Shown piece by piece: positions 1 through 64,000 of a stretch of DNA of 64,000 nucleotides. Positions within the stretch are counted from its first letter, which is position 1, and each line of letters begins with the position of its first letter. Origin of the DNA: Leptolinea tardivitalis (GTDB taxonomy: Bacteria; Chloroflexota; Anaerolineae; Anaerolineales; Anaerolineaceae); NCBI RefSeq assembly GCF_001050275.1, contig NZ_BBYA01000010.1:558001-622000 (forward strand). Direction: 5' to 3'. The notes under the pieces are model-generated. The model was not told where the DNA came from. It searched no databases and worked only from the letters and a program-made list of their open reading frames with translations. Position numbers and translations under genes: made by a program.

Positions 1-2
1 AA

Positions 3-374
3 CCGAAAGTGTTTTATGAAGTGGACGGAACCGATCCCGCCAAACCCTGGACGACCGGTCCGGGTTCATTTATGGATAAGATGATCATCCGTGCGGGCGG
101 CCAGAACGCCGGCGCTGGTCTACCGATTCAATGGGCACAGATCAGCCAGGAAGAATTGATTGTTCAGGATCCTGATCTGATTCTTCTGGGAGATGCCAAA
201 TATGGAACGTCTGCTGAAATGGTGAAGAAACGTGCCGGATGGGAAGCCATTAAAGCTGTCAAGAACGATAATATTATTTCTTTTAACGACGACCTGGCCA
301 GCCGGCCTGGTCCACGCCTGGTGGATGGGTTGGAAGCATTGGCTCAAGCCATTCATCCCGAGCTTTTTAAATAG
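3..374 (+). CDS. ABC transporter periplasmic metal-chelate binding protein, C-terminal part (cut by window edge)
   Basis: Only the last ~124 residues are present; the frame is open to the left edge, so this is a partial gene. The fragment matches the C-terminal lobe of the BtuF/FhuD/FepB helical-backbone binding proteins (Peripla_BP_2): a D-K-M-I helix followed by an A-G-G-x-N turn, the strand reading PDLILL, a W-x-x-I-x-A-V-K segment and a closing helix L-V-D-G-L-E-A-L. Such proteins deliver cobalamin, ferric siderophores, haem or, in MolA types, molybdate/tungstate to a FecCD-type permease. The permease gene begins 1 base after this stop, so they form one operon. The ligand cannot be told from this fragment. 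Confidence 0.85.
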   Translation, partial: PKVFYEVDGTDPAKPWTTGPGSFMDKMIIRAGGQNAGAGLPIQWAQISQEELIVQDPDLILLGDAKYGTSAEMVKKRAGWEAIKAVKNDNIISFNDDLASRPGPRLVDGLEALAQAIHPELFK

Positions 375-375
375 A

Positions 376-1398
376 ATGCGCAAAACTTCGCCTTTCCTGA
401 TCGCCAGTCTTGTTTTAGCCGTTTGCCTGATGCTTTCAGCCGTGATAGGTAGTGTTTCCATTGACCTGACATCCTTTTTCACGATCATCGGTTCGGTATT
501 GAGCGGTCAGACAGTACCCCTGACATTACAGCCGCTGGTGACCATTCTCTTTTCCCTGCGGTTTCCAAGAACCGTTCTTATCGCCTTAACAGGTGCTGCC
601 CTAGCCGGAAGCGGGGCTGCCTATCAGGGACTCTTCCGTAATCCACTGGCAGACCCGTACCTGATTGGCGTCGCATCCGGTGCCGGTCTGGGAGCTGTGA
701 TGGCCATGACCATTTCATGGCCGCAACAAATTAGCAGCATGTTGTTCATTCCTCTGGCGTCTTTCGCCGGAGCATTGATCACTGTATGGACGGCGTACTT
801 TCTGGCTAAATCAGGCAACAGTCTGCCGTCCACCAATCTGATCCTGGCGGGTGTGGCCGTCAGCAGTTTTGCCACCGCCCTTACGTCATATCTAATGCTG
901 TATTCCAACCGTGAACTCCACCGGGCACTGGCCTGGCTGATGGGCGGCGCCTCTATGAGCGGCTGGGACCCGGTGACAGCCATGCTGCCGTATACCGTGA
1001 TCGGGTTGGGTATTTTATTAACCTGTGGATACGCCCTGAATGTGCTGCAGTTTGGAGAAGAGCAGGCCCAACAGCTGGGGATGGATGTCAAACGCATCCG
1101 TCTGCTGGTGATTTTTGCCGCCACACTTACAGCAGCAGCAGCCGTTTCGTTCAGCGGTATCATCGGATTTGTCGGACTGATCGTACCGCATCTCATCCGT
1201 ATGCTGTGGGGATCCGATTATAGAAAACTCATTCCACTTTCCATCCTGGGGGGCGCCGCATTTCTACTCGCAGCAGATATCATTGCCCGGCGGATAGCCG
1301 CCCCGCAGGAAGTTCCGGTGGGAATCATCACCGCCCTTACCGGAGCTCCCTTCTTTTTATTCGTTTTGCGCCGATCCCGGCGCCAGAATGTGTGGTAA
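376..1398 (+). CDS. FecCD/BtuC-type ABC transporter permease
   Basis: This 340-residue polytopic protein is of normal length for the FecCD family, whose members have about ten membrane helices and act as homodimers. Family marks are the R-x-P-R-x-x-x-A-x-x-x-G-x-x-L motif near residues 65-80, the N-P-L-A-D-P-x-x-x-G-V-x-S-G-A stretch, and the G-x-I-x-F-V-G-L-I-V-P-H segment near 265 that contacts the ATPase. The open frame extends upstream, but the ATG at 376 directly follows the binding-protein stop and gives the expected N-terminus. It works with the binding protein upstream and the ATPase downstream to import a metal chelate. Confidence 0.92.
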   Translation: MRKTSPFLIASLVLAVCLMLSAVIGSVSIDLTSFFTIIGSVLSGQTVPLTLQPLVTILFSLRFPRTVLIALTGAALAGSGAAYQGLFRNPLADPYLIGVASGAGLGAVMAMTISWPQQISSMLFIPLASFAGALITVWTAYFLAKSGNSLPSTNLILAGVAVSSFATALTSYLMLYSNRELHRALAWLMGGASMSGWDPVTAMLPYTVIGLGILLTCGYALNVLQFGEEQAQQLGMDVKRIRLLVIFAATLTAAAAVSFSGIIGFVGLIVPHLIRMLWGSDYRKLIPLSILGGAAFLLAADIIARRIAAPQEVPVGIITALTGAPFFLFVLRRSRRQNVW

Positions 1399-1400
1399 TT

Positions 1401-2198
1401 ATGCTGACCATGGAAGATGTATCCATCCGCCTGGGGGGCAAATCAATCATAAAACAGGTCAACCTGTCTGTTCCCGAAGAATCAATACTGGGGGTTATCG
1501 GTCCAAATGGCGCCGGTAAAACCACCCTGTTGCGGGCGATCAGCGGAACGATACCACTATCAGATGGGAAGATCACATTTCGTGGAAAAGATCTGTCTAA
1601 ATTATCGATATTGGAACGGGCCAGGCAAATCGCTGTAGTTCAACAGGCCCGTCGGTTGCCGGGAGCTTATACCTGCAAAGAAACTGTATTGATGGGTCGC
1701 ACTCCCCATTTGAACTGGTTGGGACATTTTGAAGAACGTGACCGTCGCCTGGCTGTTGAAGCCATGCGGCGCACCGGCACACTGGATATGGCGGACCGTT
1801 TGATCGGCGAGCTATCAGGCGGCGAACAACAGCGGGTCTTGCTGGCGCGCGCCCTTGCTCAAACCGCTCCAATATTACTGCTGGACGAACCAACCACCCA
1901 TCTTGACCTGCAATACCAGTTAAACCTGCTTAATCTGATCCGTGACCTTGTCAACCACGGCGGTTTGGCCAATTCTGACGCTCATTTGACCGTGATCCTT
2001 ACCCTGCATGATTTGAATCTGGTAGGCCGGTATGCCGACCAGGTGGCTGTAATGGTCAAAGGCAGTATCCAATCTGTGGGAACCCCGATGGATGTAATGA
2101 CACCCGATACTCTTAGTCCGGCCTTTAATGTTCCCCTGCGGTCTATCCCGCTGGATGGACAGGATAAGAGTCCGTTCATCGTTCCGGCAAATTTATAA
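1401..2198 (+). CDS. ABC transporter ATP-binding protein (BtuD/FecE/HmuV type)
   Basis: This 265-residue ATPase has the Walker A motif GPNGAGKTT, Q-loop residues near VVQQAR, the signature LSGGEQQR, Walker B LLLDEP and the H-loop in LTLHDL. It powers the FecCD permease encoded just upstream. A GTG at 1392 would overlap the permease stop, but the ATG at 1401 gives the normal family N-terminus, so it is preferred. An insert (L-A-N-S-D-A-H) before the H-loop strand is slightly unusual. Substrate is not determined. The MoaD-like gene 7 bases downstream suggests, but does not prove, a link to molybdate or tungstate. Confidence 0.92.
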   Translation: MLTMEDVSIRLGGKSIIKQVNLSVPEESILGVIGPNGAGKTTLLRAISGTIPLSDGKITFRGKDLSKLSILERARQIAVVQQARRLPGAYTCKETVLMGRTPHLNWLGHFEERDRRLAVEAMRRTGTLDMADRLIGELSGGEQQRVLLARALAQTAPILLLDEPTTHLDLQYQLNLLNLIRDLVNHGGLANSDAHLTVILTLHDLNLVGRYADQVAVMVKGSIQSVGTPMDVMTPDTLSPAFNVPLRSIPLDGQDKSPFIVPANL

Positions 2199-2205
2199 TA
2201 ACAGG

Positions 2206-2487
2206 ATGGTCAATATAAATCTCCATGCCGTTTTCAGCGTGGAAACCGGGGTTAAGAAATTTCGACTGGATATTCCTGAAGGAACACCAGCCGGAAAAGC
2301 AATTCTGCAAATCGTTGCCCTGTATCCGGCATTACGAAAATACTGGATTACAGAGGATAACGGATTGTCTGAACACGTCTTTGTGGTGCTTAATGGTAAG
2401 GATATTTACACCTACCCGGAGGGATTGCAGACCCTTCTTACGGCAGAGGATACGCTGGATTTCTTCTCTCCTCTGGCCGGCGGTTAA
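2206..2487 (+). CDS. MoaD/ThiS-like sulfur-carrier protein
   Basis: The 93-residue product is a beta-grasp protein ending in Gly-Gly, the tail that is adenylated and thiocarboxylated in MoaD and ThiS. The body fits the ubiquitin-like fold: an N-terminal strand pair, a helix around A-G-K-A-I-L-Q-I-V, V-V-L-N-G-K-D-I, then a T-L-D-F-F-S-P-L-A-G-G end very close to the MoaD consensus. The open frame starts earlier inside the ABC gene, but the ATG at 2206, after AACAGG, gives a normal start. No moaE, moeB or thiF lies nearby. The tail favours MoaD-like function (molybdopterin/tungstopterin sulfur transfer), but a specialised carrier is possible. Confidence 0.8.
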   Translation: MVNINLHAVFSVETGVKKFRLDIPEGTPAGKAILQIVALYPALRKYWITEDNGLSEHVFVVLNGKDIYTYPEGLQTLLTAEDTLDFFSPLAGG

Positions 2488-2493
2488 TTCAGG

Positions 2494-2940
2494 TTATTCA
2501 AATTCCATCCCGAAAAGAACGTACTCCTCGTTAAAGCCATATTTCCGGTAGAATTTTTGAGCAAGGTGGTTTTCATTTTCTGTTCCCACCTCAAGTTCAT
2601 CCATATTTCTGCGGCGGGCTTCTTCTTCGGCTGCTTTCATCAATGCATGCCCGATTCCCTGCCCGCGATAGTTTTTGTCTACCACAAGCTCATTCACCTG
2701 GGCGGTTCCGACCCGGTGGAAAAACGTTTTGTAAAAAACAATTGAAATAAATCCAGTTACTTTGCCATCAGAATCGTAAACAAAATTGGCATACATATCT
2801 GGATGGTCAATCATGGTATTAAATAATTTCCAAAAATGGCTTAGTTGAAATTCCTTCTGAATGCCGGAAGCTTCTGAAAGCTGATTAATGAGCTCAACAA
2901 CAGCTGGAAGGTCTTTATCTTCACAAAATCGGACGGGCAT
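2494..2940 (-). CDS. GNAT-family N-acetyltransferase
   Basis: This 148-residue protein has the GNAT fold: N-terminal V-R-F-C-E-D-K-D-L strand-helix, central strands V-T-G-F-I-S-I and V-N-E-L-V-V, and the acetyl-CoA pyrophosphate-binding loop R-G-Q-G-I-G-H-A-L near residues 92-100. The C-terminal A-Q-K-F-Y-R-K-Y-G-F block is also typical. It would transfer an acetyl group to an amine of unknown identity. It is convergent with the MoaD-like gene, whose stop lies 6 bases away, and has no operon partner. Confidence 0.88.
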   Translation of the reverse strand: MPVRFCEDKDLPAVVELINQLSEASGIQKEFQLSHFWKLFNTMIDHPDMYANFVYDSDGKVTGFISIVFYKTFFHRVGTAQVNELVVDKNYRGQGIGHALMKAAEEEARRRNMDELEVGTENENHLAQKFYRKYGFNEEYVLFGMEFE

Positions 2941-3233
2941 ACCTGACTCCTTCTACTTTGTTCATTCCAGGCACCATACATCACCAATCATAATGCAGAA
3001 ATTCTCAAGATAGCAACCCGTGTTACCAGTATGCAATTACCTCAGAGCAGAAAAATGGCTGATTTTCGTTTGATAACATATCGCTATGGCAGAAATTACG
3101 AGAATACAATCAGAAAAAAGATCGGAAGAATCATCAGTAATATGGAAGCGCCCTGAAGCAAGTCGCAGTAAAATAATTTACTGTAGTAAAAAATGTTACT
3201 TATCATTCGATTAGCGTATTGAAAGGAAATATC
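2941..3233. other. Intergenic region with no recognised gene
   Basis: This AT-rich stretch separates the divergent GNAT gene and the 158-residue hypothetical gene. No RNA gene, repeat or long hairpin was recognised. The only clear signal is a GAAAGGA ribosome binding site at its right end, just ahead of the ATG at 3234; promoters for both neighbours presumably lie here. Confidence 0.5.
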
Positions 3234-3710
3234 ATGGGACAGTATCCCTCGGATGAATTAAAGAACTTGCTTTTGCCTGTACTTGGCGCCGGTTACCTGA
3301 TGATGCGCGCCTCCGATCCAGCGAAATCTGCCATCAATGAAAAAGACGTCATTGCCACCATCGGATCTCTCGAAGAGGCCCGTGAATTATTTCCCTGTTC
3401 TACAATCCGTGATCTGGCAGATGGATTCAAGGCTCTGGCCGATGGAAAATTGCAGTATGACCGTGGCGAAGTAACCTTCGTGGAGGAACCCGGCCGCCTG
3501 GTGCAAAATGTCCAGTGGCAGTCGAGAGTGGTGGATGCCATCGCCAGCTCTGCGGAAGCCAAACAATACCGCTATCTTGTGGCTTTTGCGGCTGAAAAAG
3601 CCGCCTGCGCCAATAAAGAAGGTGGATACAAAGGCCCCGGCGGACAAACGCTCACAGAAGCCGAAAACAAGGTGCTCACCCAATTAAAATCCGGCATGGC
3701 GATTAAATAA
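3234..3710 (+). CDS. Hypothetical protein, 158 residues
   Basis: Family not recognised. The start at 3234 is chosen because GAAAGGA precedes it by about 7 bases; the upstream TTG is unlikely. The product has no signal peptide or membrane segment and looks helical and cytosolic. It has a Leu-rich N-terminal helix, a central acidic/basic helical part, and a C-terminal region rich in Ala and Lys containing K-A-A-C-A-N-K-E-G-G-Y-K-G-P-G-G, a Gly-rich loop between helices. It stands alone between a divergent GNAT gene and a convergent osmC-like gene, with a strong terminator after its stop. Confidence 0.7.
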   Translation: MGQYPSDELKNLLLPVLGAGYLMMRASDPAKSAINEKDVIATIGSLEEARELFPCSTIRDLADGFKALADGKLQYDRGEVTFVEEPGRLVQNVQWQSRVVDAIASSAEAKQYRYLVAFAAEKAACANKEGGYKGPGGQTLTEAENKVLTQLKSGMAIK

Positions 3711-3728
3711 ATCATTCAGCCAAATTAC

Positions 3729-3758
3729 AAAAAAGAGAAGCCGAGGCTTCTCTTTTTT
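3729..3758. terminator. Bidirectional rho-independent terminator
   Basis: A perfect 9-bp stem (AGAGAAGCC at 3734-3742 with GGCTTCTCT at 3745-3753) is flanked by A5 on the left and T5 on the right, so it can terminate transcription from either side. It sits between the convergent 158-aa gene and the osmC-like gene. Confidence 0.9.
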
Positions 3759-3764
3759 ATTGTT

Positions 3765-4163
3765 TTATCCAACTACTTTCGTGTGAACATCAAACACCGG
3801 CGGGTTTTCAATGGTCTTTTTCACTTTGCATTGATCCGCTGAACGAATAAGAGCGTCGTGGTATTTTTCAGGAAAAGACGGCGGAACCTGGATTTCGATG
3901 GAGACTTTTTCGAGATGACCGGTTGCTCGATCAGATTCCATGGTTTGCACCAGGCGGATACCTTCAACCGGCAGGTTATGCTGTTTGCAAAAACTCATGA
4001 CATAATACCCGGCACAGGTTCCGAGTGACGCCAGAAAAACCAGAAACGGGGATGGAGCTGAATTCTCACCACCGCCGGCAACCGGTTGGTCGGTTGGAAT
4101 GGTAAACCCGCTGAAATGCGCGTCTACCTTTGTGCCGCCGGAAAAATCAATCACCATTTCCAT
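3765..4163 (-). CDS. OsmC/YhfA-family protein
   Basis: This 132-residue protein fits the OsmC-like family, whose true members reduce organic hydroperoxides with two cysteines. Seen here are G-G-x-x-x-A-P-S-P near residue 32, a helix carrying C50 and C59, and the second conserved cysteine C112 in A-D-Q-C-K-V. The spacing of C50 and C112 fits the peroxidatic and resolving pair. It closely resembles the YhfA-like subgroup, for which peroxidase activity is less certain. The gene lies 14 bases downstream of rnz and is probably co-transcribed with it. Confidence 0.85.
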   Translation of the reverse strand: MEMVIDFSGGTKVDAHFSGFTIPTDQPVAGGGENSAPSPFLVFLASLGTCAGYYVMSFCKQHNLPVEGIRLVQTMESDRATGHLEKVSIEIQVPPSFPEKYHDALIRSADQCKVKKTIENPPVFDVHTKVVG

Positions 4164-4177
4164 AATGTTTCTCCAAT

Positions 4178-5098
4178 CTACTCTAAATGTTTTACCTGAA
4201 AGGTATCAAAATCACGGGCAACAACGGCTTCTGTAAAGACAGATTGTGCCTCTGCAATGACATCCTTTTCCCGGTAGCGCCGGGAAATATGTGTTAGATA
4301 AACAGAGCGTACCCCGGCTTTCAAGGCCAATTCAGCCGATCGTTTGGCGGTCATATGAGAAAACTCACGGGCCATGTCTGCTTCTTCTTCCAGATAGGTG
4401 GCTTCAATCACCAGAGCATCGGCGCCCCGGCAGATGTCTACCAGACTGTCTACTTCGCCGACATCCCCCACCACCACCAGACGAGTACCCGGTTTATAGT
4501 CACCCAGTACACTGGCAGGGTCAATCGTTCTTCCATCCGGCAAGGTGACAGGATTACCGGCCACCAGATCCCGCCGCCACGGACCAGGAGGAATTCCCAG
4601 CGCCTCTGCCTTTTCAGGTAGAAACGGCTTGTGGCCTTTTTCTTCAAACACAAAACCCAGGCAGTCGGGACCACGGTGTTGAACGTTGAAAGCCGATACG
4701 GTCAGATCATTTTCTTCAATAATTACACCGCTGGTCACCGGGATGAATTTTATGGGCATGGGCGCGGAAGCTCCACGCAGAACGACACTATAGAGCAAAT
4801 CGTGAATGCGGTCGAGGGCATTCTTGCCCCCGTAAATTTCCAGCTGGTCAATGGTTTCCCAACGCATATAGGTGGAAAGCAGACCAGCCAGACCGAGAAT
4901 ATGGTCAAGGTGACTGTGAGTGATCAGTATCCGGTTCAGCCGTTTGAAACCAATTCCACTCTGAAGTATCTGACGCTGGGTCCCTTCACCACAATCCACC
5001 AGATAACGCTGGTCATCATGCTTTACAACCAGGGAAGGCAAGTTTCTACGGGCTGACGGTGCTGATGCCGATGTGCCCAGGAAGATTATCTCAAACAA
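4178..5098 (-). CDS. rnz: Ribonuclease Z (tRNase Z)
   Basis: The 306-residue product is a metallo-beta-lactamase-fold endonuclease that trims tRNA 3' trailers. It has the zinc-binding motif THSHLDH at residues 60-66, the N-terminal F-L-G-T-S-A-S-A-P-S signature, the D-C-G-E-G-T-Q-R-Q motif, a later VVVGDVG strand with an Asp ligand, E-A-T-Y-L-E-E-E-A, and the C-terminal L-T-H-I-S-R-R-Y motif. Length and motif order match bacterial short-form RNase Z. The one tRNA gene in this window (tRNA-Gln) lacks an encoded CCA, so its 3' end would need this kind of processing. Confidence 0.95.
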   Translation of the reverse strand: MFEIIFLGTSASAPSARRNLPSLVVKHDDQRYLVDCGEGTQRQILQSGIGFKRLNRILITHSHLDHILGLAGLLSTYMRWETIDQLEIYGGKNALDRIHDLLYSVVLRGASAPMPIKFIPVTSGVIIEENDLTVSAFNVQHRGPDCLGFVFEEKGHKPFLPEKAEALGIPPGPWRRDLVAGNPVTLPDGRTIDPASVLGDYKPGTRLVVVGDVGEVDSLVDICRGADALVIEATYLEEEADMAREFSHMTAKRSAELALKAGVRSVYLTHISRRYREKDVIAEAQSVFTEAVVARDFDTFQVKHLE

Positions 5099-5243
5099 TA
5101 AATGACCCTTTCAACTGTGACATTCAATTTTACCCTAGAAAAACTGCGTCTAATTATTCCCAATGGTTTTAGCACTTCTTTCCTTCCAATACTTAAAAAA
5201 ATGATGCATAATAAAAAAAACTTCATCACACCTAGGAGGGAAT

Positions 5244-6017
5244 GTGAAACACCATAGAACCGCAATTGCCATATTAATGGTCTGGGTCTTCATGGCCTGT
5301 GCCTGCTCCGCCAATCCGGCACCCACACCCACCAGCACGCCTGAAGCAATAATGACAACAGTTGCACCAACCGCGGCCGCTACGGAGACTCTCAAGCCTA
5401 CAGAGACCCAGGTACCCACCCAGACAGCGATTCCAACGCTTACGCCCACAAGCGAATCGGCGGGGATGGAAAAACTGGTAAAAAAGCTCTACGAAGACAA
5501 AATCATTACGAGTACAGAAGGAGAATATCATCATCTCGACGATTTCGATGAAGAATGGGCGCAATTGTATTATTACCAATGGTGGTATACCGATTACAGT
5601 CCGTCGAATTTCATAATTCAGGCAGATATGGAATGGGAATCGGCCAGTAAAACAGCCAATTTTGGTGATTCGGGATGCGGTTTTGTTTACCACACCGAAG
5701 ACGCCGGCGACCATCATGCCACTTTCCTGATGATGGATGGCAAAGTTCAAACATACCGGGCGGTAAACAACAATTGGACCACACTAAAAGGTGGGAATGC
5801 CGGCCGGTTCAACACACCCAAAGATAAAGCTCATATGACTCTGGTTGTTGACAACCAGTGGATTACTGTTTATGTGAATGAAAAGAAGGTCGTTCACTTT
5901 CAAGATACAAAGCTCCAGGGAGGAAAACTGGCCCTTACACTCGCATCGGGAACGAACAAAGATTTCGGAACCCGCTGTATTATGAAAAACGTGGAACTCT
6001 GGGAATTACCGGAATAG
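5244..6017 (+). CDS. Lipoprotein with Thr/Pro tether and concanavalin-like domain (paralog 1)
   Basis: The start is GTG at 5244 with an AGGAGG site at 5234-5239. The 257-residue product begins with a signal peptide and a Cys near 19-21 for lipidation, followed by about 45 residues rich in Thr and Pro that probably act as a wall-spanning tether. The rest (about residues 75-257) is a beta-rich domain with W-x-x-x-Y-Y-Y-Q-W-W, C-G-F-V-Y-H, D-N-Q-W-I-T-V-Y-V-N and a V-E-L-W-E end. This pattern suggests a LamG/DUF1080-like jelly roll. The next gene is a clear paralog and a third relative lies at 50311. Function unknown; carbohydrate or surface binding is a guess. Confidence 0.8.
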   Translation: MKHHRTAIAILMVWVFMACACSANPAPTPTSTPEAIMTTVAPTAAATETLKPTETQVPTQTAIPTLTPTSESAGMEKLVKKLYEDKIITSTEGEYHHLDDFDEEWAQLYYYQWWYTDYSPSNFIIQADMEWESASKTANFGDSGCGFVYHTEDAGDHHATFLMMDGKVQTYRAVNNNWTTLKGGNAGRFNTPKDKAHMTLVVDNQWITVYVNEKKVVHFQDTKLQGGKLALTLASGTNKDFGTRCIMKNVELWELPE

Positions 6018-6046
6018 TCGAAAACGTCCACGGATTGGTTATAATC

Positions 6047-6074
6047 ATCCCGACAGAACAGTCGGGATTTTTTT
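6047..6074 (+). terminator. Rho-independent terminator abutting the next start codon
   Basis: ATCCCGAC (6047-6054) and GTCGGGAT (6061-6068) form an 8-bp stem with a 6-base loop, followed by six T up to 6074. The ATG of the second lipoprotein begins at 6075, so no ribosome binding site fits between. Confidence 0.85.
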
Positions 6075-6836
6075 ATGCAAACCACTTTTATTTATAGATT
6101 TCTTCTCGTTTTTTTAATGGCAGTAAGCATTTTGACTGCCTGTACTTCTGCGTCACCCACTGTATCCGTCCAAACCACCGATACTCCTCAAAGTACTCTG
6201 ATTTCGGAAACGGAAGAATTTAATACTTTCGTTATGAAAACAGCGACACCATTACCAACGCCAACGATTTCCCCAAAAATTGAAAGCATGCAGAAGGATA
6301 TGGAAAAACTGGCGTACGATAGACTGGTCAGCAGCGCCGCAGGAAAGTATTACTCCGTACAGGATTTTACGGGTGAATGGGCCAAACTGGCATATTACCA
6401 CTGGTGGCCTTTAAATCGTAAACCGACTAACTTTGCTATCCGGGCGGATGTTAACTGGGAAACTGCAATACCCAATGCCAATCCATCCAAAGCCGGATGT
6501 GGCTTTGTGTTTCATGAAAACGGCCCCGACAACCTCCACCTATCCTTCTTATCGATGGACGGGTATGTACGAAATTACCGTATGGAGAAAAGAGTCATTT
6601 CTGACCTGAAAGCCAATTACGCCGGCAAATTTGACTATCCGGCTGATTCTGCGAAAATTATGCTGGTGGTAGATTACCAGTGGATCACCTTTTTTGTAGA
6701 TGGCAAACAAATCCTGCGGTTCAAGGATGACCATTTGAATGGCGGCGGGTTGGCTTTTGCCGTGGCTTCCGGTTCCAACAATAGTTTTGGGACCCGTTGC
6801 ACATTCCAAAATGTGGAACTCTGGGAATTCAACTGA
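6075..6836 (+). CDS. Lipoprotein with concanavalin-like domain (paralog 2)
   Basis: This 253-residue protein has a clean lipoprotein signal ending LTAC at residues 20-23, a Ser/Thr/Pro-rich tether, and a C-terminal domain sharing W-x-x-x-x-Y-Y-x-W-W, C-G-F-V-F-H, D-Y-Q-W-I-T-F-F-V-D-G and V-E-L-W-E with its upstream neighbour. The pair arose by tandem duplication. The chosen ATG directly follows a terminator T-run and has no Shine-Dalgarno sequence; the next in-frame Met (residue 15) would destroy the signal peptide, so the first ATG is kept. It overlaps the convergent M20-like gene by 8 bases at the stop codons. Confidence 0.8.
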   Translation: MQTTFIYRFLLVFLMAVSILTACTSASPTVSVQTTDTPQSTLISETEEFNTFVMKTATPLPTPTISPKIESMQKDMEKLAYDRLVSSAAGKYYSVQDFTGEWAKLAYYHWWPLNRKPTNFAIRADVNWETAIPNANPSKAGCGFVFHENGPDNLHLSFLSMDGYVRNYRMEKRVISDLKANYAGKFDYPADSAKIMLVVDYQWITFFVDGKQILRFKDDHLNGGGLAFAVASGSNNSFGTRCTFQNVELWEFN

Positions 6837-8268
6837 TCGTTGATACACCCCATATCTGCAGCAACCGGATGTAAAACTGTGTCATCTTGACCAGGGATTT
6901 CACCCGGATGCGTTCATTAATCCCATCAAGTTCCAGGTCGTCTTCTGGTGGAACCAGCAGCGGGGTAAAGCGGAAAACATTTCGACAGATAGACGTGTAA
7001 AAACGGGCATCGCCCGGCCAGGGCTGCACTACCGGGGCAACAGGAATGCCATCGTACACTTCTAACACAGCCCGTTCGATGGTCTGATACGCCGCTGAAT
7101 CTGGAGAGGATGGTTTGGGCGCCTCCCAGGCACGGTCAGATTCCGCCTGAAAAAGCACCCGTTCATCCTGAACAGCCTTGCGGATATGGTCGCTTACGGC
7201 TGCAATGGATTCACCCGGCATGAGGAATACATCTACCTCAGCATGTGCCTGTTCAAGCGATCCATTGAACAGCACAGGGATAAACTGTGTGGTGGAACGC
7301 ATCTGAGCTTCGGGGTGTTTTAATATCAAAGAATGCGCCAGCCAGGAAAGCAGCCAGGTATTGGCAAAAATGACCTGCTGAGTATAACTGATTGCCCCGA
7401 CCAGTCCCCTGTATGACTCGCGGATTTCTTTTAAGGAAGCTGGCAAAGGATGATCTGCCAGACGGGAAAGGGCATGTGAAAGGATATCCAGTTTGTTATC
7501 GGTACGTTTGGTGTTTTGAGTTGTGAAATCAAATCGGATGTGTCCGCGTTCTGATACACCAATGACAGCCGCCGAACCGGTCATTCCAGGGAAATAATCT
7601 CCGGCGATCCAATCGCCTTCATCCAACACCACTTCAAGCCGGACCCCCGCTTTTTTCAGGTATGCTGCCGTACGGCAGGCTCCCATCTTGCCGCCGGTAA
7701 GGCAGTCATGCCCGAATGACAGGTAAACTGTCCTTTCCGGTTTATACCCATTCCGCAGCATTGTCTCCACCGCCTGAAGGATGGCCACCATCTGGCCCTT
7801 ACCCTGTAGTGTTCCCCGACCCCAGATAAATCCATCCTTCACCTGGCCTGAAAACGGCGGAACCTTCCATTTATCCACAGTTTTCGGGTCAACCGGCGGC
7901 ACATCATAATGCCCGCTTAATAAAACACCGGGCAACTTGGGATTACGTCCCGGCCAGATATACAACAGTGAAAGATCCTGACTTGAGCGGACCTCCAGTG
8001 TGGTGTGAACCCTGGGAAACTGTTTCAACAACACACGGTGAAGGTTGAAGTAATCGTCCCGCATGGTAGTGGTCAGTTCGTCGGCAGCAATGGTTCGGCA
8101 GCGGATCACCTCTGAAAGATGTTCGGCCAACACATCTCCATCCACCTCTTCCAGTTCCACTACGGGGTAATCGGGCAGCGGACGGGCAAAACGGACAGCC
8201 GCAATCAACATGACGGCGGCCATGAATAATAGAAGGATGGTGAAGGCAATCAGAAGTTGAATAACCAT
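6829..8268 (-). CDS. M20-family peptidase homolog lacking most catalytic residues (predicted pseudoenzyme)
   Basis: The 479-residue protein has an N-terminal membrane segment (residues 4-25) and then an M20/PM20D1-like body. The first motif S-G-H-Y-D-V keeps H120. The bridging metal ligand in W-G-R-G-x-x-D is Q155 here. The F-G-H-D-E-E motif reads F-G-H-D-C-L, so the general base (189) and a metal ligand (190) are gone. L-D-E-G keeps D216, while the final His before G-x-N-E-R is D448. Three of five metal ligands and the base are lost although the frame is intact and full length. It probably binds something rather than hydrolysing it. Divergent from the aldo/keto reductase gene. Confidence 0.85.
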   Translation of the reverse strand: MVIQLLIAFTILLLFMAAVMLIAAVRFARPLPDYPVVELEEVDGDVLAEHLSEVIRCRTIAADELTTTMRDDYFNLHRVLLKQFPRVHTTLEVRSSQDLSLLYIWPGRNPKLPGVLLSGHYDVPPVDPKTVDKWKVPPFSGQVKDGFIWGRGTLQGKGQMVAILQAVETMLRNGYKPERTVYLSFGHDCLTGGKMGACRTAAYLKKAGVRLEVVLDEGDWIAGDYFPGMTGSAAVIGVSERGHIRFDFTTQNTKRTDNKLDILSHALSRLADHPLPASLKEIRESYRGLVGAISYTQQVIFANTWLLSWLAHSLILKHPEAQMRSTTQFIPVLFNGSLEQAHAEVDVFLMPGESIAAVSDHIRKAVQDERVLFQAESDRAWEAPKPSSPDSAAYQTIERAVLEVYDGIPVAPVVQPWPGDARFYTSICRNVFRFTPLLVPPEDDLELDGINERIRVKSLVKMTQFYIRLLQIWGVSTIS

Positions 8269-8345
8269 TGGACACCAAGATAGATTGTATCAAAATCAAC
8301 CCGTTGGGGAAAATCATAGAACAGAGCAGGTTTGTACGGGGTTTA

Positions 8346-8351
8346 TATAAT
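8346..8351 (+). promoter_or_regulatory. Possible -10 element for the aldo/keto reductase gene
   Basis: A perfect TATAAT lies about 37 bases before the ATG at 8388, which itself has a GGAGG site. No convincing -35 box is seen at the usual spacing, so this is tentative. Confidence 0.35.
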
Positions 8352-8387
8352 AAAGGTTGAATACAAATTGATGATTATGGAGGCACC

Positions 8388-9356
8388 ATGGAATACAGGA
8401 GCCTGGGAAGAACCGGATTAAGAGTCTCTGAGTTGTGCCTGGGAAGTATGCAATTCGGCTGGACGGCTGATGAAGACACGGCTTTTCAAATCCTTACAGC
8501 TGCTGTGGATGCTGGGATTAATTTTATTGACACAGCCGATATCTATTCACGCTGGGCAAAAGGGAATCCGGGTGGAGTCTCCGAACAGATCATCGGTGAT
8601 TGGCTCAAGAAAACGGGCATTCCCCGCAGCGATCTGGTGATTGCCACCAAAGTACGCGGTTCCATGGGCCCCGGTGTGAATGACGAAGGTTTGTCGCGTG
8701 TTCATATCATGAAAGCGGTTGACGATTCACTGCGCCGGCTTCAAACCGATTATATTGATCTCTACCAGTCACACTGGTTTGATGAAAACACACCTATCGA
8801 AGAAACACTCTCCACCCTGGGCGATCTGATCCACATGGGGAAGGTGCGTTACATCGGTTGTTCCAACATTCCCGCCTGGCGGTTAATGGAATCTCTGTGG
8901 GTGGCGGAGCATTACAACCTGCCGCGCTATGAAAGCCTTCAGCCGCACTACCACCTGTTAAAGCGGGCAGAATTCGAATCAGGATTATCCGATATATGCA
9001 GAGGGTATAACCTGGGAGTCATGCCATACAGCCCATTAGCCGGAGGATTCCTTACCGGTAAATACCGCCGGGGAGAAACCGATACCGGCAGCCAGCGGAA
9101 TGTGTCAAAGTACTTCAATGATCGGAGTTGGAATTTACTTGATATTATGGACACCGTGGCAAAAAACCATGACAAGAGTGTTTCACAGGTCGCTCTCGGA
9201 TGGCTGTTAAGCCAGCCGGTGGTTACCTGCCCGATCATTGGACCGCGAACCATCGATCAGTTGACAGATAACCTGGGCGCCGTCGGATTACGACTTCAAC
9301 CGGAAGAAATTCAAATTCTGGATCAGGCAACGGTATGGCAAGCCGCTGATAATTGA
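8388..9356 (+). CDS. Aldo/keto reductase
   Basis: This 322-residue enzyme belongs to the NADPH-dependent aldo/keto reductase superfamily and folds as a TIM barrel. The catalytic tetrad is visible as D48 (F-I-D-T-A), Y53, K88 (A-T-K) and H129 (Q-S-H-W). The N-terminus Y-R-x-L-G-R-T-G-L-x-V-S-x-L-x-L-G is typical of the YajO/YghZ-like branch, and the C-terminal I-I-G-P-R-T stretch fits cofactor binding. It would reduce an aldehyde or ketone; the substrate is not predictable. A GGAGG site precedes the ATG. metG follows 50 bases downstream. Confidence 0.93.
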   Translation: MEYRSLGRTGLRVSELCLGSMQFGWTADEDTAFQILTAAVDAGINFIDTADIYSRWAKGNPGGVSEQIIGDWLKKTGIPRSDLVIATKVRGSMGPGVNDEGLSRVHIMKAVDDSLRRLQTDYIDLYQSHWFDENTPIEETLSTLGDLIHMGKVRYIGCSNIPAWRLMESLWVAEHYNLPRYESLQPHYHLLKRAEFESGLSDICRGYNLGVMPYSPLAGGFLTGKYRRGETDTGSQRNVSKYFNDRSWNLLDIMDTVAKNHDKSVSQVALGWLLSQPVVTCPIIGPRTIDQLTDNLGAVGLRLQPEEIQILDQATVWQAADN

Positions 9357-9406
9357 TCGCGGCTGTGTGTTACAATCCGCCTGATATTTAGCACGCGAGG
9401 AACAAT

Positions 9407-11191
9407 ATGATCGAAAATGTACTGGTATCTGTAGCCTGGCCGTACGCCAATGCTGAAATTCACGTGGGAAACATCACCGGCGCCTATCTGCCGGCAGATA
9501 TTTTTGCCCGCTACCAACGCCTGCGCGGACGTAAAGTCTTGATGGTTTCCGGTTCTGATTCTCATGGTACCCCCATTACGGTACGGGCTGATGCGGAAAA
9601 GACCACGCCTCTTGAGGTTTACCAGCGTTACCATAACAGCTTTCTCGATTTGTTCAAGGAACTTGGCCTGACATACGACCTGTTCACCAGCACACATACA
9701 TCCAATCATTTTGATGTCTCTCAAAAGATATTCCTTTCCCTTCAGAAGAACGGCTACCTGTATACCGACCGCGAGTTGCAATGGTATGCTCCCAGCCAGA
9801 AACGCTTTTTACCTGACCGTTATGTTGAAGGTACCTGCTACATTTGCGGCTTTGAAAATGCCCGCAGCGACCAATGCGATAAGTGCGGCAACCTGCTAGA
9901 TCCTGCCCAGTTGATTAACCCGCGCAGCAAGGTGGACGGTTCCACTCCTGAACTGCGTGAAACCGAACACACCTACCTGGATCTCGGTAAATTGCAGCCA
10001 GCTGTGGTTGAGTTCTTAAAACAACGCGAATCGTACTGGCGGCCGAATGTGCTGCGCCAGAGTCTCGGGCAGATCCTGGCGGATAATCTCCACGGACGGG
10101 CCATTACCCGCGATCTTGACTGGGGCATTCCCGTTCCGCTGGAAGGCTGGGACGGCAAATGCCTGTATGTCTGGTTCGAAGCCGTCATCGGGTACCTGTC
10201 TGCGTCCATCGAATGGAGCAAACTTATTGGAAAACCGGATGCCTGGACGGAATGGTGGCATGGACCGCAATCTCAGGCGTATTACTTTATCGGCAAAGAT
10301 AACATTCCCTTCCACGCCGTCATCTGGCCGGCCCAGTTGACAGGAAGCGGCAAGGCATTTGATGAATTGATGGGATTACCCAATCCGGCTCCCCTGAACC
10401 TGCCATATGATGTTCCGGCCAATGAGTTCATGAATCTGGAAAACCAGAAAATTTCCGGCAGCCGAAACTGGGCAGTCTGGGGACGGGATTTCCTGACCCG
10501 TTATGATCCCGATCCTCTGCGCTATTATCTGACGGTCAACATGCCGGAATCCAAGGATACTGACTGGGATTGGGAAGATTTCTTCCACCGAAATAACGAC
10601 GAATTGGTGGCTACCTGGGGAAACCTGGCCAACCGGGTCCTTTCGTTCACCTGCAAACACTGGGAAAACAAAGTCCCCGATCCGGGAGAATTGACGGATA
10701 TGGATAAGGACCTGCTCGCCCAGGTGGAAAAGGGGTTTGAAACCGTGGCAGCGGAAATGGATGCCGTGCATCTGCGGGCTGCTCTTGCAGAAGGCATGCG
10801 GCTGGCTACCGAGGTCAACAAGTATCTTGATCAAACAGCCCCCTGGAGCGCCATCAAGACAGACAAGGCTGCCGCTGCCCGTTCTGTCTACACCGCATTG
10901 AAAGCCATTGATTCGTTGAAAATCCTGCTGGCGCCTTTCCTGCCCTTCACCAGCGAACGGTTGAACGGGTTCTTTGGCAATGACAGGCCATTATTTGGAA
11001 AACAGTATATTGATACGATTTCAGATGATCTGGGAACCCATGCCGCTCTGCGATACGACCCGGACGGCGCATCAGGAAAATGGGAACCATCCAAATTGGA
11101 ACCAGGGAAAGAACTGGTCAATCCGCAGCCGTTATTCAAGAAGTTGGATGCCAGTATTATCGAAGAAGAACGCAAGCGTTTGGGTCATTAA
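9407..11191 (+). CDS. metG: Methionyl-tRNA synthetase
   Basis: The 594-residue class I synthetase charges tRNA-Met. The HIGH motif reads HVGN at 19-22 and the connective domain carries a C-x2-C/C-x2-C zinc knuckle (C-Y-I-C ... C-D-K-C) near residues 145-165. The KMSKS loop reads KISGS at 348-352, so the second catalytic-loop lysine is Gly. The C-terminal helical anticodon-binding domain is present; there is no clear C-terminal EMAP/Arc1p-like tRNA-binding domain. Type resembles the large MetRS group with W-A-V-W after the KMSKS loop. A GAGGA site precedes the ATG. Confidence 0.95.
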   Translation: MIENVLVSVAWPYANAEIHVGNITGAYLPADIFARYQRLRGRKVLMVSGSDSHGTPITVRADAEKTTPLEVYQRYHNSFLDLFKELGLTYDLFTSTHTSNHFDVSQKIFLSLQKNGYLYTDRELQWYAPSQKRFLPDRYVEGTCYICGFENARSDQCDKCGNLLDPAQLINPRSKVDGSTPELRETEHTYLDLGKLQPAVVEFLKQRESYWRPNVLRQSLGQILADNLHGRAITRDLDWGIPVPLEGWDGKCLYVWFEAVIGYLSASIEWSKLIGKPDAWTEWWHGPQSQAYYFIGKDNIPFHAVIWPAQLTGSGKAFDELMGLPNPAPLNLPYDVPANEFMNLENQKISGSRNWAVWGRDFLTRYDPDPLRYYLTVNMPESKDTDWDWEDFFHRNNDELVATWGNLANRVLSFTCKHWENKVPDPGELTDMDKDLLAQVEKGFETVAAEMDAVHLRAALAEGMRLATEVNKYLDQTAPWSAIKTDKAAAARSVYTALKAIDSLKILLAPFLPFTSERLNGFFGNDRPLFGKQYIDTISDDLGTHAALRYDPDGASGKWEPSKLEPGKELVNPQPLFKKLDASIIEEERKRLGH

Positions 11192-11207
11192 GCCCGATCA
11201 GACAGAA

Positions 11208-11639
11208 TCATCGTCCGCCCGGTTTGAGGATCCCCAGCCGGGCGGCTTTTTGAACACATTCTGCGATGGTATTGGCCTGTAAATTTTGCTTAAGGGCAGC
11301 GACATGCAGACTCACGGAACGCTGCGAGATATTCAACCGGTTGGCAATCTGTTTTCCGGTCATACCCTCTGAAAAAGACGTCAACACATCCAATTGCCGC
11401 CTGGTGAGGCGCGACGATGAAACAGGACGATTCGCCGATTCCATCGGATGAGCAATCACCCAATCCTGCCACACCACCGCAGCATAATTTACATCGGCAT
11501 TACGGAACAGATCATCTGTCTTGATATAATCCGGCAGACGGTCGTTCAACAGAAAATCAAGCTGAACCTGTTTGGCCGGTATCGAGATCTGTTGGTAAGA
11601 AAAAGATTGATCAGGTTGAATGAGGATAAGGTGGGTCAT
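11208..11639 (-). CDS. Small LuxR-type transcriptional regulator
   Basis: The 143-residue protein ends with a LuxR/NarL (GerE) helix-turn-helix at about residues 77-140: L-T-R-R-Q-L-D-V-L, G-M-T-G-K-Q-I-A-N-R-L-N-I-S, then R-S-V-S-L-H-V. The ~70-residue N-terminal part is not a full receiver domain (no acidic pocket or conserved Lys) and was not recognised, so the input signal is unknown. No good ribosome binding site precedes the ATG. An AT-rich imperfect palindrome lies just upstream (11652-11672) and could be an autoregulatory operator. Convergent with metG. Confidence 0.85.
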   Translation of the reverse strand: MTHLILIQPDQSFSYQQISIPAKQVQLDFLLNDRLPDYIKTDDLFRNADVNYAAVVWQDWVIAHPMESANRPVSSSRLTRRQLDVLTSFSEGMTGKQIANRLNISQRSVSLHVAALKQNLQANTIAECVQKAARLGILKPGGR

Positions 11640-11760
11640 TGAAGGTGTCAGAATATAGTATATATGTTCTATTATGACATAAATCCATCAGGAGTCAAGC
11701 TCAAATTTACAGGCTGTACAACAATAAAATGTTCTTGCATACCGGAGTAAAATTTACAGT

Positions 11761-13209
11761 ATGAAACGAAATAAATTTACCGGCTTTTTCCTATCATTGC
11801 TCACGGCAGCCGTGTTATTGGGTTCGTCCATTCATCCGGCGGAAGCAGCAGACGTTTCTCCTCAAAATCAACCGGCTACTGATACCATCGGGCTGGTGGC
11901 CAGCGCGAATTACCAGGCAGATAACCTGGCCATGGATGATCAGTATCTGTACCCTACATTCAGTTCACTGAGTGTGGTTGACCTGAACCCCGAATCGTTG
12001 AAGCTTTTTTATAAGTTTCGTACCAATTATATTTTTGACCTGGTTGTAAAGGGCCAGTATGCGTTTGCCGGTCAACAATCCAATGGATTACGGGTTTTTG
12101 ACATCACGGTAGCCACTCCCACCGTATTTTCAAGTCATGATATTTCGGGTGGAGCCTACGGCCTTGCCCTTTCAGGCAGTAATTTACTGGTGACTACAGG
12201 TTTAAACGGCCTGACCATACTGGATACCTCCAAACCCTACGATATGCCGGTGATAGGTCAACTGGCATTGGATGGTTTCTCAAAGCAGGTTTCTGTTTCC
12301 GGCAATATAGCTCTGGTAGCGGCCGGAAAAGCTGGAGTTCACGTGGTGGATATTTCGACTCCTGAAGCACCCCGGCTGATCACCACAATCACAACACCTG
12401 CAGAGGCAGAAAACGCCGCTATCGAAGGCAGCACCGGTTATCTGGCGCTCGGTCTGGGTGGAATGCAGATTGTAGATCTGAAAGACCCGGCGAAACCATC
12501 CATTCTCTCGACCCTGGATACCCGCGATTTCCTGCGGCGTGTTGTAATTAAAGACGGGTTGGCATATCTATGCGAAAGAGATGCCGGAATCCGGATTGTC
12601 AATATTGCCGATCCTTCCAATCCCAAACCGTTGGCAGTCTATAATACCTACGGCGGTGCCTGGGATGTGGCAGTAAAAGATAACAATATTTATGTGGCCG
12701 ATTATCCTTACGGGTTGATTGTGCTTCGGTACAACCCACCGGTGGAGAAATCTATCCCTCCCGAAGGCGGTTCTATTGAATCCACGGCTGATGCGGTCAG
12801 TGTGACCATTCCGTCAAACGGATTTGAGAGTGAAATCAACTTTAAACATGAACCATTGCCGGGGATAAATACACCCACAGGACCGGAACCTACCCTTGTA
12901 AAGGTCGGACCGTTCTTCCGCAACAGTGCCTGGAATGACGGAACAATTATCAAACCAGCCAAACCCTATGCGATTACAGTTAAGGCCAACACCGCCGGTT
13001 TGACAACACGGCAAATCGGCGCACTCAGTCTGTATTACTGGGACACAGACATCAAGCGATGGCGGAAAGATGTGTCCACCCGGTTGGACACCACCACCGG
13101 TATTTTGACAGCCACACCCAACCGGCTGGGGCTGTGGGGCGTCTTTTACGATAATGAAGATGCCTACACTAATCTTCCACAATCAGTAACGCCAACAACC
13201 ACCCCCTGA
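11761..13209 (+). CDS. Secreted LVIVD-repeat protein
   Basis: The 482-residue protein has a Sec signal (charged start, hydrophobic run, A-E-A-A cleavage region near residue 29). It then has about six LVIVD-type repeats, each ending in patterns such as L-R-V-F-D-I, L-T-I-L-D-T, V-H-V-V-D-I, M-Q-I-V-D-L and I-R-I-V-N-I. These repeats, common in bacterial surface proteins, likely fold as a beta-propeller. After residue 330 a second beta-rich region follows, with a short Thr/Pro tail ending the protein. Its function is unknown. The tail resembles the Thr/Pro tethers of other exported proteins in this window. Confidence 0.85.
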   Translation: MKRNKFTGFFLSLLTAAVLLGSSIHPAEAADVSPQNQPATDTIGLVASANYQADNLAMDDQYLYPTFSSLSVVDLNPESLKLFYKFRTNYIFDLVVKGQYAFAGQQSNGLRVFDITVATPTVFSSHDISGGAYGLALSGSNLLVTTGLNGLTILDTSKPYDMPVIGQLALDGFSKQVSVSGNIALVAAGKAGVHVVDISTPEAPRLITTITTPAEAENAAIEGSTGYLALGLGGMQIVDLKDPAKPSILSTLDTRDFLRRVVIKDGLAYLCERDAGIRIVNIADPSNPKPLAVYNTYGGAWDVAVKDNNIYVADYPYGLIVLRYNPPVEKSIPPEGGSIESTADAVSVTIPSNGFESEINFKHEPLPGINTPTGPEPTLVKVGPFFRNSAWNDGTIIKPAKPYAITVKANTAGLTTRQIGALSLYYWDTDIKRWRKDVSTRLDTTTGILTATPNRLGLWGVFYDNEDAYTNLPQSVTPTTTP

Positions 13210-13221
13210 TCTTGATCAGGG
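13204..13221. terminator. Palindrome covering both stop codons of convergent genes
   Basis: CCCTGATC and GATCAGGG form a perfect 8-bp inverted repeat with a two-base centre. It contains the TGA of the LVIVD gene and the TGA of the opposing membrane-protein gene. No T-run follows, so its action as a terminator is uncertain. Confidence 0.4.
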
Positions 13222-15138
13222 CTGCAATTTGATTTCTTGCGGATAAAAGAACCAGTAGCGTTTGATATCGGGATCGTCCGTTTCATAGTATTTGCCGCAT
13301 ATCTGCAGGATGCCGTAATCACCGGGCATCAAGTCGGTGGGTGAAAGCAGCCAGACCCGTTTGCCTGTGGTGATGTCATATCCCAGCATCAAAGTGGCGG
13401 GTGGTTCCACCTGACTTAAAATGTTGATAGCCTCATCATTTGGCAAATTATGGATGAAAATCTTATACCGCCCATAATGAAACTCAGGCAGCCAGTCAAG
13501 CTGCAAGACGCTCTCACGAATCAGGCGGACAGATGTACCGGCATTGTAGTGCATGGTGACTGCTGTTTCACCAGCCGGGCATACCGGTGGTTTTATTACC
13601 GGGGGTACGGCTGTTTTGAGAGCCACGTAAGGGGCGATCACAATAAATAAGAGCAGCAGGGTTGTATACCCGGTAAGGCCGGCAGGCAATCTTTCTTCTA
13701 CGGGCAAATCTCTGGCAGGCTTCCACGGAAAAAGATGGGATAATTCGGATACACCCACAGCCGGCAGCAGCGCCATTATGGGAATGGTCGCCGCGAAGGC
13801 GCGCATCTTGTGGGCATCACCCGGCGGCACAAACGGTACTGAAAGGAAGATCCCGACGGTGGCGATCAACAGGAAGGAATAAAAAGGTGTCTTCCATTTC
13901 CGCACCAGTTGAACCAGGGCCGTCAGACAAAGGGCATATAAAACCAGATGAAGGGGACGATTTGCAGCCACATCTTCACCGCCCACATAGGCATAAACGC
14001 TGAACCAGGTATCAGAAAACAGCAATTCCCACTGGTGGAGAATCCCTCTGACCAATCCCATCGGGTTCTGGCGGATCAGGTCGAAAGATAATTGATAGAT
14101 CTGCTGCATGCGCTCTTTATCTGGCAGGGAGAGCGTTTCAGAGTATTGAGTGTAGACATACGACCAGCGTTCCCCGCCGGAAGCCAGTCCGTAGAGCGAT
14201 TCAGCAAAGTTGCCAAACAAAAGCCCTTCGGGATTGCCAATCAACCGCAGAACCAGTGAGTTCAAACCGAAACCTGCCGCCACCACCAGCGCAGCCAGTA
14301 AAGTCGGTTTCCAGGCCAACCAGCCTTTTCCGCGGAATAACCAGCCGACCCATAATACAAGTAACGGCAGGATAAAGAAAGCCCCGGCACGTACATTCAA
14401 CGCTGTGGTAAGTACAAACAACCCCAGCAAGATAAATGGAAGCGATTTACGAAAACTGCCTCGGCAGAAAAAAGCCAGTGCCAGTGCGCCCAGTGCAACG
14501 CCCAGTGTTTCTGTCATGGTTGTTCCCATGAATCGGCGGGCAAATAAAAAAACAATCCAAAACGTGATGGACCCGGCAAATGCGCCTTTAGCCTGGCGGA
14601 CTTCCAGCATCAGATACAGACAGGCTACCGCCTCTAAGAAAACCAGGATTGCCGTGGCATTCTGTAAATTTCTTCCGGTAATGCCAAGCAATGCCCCCAG
14701 CAAACCTATGGATATTGGCCGGCGGGATGATATATCAGACAGGACGGAACCATCCAGAAGACGGCTGGCATCAACATAATACGTGGCCGCATCATTGTAG
14801 GGGATCAACCCGCTGACCACGTAGGGTTCACTCTGACCGCTGGCCCACAATCCACCCAATGCCAGGCCAAACAGTGCACCGCCCAGTGTAAATGAAGCCG
14901 GCAATCGCCAAGGTTCAGGCAATCGAAGAACAAGATAGGTCAGTAAAAGAATACATATTGATGTGGATACAAAGCTGTATCGTATGGTAACCGAGAGGGA
15001 TCGAATTTCCACCGGCACATGACTGTAGGCGGAAAAGATAAAAGTGGCTGCCATTACCAGAAATGCCAGCGGTATACGAAGTATCTTTCCGAGGTTTGGT
15101 TGAATATTAGTTTTGATCATTGTGATAATTTCAAACAT
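13216..15138 (-). CDS. Polytopic membrane protein, GT-C glycosyltransferase-like
   Basis: The 640-residue protein has about twelve hydrophobic segments over residues 20-500 and a soluble C-terminal domain of about 130 residues. The first large outside loop holds Y-N-D-A-A-T-Y-Y, an acidic site where GT-C lipid-linked sugar transferases place their catalytic Asp. The pattern suggests a dolichyl/polyprenyl-phosphate-sugar-using transferase, but no specific family is recognised. It lies 63 bases downstream of nuoN on the same strand, separated by a strong hairpin. No clear ribosome binding site is seen for the ATG at 15138 or for an alternative ATG at 15120. Confidence 0.75.
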   Translation of the reverse strand: MFEIITMIKTNIQPNLGKILRIPLAFLVMAATFIFSAYSHVPVEIRSLSVTIRYSFVSTSICILLLTYLVLRLPEPWRLPASFTLGGALFGLALGGLWASGQSEPYVVSGLIPYNDAATYYVDASRLLDGSVLSDISSRRPISIGLLGALLGITGRNLQNATAILVFLEAVACLYLMLEVRQAKGAFAGSITFWIVFLFARRFMGTTMTETLGVALGALALAFFCRGSFRKSLPFILLGLFVLTTALNVRAGAFFILPLLVLWVGWLFRGKGWLAWKPTLLAALVVAAGFGLNSLVLRLIGNPEGLLFGNFAESLYGLASGGERWSYVYTQYSETLSLPDKERMQQIYQLSFDLIRQNPMGLVRGILHQWELLFSDTWFSVYAYVGGEDVAANRPLHLVLYALCLTALVQLVRKWKTPFYSFLLIATVGIFLSVPFVPPGDAHKMRAFAATIPIMALLPAVGVSELSHLFPWKPARDLPVEERLPAGLTGYTTLLLLFIVIAPYVALKTAVPPVIKPPVCPAGETAVTMHYNAGTSVRLIRESVLQLDWLPEFHYGRYKIFIHNLPNDEAINILSQVEPPATLMLGYDITTGKRVWLLSPTDLMPGDYGILQICGKYYETDDPDIKRYWFFYPQEIKLQP

Positions 15139-15143
15139 AAATT

Positions 15144-15167
15144 GGGACGGGTTAAGAAACCCGTCCC
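15144..15167. repeat. Palindromic hairpin, copy 1 of a GGGRCGGGTT-type repeat (possible terminator after nuoN)
   Basis: GGGACGGGTT (15144-15153) and AACCCGTCCC (15158-15167) form a perfect 10-bp stem with the loop AAGA. It lies between nuoN and the membrane-protein gene. The T-run is better on the plus strand than on the transcribed minus strand. Near-identical arms occur at 30745 and 58440. Confidence 0.75.
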
Positions 15168-15201
15168 TTTATTTTACCTTTTAGGATGGGATTCTTCGGT
15201 C

Positions 15202-16656
15202 TTACTTCATTCCCATTATCATCTGCGCGGCAAATTGAAAAACCGGTGTTGGAATAAAACTCAATACAAATATTCCAGCAGCGCAAATGACGGCAACAAC
15301 AGAAGCCCATCTGCCCGGTTGAATTTGCGGTTCACCGGGTTTGAAATAAGCAAACATTACAATCCGCAGGTAATAATATGCCGATACCAGCGAAGTCAGC
15401 AGACCGATCAACACCAGTGGAATCTGACTGCCGTCAACGGCTGTCTTGAACAGATAAAATTTTCCCCAGAATCCCATGGTGAGGGGCACACCGATAAACG
15501 ACAGCATACTGATCAGCAGCGCCGCCCCCAGCCAGGGGTACTTGCGGCCTAATCCAGAGAAATCCTGCAAAAGCAGACCGTCTGACTCTGCGGGTTCAAG
15601 GGCAATCATCACCGCCCAGGCGCCGAAACTGGTGAGAGCGTAGGCCAACAGGTAGAACAATGCAGAGGAAACAGCTTCCTGTGCTATTACAGGATTCCCG
15701 TAAGGTACAAAAGCCATCAGGATGTACCCAGCATTGGCTATGCTGGAATACGCCAGTAAACGTTTCATGTTCATCTGTGCGATGGCCACCGTGTTTCCAA
15801 ATATCATGCTGGCTGCTGAAAGCCCCCACAGTATGCCTGCCATTATTGGCGCTTCCGCCGGGAACAAAACAAGAAACACACGCAACAAGGCCGCAAAACC
15901 AGCCGCTTTGGTAGCCACCGTCATAAAGGCGCCAATGGATGATGGTGAACCCTGGTAGGTATCAGGCACCCACATGTGGAAGGGGAAAACACCGATCTTG
16001 AATCCGAATCCCACCAGCAGCAAGCCCGCACCGATCAACAGGAGTAAATAATTGGCTCGTCCGCCGTCAATTGATGCAACAATACCGGGAAAATCGGTGT
16101 GCCCGGTGGAACCATAGATCCAGGCAATGCCAAATAACAAAATGGCGGATGAAAATGCCCCCAACAGGAAATACTTTAAGGCCGCTTCTTCAGATGCCAG
16201 CCGCGGACGGAAGAAACCCGCCAGAATGTACAAAGGAATGGAAAGCAGTTCCAAAGACAGGAAGACCATGATCAGGTCGTTTGCTGAGGCCATCAACATC
16301 ATACCGGCTATGGAAAAAAGCAGAAGAGTGTAATACTCGCCGCGCTGGGCTGCATTACGTTTCAAATAATCATAGGCCAGAGCCACAGCCGCCAGACCGC
16401 TCAACAGGAACAGGATGGAAAGAACACTGGAGAAACCATCCAGAACAACCATGTTGGAGAATGCTGAACCGGTTCGCCCTAGAAGGGCAAACGCACATCC
16501 TGCGGAAATTACCAGCCCGGCTGCCGAAAGAACAGCCGTGTAATATTTCTTGGTATCCGGTATCCACAGGTCAATAAGCAAAATAAGCAGCGCCCAGATC
16601 AACAGAACAACTTCAGGAAGGATGAGGAGAAAATCATTTACGGTGGGCATGGTCAT
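15202..16656 (-). CDS. nuoN: NADH-quinone oxidoreductase subunit N
   Basis: The 484-residue subunit is one of three antiporter-like ion-pumping subunits of the complex I membrane arm. Some fourteen membrane helices are evident, with the conserved proton_antipo_M core: L-E-L-L-S-I-P-L-Y, the Lys-bearing A-L-K-Y-F-L-L-G-A and K-I-G-V-F-P-F-H-M-W-V-P-D-T-Y motifs, and K-R-L-L-A-Y-S-S-I. It is the last nuo gene, 6 bases after nuoM, and completes the canonical A-to-N order. Confidence 0.96.
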   Translation of the reverse strand: MTMPTVNDFLLILPEVVLLIWALLILLIDLWIPDTKKYYTAVLSAAGLVISAGCAFALLGRTGSAFSNMVVLDGFSSVLSILFLLSGLAAVALAYDYLKRNAAQRGEYYTLLLFSIAGMMLMASANDLIMVFLSLELLSIPLYILAGFFRPRLASEEAALKYFLLGAFSSAILLFGIAWIYGSTGHTDFPGIVASIDGGRANYLLLLIGAGLLLVGFGFKIGVFPFHMWVPDTYQGSPSSIGAFMTVATKAAGFAALLRVFLVLFPAEAPIMAGILWGLSAASMIFGNTVAIAQMNMKRLLAYSSIANAGYILMAFVPYGNPVIAQEAVSSALFYLLAYALTSFGAWAVMIALEPAESDGLLLQDFSGLGRKYPWLGAALLISMLSFIGVPLTMGFWGKFYLFKTAVDGSQIPLVLIGLLTSLVSAYYYLRIVMFAYFKPGEPQIQPGRWASVVAVICAAGIFVLSFIPTPVFQFAAQMIMGMK

Positions 16657-16662
16657 CCTCTC

Positions 16663-18171
16663 CTAATGTACAGCCTGCGCTGCCGTTAAAACGGTGCTGG
16701 CCAGTTTTTCAACAGTGGGGTTAATCAGCGAATAGAAAAACGCCGGGTACAAGCCGATCCAGAAAATCAGGATAATCAAGGGTAAAAGAGTAAACACTTC
16801 ACGAATGGACATATCCTTAAGGTTTAAGTTTTCTTCCGCGCTAATCGGTCCAAGAAAGACTTTTTCAAACATCGTCAACAGATAAACCGCCGCCAGAATT
16901 ACACCAAGAGCCGCCAGACCGCCAAACCAGGGTGATTTGAGTACGGATGACCCGAAGGAACCCAGCAAAATGGTAAATTCGCCGATAAACCCGTTGGTGC
17001 CCGGTAGACCGGCAGAAGAAAGTACCACAATCAACGTGAGGGCAGACAGGATTGGAACCACTTTCCACAGGCCGCCAAAGTCAGCCAGCAGCCGGGTGTG
17101 CCGCCTTTCGTAAAGCATACCAACAATCAGGAATAATCCTCCGGTACTAATGCCGTGGTTGACCATCTGCAAAACACTACCAGAAAGTGCCTGCGGTGTG
17201 AAAGCAAAGATTCCCAGCATGACAAAACCCATATGACTGACAGAAGAATACGCCACCAGTTTCTTGACGTCCTTCTGAGCAAAGGCTACCAGTGCACCGT
17301 AGATAATGCCGATCACGGCCAGAACGGCCATCCACGGTGCCAGCTGTACAGCCGCCTGCGGGAATAACGGCAGGTTGAAGCGCAGAAAACCGTAAGCGCC
17401 CATTTTCAGCATCACACCGGCCAGAATGACAGAACCGGCTGTAGGAGCTTCCACATGGGCATCGGGCAGCCAGGTATGCAGGGGGAACATGGGAACTTTG
17501 ATGGCAAAAGCCAGAGCAAATGCCAGAAACAGCCAGGTCTGTGCCGGTATAAACAATGCCCATAATTGAGATAGTTCCGTCCAATCAAAGGTATGGGCGG
17601 TCAGACCAATGTACAAGATGGCCAGCAGCATGATGAGCGACCCGGCCATGGTGAACAGGAAGAACTTGAAAGAAGCGTATAACCGCCGTTCACCACCCCA
17701 GATGCCGATCAAAAAATACATCGGAATTAATGTAAATTCCCAGAAAATGTAAAAGAGCACCAGGTCCAGGGAAATGAACACTCCCAGCATTCCAGTTTCC
17801 AGCAGCAGGAAAACCTGCATAAAACTCTTTACCCGGTCTTGAACTGCCGTCCAGGTTGACAGGATGGCCACAGAGGATAACAGGGTGGTTAAGAGAACCA
17901 TCAGCAGACTGATGCCATCAATTCCCGCATGGAAATCGATGGGAAGGCCACTGATATTCACCCAGGGGATCCGCAATTCCATCTGGATATCCGGATTGGC
18001 TGTCTTAAAACCGGCCAACACCATAAGCGAAAGGCCAAACGTGATCAGCGAGGTGATCAACGCTGTCCAGCGGATTGCGCCTTTTTGTTCTTCGCGGAAA
18101 AAGGTAATGAATAAAACCCCTGCCAGCGGGAAGAAGGTTACCAACAACAATGGATGTATCCCAGATATCAT
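16663..18171 (-). CDS. nuoM: NADH-quinone oxidoreductase subunit M
   Basis: The 502-residue polytopic antiporter-like subunit has family marks F-Y-I-F-W-E-F-T-L-I-P-M-Y (with the conserved Glu), K-V-P-M-F-P-L-H-T-W-L-P-D-A-H-V-E-A-P-T, and D-V-K-K-L-V-A-Y-S-S-V-S-H-M-G. It translocates protons (or Na+) in the complex I membrane arm. Length is typical. It lies 28 bases after nuoL and 6 bases before nuoN. Confidence 0.96.
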   Translation of the reverse strand: MISGIHPLLLVTFFPLAGVLFITFFREEQKGAIRWTALITSLITFGLSLMVLAGFKTANPDIQMELRIPWVNISGLPIDFHAGIDGISLLMVLLTTLLSSVAILSTWTAVQDRVKSFMQVFLLLETGMLGVFISLDLVLFYIFWEFTLIPMYFLIGIWGGERRLYASFKFFLFTMAGSLIMLLAILYIGLTAHTFDWTELSQLWALFIPAQTWLFLAFALAFAIKVPMFPLHTWLPDAHVEAPTAGSVILAGVMLKMGAYGFLRFNLPLFPQAAVQLAPWMAVLAVIGIIYGALVAFAQKDVKKLVAYSSVSHMGFVMLGIFAFTPQALSGSVLQMVNHGISTGGLFLIVGMLYERRHTRLLADFGGLWKVVPILSALTLIVVLSSAGLPGTNGFIGEFTILLGSFGSSVLKSPWFGGLAALGVILAAVYLLTMFEKVFLGPISAEENLNLKDMSIREVFTLLPLIILIFWIGLYPAFFYSLINPTVEKLASTVLTAAQAVH

Positions 18172-18199
18172 AGGTGTTCCTTAATGAGAAAGCGCCTGA

Positions 18200-20191
18200 T
18201 CATCGAATAACCAGATAGGAAAAGATGAGTACGATCCCCAGTAAAAGTGCCAGGGCATAGGAGCGGACAAATCCATTTTCAATACTTCGCCAGCTCTGGG
18301 CAATTGCTTTGGTCAATGAGCCGAAACCAACGGCAATTCCATCTATAAGACCCTGATCAACCGGCTGGGCCAGTTGCTGCGACAATCCTTCAAGAGGACG
18401 AACTATTATGGCGTGATAAAGTTCATCAACATACCATTTGTTTCTTGCACCAATGAAAACCGCTCCGAACATATCTTCCAACGGATCCAGTTTTTTAATT
18501 TCACCGGAATAGCGGCTGTAAACAAACCAGGCTGTGACCAGACCTGTTATTGATACAATCAGAGAAATTCCGGCTACCATGCTATTGAATTCGCCGTTTA
18601 TCCCTTTGCCGAGGGTGTGTTCCAGCCATCCCTCGAGGGCCAGGCTTCCGGGGAAATTCAACAGGCCGCCCAGAACCGTCAAACCGGCCAGAAGAATCAA
18701 CGGCAGGACAATCAAAGCCGTATTCTCACGGGCATTTTCAGCATTTTCACTGCGGGGCTTTCCAAAGAATACCAACCACAATTGACGTCCCATGTAAAAA
18801 GCGGTGAGGAAAGCCGCCGCCAGCAGTACCAGAAATACAAGCAATCCGTTCTGACTGGCTGCCGCAAGGATTTCATCTTTTGAAAAGAAACCGGCCAGCG
18901 GTGCAATTCCCGCCAGAGCCAGAGCACCCATCAGGTAGACCCAGAAAGTGACCGGCATCTTCCGCCGCAATCCGCCCATAAGGGTCATATCCTGTGGATC
19001 CACATGACTGTGGTGAAAACTATCAGACAGATTTGTCTCATCGAGTTTGCGGACATCTTCCATACCCAGAATGACCGAACCAGCGGCCAAAAAGAGCAAA
19101 GCCTTGAAGAAGGCATGGGTGGTCAGATGAAACAAACCAGCCGTAAAAGCGCCCATGCCCACGGCTGCCACCATGAAACCAAGCTGACTGATGGTGGAAT
19201 ACGCCAGCACCTTCTTGATGTCATTCTGTGCCACAGCGATGGTTGCAGCAAAGAGTGCCGTTAAAGCACCCAGCCACACCACGGTTGTCTGCGCAGCCGG
19301 AACCAGGGAATAAAGGGTATGAGACCGCGCCACCAGATACACACCAGCCGTTACCATGGTAGCCGCATGGATCAACGCCGAAACAGGGGTTGGACCGGCC
19401 ATGGCATCGGGCAGCCAGACATACAGTGGAAGTTGAGCGGATTTTCCCGCCACACCCAGCAGCATGAAAAGAGTCATCGCCAGTAAAACGGCGGGGGTGG
19501 CTGCAGCCACTTCGGGAGCCCGGGCAAAGACCGTATCAAATTGCAGGCTGCCGAAGTTCCAAAACATCAGGAACAGGGCAATCAAAAGTCCAACATCGCC
19601 AATGCGGTTGACCAGGAAGGCTTTCTTTGCCGCACGCGCATTGGCAATGCCATCAGCGCCTTTCTCAAACCAGAATCCGATCAACAGGTAAGAACACAGC
19701 CCCACCCCTTCCCAGCCGACAAACAACATCAGATAGTTGTCTGCCGAAACCAGAAGCATCATGGCCAGGATGAAAAGATTGAAAAATATGAAGAACCGGC
19801 TGTATCGGGATGGATCGCCGTTAATCCGAACATCATAGTGCATATACCCGGCGGCATAGATGTGGATTAATGTCCCCACACCTGAAACCACCAGCATCAT
19901 GGTAACTGACAGGGTATCCACCCGGAAAGCCCAGTTGATCTGCAATGACCCTGTATTAATCCATTCCAGAAGTGTGATAGTGGCGCCCTCTGGATGATGT
20001 GTGAGAGCCAACATAAGCAGAAGGGAAATAACAAAACTTCCACCTGCCGCCAGACACGCGGTCAGAGCTGTCAACTTCTCTTCCCACCGGCGGCTAAAAA
20101 TCAAATTCAAGATTATCCCGGCGAGAGGAAAAAATACCACCCAGGGTACAAGGGAGAATGCAGGGTCAGAAAATATTTCACTCAAGAACAT
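18200..20191 (-). CDS. nuoL: NADH-quinone oxidoreductase subunit L
   Basis: The 663-residue subunit is the distal antiporter-like pump with the long C-terminal lateral helix. Visible marks are F-V-G-W-E-G-V-G-L-C-S-Y-L-L-I, K-S-A-Q-L-P-L-Y-V-W-L-P-D-A-M, A-G-P-T-P-V-S-A-L-I-H-A-A-T-M-V-T-A-G-V, and D-I-K-K-V-L-A-Y-S-T-I-S-Q. A C-terminal section after residue 480 is consistent with the HL helix and the last anchor helix. Sits 13 bases after nuoK. Confidence 0.96.
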   Translation of the reverse strand: MFLSEIFSDPAFSLVPWVVFFPLAGIILNLIFSRRWEEKLTALTACLAAGGSFVISLLLMLALTHHPEGATITLLEWINTGSLQINWAFRVDTLSVTMMLVVSGVGTLIHIYAAGYMHYDVRINGDPSRYSRFFIFFNLFILAMMLLVSADNYLMLFVGWEGVGLCSYLLIGFWFEKGADGIANARAAKKAFLVNRIGDVGLLIALFLMFWNFGSLQFDTVFARAPEVAAATPAVLLAMTLFMLLGVAGKSAQLPLYVWLPDAMAGPTPVSALIHAATMVTAGVYLVARSHTLYSLVPAAQTTVVWLGALTALFAATIAVAQNDIKKVLAYSTISQLGFMVAAVGMGAFTAGLFHLTTHAFFKALLFLAAGSVILGMEDVRKLDETNLSDSFHHSHVDPQDMTLMGGLRRKMPVTFWVYLMGALALAGIAPLAGFFSKDEILAAASQNGLLVFLVLLAAAFLTAFYMGRQLWLVFFGKPRSENAENARENTALIVLPLILLAGLTVLGGLLNFPGSLALEGWLEHTLGKGINGEFNSMVAGISLIVSITGLVTAWFVYSRYSGEIKKLDPLEDMFGAVFIGARNKWYVDELYHAIIVRPLEGLSQQLAQPVDQGLIDGIAVGFGSLTKAIAQSWRSIENGFVRSYALALLLGIVLIFSYLVIR

Positions 20192-20204
20192 ACCGGCTCA
20201 CCAT

Positions 20205-20507
20205 TCAGCCTTTCAGGTTGTTCATCTGGTCTACATCAATACTGTGTTTGGTGCGGAAAATAGTCACCATCAATGCCAGTCCGATGGCTACTTCTGCCGC
20301 GGCTACCGTCATGACAAAAAAGACAGAAATCTGCCCATTTAATGCCTGATACTGGCGGGAAAAAGCCACGAAAACCAGATTGGCGGCATTAAACATCAAT
20401 TCGAGGGACATGAAGACAATCAGAGCATTTCGGCGAATCAATACTCCCAGAATGCCTATAAAAAACATAATGATGGCAAGAACCAGATAATATGAAATGG
20501 GTGCCAT
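20205..20507 (-). CDS. nuoK: NADH-quinone oxidoreductase subunit K
   Basis: A 100-residue protein with three membrane helices, normal for NuoK (ND4L). The conserved I-G-I-L-G-V-L-I-R-R-N-A-L-I-V-F-M-S-L-E-L-M region supplies the Glu of the central ion-channel axis in helix 2, with a second Glu in V-A-A-A-E-V-A-I-G-L-A of helix 3. It links the quinone site to the pump subunits. Begins 3 bases after nuoJ. Confidence 0.95.
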   Translation of the reverse strand: MAPISYYLVLAIIMFFIGILGVLIRRNALIVFMSLELMFNAANLVFVAFSRQYQALNGQISVFFVMTVAAAEVAIGLALMVTIFRTKHSIDVDQMNNLKG

Positions 20508-20510
20508 GAT

Positions 20511-21050
20511 TCAGTCCTTTCCAGGCCGGATAATACGTTTTCCGATGTTGTCAGTTTTCGTCAATATAATGGCACCGATAATGGCTACCAGCAGGATGAA
20601 TGAGGTTACCTCAAACGGTAGCAGGTATGTATTAAAAAGTGTGAGACCAATTTGTGTTGGACCGGCAAAATCACTGGCTGGCATGGTCAGCGCCGCAGGA
20701 GATAAGCCTGACTGGAATACAGCCATCCAGGTGAGCTCGCCCAGCAAAATCACAGCCAACAACCCACCAAATAGACGCTGTCCACGGATGGTGCTCTCCC
20801 CTTCAAGTCGTTCTGCGCCCAGCAGCATGATAACAAACAGAAAGAGGATCATAATCGCCCCGGCGTAAACAGTCACCTGTGCCATGGCAATAAACGGCGC
20901 CCCCAGGGTGACATACAAAACCGCCACACTGGCAAAATTCAGTACCAGGAACAGAGCAGAATAAACAGCATTCCGGCTGACCAGCATTCCAATGGAAGTG
21001 GAAATTACCAGAACCGCCATAACGTCAAAAAAGAGGATTCCTGTTATCAT
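20511..21050 (-). CDS. nuoJ: NADH-quinone oxidoreductase subunit J
   Basis: The 179-residue membrane subunit (ND6 counterpart) has five hydrophobic segments. The hallmark helix 3 with V-T-V-Y-A-G-A-I-M-I-L-F-L-F-V-I-M-L is present and, in solved complexes, switches between alpha and pi forms during turnover. An expected acidic residue follows in G-A-E-R-L-E. Lies 10 bases after nuoI and 3 bases before nuoK. Confidence 0.95.
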   Translation of the reverse strand: MITGILFFDVMAVLVISTSIGMLVSRNAVYSALFLVLNFASVAVLYVTLGAPFIAMAQVTVYAGAIMILFLFVIMLLGAERLEGESTIRGQRLFGGLLAVILLGELTWMAVFQSGLSPAALTMPASDFAGPTQIGLTLFNTYLLPFEVTSFILLVAIIGAIILTKTDNIGKRIIRPGKD

Positions 21051-21060
21051 CTGCGCCTCG

Positions 21061-21552
21061 TCAATCCACAGGATCTTTCATTTCCGGCACTGACCGGGTA
21101 AAACGGCCAGGTTCTGTCACCTGCGGGGTAGGCAGCCCGCCTGAAGGAACCGGTTCAAGCAGCATGTTTTTGTCGTAAATCGCCTGATTACGACCTGTGA
21201 AGGAGAGCTCATAATTATCGCCCAGCACAATGGCCTCTGTGGGGCAGGCATCTTCGCAGAATCCGCAGTAGATGCAGCGCAGCATGTTGATCTCATATGT
21301 GCTGGCATACCGTTCACCGGGGGAATAGCGTTGCTCATCGGTATTCTCCGAGGCTTCCACAAAAATGGCGTCAGATGGGCAGGCAGCTGCACACAGCGCA
21401 CAACCAATGCACTTCTCAAGGCCGTTATCATAACGTTTGAGCACATGACGCCCTTTAAATCGTTCACGTACCGGGCGTTTTTGCTCAGGATAAGCAACCG
21501 TGACCGGTTTCTCAAACATAGACTTGAATGTTGTCCATAATCCGCGGAACAT
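21061..21552 (-). CDS. nuoI: NADH-quinone oxidoreductase subunit I
   Basis: The 163-residue ferredoxin-like subunit carries two [4Fe-4S] clusters (N6a and N6b) that pass electrons to NuoB. Both motifs are complete: C-I-G-C-A-L-C-A-A-A-C-P and C-I-Y-C-G-F-C-E-D-A-C-P. The N-terminal amphipathic helix is as expected. It starts 3 bases after nuoH. Confidence 0.96.
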   Translation of the reverse strand: MFRGLWTTFKSMFEKPVTVAYPEQKRPVRERFKGRHVLKRYDNGLEKCIGCALCAAACPSDAIFVEASENTDEQRYSPGERYASTYEINMLRCIYCGFCEDACPTEAIVLGDNYELSFTGRNQAIYDKNMLLEPVPSGGLPTPQVTEPGRFTRSVPEMKDPVD

Positions 21553-21555
21553 GGA

Positions 21556-22560
21556 TTAACCTCCAACCAGTAAACGCAATACGGCTGTAACCACAATATA
21601 CAGCAGGGATAACGGAAGAAGCACCTTCCAACCAAACGCCATCAGCCGGTCATAGCGGAACCGTGGCAGTGTGGCACGCACCCAGATCATAAAGAACAGC
21701 CAGAGGGCGACTTTGATGAACAGGTAGATGGGACCAAGCCAGGGATACGCATCCACGAACGGACCCTGGTAGCCGCCCAAAAACAGGGTGGCTCCAATCA
21801 TCGAAACCCCGATCATTTTGATGTATTCCGCCATGAAAAAGAGGGCGAACTTCATCCCGGAGTACTCGGTATGATACCCGGCTGTAAGCTCCTGTTCGGC
21901 TTCGGGCATATCAAATGGAGAGCGGTTGACCTCTGCCAGACTGGCGATCACATAAATAATGAATCCCAGCGGCATGATGACAACAAACCACAGGTTCTTT
22001 TGCGCACTGACAATGTCACCCAGGCTCATTGAACCCGTCCACAAAATGGGGCCGACAAACGCCATACCCAAAGCCAGCTCGTAACTGATCATCTGAGCTG
22101 TGGCACGCAGTCCACCCAGCATGGCATATTTATTATTGCTTGACCATCCAGCCAGGGTGATGCCATATACTGATATGGATGTAACAGAAAGGATGTATAA
22201 AACGGCAACATTGATATCAGCCAACCGGAGCGGGACGATGCGTCCAAACAGATTAACCTCGGTTCCCCAGGGGACCACGGCCGTAACGATGAGCGCAGGG
22301 ATGACAGTGATCACCGGGGCAAGGATGAAAATGAGTCTGTCAGCGCCAACCGGAGTCAACTCCTCTTTAAAGATCAATTTGATTCCATCCGCCACTGGCT
22401 GCAGTAAACCCTGCCAGCCCACCCGGTTGGGACCGATGCGCACCTGCATTCTTGCCAATACCCGCCGTTCATACAGCGTTACATAAGCAAAACCGCCTGT
22501 CATCACCAGCAATATGACGACCGACTTGATAATCCATTCCCAGATCAATGCAGCATCCAT
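21556..22560 (-). CDS. nuoH: NADH-quinone oxidoreductase subunit H
   Basis: The 334-residue polytopic subunit (ND1) forms the quinone chamber roof and the entry to the membrane arm. Marks include Y-E-R-R-V-L-A-R-M-Q-x-R-x-G-P-N-R-V-G near residue 30, D-G-I-K-L-I-F-K-E, S-Y-E-L-A-L-G, A-E-V-N-R-S-P-F-D-M-P-E-A-E-Q-E-L-T-A-G and R-A-T-L-P-R-F-R-Y-D. The start lies 1 base after the nuoG stop. Confidence 0.96.
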   Translation of the reverse strand: MDAALIWEWIIKSVVILLVMTGGFAYVTLYERRVLARMQVRIGPNRVGWQGLLQPVADGIKLIFKEELTPVGADRLIFILAPVITVIPALIVTAVVPWGTEVNLFGRIVPLRLADINVAVLYILSVTSISVYGITLAGWSSNNKYAMLGGLRATAQMISYELALGMAFVGPILWTGSMSLGDIVSAQKNLWFVVIMPLGFIIYVIASLAEVNRSPFDMPEAEQELTAGYHTEYSGMKFALFFMAEYIKMIGVSMIGATLFLGGYQGPFVDAYPWLGPIYLFIKVALWLFFMIWVRATLPRFRYDRLMAFGWKVLLPLSLLYIVVTAVLRLLVGG

Positions 22561-22561
22561 A

Positions 22562-25042
22562 TTATGACCTCACCCGCGACGCATGATCGCCGACCGGCGG
22601 GGCAACCTGCGCCACCTGCGGCTCATGAATGGGCACCCCGGCAGAGCGCGGGATCAGGGCAGCTCCTTCCGGAACCGTTTCGTCCAAAACGATGCGCACA
22701 GGGTAGGCGGCACCATCCACAGGCAGCATCACCTGCATATCCGCATTCAGGAACATTTTTCGAGCCGTAGCCGGATGGATGAACAGGTCTGCCTGCGCCA
22801 GTCGTGATGCCAGCAGCGGAGACGTGGTTACTGTAATTCCTCGGTCCAACAAACGGGTTACAGGGTAAACCGCCAACTCATGGGCATCAGGATGCAAACT
22901 CATGTCAAGATCGCCAGATGGAATCTCGAAATCTTCCAGAGGAAGAAGTGGGAGATGAATTCCCAATCCCTGCCTGTTGGCATAAGACGTCCCGCCAAAA
23001 TACACATCCGGGCGGCCAACGATGGGCCACTGATCGGATGTCTTAGCCAGTAATGGGTAGGTCAATCCGCTGTACTGGGGTATCTCGGCTGCCAGTTGTT
23101 GAAACACCAACGATGCCGCTGACGATTCCAGAGCCAGGCCCAGTTCCGCACCCATCTCAGCGGCAATTTCATAATCGGCCTTCAGACCTTCAGGTGCCGG
23201 AACTGCCGGATAGAAACGCTGCACCCGGCGTTCACCCGAGGTATATGTCCCCTCACGTTCGGTAAAAGCCAACACCGGAAAAACAATATCTGCCTTTCTG
23301 GCGGTTGCAGTGGCGAAAAGGTCTTGCACAATTAAAAATTCCGTTTTTTCCAATGCCCGTTCCATCATTGGATCGTCATTGGCCGGATCAGCACCGGCTA
23401 CCAGAAGCACCCTGGCTGAAGCAATCCGTTCCACTATCTGATCCGCCGGATGGGCACCCATATCCCATAGACCCTGGGTATTTCCCCGTTCCCAGACAGG
23501 GATCAGACCGCTGTTGATCCGGCGGGCATGGCCACTGGTTTCGAGCAGACGGGCACAGGCAGCCGCAAGCTGTCCGGTGGCTTTCCTCCCCAGACCATCG
23601 CTGCCGTAAAAAACCAGCAGATGTTTCGCCTGTTTGACAATATCCGCCATATCGCCAGTAAGGATGGCATCTACCGCCAGAGCTTCACGGCCGGGTTCCA
23701 CGCGAAGGGTCTTTGCCGCAATTTTATCCAGCCGGGTGGGACGGATACTGATACTGATTAAGACTGCACCTCGTTTCACCGCTTCGCGTACTCGCAGCCA
23801 CCAGATTGGGGCTTCTTCATGTAAATCACTGGAAACCACAACAATGACTGAATCTTTTCCAAGGTCTCCAAGGTTGCTGCCGGGCAGCATGCCGAACCGG
23901 TTGACGATCTCTCCGCCAGCCATACGGCTGTACCCGATGAAAGTACCACCCTGGGTTTCGGTCAGTTTGCGCAGGTTGTAAATATCTTCATTCGTCAGGC
24001 GGCCGCTGGCCAGGGTGACCAGTCCACTGCCGGCCTGCTTGATTTTTTCTGACGCTGCCGAGAGGGCTTCGGTCCAGGTTGTTTGAAATAGTTCAGAGCC
24101 TTTGCGGATCAGCGGATTTTTCAGCCGGTCAGGGCTGTCAGCAAAATGATAGGCAAAACGGCCTTTATCGCACATCCAGATTTCGTTAACTGTCTCGTTC
24201 TGGCGCGGCATGATGCGCTTGATAGATACATTTCCGCCGGTTTTCGCTTCACGACGAACATTAATGGTGGTGTTGCAGCCTACCGGGCAGTGGGTACAGA
24301 GGCTGGCGGCATTGTTCATCTCCCAGGGACGCGCCCCAAAGCGGAAGTCTGCCGTGGTTAAAGCACCCACCGGACAGATATCCGTGGTATTGCCAGAGAA
24401 AATTGAATCAAACCCGGGCTGTGAGTCAGTGATAATCTCCAATTTGCGGCCGCGATTATAAAAACCAATGACGGGATCATCGACAATTTCCGTTTGAAAA
24501 CGCACACAACGGGCACACTGGATACAGCGTTCACGGTCAAGGAAGATCAAATCGCCGAGTGGAACATGTTTCGACAGACGCATTTTTTCATCCAGCAAAA
24601 ACCGGCTGTCTGCAGAACCATATTCCAGAGTCTGATTTTGCAACGGGCATTCCCCGCCTTTATCGCAAATCGGACAATCAAGTGGATGAGATGTCAGTAA
24701 AAACTCCAGCACATCCTTGCGGGCAGCTTTGACTTTGTCACTCAAACCTACCACCACCATCCCTTCACTGATGGGTGTGGTACAGGCCGTTTCCAGCTTG
24801 GGTCCAAACTGGATCTTCGGCTTTCCATCAGCTTCAAAAACAGGGTTATTGGTGGTGCGGTCAATCACCGGGCGGCCGATTTCCACCAGACACATACGAC
24901 ACATCCCCACCGGTTCCAGTTTGGGATGGTAGCAAAATACTGGAATATTAATCCCAATACGTTTTGCCGCATCCACCACCAAAGTGCCTGCCGGGGCGGT
25001 GACTGTCTGTCCATCAATTGTGAGGGTAATATCTTTTGGCAT
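22562..25042 (-). CDS. nuoG: NADH-quinone oxidoreductase subunit G (iron-sulfur/molybdopterin-fold subunit)
   Basis: The 826-residue peripheral-arm subunit has an N-terminal ferredoxin domain with C-Y-H-P...M-C-R-M-C, the His-Cys cluster ligands H-x-x-D-C-P-I-C-D-K-G-G-E-C, and C-I-Q-C-A-R-C for further clusters. A C-T-H-C-P-V-G-C motif with a later W-M-C-D-K-G-R-F shows that the N7 cluster ligands are also kept. The rest is a molybdopterin-oxidoreductase-like fold that does not carry Mo in this family. The longest frame begins at a TTG (25051), but the ATG at 25042 follows TTTTGGAG and is preferred. Confidence 0.95.
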   Translation of the reverse strand: MPKDITLTIDGQTVTAPAGTLVVDAAKRIGINIPVFCYHPKLEPVGMCRMCLVEIGRPVIDRTTNNPVFEADGKPKIQFGPKLETACTTPISEGMVVVGLSDKVKAARKDVLEFLLTSHPLDCPICDKGGECPLQNQTLEYGSADSRFLLDEKMRLSKHVPLGDLIFLDRERCIQCARCVRFQTEIVDDPVIGFYNRGRKLEIITDSQPGFDSIFSGNTTDICPVGALTTADFRFGARPWEMNNAASLCTHCPVGCNTTINVRREAKTGGNVSIKRIMPRQNETVNEIWMCDKGRFAYHFADSPDRLKNPLIRKGSELFQTTWTEALSAASEKIKQAGSGLVTLASGRLTNEDIYNLRKLTETQGGTFIGYSRMAGGEIVNRFGMLPGSNLGDLGKDSVIVVVSSDLHEEAPIWWLRVREAVKRGAVLISISIRPTRLDKIAAKTLRVEPGREALAVDAILTGDMADIVKQAKHLLVFYGSDGLGRKATGQLAAACARLLETSGHARRINSGLIPVWERGNTQGLWDMGAHPADQIVERIASARVLLVAGADPANDDPMMERALEKTEFLIVQDLFATATARKADIVFPVLAFTEREGTYTSGERRVQRFYPAVPAPEGLKADYEIAAEMGAELGLALESSAASLVFQQLAAEIPQYSGLTYPLLAKTSDQWPIVGRPDVYFGGTSYANRQGLGIHLPLLPLEDFEIPSGDLDMSLHPDAHELAVYPVTRLLDRGITVTTSPLLASRLAQADLFIHPATARKMFLNADMQVMLPVDGAAYPVRIVLDETVPEGAALIPRSAGVPIHEPQVAQVAPPVGDHASRVRS

Positions 25043-25079
25043 GCGCTCCAAAATCCTTCTTCACGAATAACAATAGACC

Positions 25080-26333
25080 CTAATGATTAACCAGCTTCTC
25101 AAAATCAGCCCGAAATTTTTCAATACCCGAAGTGACAGCCATGGTGGAAAATTCACCCAGAGCACACAGACATTTACCCTGCATCTGCCGGGCAACGATG
25201 TTCAACAGATCAATATCATCCGGAGCAGCCTCTCCGGCCGCAATCCGCCGGGTCAGATGGCTCATCCAGTAGGTGCCTTCACGACAGGGCGTGCACTTTC
25301 CACACGATTCGTGCCGGAAGAAATGCACCGTTTTATTCACCAGCCAGGCCATGTTGACCGAATCATCCAGAATGATGACAGAAGCGGATCCCAACGGGGC
25401 ATTCAAGTTTGCCTGGGTGGATTCATAATCCATAGGTGTATCCAACGCCCGGTCATCGGCGGGTACGATGACAGATGATGCTCCAGCCGACATGATCGCT
25501 TTGATGGTGCGCCCGTCCGGGATTCCTCCGCCGTGCGTAAAAATCAATTCACGAAAAGTGGTTCCGAGCGGAAGCTCATAATTACCCGGTTTATTGACAC
25601 AACCGGAAAGGCTGAAAATCTTCACACCGGGAGATTTTTCAGTACCAAGGGTTTTGAACCAGGCAGCTCCCTTTTCGATGATGGGCGGGAGGTTGGTGAG
25701 CGTCTCTACATTATTGATTACGGTTGGTTTGCCAAACAGACCGAAGGTTGCTGGAAACGGCGGACGCAGCCGCGGTTGTCCCAGATGCCCCTCTATAGAT
25801 TCCAACAGGGCAGTCTCTTCACCGCAGATATATGCTCCGGCACCCAGATGAGTGTGCAAACGCAGTGAATATTTTGTGCCAAACAATTTATCACCGAGCA
25901 ATCCCTCAGCGTAAAGTTCTTCAATGCATGTATCCAACCGGCGGGCAATTTGCCAGAATTCTCCACGCAGATAAATGTAAGCATCATTGGCCTGCACAGC
26001 ATAAGCGGCGAGCATGAGACCTTCAAGAAACTGAAATGGATTAGATTCAAGGATTTCGCGGTCTTTGAACGTACCAGGCTCTGATTCATCGGCATTGGCC
26101 ACCACATAATGCGGCCACAGGTTGCCGGGAAGAAAACTCCATTTCATTCCAGTGGGAAACCCCGCCCCACCGCGTCCACGCAATCCTGAATCTTTTACTT
26201 CATTCAATACGGCAGCCGGACTCATGGTTTTAATAGCCTTTTTAATGGCTTCAAATCCGCCGTTCTTTTGATACACATCCAGTTGGTTCAGGTTGGGAAT
26301 ATCACGATGACGGTACAGGATGTAAGCGCTCAT
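25080..26333 (-). CDS. nuoF: NADH-quinone oxidoreductase subunit F (NADH-binding)
   Basis: The 417-residue flavoprotein oxidises NADH and passes electrons through FMN to cluster N3. Present are the NADH/FMN loop G-L-R-G-R-G-G-A-G-F-P-T-G-x-K-W, N-A-D-E-S-E-P-G-T-F-K-D-R, G-A-G-A-Y-I-C-G-E-E-T-A-L, and the [4Fe-4S] ligands E-S-C-G-K-C-T-P-C-R-E-G with a downstream C-L-C. It shares a four-base stop/start overlap with nuoE. Confidence 0.96.
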   Translation of the reverse strand: MSAYILYRHRDIPNLNQLDVYQKNGGFEAIKKAIKTMSPAAVLNEVKDSGLRGRGGAGFPTGMKWSFLPGNLWPHYVVANADESEPGTFKDREILESNPFQFLEGLMLAAYAVQANDAYIYLRGEFWQIARRLDTCIEELYAEGLLGDKLFGTKYSLRLHTHLGAGAYICGEETALLESIEGHLGQPRLRPPFPATFGLFGKPTVINNVETLTNLPPIIEKGAAWFKTLGTEKSPGVKIFSLSGCVNKPGNYELPLGTTFRELIFTHGGGIPDGRTIKAIMSAGASSVIVPADDRALDTPMDYESTQANLNAPLGSASVIILDDSVNMAWLVNKTVHFFRHESCGKCTPCREGTYWMSHLTRRIAAGEAAPDDIDLLNIVARQMQGKCLCALGEFSTMAVTSGIEKFRADFEKLVNH

Positions 26334-26851
26334 GCGTTTGTCCCCTCCCGTTCCGCCGCTTTCTTCTTCAACTCAGCGATAAGCTGCATCGCTGCATCCA
26401 CCGTTTGATCTTCGTGATATGAAATATCCCCGTCGCCCTGAACCTGAAAGAGCGGGGCATGATGACAACCGGCCAGGCATTTGACTTCTTCGATGGTAAT
26501 CAAACCATCGGCGGTGGTTTCCCCAACTTTAATGCCCAGGTTATCACAAAGATCCTGAAGAAAACGGTCTGCTCCGCGCAGGGCACAGGGTAAATCTGTG
26601 CAAACCTGAAGATGATAACGGCCGCCGGGTTCATCATGATACAACGTGTAAAACCCGACTATGGATGCCACTTCGGTTGGAGTGATTTCCAGAATTTCTG
26701 CAATTTCATCCAACGTTTTTTTCTGAATGAAGCCGTTTGTCCGCTGGGCCAGATAAAGCAGCGGCATAACAGCCGGACGTTTATTGCCCGCCGGGTAGGC
26801 AGACAGTATCTTCTGAATAGCTTCCGTGTTTTGCACAAAGAACTCGTTCAC
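26330..26851 (-). CDS. nuoE: NADH-quinone oxidoreductase subunit E
   Basis: The 173-residue thioredoxin-fold subunit binds the [2Fe-2S] cluster N1a with the four ligands in C-T-D-L-P-C and C-L-A-G-C. Its N-terminal helical bundle has P-L-L-Y-L-A-Q-R. A GTG start at 26851 overlaps the nuoD stop (GTGA), which suggests translational coupling. With NuoF it makes the NADH-dehydrogenase tip, so this complex I should accept NADH. Confidence 0.95.
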   Translation of the reverse strand: MNEFFVQNTEAIQKILSAYPAGNKRPAVMPLLYLAQRTNGFIQKKTLDEIAEILEITPTEVASIVGFYTLYHDEPGGRYHLQVCTDLPCALRGADRFLQDLCDNLGIKVGETTADGLITIEEVKCLAGCHHAPLFQVQGDGDISYHEDQTVDAAMQLIAELKKKAAEREGTNA

Positions 26852-28089
26852 CGGTCTGAATCTCCCAGGATAACGTCAAGGCTTCCAATAATACCCACCA
26901 GGTCAGCCACAAAATGGTTGCGGGTGATTAATGGCATCACCTGCAGGTTCAACAATGAAGGTGTTCGGTAATGAATGCGCCAGGGTTTGGGTCCACCGTC
27001 GCCTTCGAGAAATACGCCGATCTCGCCGCGCGGGGATTCGGCTGTAACGTAAACACTTTCCGCCGGAGCCGGGAAACCTTCCGTCCAGAGTTTGAAATGA
27101 TGGATCAGTGCTTCCATACTGACGCCGATCTCTGAACGCGGTGGCGGGACAAATTTTCGGTTACTGCTGCGGATTGGTCCACCCGGCAATTTGTTGATGG
27201 CCTGGTCAATAATCTTGATTGACTCGCGCATTTCTTGAACCCGAACGAGATAACGGGCATACACATCGCCGGCTGTCTGAGTGGGGACGGTAAAGTCATA
27301 CTTCTCATAACCACTGTATGGACGAATTTTTCGCAAATCAAATGCTCTGCCTGAAGCCCTCAGTACCGGTCCGGTGATGCCATACCGGATGCAATCTTCC
27401 TGACTGATGGGGCCAATCCCCACTGTGCGTTCAAGGAAAAGGGCATTTTTGGTAAGCATAGATTCATACTCATCCAAACGACGGGGAAAAATATTGACAA
27501 AGTTACGCACCGCACCGTCAAATTCAGCCGGAACATCGCGCCACAATCCACCCGGACGAATATACGTCGTCATCATGCGCTGACCGGAGCACATTTCCAT
27601 GATATCGAGGATCATCTCTCGTTCGCGCATGGCATACATAAAAACAGACATAGCCGCCAGATCCAGTGCAGATGTGCCGATCCACAAAAGGTGTGAAGAG
27701 ATGCGGGTCAATTCAGCCAGAATGACACGCACAGCCTGCGCCCGTTCGGGCACATCAAGATCCACCAGTTTTTCAACGGCCATACAGTACACAAAGTTAT
27801 TCCCGACATTGTTAAGATAATCCAGCCGGTCAGTCATCACTTCGGCTTTCTGGTATGTTTTCGATTCCATGTTCTTTTCCACACCGGTATGGAGGAAGCC
27901 GATATCCGGTATGCAATTCAGAACAATTTCGCCGTCGAGCTCCAATAGCAGGCGGAGAACACCATGCGTGCTGGGATGCTGCGGCCCCATGTTGAGGAGC
28001 ATCGTCTCGCCGGTTAGAGCACGGCCGGTTACCAGATGCCGAAGTTCATCAATATTCGTTTCGCGGTAGTTGGAAGTTTTCTCTGTCAT
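26848..28089 (-). CDS. nuoD: NADH-quinone oxidoreductase subunit D
   Basis: The 413-residue 49-kDa homolog forms the quinone site with NuoB. It shows N-M-G-P-Q-H-P-S-T-H-G-V near residue 35, G-F-L-H-T-G-V-E-K, and the C-terminal D-V-I-L-G-D-S-D-R motif. The longest frame begins earlier, but the ATG at 28089 makes a four-base ATGA overlap with the inserted lipoprotein gene upstream and gives the usual start. NuoC and NuoD are separate here. Confidence 0.95.
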   Translation of the reverse strand: MTEKTSNYRETNIDELRHLVTGRALTGETMLLNMGPQHPSTHGVLRLLLELDGEIVLNCIPDIGFLHTGVEKNMESKTYQKAEVMTDRLDYLNNVGNNFVYCMAVEKLVDLDVPERAQAVRVILAELTRISSHLLWIGTSALDLAAMSVFMYAMREREMILDIMEMCSGQRMMTTYIRPGGLWRDVPAEFDGAVRNFVNIFPRRLDEYESMLTKNALFLERTVGIGPISQEDCIRYGITGPVLRASGRAFDLRKIRPYSGYEKYDFTVPTQTAGDVYARYLVRVQEMRESIKIIDQAINKLPGGPIRSSNRKFVPPPRSEIGVSMEALIHHFKLWTEGFPAPAESVYVTAESPRGEIGVFLEGDGGPKPWRIHYRTPSLLNLQVMPLITRNHFVADLVGIIGSLDVILGDSDR

Positions 28090-29180
28090 TCTTTTGAATA
28101 ATTGCACAGGTTATTTTGCATTTGCCGGCGCATCTCGACCAGCTCCGGGAACATATAGAAAAATTGGATCTTCTGTTCGGCAATCGTATCGCCCTTTGGC
28201 ACATCAGAATAAATGAAATACGTCCATGATTCGGCAATATCCTCTTCCGGGTGGGTGGCAGCATAATCAGAGACAAACTGGTCAGGGTATTTTTCATAAA
28301 AGGCATAGGCGCCATCTTCATTGACTTCGCCATTCTCATCGGGTTTGGCGTAGGATTTCCACTCATCATACAAATTCCACCAGAACTGGTTATAAAACCC
28401 GTTGATATAAGAATCTTCCCTGCTGCATCCATCTGAAGCCATGTAATACTGGCAGGTGTCGGCATAATACTTGACCTGTGAAGCACCCAACGTCAGCATA
28501 TGTCCAAATTCATATACCAGGGTGGTTGACAGGGTGGCCAGATTTTCAGAATCCAGCACATCTATTTCGACTGACCAGGTATCGGGAGTGCTGCCTTCGC
28601 CGACCGAGCCAGTGATTGAGTCTTGGCCATCTGTGAACAGAATAAACTGATCGAGGTCTTTTCGCTGATCAAGCGGAATGATATCTGTAATCAATTTCCA
28701 GATGCGGTTGTGCAATTCTGAATCTTTTGTGTACTTCTTATATTCAGAAGGAATCTTCTTCCCCAAAACCGGGGAGGAGATTTTGTCACCTTTTACCGTA
28801 TACGTAACCAGTGTGACTGATCCATCATCGGAATCTGGTTTTGATTTACTCCGGCTTATCGAGCGTCGGTTGTCGTTCGATGGAGATTCTTCATTACCGT
28901 AAGCTTCATCTAAATCCTTTTTCAATTCAACCAGACAGGCATCCGACGCATATTTCACAGGAACAGATGCATGGGCACTTTCAACCACAGTTCCATTTCC
29001 CGGTGGATTTTGTGATCCTACCTGATTGTCAGTAAGTATCTGAGCAGTCTCCTGAAAACTTTCGGTGGGAACAGCAGGCAAATCTGTCGGCGTTACAGCC
29101 ATAGACAACGTTTTACAACTGCAAACCAGCAGGAACATGGTAAGAATCATTGATAGTTGGATCACACGGTTATGTTTCAA
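28086..29180 (-). CDS. Lipoprotein resembling a zinc metallopeptidase with a degenerate HEXXH, inserted in the nuo operon
   Basis: The TTG at 29180 is preferred as start: an AGGA site precedes it and it yields a short positive n-region, hydrophobic run and lipobox V-C-S-C (lipid Cys at residue 22). The mature 342 residues hold a charged Ser-rich linker and then a domain like secreted gluzincins with a Q-V, multi-Cys Trp-rich region. The zinc-site helix reads YEFGH at 223-227 where HEFGH is expected; a downstream E-D-I-A-E-S (E317) could have been the third ligand. The gene sits between nuoC and nuoD, sharing an ATGA overlap with nuoD. Function unknown; a link to complex I is only positional. 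Confidence 0.75.
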   Translation of the reverse strand: MKHNRVIQLSMILTMFLLVCSCKTLSMAVTPTDLPAVPTESFQETAQILTDNQVGSQNPPGNGTVVESAHASVPVKYASDACLVELKKDLDEAYGNEESPSNDNRRSISRSKSKPDSDDGSVTLVTYTVKGDKISSPVLGKKIPSEYKKYTKDSELHNRIWKLITDIIPLDQRKDLDQFILFTDGQDSITGSVGEGSTPDTWSVEIDVLDSENLATLSTTLVYEFGHMLTLGASQVKYYADTCQYYMASDGCSREDSYINGFYNQFWWNLYDEWKSYAKPDENGEVNEDGAYAFYEKYPDQFVSDYAATHPEEDIAESWTYFIYSDVPKGDTIAEQKIQFFYMFPELVEMRRQMQNNLCNYSKE

Positions 29181-29232
29181 AGCAAATCCTGAAAGAGGAC
29201 TATCGTAAAATAGTGGAACATGCCGGTTGTTT

Positions 29233-29745
29233 TCATTTTTCCGGCCGGGGTTTATGAACCATGATCTCTTCGGCATTAAAGTCAAATTGCACTTCTTCGT
29301 AACCCAGGGGGTAGTCTTTCCGGAGTGGATGCCCCTGCCAGTCAGCCGGCATTAAAAGCCGGCGCGGGTCAGAATGACCATCAAAACGGATGCCGAACAT
29401 ATCCCAAATTTCGCGTTCATGCCAGTTGGCATTGGGAAAGATTCTCTCAATTGTCGGTAATGTCGGAGCGTTGCCATCCAGAGGTACACGGATACGAAGC
29501 TGGATATTCTTTTCCATGGAATACAACTGGTAGACCACATGGAAACGTGGAGAGGTTTGCGGCCAGTAATCCACAGCCGTTTCCGCTTCCAGCATATCGA
29601 ACCCGAATTCATCCTTTATACATGTAAATGCTGGGATTAAATGTTCCGGCTCAAGCAAAACTGTCACTTCACCACGGAACTCTCTAACAACCCCTGAATA
29701 ACGGGCTTTCAAGTTATTCACAACATCTTGAAGACGGGAATCCAT
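29233..29745 (-). CDS. nuoC: NADH-quinone oxidoreductase subunit C
   Basis: The 170-residue 30-kDa homolog has the family marks F-H-V-V-Y-Q-L-Y-S-M, R-I-R-V-P-L-D, W-H-E-R-E-I-W-D-M-F-G-I and H-P-L-R-K-D-Y-P-L-G-Y-E. It stabilises the NuoB/NuoD quinone module. The longest frame starts inside nuoB; the ATG at 29745 after CAGGA gives the expected N-terminus. Followed 52 bases later by the inserted lipoprotein gene rather than by nuoD. Confidence 0.95.
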   Translation of the reverse strand: MDSRLQDVVNNLKARYSGVVREFRGEVTVLLEPEHLIPAFTCIKDEFGFDMLEAETAVDYWPQTSPRFHVVYQLYSMEKNIQLRIRVPLDGNAPTLPTIERIFPNANWHEREIWDMFGIRFDGHSDPRRLLMPADWQGHPLRKDYPLGYEEVQFDFNAEEIMVHKPRPEK

Positions 29746-29780
29746 GTTTTTATCGTCCTGAACTGACCCGGATGAAGATC

Positions 29781-30263
29781 TCAAGCCCAAGTCTTTAGTT
29801 TTTCACCGCGAACTTTTTCATGCAACGTCATCACCCCGTGGATCAATGCTTCGGGGCGCGGAGGGCACCCGGCTACATAAACATCCACTGGAACGATTTC
29901 ATCCACACCCTGCAGAATGGCGTAGTTATTAAAAACGCCCCCGCATGAGGCACAGTCGCCCATGGCAATCACCCACTTTGGATCGGGCATCTGGTCATAG
30001 AGTTGGCGCAAGACAGGAGCCATTTTACGGCTCACACGTCCGGCCACAATCATCAGGTCAGATTGACGGGGGCTGGCTCGCATGAGCTCCATACCAAACC
30101 GTGACATATCATAATTCGCCGCCTGGGCTGACATCATCTCGATGGCACAACACGCCAGTCCAAAAAGCATCGGCCACATCGAACCGGTTCTTGACCAGTT
30201 GACCACCTGTTCAAGCGTGGTGGTAACGATCCCCAGATTGCCGGCTTTTTGCTCTATTCCCAT
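29781..30263 (-). CDS. nuoB: NADH-quinone oxidoreductase subunit B
   Basis: The 160-residue subunit carries the terminal cluster N2. Its ligands are seen in [15 protein letters not shown] and G-C-P-P-R-P-E. The ATG at 30263 lies within the last codons of nuoA (10-base overlap) and gives the standard M-G-I-E-Q start region; the upstream extension of the frame is nuoA shadow. Confidence 0.96.
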
Positions 30264-30610
30264 TCGAGTGCTCCTTTCTTCCAAACATAGACAAAACCGA
30301 TAAGCAGAATACCGATAAATACCAGCATCTCGATAAGGGCAAACCAACCCAACTGGCGGAATACCACCGCCCAGGGAAGGAAGAACACAGTTTCAATATC
30401 AAAAAGGATAAAAAGAACCGCCACCAGATAATAACGGACGGATATGCGGCGGGTGCCTGGGCCATAGGGAATCATTCCAGATTCATAAGGGGCCGCCTTA
30501 CGTTGGGTTGGCCGCCGGGGGCCGAAAAGGGCACCAATAATCAGGACCAGAAAACCCAGCACAGTTGCCAGAACAAGGAGGATGATTATGGGAAGGTAAT
30601 CATTGAGCAT
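30254..30610 (-). CDS. nuoA: NADH-quinone oxidoreductase subunit A
   Basis: The 118-residue membrane subunit (ND3) has three helices and the loop [13 protein letters not shown] that, in solved complexes, approaches the quinone site. The region [21 protein letters not shown] with conserved acidic residues is intact. It is the first nuo gene; the operon promoter should lie in the 197 bases between it and rpoD. Confidence 0.95.
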
Positions 30611-30642
30611 GGCTAATCCCTACAAGTTCAGTCTTATTTGTA

Positions 30643-30648
30643 AGTATA
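30643..30648 (-). promoter_or_regulatory. Possible -10 element of the nuo operon
   Basis: On the minus strand, TATACT lies about 33 bases upstream of the nuoA start codon. No strong -35 box is seen at 16-18 bases, so the call is weak. Confidence 0.35.
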
Positions 30649-30744
30649 GCATACAGGAAAAGTATGTGTGTTTTTTCACAAGGTTTGTAGAAGGTGTTTG
30701 GAAATTTTCCTTGCAGGGTTGAAGCAGGATGATATAAAAAGCAA

Positions 30745-30771
30745 CAGGGGCGGGTTTGAAACCCGTCCCTG
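30745..30771. repeat. Palindromic hairpin, copy 2 of the GGGRCGGGTT-type repeat (possible terminator after rpoD)
   Basis: CAGGGGCGGGTT pairs with AACCCGTCCCTG around a three-base loop. It lies 37 bases beyond the rpoD stop and upstream of nuoA. On the minus strand a T5 run follows after about 7 bases, so termination of the dnaG-rpoD transcript is likely. It shares arms with hairpins at 15144 and 58440. Confidence 0.75.
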
Positions 30772-30807
30772 ACGAAACGTTAAGGATATATCCAGATCAC
30801 CGTGACG

Positions 30808-32463
30808 TTATGACAGATATTCGCGCAGGTTGCGGCTTCGGGTTGGGTGACGCAATTTCCGCAAAGCCTTGGCTTCAATCTGACGAATGCGCTCACGGGT
30901 CACATTAAAATATCGGCTGACTTCTTCCAGCGTATGATCTTTGCCATCAATCAGACCAAAACGCAATTCCAACACCTGCCGCTCACGCTCCGAAAGAGCC
31001 GCCAGGGCACTCTGCACCTGTTCGCGGAGCATCTCGCGGGCGGCTGCATCCATAGGTTCCAATGCTTCATCATCTTCGATAAAGTCACCCAGCTGGCTGC
31101 TTTCTTCATCACCCACCGGGCGCTCTAGAGAGACTGGTTCTTCGGCAGATTGCAATATACGTTGAACCTTGGCAGTAGCCGCCACCCAGCGGCGCATGAT
31201 ATCAGGATCAAGTGCACCATCACCACCCAGGAATTTGCGGATGGCATCCACATCTTTTTTATCCAACTGATCTGATTCCAATACCAGTTCTTCATTGGTT
31301 GGTTCGCGGCCCAATTTTTGCACCAGCGAGCGCTGCACCCGTAACAACCGGGTGATGGCTTCAAACAGATGCACCGGAATGCGGATGGTGCGTGCCTGTT
31401 CAGCAATATACCGGCTGATAGATTGACGAATCCACCAGGTGGCATAGGTGCTGAATTTGAAACCGCGGGTGGAGTCGAATTTGTTCACCGCACGCAACAA
31501 ACCCAGATTACCTTCCTGAATCAGATCAAGGAATGAAATGCCGCGTCCCAGATACCGCTTGGCAATACTGACCACGAGGCGCAGGTTAGCCCGGATCAAT
31601 TGCTGGTTGGCTTCTTCCGCCCGGTTCTTGATACCTTCCAATTCTTCATTCAGGGTTTCCACAGGTGGCAGGTTGTTTATAAAGAAATCGATGGAGGGCA
31701 TCTGGCCGGTCTTGCGGATTTCATCCAGCAATTTTGCGGCTTCTTCCCCTGGCATCAGATTCAACGTTAGAAACAGGTTAAAGGCATTACGAGCCAGAGC
31801 GTCCCAGAGAGAATCTTTGCCCCACTGGCCGTTGTCGAGGTAATGACGCAGGTAAGAAGGCTCAGCGATTTGCCAGCCGCGTCTGAGCTGCTGGGCTTCC
31901 GCCAGTATAAGGCTGAGATCGGGGGGATCGCCCTGGTTGAAACTGCGGGCATCTTCAATCAGACGGTTCCAGCTTAATATCGACCGTTCGGCCAGGCAGG
32001 TAAACAGGGCGTCACAGTTCAATGCAGCGTCTGTAGAACCGACATGCTGCTGCAATGTTTCCATCAGCCGTTCCGCTTCAATCATAGCAGCCAGCCGAAA
32101 TTCACTGTCGGCATCCAGCAGGTGAATCTGACCGATTTCTTTTAAATACAAACGAACCGGATCTTCTGAAAGTTCAACCGCAACCGCCGGATCTTCCAGG
32201 ATTTTCAGCGGATCTTCAAGGGCAAACTCAGACCATTCATCACCTGTCTGAGCCAGCACAGAATCATCCGGTTCTTCCTGGTTGATCAAATCTTCATCGC
32301 CAGGCTGGAGGATAGGTTTCTCTAATCCATCATCCGCCCCATTTCGGCGGGTTCTCCGTCCATTGGACGGTTTCGCTACTGCCGGTTTCTTCGCACGCGT
32401 CTTTGAAGTACCTTCCGGTTTTGATACAGGCATTTCTTTCGAGATTTTTGGGCGAGGAGACAT
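30808..32463 (-). CDS. rpoD: Primary RNA polymerase sigma factor (sigma-70/SigA)
   Basis: The 551-residue protein is a group 1 sigma factor. Residues 1-80 are basic then acidic. Region 1.2 is [11 protein letters not shown] near 100, followed by a ~160-residue non-conserved insert. Regions 2.1-2.4 include [20 protein letters not shown] and [13 protein letters not shown], and region 4.2 ends with [14 protein letters not shown]. It lies 23 bases after dnaG, part of the classic macromolecular synthesis gene order; rpsU is absent here. Confidence 0.96.
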
Positions 32464-32486
32464 GGGTTAACTATACCATAAGGAGA

Positions 32487-34421
32487 TTATTGGAAATTTA
32501 TTTCCGGTTGCAGGGCTTTTTCAAGCCTGAAACGTTCACCTGTTAGATCTGTCATCTTTTTATTATATTCACGCAGGGATTCTCGTTCGTCTACCTGCTG
32601 CTCCTTCCATTGAGAAAGATCGGTGACCAGAAAGCGGATGGTGTCAATGGCTTCGCGAATTTGCATAAGCCGTAAGCGGGTGATCGTGTCATACAGGTCA
32701 TCAAATATACGATCATCCGGAGTGTTTTCCAGACTGATCCCGGCATTAACCGCCTGCATAAATTCATTAAGTGATTCGGGTTGATGGTCAAGGAGGTAAT
32801 CATGGACGCTGGTTTCTAATTGTTGTACGGCATCCACCAGCAATAAAAATGCCTCCTGTGCTTCTGTAGACTGGAAATCATCAACACTCAATAACGGAAA
32901 GTTCCTCTGTTTCAATTCGTCTTCCACAACCGAAAACAAATCTGGTTTGAATAAAAGCAGACGCAGGCAATGATTCTCCAACAGGCGTAGAGGATCCTTC
33001 CAGCCGGCGGTTCCTTCTGGTTCACGCCGGACCGGTTTTGTCTGCCGGCGTGGCGATTGCCGACCTTTAATCTGCCCGCCACTCTGCAATTGCATCAGAG
33101 ACTCTTCATTTATGTGCAATTTCACAGCCAACCGTGAACGATAGGTATCCCGTTCGATGGGGCTGGCCAGGTCTTCTATAAGCGGAATGATCTGGCGGGC
33201 GATTTCGTCCTTCACCTTGGGATCATCCAGATCCCGGCCGGATGTCAGTGTATCCATCACATGCTGAACGATCGGGCGGGCTTCTTTGAGTATAGATTCC
33301 CATTCAGCGGGATTACGGAGAACCACTTCATCAGGATCCATACCTTCGGGAATGGCTGTCACACGCAGGTCTGCCCGCAGACGTGATTCTTCGTGCAGCA
33401 GGCCGCGGGCATCAAATATCATTTCATCGCCACGATCCAATGACTGGCGGGCAATTTCAAGGCCCCGCATGGTAGCTTTGGCTCCGGCTGCATCGGCATC
33501 CAATGCCAGAATCATTTTGCGCGTAAGCCGCTGCAACTGACGGAGCTGGTCTTCCGTCAATGCCGTTCCCATAGGAGAAACCGTATTGGTGAACCCGGCC
33601 TGATGCAGGATGATCACGTCAAGATAGCCTTCTACGATCACCACCTGATCTTTCTCACGTATCGATTTTCGGGCATGGTCCATGCCAAACAGCAGACGGC
33701 CCTTATCAAACAGGGTGGTTTGTGGGGAATTCAGAAATTTCGGGTTGTCATTCGGATTCAGAATGCGGGCGCCAAATCCGGCCATACGTCCCTGCGCATC
33801 GCGAATCGGAATCATGATCCGGTTGCGGAAACGATCATAGATATGTTCTTTTTCTGGATTTTCAGAGACCAGACCGGCTTCCTTAAGCTCATCCACGGTG
33901 TATCCGCGGCCCGTGAAATGGGTCATCAGGGTGTCCCAGCCTTCCGGAGCATACCCCAGACCAAAGGAGGCCAATGTTTCCATCGTAAGGCCCCGTTTGA
34001 CAAGATAGTCCAATGCCGGTTTACCAATTTCATTTTTGGTAAGGAAATGCTGATAGAAAAGAACCGATTCTTCCAGTAATTGCCGAAGCCGGTTCTGGTG
34101 TTCATCCTCTTCTTTTCGCTGGGGTGTGAGAGGTTCCAGATCTACACCGGCTTTGGCAGCCAGTGTTTTCAACGCCTGCGAGAAATCACAGCCATCGCGC
34201 TTCATGACAAACTTAAAAATGTCACCGCCTTCGTTGCACTGACCAAAACAGCGCCAGGTTCCCGAATCAGGGAAAACAACAAACGCGGGAGTCCGCTTGT
34301 TTTCATGGAACGGGCAAAATCCGGTATAGTTTTTACCGGATTTCCGCAACTTTACAGAAGGAATCTCATTGACGAGATCTTCAATATGAAGTCGGGTTTT
34401 GATTTCATCAACTGCAGTCAT
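32487..34421 (-). CDS. dnaG: DNA primase
   Basis: The 644-residue primase lays RNA primers for replication. The N-terminal CHC2 zinc finger has C36, H39, C58 and C62; the second Cys pair is C-x3-C rather than the usual C-x2-C. The central RNA polymerase/Toprim core has V-V-E-G-Y-L-D-V-I and the acidic A-L-D-A-D-A-A-G motif. The C-terminal ~180 residues are a DnaB-interacting helical domain. An in-frame ATG at 34421 is used. It is co-oriented with rpoD downstream. Confidence 0.95.
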   Translation of the reverse strand: MTAVDEIKTRLHIEDLVNEIPSVKLRKSGKNYTGFCPFHENKRTPAFVVFPDSGTWRCFGQCNEGGDIFKFVMKRDGCDFSQALKTLAAKAGVDLEPLTPQRKEEDEHQNRLRQLLEESVLFYQHFLTKNEIGKPALDYLVKRGLTMETLASFGLGYAPEGWDTLMTHFTGRGYTVDELKEAGLVSENPEKEHIYDRFRNRIMIPIRDAQGRMAGFGARILNPNDNPKFLNSPQTTLFDKGRLLFGMDHARKSIREKDQVVIVEGYLDVIILHQAGFTNTVSPMGTALTEDQLRQLQRLTRKMILALDADAAGAKATMRGLEIARQSLDRGDEMIFDARGLLHEESRLRADLRVTAIPEGMDPDEVVLRNPAEWESILKEARPIVQHVMDTLTSGRDLDDPKVKDEIARQIIPLIEDLASPIERDTYRSRLAVKLHINEESLMQLQSGGQIKGRQSPRRQTKPVRREPEGTAGWKDPLRLLENHCLRLLLFKPDLFSVVEDELKQRNFPLLSVDDFQSTEAQEAFLLLVDAVQQLETSVHDYLLDHQPESLNEFMQAVNAGISLENTPDDRIFDDLYDTITRLRLMQIREAIDTIRFLVTDLSQWKEQQVDERESLREYNKKMTDLTGERFRLEKALQPEINFQ

Positions 34422-34645
34422 GGATCAATCTGATTCTATCTTTTTTCAGGAAAGGTGCTAAAAGTTCGGGATGGGAATTATAGGCAATTTAGAAGGATTG
34501 AGAAGGAGAAAAAGTAATCCATGCCCGCATTTCCCATCTTTCATGGGAAAACAATATATTTATTTACCAACGAGTACTATGCTTCCTCTTTTTTTCGGAA
34601 TCAAAATGGGGATGGTTGGAGAGAGACAGGCTGCCCGGAGAATCA

Positions 34646-34674
34646 AACAGGACAGCTTAAAAAGCTGCCCTGTT
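34646..34674 (-). terminator. Terminator-like hairpin after glyQS
   Basis: AACAGGACAGCTT (34646-34658) pairs with AAGCTGCCCTGTT (34662-34674), with one non-Watson-Crick position. It lies 25 bases beyond the glyQS stop in the 277-base gap before dnaG. The rest of that gap shows no gene; the following T content is weak. Confidence 0.65.
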
Positions 34675-34698
34675 CATCATTCCGATTTTTATCCTGGC

Positions 34699-37600
34699 CT
34701 AGAAGCCTTCCAGCAAAGACAGATCAACAATATTTTCCGGGAGGCGGGCAATGCGCTGAAGCATGCCTAACCGGTTGGCTTTTTCCTGTAGATCTTCAGA
34801 CATGACAAGAACAGCATCAAAGAACGCATTGACGGCAGGTATGGCCGGCAGGAATGTATTGAGGAAATCATCCACCGCCACCTTACCCTGTAAGGCACTT
34901 TCCATGCGGGTGATCTGGGCAAAGAGGTCTTTTTCGGAAGGTTCTTTAAGAGTGTCCGATTGCACTGAAAAGGTTTCTTTCAGGCTGCGGGTGATGCGTA
35001 CACACCGAGAAAAAGCCGGCAAGATGGTGTTCCAGTCATCGCGTTGAACCCAGGCAGTGAGCTGCTGGCAGGCACGGGCGGCTCCAGCCGGGTTATTCCC
35101 CTGCCGGGCGAGGACTGCATCAACCACATCATAACGGTAACCCTGGTCTGTCAGGTAACCTTTGAGGCGGCCGGTGATAAATTCCTGGCACGCTTTCAAT
35201 GAATCCTCCGACATGGCAATTGGAAGGTTGGCCGCCGCCAATTTCAAACCTTCCATCGTATCGAAGTCAAGATTCCAGGCAATTAAAGACTGCACAAAAC
35301 CCAGGGCAGCCCGGCGCTGGGCATACGGATCTTTTGTTCCGGTAGGAGCCAATCCGGCGGCAAACAAGCCCGCCAGCAAATCCAACCGGTCCGCCAGACT
35401 GACAACCAGCCCGGCTTTGCTGGACGGAGCGGCATCTCCGGTGTTCTTGGGAAGGTAATGCTCCACAATGGCTTTGGCCACCGCTTCTTCTTCACCGGAG
35501 CGGCGGGCATAATATCCGCCCATCACACCTTGAAGCGATGTCATCTCAACCACCATGTGAGTGGCCAGGTCAGCTTTGCATAGATGGGCCGCACGCCGGG
35601 ATATTTTTTGATCGTCCGGCGATAAACCCAATGTTCCTGTTAATCCAGCAACAAGTTTTTCAATCCGGTTGGTGCGGTCAAGCATGGAACCTAATTTGAA
35701 CTGGAAAACAAGGGTGGAAAGCTGGGGAACAAAATCTTCCAATTTGAATCGGATATCTTCATTAATGAAGAAAGCGGCATCGGCAAATCTGGCGCGGATA
35801 ACCTGTTCATTGCCGTCTGTGACCGTTTCGATCTTTTGATCATCGCCATTGCGCACCGCAATGAAATACGGCAGCAGACTGCCATCCGGTTTAATCACCG
35901 GGAAATAACGCTGGTGTTTCTTCATAACCGAAATTAATACTTCAGCCGGAAGTTTCAGCGATTCGGGGTCAAACTTACCAAGCAATGCCGTAGGACGTTC
36001 CACCAGATTATTAACCTCATCCAGTAGAGTCGCGTCAACCTCGGGATTTCCGCCTACAGAGACTGCCAGCCTGGAAACCTGTTCGGCAATAACCGCCCGG
36101 CGTTTGACAGGATCAAGTAGAATTCCCTGCGATTTTAAGACATCGGCATAGGCGTCTGCCGAATTGACAACGGCTTCAGGGGCTGTACCAAACCGCAATC
36201 CACGCGTGATATTTCCAGCCGTCAAACCGGCATACTGGAAGGGAATCACCTGACTGCCAATCAGAGCCACGAACCAGCGCAACGGCCGTGAGAAACCAAT
36301 CTGGCTTTCATTCCAGCGCATGGTTTTATCAAATTTGATGGAAGCCACCAGATCTGCCAGGGCTGATTGAAGAACCTGACCGGCCGGTTTGCCGATTTCA
36401 TGCACTTCGGCTGCCGCATAACGGCCGCCATCAATTTCCATAACCTTCAAATCTTCCGGCTTCAAACCCTTACCACGGGCAAATCCTGTGGCGGCTGGAG
36501 TGGGTTTGCCATCGGCATCAAATGCGCGGTCTGCCGGAGGGCCCTTGATGATGCTTGTCTTATCCGGCTGGCGGGGGGAAACTTTTTCCACCCGAACAAC
36601 CAGACGGCGGGGAGTACCGGTTACCTGAATATCACCATGTTCCAGACGCAGGTCATTCAACACTGCCGGCATGCGTTCGGTTAACTGGGCCAGAGCAAAC
36701 TGCAGATCGGCGGCGGGTAATTCTTCGGTACCAATTTCAAGTAACAGAGTCTCTGGTTTTTCTGGCGCTTTTGCAGCATCCAATGCGATGACAGACGTTT
36801 TCTTCTGGCTATTAATAGAAGCACTGTCTGCCTTGCCCCAGGGGAAACCGAGTTCCTGACGCTGGGCGACATACGCTTCTGCCACACGCCGGGCAAGATC
36901 GCGCATACGAGAAAAAAGCGCCTGACGTTCGGTCACACCCACGGCACCGCGGGTATCCAGAATGTTGAAGGTATGTGAGCACTTCAGTACATAATCATGC
37001 GCCGGCAATACCAAACCCTGTTCCAGAGACGCTTCCGCTTCGGCTTCAAACAGGTTATACATCTGGCGCAGCCGGTCAACATCGGCAATTTCGAAGTAAT
37101 ACTTGCTGTGTTCCCGTTCTGCCTGCAGGTTCACTTCGCCATATGTACGATCTGCACTCCACTGAATTTCACGGAAACTGCGGACGTTCTGCAATGCGAT
37201 AGCAATACGTTCCAATCCGTAGGTGATCTCAACGGCATTCGGGTCGAGCACTATACCGCCTGCCTGTTGGAAGTAAGTGAACTGGGTGATTTCCTGCCCG
37301 TCAAGCCAGACTTCCCAGCCTAAACCCCAGGCACCCAGTGCGGGTGACTCCCAGTTATCTTCCACAAAACGGATATCATGTTCAGCAGGGTCAATCCCCA
37401 ACGCTTTCAGTGAATCAAGGTACAGTTCCTGTGGATTACCTGGATCAGGTTTCAGGATGACCTGAAATTGATAATGCTGCTGCAGGCGGTTGGGATTTTC
37501 TCCATACCGGCCGTCGTCAGGTCGGACGGAAGGTTCCACATAGGCAACATTCCAGGGTTCAGGGCCCAACACACGCAGATATGTGGCCGGGTTCATGGTA

Positions 37601-37707
37601 CCCGCTCCCACCTGGGTGTAATACGGCTGCCAGACCAGGCAGCCTTTTTCAGCCCAGAATTTCTCGAGGGCGAGCATGATCGATTGGAAATCGAGGGGTT
37701 TTGACAT
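34699..37707 (-). CDS. glyQS: Glycyl-tRNA synthetase, alpha and beta chains fused
   Basis: The 1,002-residue protein joins the two chains of the bacterial heterotetrameric glycyl-tRNA synthetase. Residues 1 to ~295 are the catalytic alpha chain ([34 protein letters not shown]). A linker of about 25 residues follows, then the beta chain opens with [10 protein letters not shown] near 320 and runs to the C-terminal anticodon-binding part. The ATG at 37707 is preferred to the longer frame because it gives the standard alpha-chain start. Fusion is known in some lineages. Confidence 0.95.
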
Positions 37708-37880
37708 ACAGACTCCAGATAAATACATTATTGGCTGGGAATTATACCGCTCGAATCGCCTCTGCGTTTTCTGATTTTTTCAAGAAATAATTTTCGTATG
37801 TCAGGTCAGTGTGTGTTGTATGAGAGTTGAACTTAAAGGATAATAAATTATCGGAAAGCCTCAGTCTAAGAAAGGGGAAT

Positions 37881-38348
37881 ATGATGAATTTGAGAAGGTT
37901 ATTTACCGTGTGGTTTGTGATTGCCTTGCTTATTACAGCCTGCAATTCTATAGGAGGAAAAAATAAAGAAGCTGAAGCACCAATTCTTGAACCAAGCAAG
38001 GTAGCCGTCGCGCAGGTGAATCAGGGTAAAGCACCCACAGTATCCGCAGAAAAAAAGCTGGAATCTACCTTCCCTCTACCGGATGATGCCAACATAATTT
38101 CATCCACACCAGAAATGACAATTGCATCCACTACATTGACCATCAATGATGCCGTTAAGTTTTACCGCGATTACGCCAAATCCAACGGATTGACCGAATA
38201 TGACTTGCTCACAAATATCACCGATACAATCTTCAGCATGGCCTTCCGGGTCCCCAACCAGGAAAAAGAGCTGGTTATCCAGGGAACTGTCATTTCAACG
38301 GATAATCTGACCTTAAGTCTTCGCTACGAAGAGACAGACGTGAAATAG
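37881..38348 (+). CDS. Small lipoprotein, function unknown
   Basis: The ATG at 37881 follows AAAGGGG; an alternative ATG lies one codon later. The 155-residue product has a lipoprotein signal with I-T-A-C at 18-21. After a short tether, the mature domain (about 60-155) has P-L-P-D-D-A-x-I, a helix I-N-D-A-V-K-F-Y-R-D-Y-A-K-S-N-G-L and closing strands. The pattern recalls small domains that pair a helix with a sheet in Chloroflexota surface lipoproteins, but no named family was recognised. It is divergent from glyQS and convergent with recO. Confidence 0.75.
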   Translation: MMNLRRLFTVWFVIALLITACNSIGGKNKEAEAPILEPSKVAVAQVNQGKAPTVSAEKKLESTFPLPDDANIISSTPEMTIASTTLTINDAVKFYRDYAKSNGLTEYDLLTNITDTIFSMAFRVPNQEKELVIQGTVISTDNLTLSLRYEETDVK

Positions 38349-38366
38349 GCAGAAAAAGCACAACGT

Positions 38367-39137
38367 TCAGATTTTCTGGTTTTTTCTTACTTCATTGATG
38401 AATTGGGGTGTGTTCAATTTCCGTTCCAACAGGAATGTGATGTAATACTGCAGAATGATTTCCACTTCACGTTCCACATGCGCTGCAGGAACCGCCTGCA
38501 GGAGGCGGGGATACGGTGTTCGTTGGAAATTTCGCAGGTATTTTAAGGCTTCCATTGTGATGGGGCGGGCATCAGGAACCTGACTACCGCACCGTGGACA
38601 GACTACCCCACCCTGCACGACCGAAAAAAACTGATCAGTTGGCTTGATTTCTTCTTTACACCGAACGCAATTAAATAACTGGGGACGAAAGCCCACGCAG
38701 TCAAGCAGATGCATTTCAAAAAAATGGACGGCTGGAAAAATCGGATCGCCGCGCGATAGCCGTTCCAACGTTTCTACCAGCAACATGTATAGATCGCGGT
38801 TTTCACCTTCTTCATACGAAAATCGGTCAACCAATTCCAATACATAGGCTGCTTCACCGGTTAAGACCAGGTCTTCATGTAAAGGCAGGAACAGATCAAG
38901 AGCCACCGCTTGCGTCACAATCCACAATTCATGTGACCTGGCCAGCATAAGGCTGACACGAGTAAATGGTTCAAGATGACCGGCTTTTTTTGAATGGATC
39001 CGCCTCACCCCTTTTGCCACAGCGCGGATTATGCCGGCTTCGCGGCTGAAAAGGGTTAATAAGCGATCAGCCTCGCCCATTTCGCTATGGCGAAGCACAA
39101 CCGCCTCTGTTTTTAGGGAACGCGCCTGAACGGGCAC
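38367..39137 (-). CDS. recO: DNA repair protein RecO
   Basis: The 256-residue protein has the N-terminal OB fold (A-V-V-L-R-H-S-E-M-G-E-A-D-R-L-L-T-L-F-S and V-A-K-G-V-R-R) and a C-terminal helical zinc-binding domain with the four cysteines of C-V-R-C and C-P-R-C. RecO helps load RecA during gap repair and anneals DNA strands. It is last of a minus-strand run, 3 bases after cdd. Confidence 0.94.
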   Translation of the reverse strand: MPVQARSLKTEAVVLRHSEMGEADRLLTLFSREAGIIRAVAKGVRRIHSKKAGHLEPFTRVSLMLARSHELWIVTQAVALDLFLPLHEDLVLTGEAAYVLELVDRFSYEEGENRDLYMLLVETLERLSRGDPIFPAVHFFEMHLLDCVGFRPQLFNCVRCKEEIKPTDQFFSVVQGGVVCPRCGSQVPDARPITMEALKYLRNFQRTPYPRLLQAVPAAHVEREVEIILQYYITFLLERKLNTPQFINEVRKNQKI

Positions 39138-39140
39138 AGC

Positions 39141-39551
39141 CTATGGCAATCGGTAATTACCAGGGTCAAAAGCCGCAGGAAGGAGGTCTTCCACAGTCAT
39201 CTCACTGAGAATTTCCCCATCGGCTGAGCCCATGATTACTATCATTTTCAGATTAAATTCGGCCATTACCTGACGGCATGAACCGCAAGGCGTACCGCCG
39301 TTATTGGTCACTACGGCAATGGCTTCAAATGATCTTTCGCCTTCTGATATCGCTTTGAAAATGGCCGTCCGCTCGGCACAAATACCGTCAGTAAAATCGA
39401 TATTTTCAATATTTACTCCGGTATAAATCTTACCGGTTGAGGTTAACAATGCAGCACCCACAGGATATTTGGAATACGGTGCATATGCAAACCGACGCAC
39501 CTCATTCGCCTGTTTTACCAGGTTGAGTTTTGTTGCCTGATCTAATACCAT
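39141..39551 (-). CDS. cdd: Cytidine deaminase
   Basis: The 136-residue enzyme deaminates cytidine and deoxycytidine for pyrimidine salvage. The zinc ligands are C58, C89 and C92, and E60 is the proton shuttle, in C-A-E-R-T-A and P-C-G-S-C-R-Q. The short length fits the tetrameric Bacillus-type enzyme. Its start codon overlaps the stop of the CBS-domain gene upstream by one base. Confidence 0.95.
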   Translation of the reverse strand: MVLDQATKLNLVKQANEVRRFAYAPYSKYPVGAALLTSTGKIYTGVNIENIDFTDGICAERTAIFKAISEGERSFEAIAVVTNNGGTPCGSCRQVMAEFNLKMIVIMGSADGEILSEMTVEDLLPAAFDPGNYRLP

Positions 39552-40801
39552 CAGTCAGCCTCCGTATCAGATTTTTCTTCCGACAGTCTGTGAAGGTGCA
39601 GTTTTCGTACCCTGCGGCCGCTCACCTGCTCTACTTGAACCTGCCAGTGTTCCAGATCCAGTTTTTCACCTCCGACCGGTACTTTTCCCAGTTGGGCAAC
39701 GATCACACCGCCAATGGTCTCCGCCAGATCAGGGTCCAGGTGTGTTTCAAAAACTGGATTGAATTCATCCACCGGCATCCAACCCTGAACAAGATAATAG
39801 TCTTCGTCCAATTTTTGGTATGGACGTTCTTCTGCCGGGTCATACTCATCTCGGATTTCACCAATAATTTCTTCGAGAATATCTTCGAGGGTAACCAGTC
39901 CAGCCAGTCCGCCGTATTCATCCACTACCATGGCAATGTGAATTCCGCGTTCCTGCATCTCGCGCAACAATTCATCCACTTTTTTTGTTTCAGGGACAAA
40001 GAATGCCGGGCGTACAAGTCCGGCCAGAGATTTTTGCCGTGCCATTTCATCGGTATGCTGCAAAAGGTCTTTAGCATAGAGAATACCCACAATGTTATCC
40101 AGATCATCTTCAAACACCGGAATACGAGAATGACCGGTGCGAATGAAGGCATCAATGGCATCGCTTACCGTCGTATTAACATCCAACGAGCGGACATCCA
40201 AGCGTGGGACCATAACTTCTCGACAAAGAATATCGCCAAATTCAAAGATCGATTGGATCATACGGCGTTCTTCAGGTTCCAGTCCACCAGTTTCGTTGGC
40301 AGCCGCCGCCCAGGTTTTCAATTCTTCCGCCGTTACCGGGGTCTGTCTCGGCTCATCAGGCGGATCAACGGGTTTAACACCCCGGTTAAATATCACCAGA
40401 GGTTTGAAACAAAACAAAGCAGCCCGGCTCACAAATTGAAGCCGCGCCAGCCAGATATATGGTTTACGTCTGACCAGGATGCTGGTGATCACTTCCATCA
40501 AATTAACCAGAGCCGCCCCTACAACAGCTGTGAGGACAACGGACCACCAGATCATTACATTTTCAGAGATCAACCAGCCAACTATCAAGGCAGACAGGAA
40601 AAAATACAGGAAGCTGCGTGAAATATGCAGAGCATATACGGTTTCATCCGCCCCTTTTGTCAGGCTGATGACCGATTCGGATTTTTCCTGTGGATCACTT
40701 ACAGAATAAACACTGGCAGATGATTCTGCCGCCAGTGCAGCACTGACCAAAAAGTCAGCCCCTAAAAGAAGAATTATGCCAATACAGAAATACTCAACCA
40801 C
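39551..40801 (-). CDS. CNNM/CorC-type membrane protein with CBS domains (hemolysin C family)
   Basis: The 416-residue protein has an N-terminal region of about four hydrophobic segments (5-25, 65-85, 87-110, 125-140), as in DUF21/CNNM proteins. A CBS pair at about 190-310 holds M-V-P-R-L-D-V-R-S, G-H-S-R-I-P-V-F and D-E-Y-G-G-L-A-G-L-V-T-L-E-D-I-L-E-E-I-I-G-E-I, and a CorC_HlyC domain with F-N-P-V-F completes it. Homologs act in Mg2+/Co2+ efflux, though direct transport is debated. It overlaps glmU by 8 bases. Confidence 0.9.
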   Translation of the reverse strand: MVEYFCIGIILLLGADFLVSAALAAESSASVYSVSDPQEKSESVISLTKGADETVYALHISRSFLYFFLSALIVGWLISENVMIWWSVVLTAVVGAALVNLMEVITSILVRRKPYIWLARLQFVSRAALFCFKPLVIFNRGVKPVDPPDEPRQTPVTAEELKTWAAAANETGGLEPEERRMIQSIFEFGDILCREVMVPRLDVRSLDVNTTVSDAIDAFIRTGHSRIPVFEDDLDNIVGILYAKDLLQHTDEMARQKSLAGLVRPAFFVPETKKVDELLREMQERGIHIAMVVDEYGGLAGLVTLEDILEEIIGEIRDEYDPAEERPYQKLDEDYYLVQGWMPVDEFNPVFETHLDPDLAETIGGVIVAQLGKVPVGGEKLDLEHWQVQVEQVSGRRVRKLHLHRLSEEKSDTEAD

Positions 40802-42161
40802 TTTTCTCTACTTTTTTATGATGCGGCCTTGCCGGAACTCCGACAACGACCTCTCCGGCGGGGACATCATGTGTGACCACTGAACCCGCCCCCGTGCGGG
40901 CATTTTCACCAATATTCAATGGTGCCACCAGCATGGTATCTGACCCGATAAAAACATTTTTACCAATTACGGTGGGATTTTTATGTACACCATCAAAATT
41001 ACAGGTGATCGTCCCTGCGCCAATATTGGTGTCGTCACCAATATCCGCATTTCCAATATATGAGAAATGCCCCATTTTTACACCCGGGTGAAGGGTGGAA
41101 TCTTTGACTTCACCAAAATTTCCCATATGGACGCCCTTCATCAGGTGGGCGCCCTTGCGCAGGTGAGCAAACGGCCCCATGCTGACGTTATCTTCTACCA
41201 CAGCCTTTTCGATTACAGCCGCCAGAATTTTACAATGACTGCCTATTGTAGAATCTTCGATGATGCAATTTGGACCAATCTCCGTCTCCTCACCAATCAC
41301 TGTGTTTCCTCGCAGGTGGGTATTAGGGCCAATCGTTGTATCACGTCCTATTTTTACAGAAGGACCGATGTAGGTGGAAGCCGGATCTGTGAGAGTAACG
41401 CCAAATTCCATCCACTGCCGGTTGATTCTCTGGCGTAATATGGCTTCCGCTTCAGCCAGGTGAACCCGGGTATTGATACCTATGGCTTCACTAAAATCGG
41501 GCAGGACAATGGCTTTTACAGAAAGGCCGTCTTCGCGGGCAATAGCCACCACATCTGTAAGATAGTATTCACCTTTGGCAGAGACTTTCACGCGCTTCAA
41601 AGCACCCCAAAGCCATTTAGCCTCAAAACAATAAATACTCAGATTTAATTCATGGATGGCCAATTGAGCTGGAGTGGCAGCCGCTTCTTCTACAATGGCT
41701 TGAACAGAATTATCATTTGCTCGAATGATGCGGCCAAAACCCCGCGGGTCATCAGCGAATCCGGTCAGCATAGTGATGGGACCATTGTTGGACATCTGAG
41801 CATCTACCAGGGTTTTTAGTGTTTCAGGACGAATCAGCGGCATATCGGCCGTGGTCACGACGAGATAATCGGCTTCCTCTTTGAGCAATTGCTCCGCTGT
41901 CATCACAGCATGGGCGGTTCCGAGCTGCGGTTGTTGAACCACAAACCGGGCTGCGCTGCCAACGACCTCACGAACAGAATCTGCACCGTGACCGATCACT
42001 ACAACAGGTGGATTGGACGTCAGGCCAGCTACAGCATCAAGCGAGTATTTAATGAGCGGTGTTCCAGAAAGCGGATGAAGCACTTTCGGAAGGCTGGAAC
42101 GCATACGGGTTCCCTGACCTGCCGCCAGGATGACCGCTGATATGACTGTTGATTTGCACAT
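40794..42161 (-). CDS. glmU: Bifunctional UDP-GlcNAc pyrophosphorylase / GlcN-1-P acetyltransferase
   Basis: The 455-residue enzyme makes UDP-GlcNAc for peptidoglycan and other glycans. The N-terminal uridyltransferase has L-A-A-G-Q-G-T-R-M and the lysine of L-P-K-V-L-H. The C-terminal left-handed beta-helix carries hexapeptide repeats, the active-site region with K-x-G-x-x-x-G-N-F-G-E and N-C-N-F-D (here T-C-N-F-D). Normal full length. It lies 66 bases downstream of tRNA-Gln on the same strand. Confidence 0.95.
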   Translation of the reverse strand: MCKSTVISAVILAAGQGTRMRSSLPKVLHPLSGTPLIKYSLDAVAGLTSNPPVVVIGHGADSVREVVGSAARFVVQQPQLGTAHAVMTAEQLLKEEADYLVVTTADMPLIRPETLKTLVDAQMSNNGPITMLTGFADDPRGFGRIIRANDNSVQAIVEEAAATPAQLAIHELNLSIYCFEAKWLWGALKRVKVSAKGEYYLTDVVAIAREDGLSVKAIVLPDFSEAIGINTRVHLAEAEAILRQRINRQWMEFGVTLTDPASTYIGPSVKIGRDTTIGPNTHLRGNTVIGEETEIGPNCIIEDSTIGSHCKILAAVIEKAVVEDNVSMGPFAHLRKGAHLMKGVHMGNFGEVKDSTLHPGVKMGHFSYIGNADIGDDTNIGAGTITCNFDGVHKNPTVIGKNVFIGSDTMLVAPLNIGENARTGAGSVVTHDVPAGEVVVGVPARPHHKKVEKSG

Positions 42162-42180
42162 GATGTCTGCCTTTTAAGTC

Positions 42181-42207
42181 AAAAATGCCCCGCGGCAACC
42201 GCGAAGC
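42181..42207 (-). terminator. Terminator after tRNA-Gln
   Basis: On the minus strand a CGCGG/CCGCG stem with outer GC pairs is followed by A and T5. It lies 20 bases downstream of the tRNA-Gln gene and upstream of glmU. Confidence 0.7.
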
Positions 42208-42226
42208 GCTGATGGGAAATTCTTAG

Positions 42227-42297
42227 CTGGGGCACCTGGATTCGAACCAAGATCCACAGATCCAAAGTCTGGTGTGCTGCCGTTGCACTATGCCCCA
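42227..42297 (-). tRNA. tRNA-Gln (anticodon TTG)
   Basis: The 71-base gene folds as a cloverleaf. Acceptor arms TGGGGCA and TGCCCCA pair fully, the D-arm follows TAGTGCAA, the anticodon arm CAGAC/ATCTG encloses the loop with TTG at 42263-42265, and the T-arm has GGTTCGAATCC. The discriminator is G, as is usual for Gln. The CCA end is not encoded, so it is added after transcription. It lies between the receiver-Roadblock gene and glmU and has its own terminator. Confidence 0.95.
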
Positions 42298-42382
42298 ATT
42301 CAGCCCGGTTACCCGGTAGGCTGGATTTTATCACAAGTTTAGGCTGCCTGCCTGGAAAGCTGATATGCGAACCTTACAGTTT

Positions 42383-43555
42383 CTATTTTTTGGGATGCTC
42401 AGATGGAATCAGTCCCATACTGGCGGCTTTATCGAAATCAATTGTTTCCGGGTTTTCCGCCTTTGTTTTTTCTGCACTTCCGGCTTCCCAGAAGTCATCC
42501 ACAGATTTATTATCAGCCGGCTTACTTGCGGCTTTTTCCAGTTTTAATTCATCCGTATTCAATGTTGCCAATCTCTCTTTTCTCGTTTCTTCTGTTTCCA
42601 CCGGTGGATGAGGAATTGTCGGCACCGGCAATAAGGCGAGTAGATTCAGGATAAATTGAAGGCTGTCTCGTGAACCATAGAAAGCAGCAGCAGCCTTGCC
42701 AGCTTCCGCCGATTGAATTCCACTCGCGAAAAACAACCAGACAAAAAACTTGCCGATATGCATCATAAACATATCTGCCAGCCGGCCCGAAAGTGACAGC
42801 ATACCCAGCGTGGTTGTCTCCTCCGGTTGGTGGGCAACCCGTTTTAACGATTCAATCAGAATTGTAGAAGCATCGATCAGTTCTGATGAGAATTTGTAAT
42901 CTTCCACAATCCCTTTTGAATACAGAATCTGACCCGTCATCGTGGTTAATGCCATGCCCTGGGCGCCGCTTTCCTTCAAAAGCTTAAGCAGGCGCTGTTC
43001 CAGGTCTTTCATGGATGCCAGATCTTCAGGTGAAATTCGGCTCTTGGGAACATCCGGAATTTTCGGAGGTTTTTGTGGTTCGGGGGCAGATTCCCTGGCT
43101 GGAGGTGTAAGACCAATCGGAGCTGTTACCAGGCGGGAGACGAGCTGCGCCTTTGTTGGGCGGTCATCCGTTTCCTCCTGACTGAGGTCAGATAAGAGAT
43201 TGTCTATCTTCGTCATAAGGAGTGGCAGTTCAATTGGTTTACGGTAGAACGCATCAACACCAGCGGCGCGCGTACGCTCCGTCAATCCAGCTTCGGCCAG
43301 ACCAGACACAGCGATGATCTTGATTTTCGGGAAACGCTGTCGAATACGACGGATTAATTCCGTGCCGGAAATGCCTGGTAGACGCAGGTCTGTAATCACC
43401 AGGTCGAAACGGGTTTTCAGAACTTCCAACCAGGCTTCCTCTCCTGAGAGGTAAACCGTCACCTGCAGGGGGATTTGCATAGTCGCAAGAGCGTCTTTTA
43501 CCAGATTTGCGAATTCTGGAGCGTCATCAACTATGAGGATACGCCTTGTTTGCAT
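42383..43555 (-). CDS. Response-regulator receiver fused to a Roadblock/LC7-like domain
   Basis: The 390-residue protein starts with a CheY-like receiver (1-125): acidic pair D10/D11, phosphoacceptor D56, S84 in the Thr/Ser position and K106. A Pro-rich linker (about 140-170) leads to a helix L-A-S-M-K-D-L-E-Q and a compact domain at about 185-310 with A-L-T-T-M-T-G-Q-I-L-Y-S-K-G and a long helix, as in Roadblock/LC7 (MglB-like) proteins that regulate small GTPases. The C-terminal ~70 residues are acidic/Lys-rich and disordered. No histidine kinase or Ras-like GTPase gene is nearby. It lies 28 bases after oppF. Confidence 0.75.
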   Translation of the reverse strand: MQTRRILIVDDAPEFANLVKDALATMQIPLQVTVYLSGEEAWLEVLKTRFDLVITDLRLPGISGTELIRRIRQRFPKIKIIAVSGLAEAGLTERTRAAGVDAFYRKPIELPLLMTKIDNLLSDLSQEETDDRPTKAQLVSRLVTAPIGLTPPARESAPEPQKPPKIPDVPKSRISPEDLASMKDLEQRLLKLLKESGAQGMALTTMTGQILYSKGIVEDYKFSSELIDASTILIESLKRVAHQPEETTTLGMLSLSGRLADMFMMHIGKFFVWLFFASGIQSAEAGKAAAAFYGSRDSLQFILNLLALLPVPTIPHPPVETEETRKERLATLNTDELKLEKAASKPADNKSVDDFWEAGSAEKTKAENPETIDFDKAASMGLIPSEHPKK

Positions 43556-43583
43556 ATCTTAATTATATATTGGAACTTCCTTA

Positions 43584-44576
43584 TTAAGGGTTTACATGCC
43601 AGCAGGCTGCCCAATGCATTGGTTCAGTTTCAATAAAAGCAGGCTCTTTCTCTTTGCAGATTTCTTTGGCAAACTGGCAGCGCGGATGGAATCGGCACCC
43701 GGTTGGCGGATTCAACGGACTGGGAACATCACCTTTAAGGATGATTCGCTCCCGTTTGCCGCGGGCGCCCGGAATAGGGATGGCGGAAAGTAATGCCTGG
43801 GTATATGGATGCAAAGGTCTACGATACAGGTCTTCACGGCCAGAGAGTTCCACCATCTTCCCAAGGTACATTACCGCCACGCGGTCAGAAATGTGTTCTA
43901 CTACACTCAGATTATGAGCAATGAACAGGTAAGTCAGACCAAATTCCTGTTGAAGATCACGCAATAGGTTTAATACCTGCGATTGGATTGACACATCGAG
44001 CGCAGAAACCGGTTCATCACAGACAATAAATTGAGGGTTAAGTGCAAGAGCGCGGGCGATGCCAATCCGCTGGCGTTGACCGCCAGAAAATTCATGCGGA
44101 AACCGGCGGGCATGATATTCTTCCAAACCAACCCGTTTTAACATGGTGATGGTGGCATCGTACTGCTCTTTGGCAGAACCAATGTTGTGGATTTTCAAGC
44201 CCTCCATCACAGAGTCACCAATGGGGACACGCGGATCGAGAGAACCATACGGGTCCTGGAAGATGATCTGCATATTGCGCCGAATTTCTTTTAAATCACG
44301 GCCTTTAAGGCTGAAAACGTCTTTACCGTTGAAAAACATACTGCCGGAAGTTGGTTCTGTGAGACGCAGAATGGTACGTCCGATGGTTGTCTTCCCGCAG
44401 CCGGATTCGCCGACCATACCCAGAGTCTCACCCTGTTTGATCGTGAATGATACATCGTCTACCGCCTGAACGCAGGCAACTTCACGTTGCAGGATTCCGC
44501 CCCGTACAGGAAAATGTTTGGTTAAATGCTCGACCCGGATTAAATCAGGCCTTTCGGCATATGACTGCTCTGCCAT
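43584..44576 (-). CDS. oppF: Oligopeptide/dipeptide ABC transporter ATP-binding protein, OppF type
   Basis: The 330-residue ATPase has the Walker A motif GESGCGKTT, signature F-S-G-G-Q-R-Q-R and Walker B F-I-V-C-D-E-P. The C-terminal oligo_HPY region carries the cysteine cluster [14 protein letters not shown] for an iron-sulfur cluster seen in this family. The longest frame overlaps oppD; the ATG at 44576, 13 bases after the oppD stop, is preferred. Paired with OppD, but no permease gene is encoded beside it. Confidence 0.93.
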
Positions 44577-44589
44577 GTGTCTCTCCAAA

Positions 44590-45609
44590 TTAACTGATCT
44601 TAATAGGGGCTTGATGACCGGTTGTAGATTGATACAACCAACAGCGGACAAGATGACCTGGCTGAATTTCTTCCAACGATGGTTTCTGTTGTGAGCAAAT
44701 ATCCAGGTTGTATTTTTCTCTCAAGCGGCAGCGAGGGGCAAAACGACAGCCGGCCGGCAGATCAATCAGGTTGGGAACATTTCCAGGAATCACTTCCAGG
44801 CGATCTGCCACCCTTCCCAGCACCGGAATGGAACCGATCAATCCCTGAGAGTATGGATGATATGGCTTTTCAAAAAGTACATCCACTTTACATTGTTCAA
44901 CGATTTGACCGGCATACATGACAGCCACACGATCAGCCATATCTGAGATTACGCCCAGATCATGGGTGATCAGAATGATGGATGCGCCGGTCTTTTTACG
45001 AAGATCAAGCATAAGATCAAGGATCTGCGCTTGAATGGTTACATCGAGTGCCGTTGTGGGTTCATCAGCAATTAAAAGGCGCGGATTCAAGGCCAGACCC
45101 ATGGCAATCATCACGCGCTGTGCCTGTCCACCTGACATCTCATGAGGAAAAGCGCTGGCTTTTTTTGCCGGATCGGGTATACCAACCAGCCTCAGAAGTT
45201 CAACGGCTCGTTCCCAGGCCTTTTCATGGGGCATGTTCTGGTGAATTTCCAAGACTTCAGATACTTGATCACCCGCCGTAAAGACCGGATTCAGACTGGT
45301 TTGAGGTTGCTGGAAGATCATGGACAGGCGGTTGCCGCGCATTTTCACCATTTCAGCTTCGGGCATTTTCAGCAAATCCTGGCCTTCAAAAAGAATTTCT
45401 CCAGACACGATTTTGCCAGGAACGCCTACCAGACGCATAATCGAAAATGATGTGACGCTTTTGCCGCAACCTGATTCCCCGACCAACCCTAAAATTTCCC
45501 CCGGAAAGACTTCGAAATCAACACCATCAACAGCCTTCACCACGCCATCATCTGTGTAGAAGTAAGTGTGAAGGTCTTTGACCTGTAAAAGAGGGTCAGA
45601 ATTTTCCAT
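44590..45609 (-). CDS. oppD: Oligopeptide/dipeptide ABC transporter ATP-binding protein, OppD type
   Basis: The 339-residue ATPase has GESGCGKSV as Walker A, the M-S-G-G-Q-A-Q-R signature, L-L-I-A-D-E-P Walker B and the C-terminal cysteine region [10 protein letters not shown]. It is the usual partner of OppF. The gene follows the binding-protein gene by 9 bases. The typical OppB and OppC permease genes are missing from this cluster. Confidence 0.93.
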
Positions 45610-45618
45610 ATTGTTCCC

Positions 45619-47592
45619 TTACCTGGGGCAAGTCTGCCCATAATCAAATGATTCGATGCCATACAGAGCAGACCGGGAAGAAACATCCATATCCAACCCG
45701 CAAAAATCCGGGCGGGCGGCGGCAATCTTCAAATGAAAATATAACGGAATGGCCGGAAGGTCATCGGAGAATTGTTTTTGAACGGCTGCCACTGCAGATT
45801 GAATTTCAGCCTGGTCAGTACCGGTTGAACGCGCCATCTGGCAGTTCGTATCAAATGTGGTATTTGAATAACCGCCTAAATTAATCCCCATCCACTGGTT
45901 TGCCGCTGTGGGTATCTGAGAGGTGGTGAACAGATCACATGGGAGACGTTGGCCAGCCTGCCAGGCGATTTGCGCAAGGTCAAACTTGCGTCCAAATAAT
46001 TCGCCATTGGGGGCTGTTGCATACATTTCTTCAGGTGACACAGTCTTCACATTGATTTGGATACCGCAGGCAGATGCCGATTCAGCCAGTACCTTCACAA
46101 TTTCTTGACGGAGATAGGCATTGGTCACCAGATAATTGACTGACAACTTGGTGCCATCCGGTACACCCGGAATGGAATAAGCCACCCGCGGTGTAGACGG
46201 ATTCGAGTCATCATCCTTCCAACCAACCTCATCAAGAAGTTTGGAGCCAGCGTCACTATCATACGGATAATGTGTCAGATCTTTGGCAGCCAGGGGGCTA
46301 TCCGGCGGCATAAATCCATCTGGAATAATGGATTGTTCCAGGAGTTGTTTGTTAACCGCCTTATCGCGATTAAAACAGTAGGCAAAAGCCTTCCGGGTGC
46401 GAACATCGCCAAAAAAGTCTGCACGGTCGCCGGTGGCTATGGAAATGCCATCGGCATACGAAGCCGGAACGATATTGAAGACAATTTGTTCCCATTCAGG
46501 ACCCTGACCGACAAACGCTTTTATTTTGCCGGCTTTCTGGGCATCCAGAACCTGTTCGAGCATCGCTTCCAGGCCGGCAGAAGGATCAACCAGGTCACAA
46601 TCACCCTTCTGAAGAGCCGCCAGATTGTTATCCGCCTGAGTTCCCAGGAATTTATACGTCAAGGTATCAAATTTAGGAAGCCCTTCCGAAGCACGGAAAT
46701 ACTTCGGATTCTTCTTCAAGGTGATGTGATCACCTTTGATCCATTCAGAAATTACATACGGTCCCCAACCCATTGGTTTCTCAGAAGATTCAGGGGCGGT
46801 AAGCAAATCGGCTGGTTTGATATTTTCCCAGGCATGTTTGGGCAACGGAAGAAAGAAATTTTGCTGATAGAGGGCATCCAGATAACCGGGGATACCCGTC
46901 CACTTGACTGTGGAAGCATCCACAGCTTCATACGTGGCTGTACGGTCAGTGACATAATGGTCTACCGGAGTGGAGGTATCAGCCGCCAGTTGGTAGGAAT
47001 ATACTGAATCTTCCGCTTTTAGGGGAGTGCCATCTGACCAGGTCAGACCGTCCTTCAACTGGTACGTAGCTGTCAACCGGTCCATCTTTAATTCTGTAAG
47101 GCCGTCCCAGGTAACTGTACATTCTGCTGAATGGCAGCCGGTAGGATAAACGGTTACCCCTTTGGTCAGAGCCTTGACTTCATTAGAGGTGGTCAAAACT
47201 GGATCACCTTCCACTGGCGTGACGGTTTCAATAACCGCATCACCATCTGCCACAGACGGCAATTTCTTCAGAATGACCGGAGTGGGCGTGAATTTTACGG
47301 TATCTATGGGGCCATCGTAAACTGCTTCAAGGACGCTCCAGGCTGATTGTACCGGGCTGGCATATGGATAAAGGGAAGCCGGTTCCTGAGCCAGGCATAC
47401 TGTCAGTTTCTTCTCAGCTGGTGCGGCTGCTGTGGCTGTTGGGATGACGAAGGTCGGGATAACACCGATTGTCGCAACAGAAGTTGGAATCGGGGTAGAT
47501 GCCGGCTGGCAAGATGAAAGCAGTACCAGCACAGGAATAGCGACTTTCAGGGTATGGGTAAGAGATTTTATCTGTATGGGATTTTTATGCAT
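45619..47592 (-). CDS. oppA: Peptide ABC transporter substrate-binding lipoprotein (SBP family 5)
   Basis: The 657-residue protein has a lipoprotein signal with L-S-S-C at 25-28, a Thr/Pro-rich tether to about residue 60, and a long SBP_bac_5 body with L-T-Y-Q... style features: D-G-L-T-W-S-D-G-T-P-L-K-A-E-D, K-A-F-A-Y-C-F-N-R-D and I-K-G-D-H-I-T-L-K-K-N-P-K-Y. It should bind peptides or a similar ligand outside the cell. The ATG at 47592 is favoured over an upstream TTG. It is somewhat longer than usual and shows an insert early in the mature region. It heads the oppA-D-F run. Confidence 0.9.
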   Translation of the reverse strand: MHKNPIQIKSLTHTLKVAIPVLVLLSSCQPASTPIPTSVATIGVIPTFVIPTATAAAPAEKKLTVCLAQEPASLYPYASPVQSAWSVLEAVYDGPIDTVKFTPTPVILKKLPSVADGDAVIETVTPVEGDPVLTTSNEVKALTKGVTVYPTGCHSAECTVTWDGLTELKMDRLTATYQLKDGLTWSDGTPLKAEDSVYSYQLAADTSTPVDHYVTDRTATYEAVDASTVKWTGIPGYLDALYQQNFFLPLPKHAWENIKPADLLTAPESSEKPMGWGPYVISEWIKGDHITLKKNPKYFRASEGLPKFDTLTYKFLGTQADNNLAALQKGDCDLVDPSAGLEAMLEQVLDAQKAGKIKAFVGQGPEWEQIVFNIVPASYADGISIATGDRADFFGDVRTRKAFAYCFNRDKAVNKQLLEQSIIPDGFMPPDSPLAAKDLTHYPYDSDAGSKLLDEVGWKDDDSNPSTPRVAYSIPGVPDGTKLSVNYLVTNAYLRQEIVKVLAESASACGIQINVKTVSPEEMYATAPNGELFGRKFDLAQIAWQAGQRLPCDLFTTSQIPTAANQWMGINLGGYSNTTFDTNCQMARSTGTDQAEIQSAVAAVQKQFSDDLPAIPLYFHLKIAAARPDFCGLDMDVSSRSALYGIESFDYGQTCPR

Positions 47593-47611
47593 TTGTTTTC
47601 TATACAAGAAA

Positions 47612-47636
47612 GCGGATGCAGACAGGCTGCATCCGC
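47612..47636 (-). terminator. Hairpin between ftsK and oppA
   Basis: GCGGATGCAG pairs with CTGCATCCGC as a perfect 10-bp stem with a 5-base loop. On the minus strand TTT follows. It lies 85 bases after the ftsK stop and 20 bases ahead of the oppA ATG, so it probably ends the ftsK transcript. Confidence 0.7.
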
Positions 47637-47720
47637 CTTATCCTTAATACCGCGTATTATACGTCTTTTTTGTGGGATTCACGAAATTAATAACAGCAGA
47701 TGGAGGAAAATTTCATTTGA

Positions 47721-50138
47721 TCAGTCCTTTTCCTCGTCCACCGGAGGAGCCGCCTGTCCATAATCGAGTACCTCGCGAACCTGACTACCTGGTTGGGAAG
47801 GGCCGATGATGCCGCTCTCTTCCATGGTATCAATCAGACGGGCAGCCCGGCCGTAACCAATGCGCAATCGCCGCTGAAGCATGGATATGGATGCCCGTCC
47901 GAGAGTGCGAACGAGATCCACCGCTTCATCGTACATTGGGTCGGATGATGGTGTCTTGCCATCATCCCATAAATCAGGCTGGCGAAGGGGAGTGGTAGGC
48001 AGAGTCGGCATGGGTACAGAAAGCGGGGCTGTTGACCTGCCTTCCACAGCCGCATCGGCGGCTGCCATCTTCCAATGATCCACCAGACGGTTGATCTCGG
48101 CATCGGCCGTATATACACCCTGCAAACGAACAGGCGCAGGAGCATCAGGAGCCAGGAAGAGCATATCACCGCGGCCCAGTAGACGCTCGGCGCCGGGCTG
48201 GTCCAAAATGACCCGACTGTCTGTATTTGATGTCACTGTGAAGGCGATACGGGCCGGAAAATTGGCCTTGATTAAACCTGTCACTACGTTCACAGATGGA
48301 CGCTGGGTCGCCAGGATTAAATGAATTCCGGTTGCACGGGCCAGTTGTGCCAGCCGGGTGATGCTTTTTTCCGTTTCTTCACCGGCGATCATCATCAAAT
48401 CAGCCAGTTCATCCACCATTACCACGATATACGGAAGTTTATCGGTATTTGTGTTGTTATATTCGGCAATGTTGCGCACCCGGCATTTGGCAAAGCGTTC
48501 ATAACGGCTTTCCATCTCGCGGATCATCCACTGAAGGACGGCTGGAACCTTGGCAGCATCGGTGATCACTGGCGCAAGAAGATGTGGCAGGTGGTTATAA
48601 CCGCTCATTTCCACCCGTTTTGGATCCACCAATACCAACCGGAGGGTCTCTGGAGTGTTGTTCAACAGCAGGCAGGTGAGAATAGAATTCTCACAGACAG
48701 ATTTACCTGAACCGGTAGTACCGGCAATCAACAGGTGAGGCATGGATGTCAGATCGGCAACAATGGGTTTGCCGGAAACATCCTTTCCAAGGGCAATCCG
48801 CAATGGACTGCGCATCTTTTTGAAGGCATCGCTTTCCACCAGCTCATGAAGTGCTACCTTGCTGGTTTCTTCATTCGGAATCTCTATCCCCACAAAGCCG
48901 CGGCCGGGAACCGGCGCCTGAATGCGGATACGCTGGGCAGAAAGAGCCAGTGCCAGGTCATCAGCCAGACTGACGATTTTGGAAACGCGTACACGAGTAC
49001 GGCCGTTTCGAGTTTCGATGAAATCGGGTTCCACACCATACTGGGTGACAGTGGGACCGCGTTGAATATCGACCACATGCACAGGGGCGCTGAACAGACG
49101 CAATGTCTCTTCAATTTTGTTCGCACGATCTGTATCAATATAACCCTGGATGAAGACCGGTTCAGCCGGGTCGAGAATATCATCAATTCTTGGCAAAACC
49201 CAGGGTGATTTTGAGGCCTCAACCGGTGTCATCGGCGGCGGTGTGTGATCCTCACGTTCTTCCACCTGACGGACCGCTAGAGTCACAGCCTTTTTTACAG
49301 CCGGTTTTCGGTTTGGCAGATTGTTTAGAGGATGAAAACCCGGAGGCAAAGGTCCAGAGGATCCAACGGTAGGCTGCGGCTGTGATGATAGTCCGGCGGA
49401 TTCCATAACAGCAGAAACGGGTGAAGCATCGATGGTATCACGCACCTGCTGGCGAAGCCGGTAGATTACTTCTTTGAACAAAGGAGGTGGAAGCTGTAAG
49501 GCAAAAGAACCGGCCACCAGCATCCAGACCATCAGAATCAATAGAGCACCGGGAAGTCCCAGTCCGGCAGTCAACAAGCGTTCAAAAAACGCACCGAGGT
49601 AACCACCGCCTTGCCCTTCAAAAGCCATTTCCCAGCCACCACCGGCCAGAAGATGTATCCATGAAAGCAGGTTTATATACAAAAAGAATATTCCCGCCGC
49701 GCGGCTGGTTGTGAGCGGCGGCAGGGTTTCAAGACTGCGAAGAACCAGCCAGAAACCAACTATCAGCAGACCGAATGGCAGGGCATACATTCCCCAGCCG
49801 GTCAACCGGCTGATCACCACCACCCACTGTGCTGAGACTTCGGCATCCTGTTCTGTGATCAAACACACCAATGTCAGGAGACCGATGACAATACAGCTTG
49901 CCCCGACAATATCCAGACGCCGATCTGGAGATAGGTCTTTCCATTTTGGAATTTGAGCCCAGATCGTTTTTATGCCATTCCATAACCGGCCTGATTTCAT
50001 ACCGTTTACCATGCGAACTGTAGCATGCGGCTGGCGGTGACTGTTCTTTTTTACCTGTGGTGCCGGTTTTTTTGTAGCCCTTCCGGGACGAACCGGGCTG
50101 GAAACATTTTTTACAACTCTGGTTACAGGTTTAACCAT
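47721..50138 (-). CDS. ftsK: DNA translocase FtsK/SpoIIIE
   Basis: The 805-residue protein has a basic N-terminus, about four membrane helices (residues 70-220), a linker, the alpha domain and the RecA-like motor with Walker A GTTGSGKS and Walker B V-V-M-V-D-E-L-A-D-L. The C-terminal winged-helix gamma domain (L-Q-R-R-L-R-I-G-Y-G-R-A-A-R-L-I-D) reads chromosome polarity sequences. It clears DNA from the closing septum. Length is typical of a compact FtsK. Confidence 0.95.
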   Translation of the reverse strand: MVKPVTRVVKNVSSPVRPGRATKKPAPQVKKNSHRQPHATVRMVNGMKSGRLWNGIKTIWAQIPKWKDLSPDRRLDIVGASCIVIGLLTLVCLITEQDAEVSAQWVVVISRLTGWGMYALPFGLLIVGFWLVLRSLETLPPLTTSRAAGIFFLYINLLSWIHLLAGGGWEMAFEGQGGGYLGAFFERLLTAGLGLPGALLILMVWMLVAGSFALQLPPPLFKEVIYRLRQQVRDTIDASPVSAVMESAGLSSQPQPTVGSSGPLPPGFHPLNNLPNRKPAVKKAVTLAVRQVEEREDHTPPPMTPVEASKSPWVLPRIDDILDPAEPVFIQGYIDTDRANKIEETLRLFSAPVHVVDIQRGPTVTQYGVEPDFIETRNGRTRVRVSKIVSLADDLALALSAQRIRIQAPVPGRGFVGIEIPNEETSKVALHELVESDAFKKMRSPLRIALGKDVSGKPIVADLTSMPHLLIAGTTGSGKSVCENSILTCLLLNNTPETLRLVLVDPKRVEMSGYNHLPHLLAPVITDAAKVPAVLQWMIREMESRYERFAKCRVRNIAEYNNTNTDKLPYIVVMVDELADLMMIAGEETEKSITRLAQLARATGIHLILATQRPSVNVVTGLIKANFPARIAFTVTSNTDSRVILDQPGAERLLGRGDMLFLAPDAPAPVRLQGVYTADAEINRLVDHWKMAAADAAVEGRSTAPLSVPMPTLPTTPLRQPDLWDDGKTPSSDPMYDEAVDLVRTLGRASISMLQRRLRIGYGRAARLIDTMEESGIIGPSQPGSQVREVLDYGQAAPPVDEEKD

Positions 50139-50249
50139 GATTCGGCTCCCTGCATGAAAGTAACTGTTTTGTATTCATCTGCGTATTGATGCAAGAGACT
50201 TGCCAGATAACTCTTTTTCAAGGAAATTTTCTTCAAATGAGTAAAGGAA

Positions 50250-50279
50250 ACCCCAGGTACCGTTGAAGATACCCGGGGT
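50250..50279 (-). terminator. Terminator after the third lipoprotein gene
   Basis: ACCCCAGGTA pairs with TACCCGGGGT (one mismatch) around a 10-base loop, followed by TTTCC on the minus strand, 31 bases beyond the stop of the lipoprotein gene. Confidence 0.65.
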
Positions 50280-50310
50280 CTGTCAATAACCATAAACAGC
50301 AAAGATTGAT

Positions 50311-51420
50311 TTATAACGGAGGATTCAACCAGGCACTGAGTTCGTCGACATAAAGAACCAGATGACTGGTTTCACGGGCGCCGATCAACAATCCGTAGCC
50401 GCCGCTATCATAACTTCCATCGGTGGATTCGGCAATCTGGGATCCATTAATATAGAAGGTAAAGTGATTCCCTTTGGCTAGAACACCAATCCGATTGATG
50501 GCATTTGCGCCGGGTTTGATATTGGAATTGGACGTCCAGGCAATGATATTGGTGACTGCCGTCTCATTATCACCCGGTTTGGCATTCCATTTTTGGAAGG
50601 CGAATTTCCCATCACAGGTGATATTGAACCAGTATCCCCTATCGGCCGTAGAACGATCGGGAGACCGGAACATGAGGCCCCATTTATCCATACCGTGGCA
50701 GGTATTACCAAACATGCCCGTGGCTTCAATATAGACATTATCCGCTTCGTTGCTTGCTAAACGCCAGCCATTATCTTTTTGCAGACCGGTTAACACCATG
50801 TAGCCGTTCTGAAAATCTACCGTTGTATAAGCATCCGGTCCAAGAGGCCAGTTCTTGCCATTATCCATGGTATCTGTCCAGGTTGGAACAGGCAACCTGT
50901 TGCGCGGATCATCTGCTGTGAAGGTGGCCGTCAATTGAATGGATGGAAGTGGAGTACCACCGGGGGTAAGTGTTGGAGGCACGGTGGCTGTTGGTGTAGC
51001 ACTCGGCATGGCAATCGGCGGGGTGGAGGTGGCACTGGTGATCACGGTGGGCAGTTGTGTGGCGGCCGCGCTTAATAGAGTAGCCAGAGCTGTAACATCC
51101 GTCGTGGGGGTGGATAAATCGCCGGTCTTCCCCTGGGTTGTTGGAGTTACAGAACCTTCATCCGGATTTTCGGAAGTGGGTGTTACAAGTGCACCAATTT
51201 CCTCTTCTTCCAGAGGCGGCGTGGTGGGGGTGGCAAGATTAAGATCTTCCGTTGGAGTTTCGGTTGCCGGTTCCCCAGTGTTTGTAGGCATGGCTGTCAA
51301 CAAGAGGGCAACCCTGGTTGCCATCTCCGATGTGGTCATGGTCGGCTTAACGGCTGGAATAACACTGCATCCGGCCATCATGACACTGACAAGAGTAATG
51401 AAGATAAGTACTTTTCGCAT
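50311..51420 (-). CDS. Lipoprotein with Thr/Pro tether and concanavalin-like domain (paralog 3)
   Basis: The ATG at 51420 follows a GGGAGG site and gives a signal peptide with M-A-G-C at 15-18. Residues ~25-170 are extremely Thr/Pro/Ser-rich. The C-terminal ~190 residues have W-x-L-G-P, F-Q-N-G-Y-M-V-L, G-L-M-F-R-S and F-T-F-Y-I-N-G-S-Q-I, typical of a LamG/DUF1080-like jelly roll. The domain is related in pattern to the tandem lipoproteins at 5244 and 6075. The ligand is unknown. Probably a surface protein held away from the membrane by its tether. Confidence 0.8.
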   Translation of the reverse strand: MRKVLIFITLVSVMMAGCSVIPAVKPTMTTSEMATRVALLLTAMPTNTGEPATETPTEDLNLATPTTPPLEEEEIGALVTPTSENPDEGSVTPTTQGKTGDLSTPTTDVTALATLLSAAATQLPTVITSATSTPPIAMPSATPTATVPPTLTPGGTPLPSIQLTATFTADDPRNRLPVPTWTDTMDNGKNWPLGPDAYTTVDFQNGYMVLTGLQKDNGWRLASNEADNVYIEATGMFGNTCHGMDKWGLMFRSPDRSTADRGYWFNITCDGKFAFQKWNAKPGDNETAVTNIIAWTSNSNIKPGANAINRIGVLAKGNHFTFYINGSQIAESTDGSYDSGGYGLLIGARETSHLVLYVDELSAWLNPPL

Positions 51421-51493
51421 AAGTTGCCTCCCGGGCGGGGCAAATAGATTCGTCCAGAGGCGTTGTTGCAAGATTAATGCCGATTGCGCGTGA

Positions 51494-51979
51494 CTAGGCT
51501 TTGTACCCGATCATCCTCAAGAAGTCTTTGCGCCAGGCAATATCTTTTTCTGCTTCCACACCTGAAGGTTTCGCTCCATCTGCCACACCGATGATCCCAC
51601 GACTGTCACCGGTATCAGCCACCAGAACTTTGACATTGTTGGCTGTGGCACAGAAGATATGGCAAACCTCCGGTATATTCTTCACGGCATTCAGAACATT
51701 GATGGGGAAGAATCCTTCCCCAAGGAAAATGATGAAGCTGTGCCCGGCTCCAATAGCCAGGGCATTCTTTTTGGCCAGCTCAATCATTTCAGGGTTCGTA
51801 CCAGAGAACCGAACAAGGCAGGCTCCGGAGGCTTCATTAAACGCCAGGCCAAATTGGATGCCTGGGACTGCACTTACCAGGGTTTCATGAATATCTTCCA
51901 CTGTCTTGATGAAATGCGACTGCCCGAGAATAAAGTTGATATTCTCTGGTTTTTCTACGGGAATGGCTAACAGTTCCAT
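51494..51979 (-). CDS. Adenosine-specific kinase family protein (DUF355)
   Basis: The 161-residue protein matches the small family of archaeal and bacterial proteins named adenosine-specific kinase (DUF355): conserved E-N-I-N-F-I-L-G-Q-S-H-F-I-K-T, G-I-Q-F-G-L-A-F, E-A-S-G-A-C-L-V-R, I-F-C-A-T-A-N and G-D-S-R-G-I-I-G-V-x-D-G. The ATG at 51979 follows AGGAGG; the longer frame is rejected. The biochemical role of the family is poorly settled. It lies 41 bases after the acyltransferase gene. Confidence 0.88.
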   Translation of the reverse strand: MELLAIPVEKPENINFILGQSHFIKTVEDIHETLVSAVPGIQFGLAFNEASGACLVRFSGTNPEMIELAKKNALAIGAGHSFIIFLGEGFFPINVLNAVKNIPEVCHIFCATANNVKVLVADTGDSRGIIGVADGAKPSGVEAEKDIAWRKDFLRMIGYKA

Positions 51980-52020
51980 AATAATCCTCCTGCCTGTTAT
52001 TTCAATGATTTTTCTCTTTA

Positions 52021-53043
52021 TCATGACGCCGGCGGGGTGAGATCGGCCCGCATCACAAACCGGTCTACCGCACCAAAGCGATACTTGTATTCTTCATCAC
52101 CGCGCATGAAATCAAATTCCGTTCGTCCGTGTTCAATGGACCATTGAATCAGGTGACCGAGTAAAACCCAGCCAGGGGAAAGCGCCTGAAAATCACGGTT
52201 GAGACCTGAATTGTAGACCCAGATCTTGTTTCTGTAATCAAAACTCAGATAGGATGCCGCTTTGTGTCCATCCACTTCCAGGAAAGCCAGTTGAAGGTTT
52301 TTGTGGTTAAAAGCGTTATGAACCACCCGGCGGAGAAAACCTTGCATGGGGGGTTTAAGAAAAGAGTCTTTGTCACCGTCATTTTTCATCAATTCAAGGA
52401 AACCATCAATTTCAGCATCCAAAGATGATTCATCTTCTGCAAAATACCACTTGACCGAAACATCCGCTTCTTCCGCCCGGCGCATTTTCCGGCGGATTTC
52501 ATGGCGCTGCTTTTTATCAATCCCGGCGAGGTAAGTTTCCCAGTCTCCCGCCAGGGTAATACAGGGACTGTGCTGCAATCGTTCAACCGAAAGGGTCCAT
52601 CCGGCTTTCCCGGCCGCGGAATGTAAAACCGGCAGAGTCGGCGATGAATCCAGCAAGTTAAACAGTTGAACTATTTTTAAACCTGGGATATGCATTGCGA
52701 TAAGGTTGTTCAACAGGGCTGCTATGAAGGCTTCCTGAAATTCTGGCCTGACCAGCAGGTCAAGGAAATCAGATACCTCCACAGAACCCACATTCAAAAC
52801 TGCCGTTGAGCCATCTGGCTGGCGTATGGTGAACAATGGGGCAATGCCGACCGGAACCCCATTCTGATGCGCTTCCAGGATCATTAATTCTGCGTCAGTC
52901 CATTCACCCCCGCCGCGGGTTTCCCACCAGAGTTTTTGATAATCAAATTCCAAAAAAGGAGCCTGAACGAGATTTGTCTCAAGAAGCTGATCCCAGTCCA
53001 CTTTCAGGCGGTCAGAGAATTCGGTGTGCAGGGTAAAGTTCAT
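52021..53043 (-). CDS. CelD/FemAB-like GNAT acyltransferase
   Basis: The 340-residue protein has the double-GNAT architecture of the BioF2/CelD (Acetyltransf_6) family. Seen are an N-terminal W-x-x-L and F-L-E-F-D-Y-Q-K-L-W-W block, the basic helix Y-L-A-G-I-D-K-K-Q-R-H-E-I-R-R-K, then A-A-S-Y-L-S-F-D-Y and a final F-D-F-M-R-G-D-E-E-Y-K-Y-R-F-G motif. Family members are linked to exopolysaccharide or cell-envelope modification. The acceptor is unknown. Upstream of the DUF355 gene on the same strand. Confidence 0.85.
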   Translation of the reverse strand: MNFTLHTEFSDRLKVDWDQLLETNLVQAPFLEFDYQKLWWETRGGGEWTDAELMILEAHQNGVPVGIAPLFTIRQPDGSTAVLNVGSVEVSDFLDLLVRPEFQEAFIAALLNNLIAMHIPGLKIVQLFNLLDSSPTLPVLHSAAGKAGWTLSVERLQHSPCITLAGDWETYLAGIDKKQRHEIRRKMRRAEEADVSVKWYFAEDESSLDAEIDGFLELMKNDGDKDSFLKPPMQGFLRRVVHNAFNHKNLQLAFLEVDGHKAASYLSFDYRNKIWVYNSGLNRDFQALSPGWVLLGHLIQWSIEHGRTEFDFMRGDEEYKYRFGAVDRFVMRADLTPPAS

Positions 53044-53102
53044 ACCCCGATTTTATCGTTCACCCTGCCGATCTGCAAGAAGCACGTAGAAGGGATAAAG
53101 AT

Positions 53103-53130
53103 AGAGGCCAACCTGAGAAGGTTGACCTCT
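53103..53130 (-). terminator. Terminator after the Tad-like operon
   Basis: AGAGGCCAACCT pairs with AGGTTGACCTCT (one mismatch) around GAGA. It lies 25 bases beyond the stop of the TadE-PA14 gene and ends its transcript on the minus strand. Confidence 0.7.
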
Positions 53131-53154
53131 ACTTTACTGTTTCTTTCTTTTACA

Positions 53155-55026
53155 TCATCCGCCCAGGGTTGGGATTACGATCGGGGTCTTTGGCGTCTTC
53201 GTTGGAGTTATTGAAGGCGTTCGTGTCGTTGTAGGAGCTGGAGGCGCCTCGGTCGTAGCGGTTGCCGGCTTCACCGTAGGCGGCGCCACCGGCGTAGTGG
53301 GTGTTGGAGGAGGTGGCGGCTGTGTGGTATGCGTGGGCGAAGGAGGTACAGGTGAATTAGTTGGTGTCCTGGTGACCGTCGGTGTACGGGTGACCGTCGG
53401 GGTAAGCGTGATTGTCGGCGTGCGGGTGACCGTCGGGGTAAGCGTTCTCGTCGGGGTAAGCGTTCTCGTCGGTGTTTGGGTTATTGTAGATGTTATGGTA
53501 ACCGTAGATGTTCTGGTGAGCGTGATTGTGGTTACCGGGCTTGTCGGCAGGTACAAAACCGCCTTAGGTATAACCTCCTTAACCTGACTTGCACTCTTCC
53601 AGGACAATCTGTTAACCGCATTACCACCGCCTTCAAAATATTGAAGTTCCAGATCATATTTCTTGCAACGTTCAAGCGTTATTTTTCCAGACTTTTCTTT
53701 AGCATCCTGGTAAACCCAGTTGTCAATCACTTTCTTTCCATTGACATATAAAACTGTTCCGTCATCCGATTTTGTATAGAAAGTATATTCTTCGTTATAC
53801 AACGGCATAATCTGGGCTGTGTAGCGGCCGGCAAATGCATCAATATTCACATTAGCCGGACCACCCGAACCCCAATTTTCATCCACATAACTCAGATTTA
53901 ATACGGTGATGGGACTGTTGCCGGTAAACGGATCAAGGTAATTGGTGTAGTTGAAATATTCCGCCCTGATTCCATTTCCGTTGCTCTCGCAGGGAACCAG
54001 TGTTGCCGTTGAGGTTTTGGTATGAGTAGGCGTATTTGTTGGTGTTGGTGTCAACGTCTCCGTGGGAGTAAGCGTTAATGTATTTGTGGGAGTCTTTGAG
54101 GATGTAGACGTAGGTGTATCCGGGATCAGGTTGCCTTCAGACAGACCGGTGACACGCGAAATCCGGAATTTTTCCACATAACCATCGCGGGTGGTATTCA
54201 GGCGCAATGTTGGCCACCATTCGCTGATGAGCGGCATGATCATATTATGCCGATATGTGATGGTGATGCGCACCCGGTCGCCAGGCCCACCGGCATCATC
54301 CATAAAAGCTTTAACCGGACTGGTATACATGGAACAGACTGACGGATAATACAGGTAGTTCGCCTGACCAGTATGACCGGTTAAATAGTAAGGATTTACA
54401 TCAGACATCTGTGTATAAAAATGTTGTTTATCCTTCGCTTCATTTAAGGGTGCCGCCTGCCGGGTGGTATCTTCCACAAACCGTGATGAACAGATGGATA
54501 CATAGAAGAAACCAGGCTTACTCGGATCGCCCATATTTGACGTATCAAGTGTGGCCCCATTTGCAGGGGCATTCTTCAGGTATAACAGATAATTGCCAGA
54601 AACAGAATCGTCATAGGCAATTCCACTGGCCCCCGACTTTGCAGCATCTCGGATGGATGGAAGCCGGGCCCAATCCTGCAATGCCTGGGTTCGGTCGCGT
54701 GCCAATTTCTTTTCTGCTTCGGAGGCCGTGGCCAACGCATCTACCTTGCAGTCATGGTTGCCATCTTCTGCGGTCAGACCAAGTGCTTCATCTGCCTCAT
54801 CACAGTAGTCTGGATTGTATTCACCGGTGACTGCATAACGCACAGCCATACGGGCTCCATTTTCCAGGGCAAGCCAGGCCTGTAATAAACGGCCGAATTC
54901 TACTACGCCGAATGTGGCCAGCAAGAGAACCGGTAGAGCCATGGCAAATTCCACCATACTCTGCGCTGGAGCCTTTTTAAATCGGCGTACAATTCTATAT
55001 CCGAGGCTACGATCTTTCGCTTTCAT
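53155..55026 (-). CDS. TadE-like pseudopilin fused to a PA14-like domain with Thr/Pro repeats
   Basis: The 623-residue protein starts with a TadE-type segment: S-M-V-E-F-A-M-A-L-P-V-L at 23-34 and a single membrane helix to about 47. Residues 50-300 are an extracellular region with several Cys. A Thr/Pro linker at 300-345 leads to a PA14-like carbohydrate-binding domain (about 350-490) with G-I-R-A-E-Y-F-N, W-G-S-G-G-P and F-Y-T-K-S-D-D-G-T-V-L-Y-V-N-G. The end is a long Thr/Pro-rich repeat tail. Last gene of the Tad-like operon, 7 bases after the VWA gene. Likely a surface adhesin or minor pilin. Confidence 0.8.
   Translation of the reverse strand: MKAKDRSLGYRIVRRFKKAPAQSMVEFAMALPVLLLATFGVVEFGRLLQAWLALENGARMAVRYAVTGEYNPDYCDEADEALGLTAEDGNHDCKVDALATASEAEKKLARDRTQALQDWARLPSIRDAAKSGASGIAYDDSVSGNYLLYLKNAPANGATLDTSNMGDPSKPGFFYVSICSSRFVEDTTRQAAPLNEAKDKQHFYTQMSDVNPYYLTGHTGQANYLYYPSVCSMYTSPVKAFMDDAGGPGDRVRITITYRHNMIMPLISEWWPTLRLNTTRDGYVEKFRISRVTGLSEGNLIPDTPTSTSSKTPTNTLTLTPTETLTPTPTNTPTHTKTSTATLVPCESNGNGIRAEYFNYTNYLDPFTGNSPITVLNLSYVDENWGSGGPANVNIDAFAGRYTAQIMPLYNEEYTFYTKSDDGTVLYVNGKKVIDNWVYQDAKEKSGKITLERCKKYDLELQYFEGGGNAVNRLSWKSASQVKEVIPKAVLYLPTSPVTTITLTRTSTVTITSTITQTPTRTLTPTRTLTPTVTRTPTITLTPTVTRTPTVTRTPTNSPVPPSPTHTTQPPPPPTPTTPVAPPTVKPATATTEAPPAPTTTRTPSITPTKTPKTPIVIPTLGG
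53372..53533. repeat. 18-bp tandem repeats coding a Thr/Pro tail
   Basis: Nine units in an 18-base register start at 53372; units such as GTGACCGTCGGGGTAAGC recur exactly and others differ by a few bases. They encode six-residue units like R-T-P-T-V-T in the tail of the TadE-PA14 protein. The 3' units are more diverged. Copy number could vary between strains. Confidence 0.85.
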
Positions 55027-55033
55027 AATTGCC

Positions 55034-57028
55034 TCACTTGGTCAACCGGGTGTAAATACGAGAAGAAATATCAATGAAAATGGACTGAAGATCCGTCCCA
55101 TCATCCGTGTAATAATACTGGCCGCAGGATTGCTTGGTGGGATAAGGCAAACCAGTTGCCGGATTGCTGCTGCATTCATCCGTTAGACGATTGCCATCAT
55201 CACCGACTGAAGCCATATAACGCAACAAATATTCACCGATCGGGCGGTTGGTGACTCCGGCAGGAGAATCACCAGCATCGCCGAGGCCGATAGAATAAAT
55301 AGCCATATCAGAGCCTTTAATATCTTCATTATCGTTGGCTGATTTCAACAAGGCAGCTTCATCGATCATATCCAATGCATAATCATAGACAGAATAATTC
55401 ACCATATTCCAACCGGAAGGAGCATCTGTGCTCCCTCTGGAATCAGGCGGACACTGGTTTTTAAATCCATTTAAGATATTGGGCCGCTTGTCTTTATGGC
55501 AGGTACGCGTTGAGCCAAAACCGTAGTAATCGCGCTCACCGGTATCCACATAATCGCCGTCGCCATTTTTATCGATCTGGATATGTGTCCAGGTTTTTTT
55601 ACTATCGATACAGTCGTTGCTCCACATAAAACTTCCCAAACCACCCTGGCAGTAACCGTTAGGAAACTCGGTTGTCGGGGTGCTCAGGTTGACCAGACCA
55701 TCAGAGAGGAAAACCATTACCCAGACGGAGTTTGGACGCCCGTTCTTTTTCAGAACATCTGCGCCGGTCTTGATACCACAGCCTGTGCAGGTGGAGTTCG
55801 GGGTCAGGTATTTCCAGGCACAGGAATCATAGTCGCCATCCGGATTACAGCCTCTGGCATTTAGATAGTTACGTGCATATGTCTGGTCAGCAGCATCGTA
55901 AACATTGTTTGGATTCCAGTCATAAGAATCCAGATAATCTGCATTGGGTTTATTTGAGTCGCATGGAGTGGTTCCATCCATACGGTATTCATCCGGCGTA
56001 CAGGATCCGAGAGTCGAATCCACATCCTTCCCATCGCCGTCGCGGTCTTCTGGATAGACGGGATTGAACTTCAACCCCAGAGTTGGGAGACCGTCAATAG
56101 TAACCAGACTTGGGGAAAACCAATCGTTTCTTATCAGATTTGACGGCGGATCATCATGCACCTTAAGTGCATCAATTGCATCTTTGGCTTCCGAAAGCTT
56201 AATATGCATCGGAACCGTACTGGGATCAGGAGCTGTTACATCAAAACCAACCACAGCCACATGATCATAGCCATCATACAACGTATCGATAAGGGCTTTG
56301 GCTGCTGTTTTGGCAGATTTTAATGGGTAACAGGTATCTGCCGCATTACATGACGATGGATCGTATGGAACAGTGTAGGCTGGGACGGTATTTGCGCTGT
56401 GAGCCATGGATTCAGATGTATCAATCACAATTACCAGATCAATAGGCGCCGCTTCTGATATGGCGTGAGCACGCAGCGGGACCGATTGGAAACCCAGCAG
56501 GAATAAGAAATACAGGGGGGCTGGAACACGGGCATCAATCCACACCAGTTTGCGGTCATTTTCTTTGGGAAAACCATCCGGCGCCAGGCTGGTATCCGGG
56601 CATTGTACGTAAAATTCCGACGGCATGGTAGATTCTGGATCTCGCAATCCATCACCATCTTTATCGCATACATACATCCGAAAATCATCAGGGTTGGCTG
56701 ACAATTGAATGTTGTTCAATTCCATGACTTCTTTGGCTGCAGCCAACATCCGGTTATATGGGGGAGGGTTCGTGGGGTGAGCGGCGGTTTTCACACCTTC
56801 TGCCTTGTACTCATTCGATGCCGCCACAGCAGCAGCATCAATGGCACGGCGAAGCTGACCGTAGGTAACATACAAAGAACCGGCGTCGATTGCCAGGCCG
56901 GCAAAAAAGATCATGGCCAACAGGGTCACCGCAAAAATAACGATGACCTGACCCCGACCCGAGGAATTTTCAGGGTTCCGGTGTTGGGGTGGGCACAGCC
57001 ATTGGGAGAGGCATAATCGTATACGCAT
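55034..57028 (-). CDS. TadG-like protein with von Willebrand A domain and calcium-binding repeats
   Basis: The ATG at 57028 follows GAGGG and overlaps the upstream TadE-like gene by 59 bases. The 664-residue protein has a TadE/G-type N-terminus (G-Q-V-I-V-I-F-A then a membrane helix to about 47), a region up to ~190, and a VWA domain whose MIDAS motif is D203-T-S-E-S207. Acidic loops resembling EF-hand/thrombospondin-3 calcium sites occur as D-K-D-G-D-G, D-R-D-G-D-G and D-K-N-G-D-G. Many Cys suggest disulfides. Likely an extracellular metal-dependent adhesin linked to a Tad-like secretion/pilus system. Confidence 0.85.
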   Translation of the reverse strand: MRIRLCLSQWLCPPQHRNPENSSGRGQVIVIFAVTLLAMIFFAGLAIDAGSLYVTYGQLRRAIDAAAVAASNEYKAEGVKTAAHPTNPPPYNRMLAAAKEVMELNNIQLSANPDDFRMYVCDKDGDGLRDPESTMPSEFYVQCPDTSLAPDGFPKENDRKLVWIDARVPAPLYFLFLLGFQSVPLRAHAISEAAPIDLVIVIDTSESMAHSANTVPAYTVPYDPSSCNAADTCYPLKSAKTAAKALIDTLYDGYDHVAVVGFDVTAPDPSTVPMHIKLSEAKDAIDALKVHDDPPSNLIRNDWFSPSLVTIDGLPTLGLKFNPVYPEDRDGDGKDVDSTLGSCTPDEYRMDGTTPCDSNKPNADYLDSYDWNPNNVYDAADQTYARNYLNARGCNPDGDYDSCAWKYLTPNSTCTGCGIKTGADVLKKNGRPNSVWVMVFLSDGLVNLSTPTTEFPNGYCQGGLGSFMWSNDCIDSKKTWTHIQIDKNGDGDYVDTGERDYYGFGSTRTCHKDKRPNILNGFKNQCPPDSRGSTDAPSGWNMVNYSVYDYALDMIDEAALLKSANDNEDIKGSDMAIYSIGLGDAGDSPAGVTNRPIGEYLLRYMASVGDDGNRLTDECSSNPATGLPYPTKQSCGQYYYTDDGTDLQSIFIDISSRIYTRLTK

Positions 57029-57719
57029 GAACCCTCGCAGGATCAGAAACAAACAGGTTGGCAAATGGTATTGCCAGTACCTGATGGTAACAATAATAAA
57101 ATTCCACACCCACAAACCCCTTATTCATGGGAGACGTTGAAATTAATTCAGATTCTACTTTTGCCGCCGTATAGTAAGGTTGGGGAGTAGGTGAAAGGAG
57201 ATTCCCTTTACAATCTTTCTTCCAGTTGTCATTATGACTCAAGTCACTATCGTGATCGGAAAGCGCCCAGTAACCGGCCGGCGGATTCACTTTATCTACG
57301 ACCGTATGCCCCTTGACTGTAAACACTTCAATGAGTACATCGTCAACCGTATGATCTACATAAATTAACGGATTTAAACCTCCGCAGAATTTCGGATCTG
57401 CCGAACAGGCGGCTGACCCTTCAGGCGGGGCAAAAACACAGGCGGAAGTGTAATAAAAACTATAAGGAAGAGTCCGGTTGCATTGATAGGCACCGTTTGT
57501 ATATGTATACGCCTGCTGGACCTGAGGATCACGCAGAGAAGCGGCACGGGCTGCTTCACGCGTAAGGTCCATTACATCCAGATAGCGGGCAATGAAAAAA
57601 GCAATCTCTACAAGACCCAGCAGAATCAATAAAAGAACAGGCAAAACTATCGCCAATTCTACGAACGATTGGGCTTTCTGCCTATCCTGAATGATCACAC
57701 GCCATTTTTGAATTAACAT
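56970..57719 (-). CDS. TadE-like pseudopilin
   Basis: The 249-residue protein has a TadE-type start: A-Q-S-F-V-E-L-A-I-V-L-P-V-L-L-L at about 16-31, with the conserved Glu, followed by one membrane helix. The outer region (60-245) has several Cys and ends in P-T-P-T-P-E-P. The ATG at 57719 is chosen because the longer frame has no signal; its ribosome binding site is weak. First gene of the three-gene Tad-like operon; the pilus ATPase and prepilin peptidase genes are not in this window. Confidence 0.82.
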   Translation of the reverse strand: MLIQKWRVIIQDRQKAQSFVELAIVLPVLLLILLGLVEIAFFIARYLDVMDLTREAARAASLRDPQVQQAYTYTNGAYQCNRTLPYSFYYTSACVFAPPEGSAACSADPKFCGGLNPLIYVDHTVDDVLIEVFTVKGHTVVDKVNPPAGYWALSDHDSDLSHNDNWKKDCKGNLLSPTPQPYYTAAKVESELISTSPMNKGFVGVEFYYCYHQVLAIPFANLFVSDPARVHAYTIMPLPMAVPTPTPEP

Positions 57720-57964
57720 AACCGCATGGTTACCCTGGAACGACAACCGAAAAAGATGGAATTTGTCCAATCCTACGATAAAGCGGATTATAGGAATTGT
57801 CAATAAAAAAACCGTGAACCCAACAAAAGTGCAAAGCCTCCCTGTTGTCCTTTAATTTTATATCAATTTATTCTAGTTGTATCCACCTATTTTGGTAGTT
57901 TTGCCCATTAAAACCTTCCAAAAATGGCAGGTTGAATTTTCTCTGGATGGATGTATAGTGCTAT

Positions 57965-57977
57965 ATAGAACATATAT
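57965..57977. promoter_or_regulatory. AT-rich 13-mer upstream of the phage module, shared with the LuxR gene upstream region
   Basis: ATAGAACATATAT occurs here 19 bases before the first phage-module ATG, and again on the other strand at 11660-11672 upstream of the LuxR-type gene. The extended site GAACATATATTC is a near-palindrome. It may be an operator or a chance AT-rich match. Confidence 0.25.
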
Positions 57978-57995
57978 TCCATTCGCGGAGAAAAT

Positions 57996-58325
57996 ATGCC
58001 CAGATCAAAAACACAGCGCAACCCGGCTCTTAAGAACGAATCTATCGAGGATAACGCCGCCCAGGCATTGCATTCGTCCATCACATTGATGCAAGACCTG
58101 CTGGTACGAGTGGTCGCCCTGGCAGATGAAGGCAAGAACCTGAAGGAATTGTTGCAAATTCTCGAAACTGTCGGCAAGACATCCAACCGCCTGAGCCTGC
58201 TGTTGAAAAATCAGAAGCAGCTGGGTGGAGGGGAGAATCTGGCAGATTTCCTCAACCAGGCACTGGCTGAAGTCGTTCAAGAGATGGGAGACGGCACAGA
58301 AAAGAGAAAAAATGCCGCTGTGTAA
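57996..58325 (+). CDS. Small helical phage protein, candidate small terminase subunit
   Basis: The 109-residue protein is mostly helical with no membrane segment. A Lys/Arg-rich start could contact DNA, followed by helices D-L-L-V-R-V-V-A-L and L-L-Q-I-L-E-T-V and a C-terminal L-N-Q-A-L-A-E-V-V-Q-E-M. No specific family is recognised. Its place just ahead of the large terminase gene is where a small terminase subunit is usually encoded, so that role is inferred from position. CGGAGA precedes the ATG. Confidence 0.6.
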   Translation: MPRSKTQRNPALKNESIEDNAAQALHSSITLMQDLLVRVVALADEGKNLKELLQILETVGKTSNRLSLLLKNQKQLGGGENLADFLNQALAEVVQEMGDGTEKRKNAAV

Positions 58326-58439
58326 TCCGCCGGCCAAATGGCACATTGACAGGCCGCTCACCGGAACCATGATGGATGTCACATCTTTCTACGGATCCCT
58401 GCGCCATCCCCGCTGAGCCGCTGCCAGCACCGGCCGATA

Positions 58440-58468
58440 AAAGGGGCGGGTTTCACACCCGCCCCTTT
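58440..58468. repeat. Palindromic hairpin, copy 3 of the GGGRCGGGTT-type repeat
   Basis: AAAGGGGCGGGT (58440-58451) pairs perfectly with ACCCGCCCCTTT (58457-58468) around TTCAC. It lies between two phage-module genes, 22 bases ahead of the next ATG. The arms match the hairpins at 15144 and 30745 in the core GGGGCGGGT. Confidence 0.75.
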
Positions 58469-58489
58469 CGAAAAAGAAAGCAGGAAACC

Positions 58490-58789
58490 ATGAATCCTCC
58501 TGAAATTTCCACCGAAGAACAGGCTGCCCTGTTCGCTGAACAAATGCGCCATGCACTTGACCTGCTCCGCGCGGAGGTAGATTCTCTGCGTGTTCAAAAC
58601 AACCATGACCGCGACATGGCCAATCTACGCTTAACCGGTCTGGAAACCGCTGTGCACGACCATGAAATGCGCATTCGGGCAGACACAGACGGGGTAACCC
58701 AATTCAAGATGTGGGCAGGGCTGGCATCTGGTGGATCAGGGTTGATGGCCCTGGCGGCACTGATCCGCAGTTTTCTGGGAGGCGGATAA
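58490..58789 (+). CDS. Small coiled-coil protein with C-terminal membrane helix (phage module)
   Basis: The ATG at 58490 follows AGGAAA; the longer frame is rejected. The 99-residue product has a long heptad-rich helix (about 10-70) followed by a C-terminal hydrophobic segment G-L-A-S-G-G-S-G-L-M-A-L-A-A-L-I. This layout resembles XhlA-like hemolysin/holin helper proteins, but the likeness is of shape only. Its place between the small-terminase candidate and the large terminase is unusual for a lysis gene. The stop overlaps the terminase start by one base (TAATG). Confidence 0.65.
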   Translation: MNPPEISTEEQAALFAEQMRHALDLLRAEVDSLRVQNNHDRDMANLRLTGLETAVHDHEMRIRADTDGVTQFKMWAGLASGGSGLMALAALIRSFLGGG

Positions 58790-60327
58790 TGATCCGGCCG
58801 CACACGCTCCATACATTGAAAGCCCTGCTGCGCAACCCGGTAGCTTTTACAGAATACACCGGCGGGATTCGTCTGCGCGAATATCAATGCAGCCCCATGC
58901 TGGCCATACTGAAATCGGTGCTCGCTCACCGGGGTCTCAGCTTTGTGATCATGTTTCCGCGTCAATCCGGCAAGAATGAACTACAGGCACAACTGGAATG
59001 TTACCTCTTGACCCTTCTTTCACAAACACCGGCAGAATTGGTCAAGATATCGCCCACCTGGAAACCCCAATCGCAGAATGCCATGCGCCGGCTTGAACGG
59101 GTCCTGCAGCAGAATCGCATCGTCCAACGGCAATGGCGCAAGGAAAACGGCTACATCTACCGGGTGGGTTCAGCCCGCATGATGTTCTTTTCTGGTGCTC
59201 CGGAAGCCAATATTGTGGGAGCCACCGCCAGTACCTTGCTGGAAGTGGATGAAGCCCAGGATGTTTCCATTATCAAATATGACAAAGATATTGCCCCCAT
59301 GGCCGCTTCGACCAATGCCACTCGTGTTTTCTGGGGCACCGCCTGGACGAGCAAAACACTGCTGGCACGAGAGCTGCGAGCTGCCCGCCAGTCTGAACAG
59401 GCAGATGGCATTCGCCGGGCATTTGTACTCACAGCTCGTGAAGTGGCAGCCGAAGTGGAAGCCTACGGTCGTTTCGTAGCTGAACAGACCGCCCGCCTTG
59501 GACGCGACCATCCGTTGGTAAAAACCCAGTTTTTTTCTGAAGAGATCGATGCCGAAGGCGGCATGTTCCCTCCCTCCCGCCGCCAGGTGATGCGCGGCGG
59601 GAGGCATGCGGCCAGCGGAATGCCGCAGCCGGGCTGCATCTATGCCATGCTGCTCGATGTGGCCGGCGAAGACGAATCAGCATCAGCTGACAGCAGCGGG
59701 CAGGTCAACCGGCGGCGGGATTCCACCGCTCTGACGATCGTACAGGTGGATCTTTCGACCCTGCAGGATGATCTTCTGCGGGCGCCCACGTATCGCTGTG
59801 TCCATCGCCGTCTGTGGACCGGCATCAAACACACCGCCCTGTACGGCCAACTGCATGCGCTAATTGAAACCTGGCAGCCGCAGGTGGTGGTGATGGACGC
59901 CACCGGTATCGGGGCAGGACTGGCGTCTTTTCTTCAAAAACGCTTTCCCAACAAGGTCTTGCCTTTCCTTTTCAACCACGTCAGCAAATCAAAGCTGGGA
60001 TGGGATTTCCTCAGCGTGTGCGATTCCGGCCGCTGGCAGGAGCCGAACACCGGCGGGATTGACGATCAGTCTGCCCTGCAGGCCCTGTTCTGGCGGCAGG
60101 TGGAAGGCGCGCAGTACAGGGTGGATGACAGTCCCGGCCGCCTGATGAAATGGAGCGTGCCCGATGGCACTCGTGACCCATTAACCGGTGAACCGCTGCA
60201 TGATGACCTGTTGATCAGTGCCGCCCTGTGTGCCGTACTGGATGGTTATGCCTGGTTTGATCCGCAGCCGGCGCTGCTTGTGCCAGGGCAGGATCCGCTA
60301 TTTGATCTGGATTCAGGAGAATATTGA
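58789..60327 (+). CDS. Phage terminase large subunit
   Basis: The 512-residue protein is the DNA-packaging motor. The N-terminal ATPase has a Walker A-like loop P-R-Q-S-G-K-N at 57-63 and Walker B L-L-E-V-D-E with D154/E155. The C-terminal RNase H-like nuclease has acidic residues in L-L-D-V-A-G-E-D, V-V-M-D-A-T-G-I-G and a final H-D-D-L-L-I-S-A-A-L. The ATG at 58789 overlaps the preceding stop by one base. Portal gene follows with a TGATG overlap. Confidence 0.9.
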   Translation: MIRPHTLHTLKALLRNPVAFTEYTGGIRLREYQCSPMLAILKSVLAHRGLSFVIMFPRQSGKNELQAQLECYLLTLLSQTPAELVKISPTWKPQSQNAMRRLERVLQQNRIVQRQWRKENGYIYRVGSARMMFFSGAPEANIVGATASTLLEVDEAQDVSIIKYDKDIAPMAASTNATRVFWGTAWTSKTLLARELRAARQSEQADGIRRAFVLTAREVAAEVEAYGRFVAEQTARLGRDHPLVKTQFFSEEIDAEGGMFPPSRRQVMRGGRHAASGMPQPGCIYAMLLDVAGEDESASADSSGQVNRRRDSTALTIVQVDLSTLQDDLLRAPTYRCVHRRLWTGIKHTALYGQLHALIETWQPQVVVMDATGIGAGLASFLQKRFPNKVLPFLFNHVSKSKLGWDFLSVCDSGRWQEPNTGGIDDQSALQALFWRQVEGAQYRVDDSPGRLMKWSVPDGTRDPLTGEPLHDDLLISAALCAVLDGYAWFDPQPALLVPGQDPLFDLDSGEY

Positions 60328-61688
60328 TGACAGAACCCCGAACTACCCTTGCCTCCCGGCTGGCCGCCCGTCTTTTCGATCGTGAGATCAACCATCGGGT
60401 GGATCTGGCTCTGGCAGCCCTGGATGATACCCGCGACCGACTGCTCAGACCGATATTTGCCGCACTACCTTTAAGTAATACACGTGACCGGCCTGACGGC
60501 GAACGGCTTGACCTTCTCCGCCAGTCGCTCGAAGCCTGGCGCACCAATCCTCTTGCCCGGCGGATCGTTGAATTGACTTCACAGTACGTAGTTGGCGGCG
60601 GAATTGGCCTTGATTGCCGGCATCAGACCACCCGGCTATTCCTGCAGGAATTCTGGGAACATCCCCTCAACCGCATGGACAGCCGCATCATCGAATGGTG
60701 TGATGAATTGACCCGTTCCGGTGAGCTCTTCATTCTGATCACCACCGACCCGGCAGGTATGAGTTATGTGCGCGCCATTCCAGCCACAGATATGGCAGAA
60801 ATCTCCTGTGAAGAAAATGACCTTGAGCAGGAAACCAGGTATGTACTGCAGGACGGCCGTTCTTACAGAGGCCGATCTGCCTTGACAGACACAAATGGAT
60901 TACCCCCTTTCATTCTACACTACGCCATCAACCGGCCGGTGGGGGCTCTACATGGAGAAAGCGACCTGGCTCCCCTGTTGAAGTGGCTGGCGCGTTATTC
61001 AGGTTGGCTGGAAGACCGCGCCCGGTTAAATCGGTTTCGCACAACTTTCCTCTATGCCGTCACATTGAAAGGTTCTACCAGTGTCGAGCGCCGCAAGCGG
61101 CAGGCCGAACTCAATCTTAATCCGCCGTCACCCGGCAGTCTGCTGGTGAAGGATGAGGCGGAGACCTGGGAGACGTTATCACCGCGGTTGGAATCTTCCG
61201 ACGCCAATGAAGACGGACTGGCTCTAAAGAAAATGATCGCGGCTGGAGCGGGTATTCCACTGCACTTTCTGGCTGAGCCGGAAAGCTCCACCCGCACAAC
61301 GGCGGAAAGCGCCGGCGGACCGACTTTCCGTCATTATGAGCAGCGACAGGAATTTGTCCTCTGGATGCTGCGTGACGTGCTTCAGGCTGTGTGCCTGAGA
61401 GCCGTACGCTGCGGTCGTTCACTTGACCCGAAAGCCGCCATCGAAATTCGCGGGACGGATATTTCGGCACGTGATAACAGCGAGTTGGCCGGAGCCGCCT
61501 CCCAGATTGTTTCCGCTTTCAGCGAACTGCATTCGCGCGGGCTGATCGACGATGCCGAGCTGCTGCGGCTTGCCTATCGGTTTGCCGGTGAGGTGGTTGA
61601 TATCCCTGCTTTATTACAGCAGGCTGTGGATAACCATCCAAAATCTGTGGAAAACCCTGTTGATAAACAATCAGAATTCGGTTCATAA
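60327..61688 (+). CDS. Phage portal protein
   Basis: The 453-residue protein is of normal length for a tailed-phage portal ring subunit, through which DNA enters the capsid. Motifs include N-P-L-A-R-R-I-V-E near residue 70, an acidic helix W-C-D-E-L-T-R-S-G-E-L-F-I, and the later helix region A-G-I-P-L-H-F-L-A with E-S-S-T-R-T-T-A-E-S, as in SPP1/HK97-type portals. A TTG one codon upstream is possible, but the ATG at 60327 (TGATG with terL) is preferred. Confidence 0.85.
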   Translation: MTEPRTTLASRLAARLFDREINHRVDLALAALDDTRDRLLRPIFAALPLSNTRDRPDGERLDLLRQSLEAWRTNPLARRIVELTSQYVVGGGIGLDCRHQTTRLFLQEFWEHPLNRMDSRIIEWCDELTRSGELFILITTDPAGMSYVRAIPATDMAEISCEENDLEQETRYVLQDGRSYRGRSALTDTNGLPPFILHYAINRPVGALHGESDLAPLLKWLARYSGWLEDRARLNRFRTTFLYAVTLKGSTSVERRKRQAELNLNPPSPGSLLVKDEAETWETLSPRLESSDANEDGLALKKMIAAGAGIPLHFLAEPESSTRTTAESAGGPTFRHYEQRQEFVLWMLRDVLQAVCLRAVRCGRSLDPKAAIEIRGTDISARDNSELAGAASQIVSAFSELHSRGLIDDAELLRLAYRFAGEVVDIPALLQQAVDNHPKSVENPVDKQSEFGS

Positions 61689-61740
61689 CCGGGGAATTCT
61701 TGTTGAGAACCTGTGTAAAACGTTCATGAAAAGGAGGAAG

Positions 61741-63699
61741 ATGCCTTCACCAAAGGAAGATCAAACAACCCGCGTAACACTGGAAATTATCAATCCAATG
61801 GCGGAATCGGCTGAACCAGAGGGATTTCTTATTCTGGCCATTTCAGCAGGTGTGGGAAATGGATGGAATTTTCCCCCGGATGTACTCCGCCGGTCAATCC
61901 CCCTGTGGGAAGGTGTGGAGTGCTTCATTGACCATGCCAGCCGGGATGATCCATCTGGCAGCCGGTCCATCCGCGACCTGGGAGGTGTATTTTCGTCCCC
62001 CGCCTGGGAAGATTCCCGACAGGGCATCCGTCTGACATTAACTCCCATCGGACCGGCGGCTGGTGTGGTCCGTTCGGTTGGGCGGGAGATGGTGGAGCAT
62101 CCCGGAGTCACAGTACCCAGGGTCGGCTTTTCCGCTGATCTGGTGCTGCGTGGAAACCGCGATGCCAATCTTGAAGGCATCAGGGAGGTGCAGGAAATCA
62201 TCAAAATTCTGTCTGTTGATCTGGTCCACAACCCTGCGCGCGGAGGAGCATTTCTTCAAGTCTTGAGCGGCGGGGGATTACCTATATCCTGTATGGAGGA
62301 AGGAGTCAATTTGAACAAAGAAGAACCAGCAGTAGAAAACCAACCGGCGGACATTGTGCCAACCCTGACTGATCTCTGCGGCAACCTTCTGGAGGCCCGC
62401 CTTTCAGCCAGTTCCCTGCCCATGCTGGCCTGTGAACAGATCCGCATGCGTTTTGCAGACCGTGTTTACAATCCAGCAGAGCTGAACGAAGCCGTGGAAT
62501 CCGCCCGGCAGCTGGTGGCCGGATTATCCGGTGGAAGCGTGGTGCAGGGACCGGGGCGCATCACCGCCATGTATGACACACGTGACCAGCTTCAGGCTGC
62601 CACCGATGATCTGTTCGGCGCCGACCGTGATCCAAGCCTGACCGGGCTGAATCCTGCACGCCTGAGCGGTATTCGTGAACTGTACCTCACCCTCACCGGA
62701 GATGTGGATATGCACGGCGGGTATTACCCTGAACGCACCCGTCTGGCCACCACCGCTGATTTTTCAGGGCTGGTCAAGAATTCTATGAACAAGGTGATTG
62801 CCAACCGCTGGCGGGAGCTGGGTGAAGCCGGTTACGACTGGTGGCAGCGCATCTCCTGTGTGGAGCACTTTGACAGCCTGCAGCAGATCACCGGAACCCT
62901 GGTCGGTACGGTGGGCGACCTGCCTGAGGTGGCGGAACGCGGTGAGTACCAGGAACTGGTGGTGGGTGATTCACCGGAAACCGCCGATTGGAAGAAGTAC
63001 GGCGGTTACATTCCGCTGACGCTTGAACTCATTGACCGGGATGAAACCCGCAAGTTGAAAGCCTATCCGCGCGAACTGGCCGCCGCGGGTCTGCGCAAGA
63101 TATCCAGCCTGGTTTCAGCTGTATTCACGGCCAACAGCGGAATCGGTCCAAACCTGGCTGACGGCGGGGCATTGTTCAACGCCACGGCTGTTACCACGGC
63201 GGGCGGACATAAGAACCTGCTGACCGGTGCATTGACTGCCGCCGAATGGGATGCCGTCTGCACGGCGGTCTACAACCAGCCGATGCTGATTAAAAACGCG
63301 TCCGGCTCCTACGGAGCTGGTCCGCGCATGGCCGTCAACCCCCGGTATTTGCTGGTGCCCCGGGCTTTGCAGCTGGCCGCCATGAAGATTCTCTATCCAT
63401 CATTGGAAAATACCGCCAATATTTACAGCGAGAATATGCAGCGCGGCCAACCGGGTGATGTGATCACCGTGCCGGAATGGACAGATGCCACCAACTGGGC
63501 GGCCGCCTGCGACCCGCGTATTGCACCGGCAATTTTCATCGGCGAGCGGTTCGGGATCATGCCTGAAATTTTCCTGGCGGGTGATGAGCTCAGTCCGGCC
63601 GTCTTCACGCATGACGAACACCGCCTTAAAGTGCGCCATTTCCTGGCTGTGTGGGTGAACGACTTCCGCCCGCTGCACAAGTCAAATGTAGCCGGGTAA
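61741..63699 (+). CDS. Prohead protease-major capsid protein fusion
   Basis: AAGGAGG precedes the ATG at 61741; the longer frame overlaps the portal gene. In the 652-residue product, residues 1-180 resemble a prohead protease: H65 in F-I-D-H-A-S, S131 in G-F-S-A-D, and I-L-S-V-D-L-V-H-N-P-A-R-G-G-A-F near 157-171. Residues ~190-330 are a charged, helical scaffold-like segment. Residues ~340-652 look like an HK97-fold major capsid protein (gpT-like), with Y-P-E-R-T-R-L-A-T-T-A-D-F, G-G-Y-I-P-L-T-L-E-L and V-N-P-R-Y-L-L-V-P. A second, in-frame start with a strong Shine-Dalgarno lies at 62311. Confidence 0.85.
   Translation: MPSPKEDQTTRVTLEIINPMAESAEPEGFLILAISAGVGNGWNFPPDVLRRSIPLWEGVECFIDHASRDDPSGSRSIRDLGGVFSSPAWEDSRQGIRLTLTPIGPAAGVVRSVGREMVEHPGVTVPRVGFSADLVLRGNRDANLEGIREVQEIIKILSVDLVHNPARGGAFLQVLSGGGLPISCMEEGVNLNKEEPAVENQPADIVPTLTDLCGNLLEARLSASSLPMLACEQIRMRFADRVYNPAELNEAVESARQLVAGLSGGSVVQGPGRITAMYDTRDQLQAATDDLFGADRDPSLTGLNPARLSGIRELYLTLTGDVDMHGGYYPERTRLATTADFSGLVKNSMNKVIANRWRELGEAGYDWWQRISCVEHFDSLQQITGTLVGTVGDLPEVAERGEYQELVVGDSPETADWKKYGGYIPLTLELIDRDETRKLKAYPRELAAAGLRKISSLVSAVFTANSGIGPNLADGGALFNATAVTTAGGHKNLLTGALTAAEWDAVCTAVYNQPMLIKNASGSYGAGPRMAVNPRYLLVPRALQLAAMKILYPSLENTANIYSENMQRGQPGDVITVPEWTDATNWAAACDPRIAPAIFIGERFGIMPEIFLAGDELSPAVFTHDEHRLKVRHFLAVWVNDFRPLHKSNVAG
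62295..62313 (+). promoter_or_regulatory. Internal ribosome binding site and TTG start inside the capsid gene
   Basis: GGAGGAAGGAG (62295-62305) lies 5 bases before an in-frame TTG at 62311, codon 191 of the fusion. It could start a 462-residue scaffold-capsid product separate from the protease. An in-frame ATG also exists at 62293 (codon 185) but has no such site ahead of it. Confidence 0.5.
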
Positions 63700-63719
63700 T
63701 TGAAATTCTCCCTCTGCCA

Positions 63720-63750
63720 AACTCCAAGGGTCTTTGAGACCCTTGGAGTT
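63720..63750 (+). terminator. Long perfect hairpin after the capsid gene
   Basis: AACTCCAAGGGTCT (63720-63733) pairs perfectly with AGACCCTTGGAGTT (63737-63750) around TTG. There is no T-run after it, so it may be an intergenic palindromic repeat or an RNA-processing site rather than a simple terminator. Confidence 0.6.
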
Positions 63751-63796
63751 CAAGAAAACTTGAATCATCCATAAAAGAAACAACAAGGAGAAACAG

Positions 63797-64000
63797 ATGC
63801 AGAAAATGATCGACTTATTGTCTTCCCGGAAATTCTGGGCAGCCCTGGTGGGGCTGGCAGTGATCATCCTCAAGGCCTACCGGCCGGATTTTCCCGTCAG
63901 TGAAGAGGAGATCACCAACCTGGTGGCGGTTCTGGCGGCCTATATTCTGGGGACGGCCATTTCAAATGCCGCTGATGGGTTGAAGTCCATCAGCCGGTAG
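63797..64000 (+). CDS. Small membrane protein, holin-like
   Basis: The complete 67-residue gene ends with TAG at the last base of the window and has an AAGGAG site. It has a hydrophobic segment at about 13-26 and another at about 42-57, joined by a charged Pro-rich turn, then a short polar end. This two-helix layout resembles small phage holins, which time host lysis by permeabilising the membrane. Direct evidence of the family is lacking; its place after the capsid gene is the main support. Confidence 0.6.
   Translation: MQKMIDLLSSRKFWAALVGLAVIILKAYRPDFPVSEEEITNLVAVLAAYILGTAISNAADGLKSISR

Follow-up and report, generated by a model that had tools for sequence, protein, structure and literature searches.

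A conserved candidate internal start in a protease-scaffold-capsid head gene of a Leptolinea tardivitalis prophage

The DNA analyzed here, referred to as the window, is a 64,000-nucleotide stretch of Leptolinea tardivitalis on a contig of 724 kb; the genome measures 3.69 Mb. Its phage head genes lie on the plus strand in the order terminase large subunit (58711..60327; PF17289, E 5.5e-6), portal (60324..61688; phrog_10963, E 2.1e-31), and the fused capsid gene that is the subject of this study, followed by a holin-like gene and, further on and outside the window, an endolysin gene. Past the capsid gene, ten frames were scanned against PHROGs (L134 2132-11826; contig 622132-631826, outside the window), giving one endolysin, one protein of unknown function, one acetyltransferase, seven frames without a match, and no match to a tail family. 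Adjoining the phage genes on the minus strand are two frames (55034-57803) which by eye resemble TadG/TadE-type pilus assembly proteins, and which probably represent host DNA near the prophage edge. Rfam at the gathering score gave zero matches in 57000-64000, and zero tRNA or tmRNA genes were found in 50000-64000.

The fused gene is a single open frame from the ATG at 61741 to the stop codon ending at 63699 (61741..63699, stop included), and encodes a protease-scaffold-capsid chain of 652 residues, an assignment based on the sequence and on full-length relatives. Its first start is preceded by a Shine-Dalgarno sequence, AAGGAGG (61731..61737; 7-nt core, spacing of 3), and the usual anti-Shine-Dalgarno sequence stands at the 3′ end of the host's 16S RNA. 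The original prediction, that one frame holds a prohead protease-like part, a scaffold-like part, and an HK97-like capsid, is borne out by a match to PF25209, a gp21-like structure model, and predicted helices. The gene therefore belongs to the tripartite kind, with the scaffold role assigned from the helices and their position.

The prohead protease domain (residues 28-175; 61822..62265) was delimited from an alignment, a predicted model, and structure comparison. D64, H65, S131, and D160 are invariant across 33 aligned sequences, and the model has 10-residue pLDDT means of 70 to 95 over residues 31-180. The closest solved structure is T4 gp21 (Z 10.7, 129 aligned residues, rmsd 3.6; Foldseek E 1.4e-3), and herpesvirus proteases rank after it, the next at Z 8.5. 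The model thus points to a fold of the T4 gp21/herpesvirus-assemblin kind. At the sequence level, Pfam and NCBIfam gave zero matches in the N-terminal part, and PHROG gave weak ones (phrog_29592, unknown function, 4.9e-8; phrog_15531, head maturation protease, 7.9e-5). A sequence-level link to gp21 was dropped, as hhalign against gp21 found nothing in the protease part.

A poorly conserved linker, defined from the alignment (residues 172-212; 62254..62376), connects the protease to a helical scaffold-like part (about residues 205-320; 62353..62700), which is recognized by predicted helices and position. The HK97-fold major capsid domain follows (residues 334-645; 62740..63675), matching PF25209 (Phage_capsid_4) at E 2.6e-28 and 100.4 bits against a gathering cut-off of 27; the same family is found in 68 of 68 members of the relevant alignment (A3) at E 0.01. 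Because modeling of the whole chain gave a poor result for the capsid, the scaffold-capsid product expected from the internal start was predicted separately with 68 sequences (pLDDT 79, pTM 0.70). Structure prediction of both halves, which had been proposed as a check, thus places the C-terminal half near HK97-like capsids (best Foldseek E 8.5e-8) as it places the protease near gp21. The capsid model compares with encapsulins at Z up to 14.0 and with HK97 prohead II at 11.6, and a profile search against PDB sequences returned a major capsid protein as its best match (E 0.015). The predicted fold of the capsid part is accordingly that of HK97.

Within the linker stands an internal Shine-Dalgarno-like sequence, GGAGGAAGGAG (62295..62305), which is kept in relatives, and 5 nt downstream of it an in-frame TTG (62311-62313) at codon 191. 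Comparative scanning and modeling indicate that initiation there would yield a scaffold-capsid product of 462 residues (62311..63699, stop included). The in-frame ATG at 62293 (codon 185) has a Shine-Dalgarno pairing score of 0 and was ruled out as a start, which makes the TTG the better candidate. TTG generally initiates less well than ATG, and the two nearest relatives of this gene have ATG at the corresponding site, so the internal start of the window may be weak.

A homolog search for the same fusion, as called for by the original prediction, gathered 126 loci: 46 on viral contigs, 60 on genome contigs, and 20 from whole genomes (the window's own included), the genome-contig and whole-genome sets overlapping in part. 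In 115 of these loci the frame reaches 600 aa or more, and they clustered at <90% identity into 92 representatives, the window's gene among them. The remaining 11 loci had frames of <600 aa; eight are cut by a contig end, and the other three, L029, L043, and L046 (the last also cut), have disruptions in the capsid part, away from the junction: an in-frame TAG near 2650 in L029, and frame changes near 3730 in L043 and near 4240 in L046, which contains N letters. These interruptions are probably sequence errors. One of the six patterns used in the viral-contig search was derived from the linker, which slightly favors similar linkers, and the patterns of the genome-contig search were derived from the capsid. 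Among the genome contigs with a relative, 57 of 60 are labeled Chloroflexota or belong to groups that we assigned there; three relatives lie on contigs titled Syntrophobacterales (L071), Deltaproteobacteria (L091), and Ignavibacteriales (L096), representing either misbinned contigs or wider hosts. Cultured bacteria are also among the sources of relatives: Leptolinea sp. HRD-7 (L049), with ATG at the internal site, and Anaerolinea thermolimosa IMO-1 (L055).

The linker, measured past the PARGG motif of the protease, varies from 19 to 127 codons across these relatives. It was scanned for at least 5 nt of AAGGAGGT located 4-17 nt ahead of an in-frame ATG, GTG, or TTG. Such a site is present in 83 of the 92 representatives, compared with a mean of 37.5 (maximum 52) in synonymous-codon shuffles and 20.3 (maximum 31) in shuffles of linker codon order (300 trials each), and with 10 and 3 in the +1 and +2 frames. 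Restricting the scan to ATG gives 80, against 30.2 (maximum 41) and 13.0 (maximum 21) in the respective shuffles and 4 and 0 out of frame. The contrast is weak when the core is relaxed to 4 nt (91, shuffle mean 78.2, maximum 87), and at 6 nt there are 53 sites against a shuffle mean of 14.5 (maximum 22). Within the linkers, 83 of 233 in-frame ATG codons have a 5-nt core; in the rest of these genes, 8 of 848 do. The nine representatives lacking a 5-nt core comprise eight with a 4-nt core (L002, L015, L021, L022, L060, L065, L096, and L104) and one with no scored site (L007).

The context of these sites also resembles that of an initiation region. Of the 81 that fall inside a preset range of 3-9 nt, 79 have a spacing of 4-5 or 7-8 nt, and the start codon is ATG in 78, GTG in two, and TTG in one. 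Folded as RNA, 50-nt segments at the 83 internal starts are less structured than 40 segments taken elsewhere in the same gene, by a mean of 9.35 kcal/mol. Between -15 and +15 the GC fraction is 0.40-0.43, and by +30 it has returned to 0.58; selecting the best core biases composition upstream of the start only, and a similar dip (0.41-0.48) surrounds 67 first starts. The proposal that GGAGGAAGGAG and the TTG mark a likely second start exactly at the protease/scaffold junction is therefore supported by comparison, and the evidence for a conserved, in-frame candidate start after the protease domain is strong, as far as sequence can indicate.

In six loci (L038-L042 and L100), the N-terminal domain is not alignable to that of the window, and the scaffold-capsid part is common to both. 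Four of the alternative domains were scanned; these match phrog_18299 (head maturation protease) weakly, at E 1.2e-4 to 0.022, and reach the cut-off of no Pfam family. With the linker taken as the 70 codons preceding the scaffold anchor, the internal signal is retained in all four representatives with such a domain.

The junction itself is intact. In each of the 117 loci that align on both sides of it (the other nine of 126 are not alignable in this way), the linker is open and in a single frame, a count that is independent of the selection for long frames. The 5,747 linker codons of the 92 representatives include no in-frame stop, which is partly a consequence of that selection. A sequencing frameshift or a split gene at the junction, one of the outcomes that were to have overturned the original prediction, is thus rejected, and the absence of linker stops in 117 of 117 loci indicates that the fusion is conserved as well. 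Start and fusion thus both seem to have been maintained by evolution, an argument that each of the two chains matters.

From the fusion, the initiation signal, and the open linker, together with the two predicted folds, we infer that two chains are produced in some ratio, co-assemble, and are cleaved, and we consider it likely that dual initiation operates in this one prophage head gene, giving protease-scaffold-capsid and scaffold-capsid chains. Initiation at 61741 would produce the 652-residue chain, and initiation at the internal site (here TTG 62311) the 462-residue one; judged by their lengths, the two would have masses of about 71 and 50 kDa. Since the scaffold and capsid parts are common to both, the two chains could enter one procapsid: the long chain, by means of the scaffold and capsid parts it contains, would act as a carrier that takes the protease inside, and the short chain would build the remainder of the shell. 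The enclosed protease would then cut off itself and the scaffold parts, and how strong the two starts are relative to each other would set its dose. HK97 has about 60 proteases to 415 capsid subunits, and D3 about 90 per procapsid (PMC12749128); were every chain to carry a protease, the number would greatly exceed this usage. The strength of the two Shine-Dalgarno cores is a counter-point to dual initiation: among 84 relatives, the core is longer at the first start in 27, equal in 34, and longer at the internal start in 23, so that Shine-Dalgarno length gives no prediction that capsid chains outnumber protease-bearing ones.

We regard it as improbable that all chains are instead made at full length, with the protease removed solely by cleavage in the linker and the Shine-Dalgarno-like sequence having no role in initiation. 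Prohead proteases of the gp21/assemblin fold do cut themselves and the scaffold, and certain tripartite genes have no clear internal start, such as that of Microcystis phage Mae-JY22, in which zero sites with a 5-nt core were found; full-length synthesis nevertheless leaves the start codon, its spacing and frame, the excess over synonymous-codon shuffles, and the unstructured RNA unaccounted for. The location of the signal at a domain border would also suit a ribosome pause that lets the protease fold ahead of scaffold synthesis. Pausing requires neither a start codon at fixed spacing nor unstructured RNA, however, and with start codons used at all 81 counted sites, and sites in frame much more often than out of frame, we consider this explanation very improbable. 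The shorter chain might also be translated from a separate internal transcript and not from the same message, as in herpesviruses, where scaffold genes are nested within the protease gene and UL26.5 is the product of a separate internal transcript. The assemblin fold of the protease invites this comparison, but a scan of 58000-64000 for one promoter type (sigma-70) found three sites (2.8 in shuffles), of which the sole plus-strand site (58346-58373) lies upstream; a separate internal promoter was therefore set aside, none of this type being seen inside the gene, and the chance of such a transcript is slighter still. Slightest of all is the chance that the signal is a functionless relic of two once-separate genes that fused, for although HK97-like phages keep the protease and the scaffold-capsid protein as separate genes (PMC12749128), a relic should decay in a linker so variable in length and sequence, and 83 of 92 representatives retain the signal.

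Dual initiation was further considered in other fused or nested head genes, and the weak or absent support in other tripartite families is another counter-point to it. For the type of Pseudomonas phage MD8, a long frame was present in 78 of the best 80 loci, which gave 15 representatives at <95%; nine of these have a 5-nt core in the bin at query position 220, a number not above chance (shuffle mean 6.6, maximum 10). For the Flotzy type (best 80 loci, 13 representatives), no near-junction bin reaches a quarter of the 13 at a core of 5 nt; twelve have a 4-nt core at position 211, and L314 has its best site elsewhere. In the ClpP-type fused genes (L128, L136-L215, and L257-L336; best 80 per list), an AGGA-like core precedes ATGCC at a single post-protease position, although amino-acid conservation explains this equally well and the shuffle test cannot separate the two; neither of the two ClpP types exceeded its controls. 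The Pd_22F type, in which Peptidase_S78 matches at E 0.0017, under its cut-off, shows slight excesses (23 of 41 loci, 15 representatives; bin 200, 4 vs. a mean of 1.1 and maximum of 3; bin 180, 4 vs. 2.1 and 4) that are no more than suggestive of an internal start, and in some members the match is confined to the protease part. The gene of Bordetella PBb002 has one ATG with a 4-nt core, at codon 218. As a control, the scan was applied to lambda (NC_001416), where the annotated nu3 start (record 5132; L337 1133) lacks a 4-nt core and was not recovered, which also counts against dual initiation. The scan instead picked the ATG at codon 309 of C, with a 6-nt core (record 5342; L337 1343). This would fit the gpNu3 used experimentally, which we take to be of ~130 residues.

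The four representatives whose N-terminal domain differs, several Pd_22F members, and the AGGA-like core of the ClpP type are hints that dual initiation could be a general dosing device of tripartite genes, in which the shell would be a mosaic, the rarer isoform would carry the protease, and the start would mark the fixed border at which different proteases are exchanged; we put this forward tentatively, as a possibility that somewhat more speaks against than for. In phages that package their protease, a small number of protease copies is used alongside hundreds of capsid subunits, and a conserved internal start would be a simple answer for those that encode both in one gene. The capsid subunit would then serve as an enzyme carrier as well. 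If dual initiation is correct, annotation of these genes as a single protein overlooks a second, possibly major, product, and a second N-terminus would be expected in particle proteomics.

That nested starts are known in phage head genes, as the original prediction had stated, is confirmed by the annotation of lambda C/Nu3, which shares with the present gene an in-frame nested start inside a protease-scaffold gene. The lambda capsid protein E is encoded by a separate gene, whereas the nested product here carries the capsid and is thus more than a scaffold. T4 gp21 and herpesvirus assemblin (of the UL26 kind) resemble the present gene in the predicted fold of its protease domain, and internal initiation inside gene 21 is noted in the T4 record; gp21 differs in having no capsid protein on the same chain, and the herpesvirus assemblin chain is not known to carry one. 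The major capsid proteins of HK97 and D3 have the layout of the internal-start product, scaffold then capsid, but their protease is a separate upstream gene (PMC12749128).

The view of the original prediction that the fused form is unusual was too strong. MD8 gp5 is described as encoding protease, scaffold, and capsid in one gene (PMC8508860), the title of a paper on Salmonella phage Gifsy-2 refers to a "tripartite capsid gene," and protease/capsid fusions are covered by two "exception" models of NCBIfam (NF045540 and NF045541). MD8 gp5 and, judging by its title, Gifsy-2 resemble the present gene in joining protease, scaffold-like part, and capsid in a single frame. They are not identical in kind: the MD8 protease is described as ClpP-like (same source), while the nearest fold here is that of gp21/assemblin, and the two NCBIfam models match the capsid part only, at 87.2 bits against a cut-off of 475 (NF045540) and 91.3 against 525 (NF045541), which places the gene outside both families. 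NF045540 represents a ClpP-like fusion, and no ClpP family is among the Pfam and NCBIfam matches listed for the window gene. The words "internal" and "start codon" occur 0 times in the text of the MD8 paper (PMC8508860). None of the titles and abstract openings listed by literature searches describes an internal start for such fused genes, although the Gifsy-2 paper may do so in its body. Tripartite head genes and nested scaffold starts were thus each already known, and it is their combination in this gene that appears to be new.
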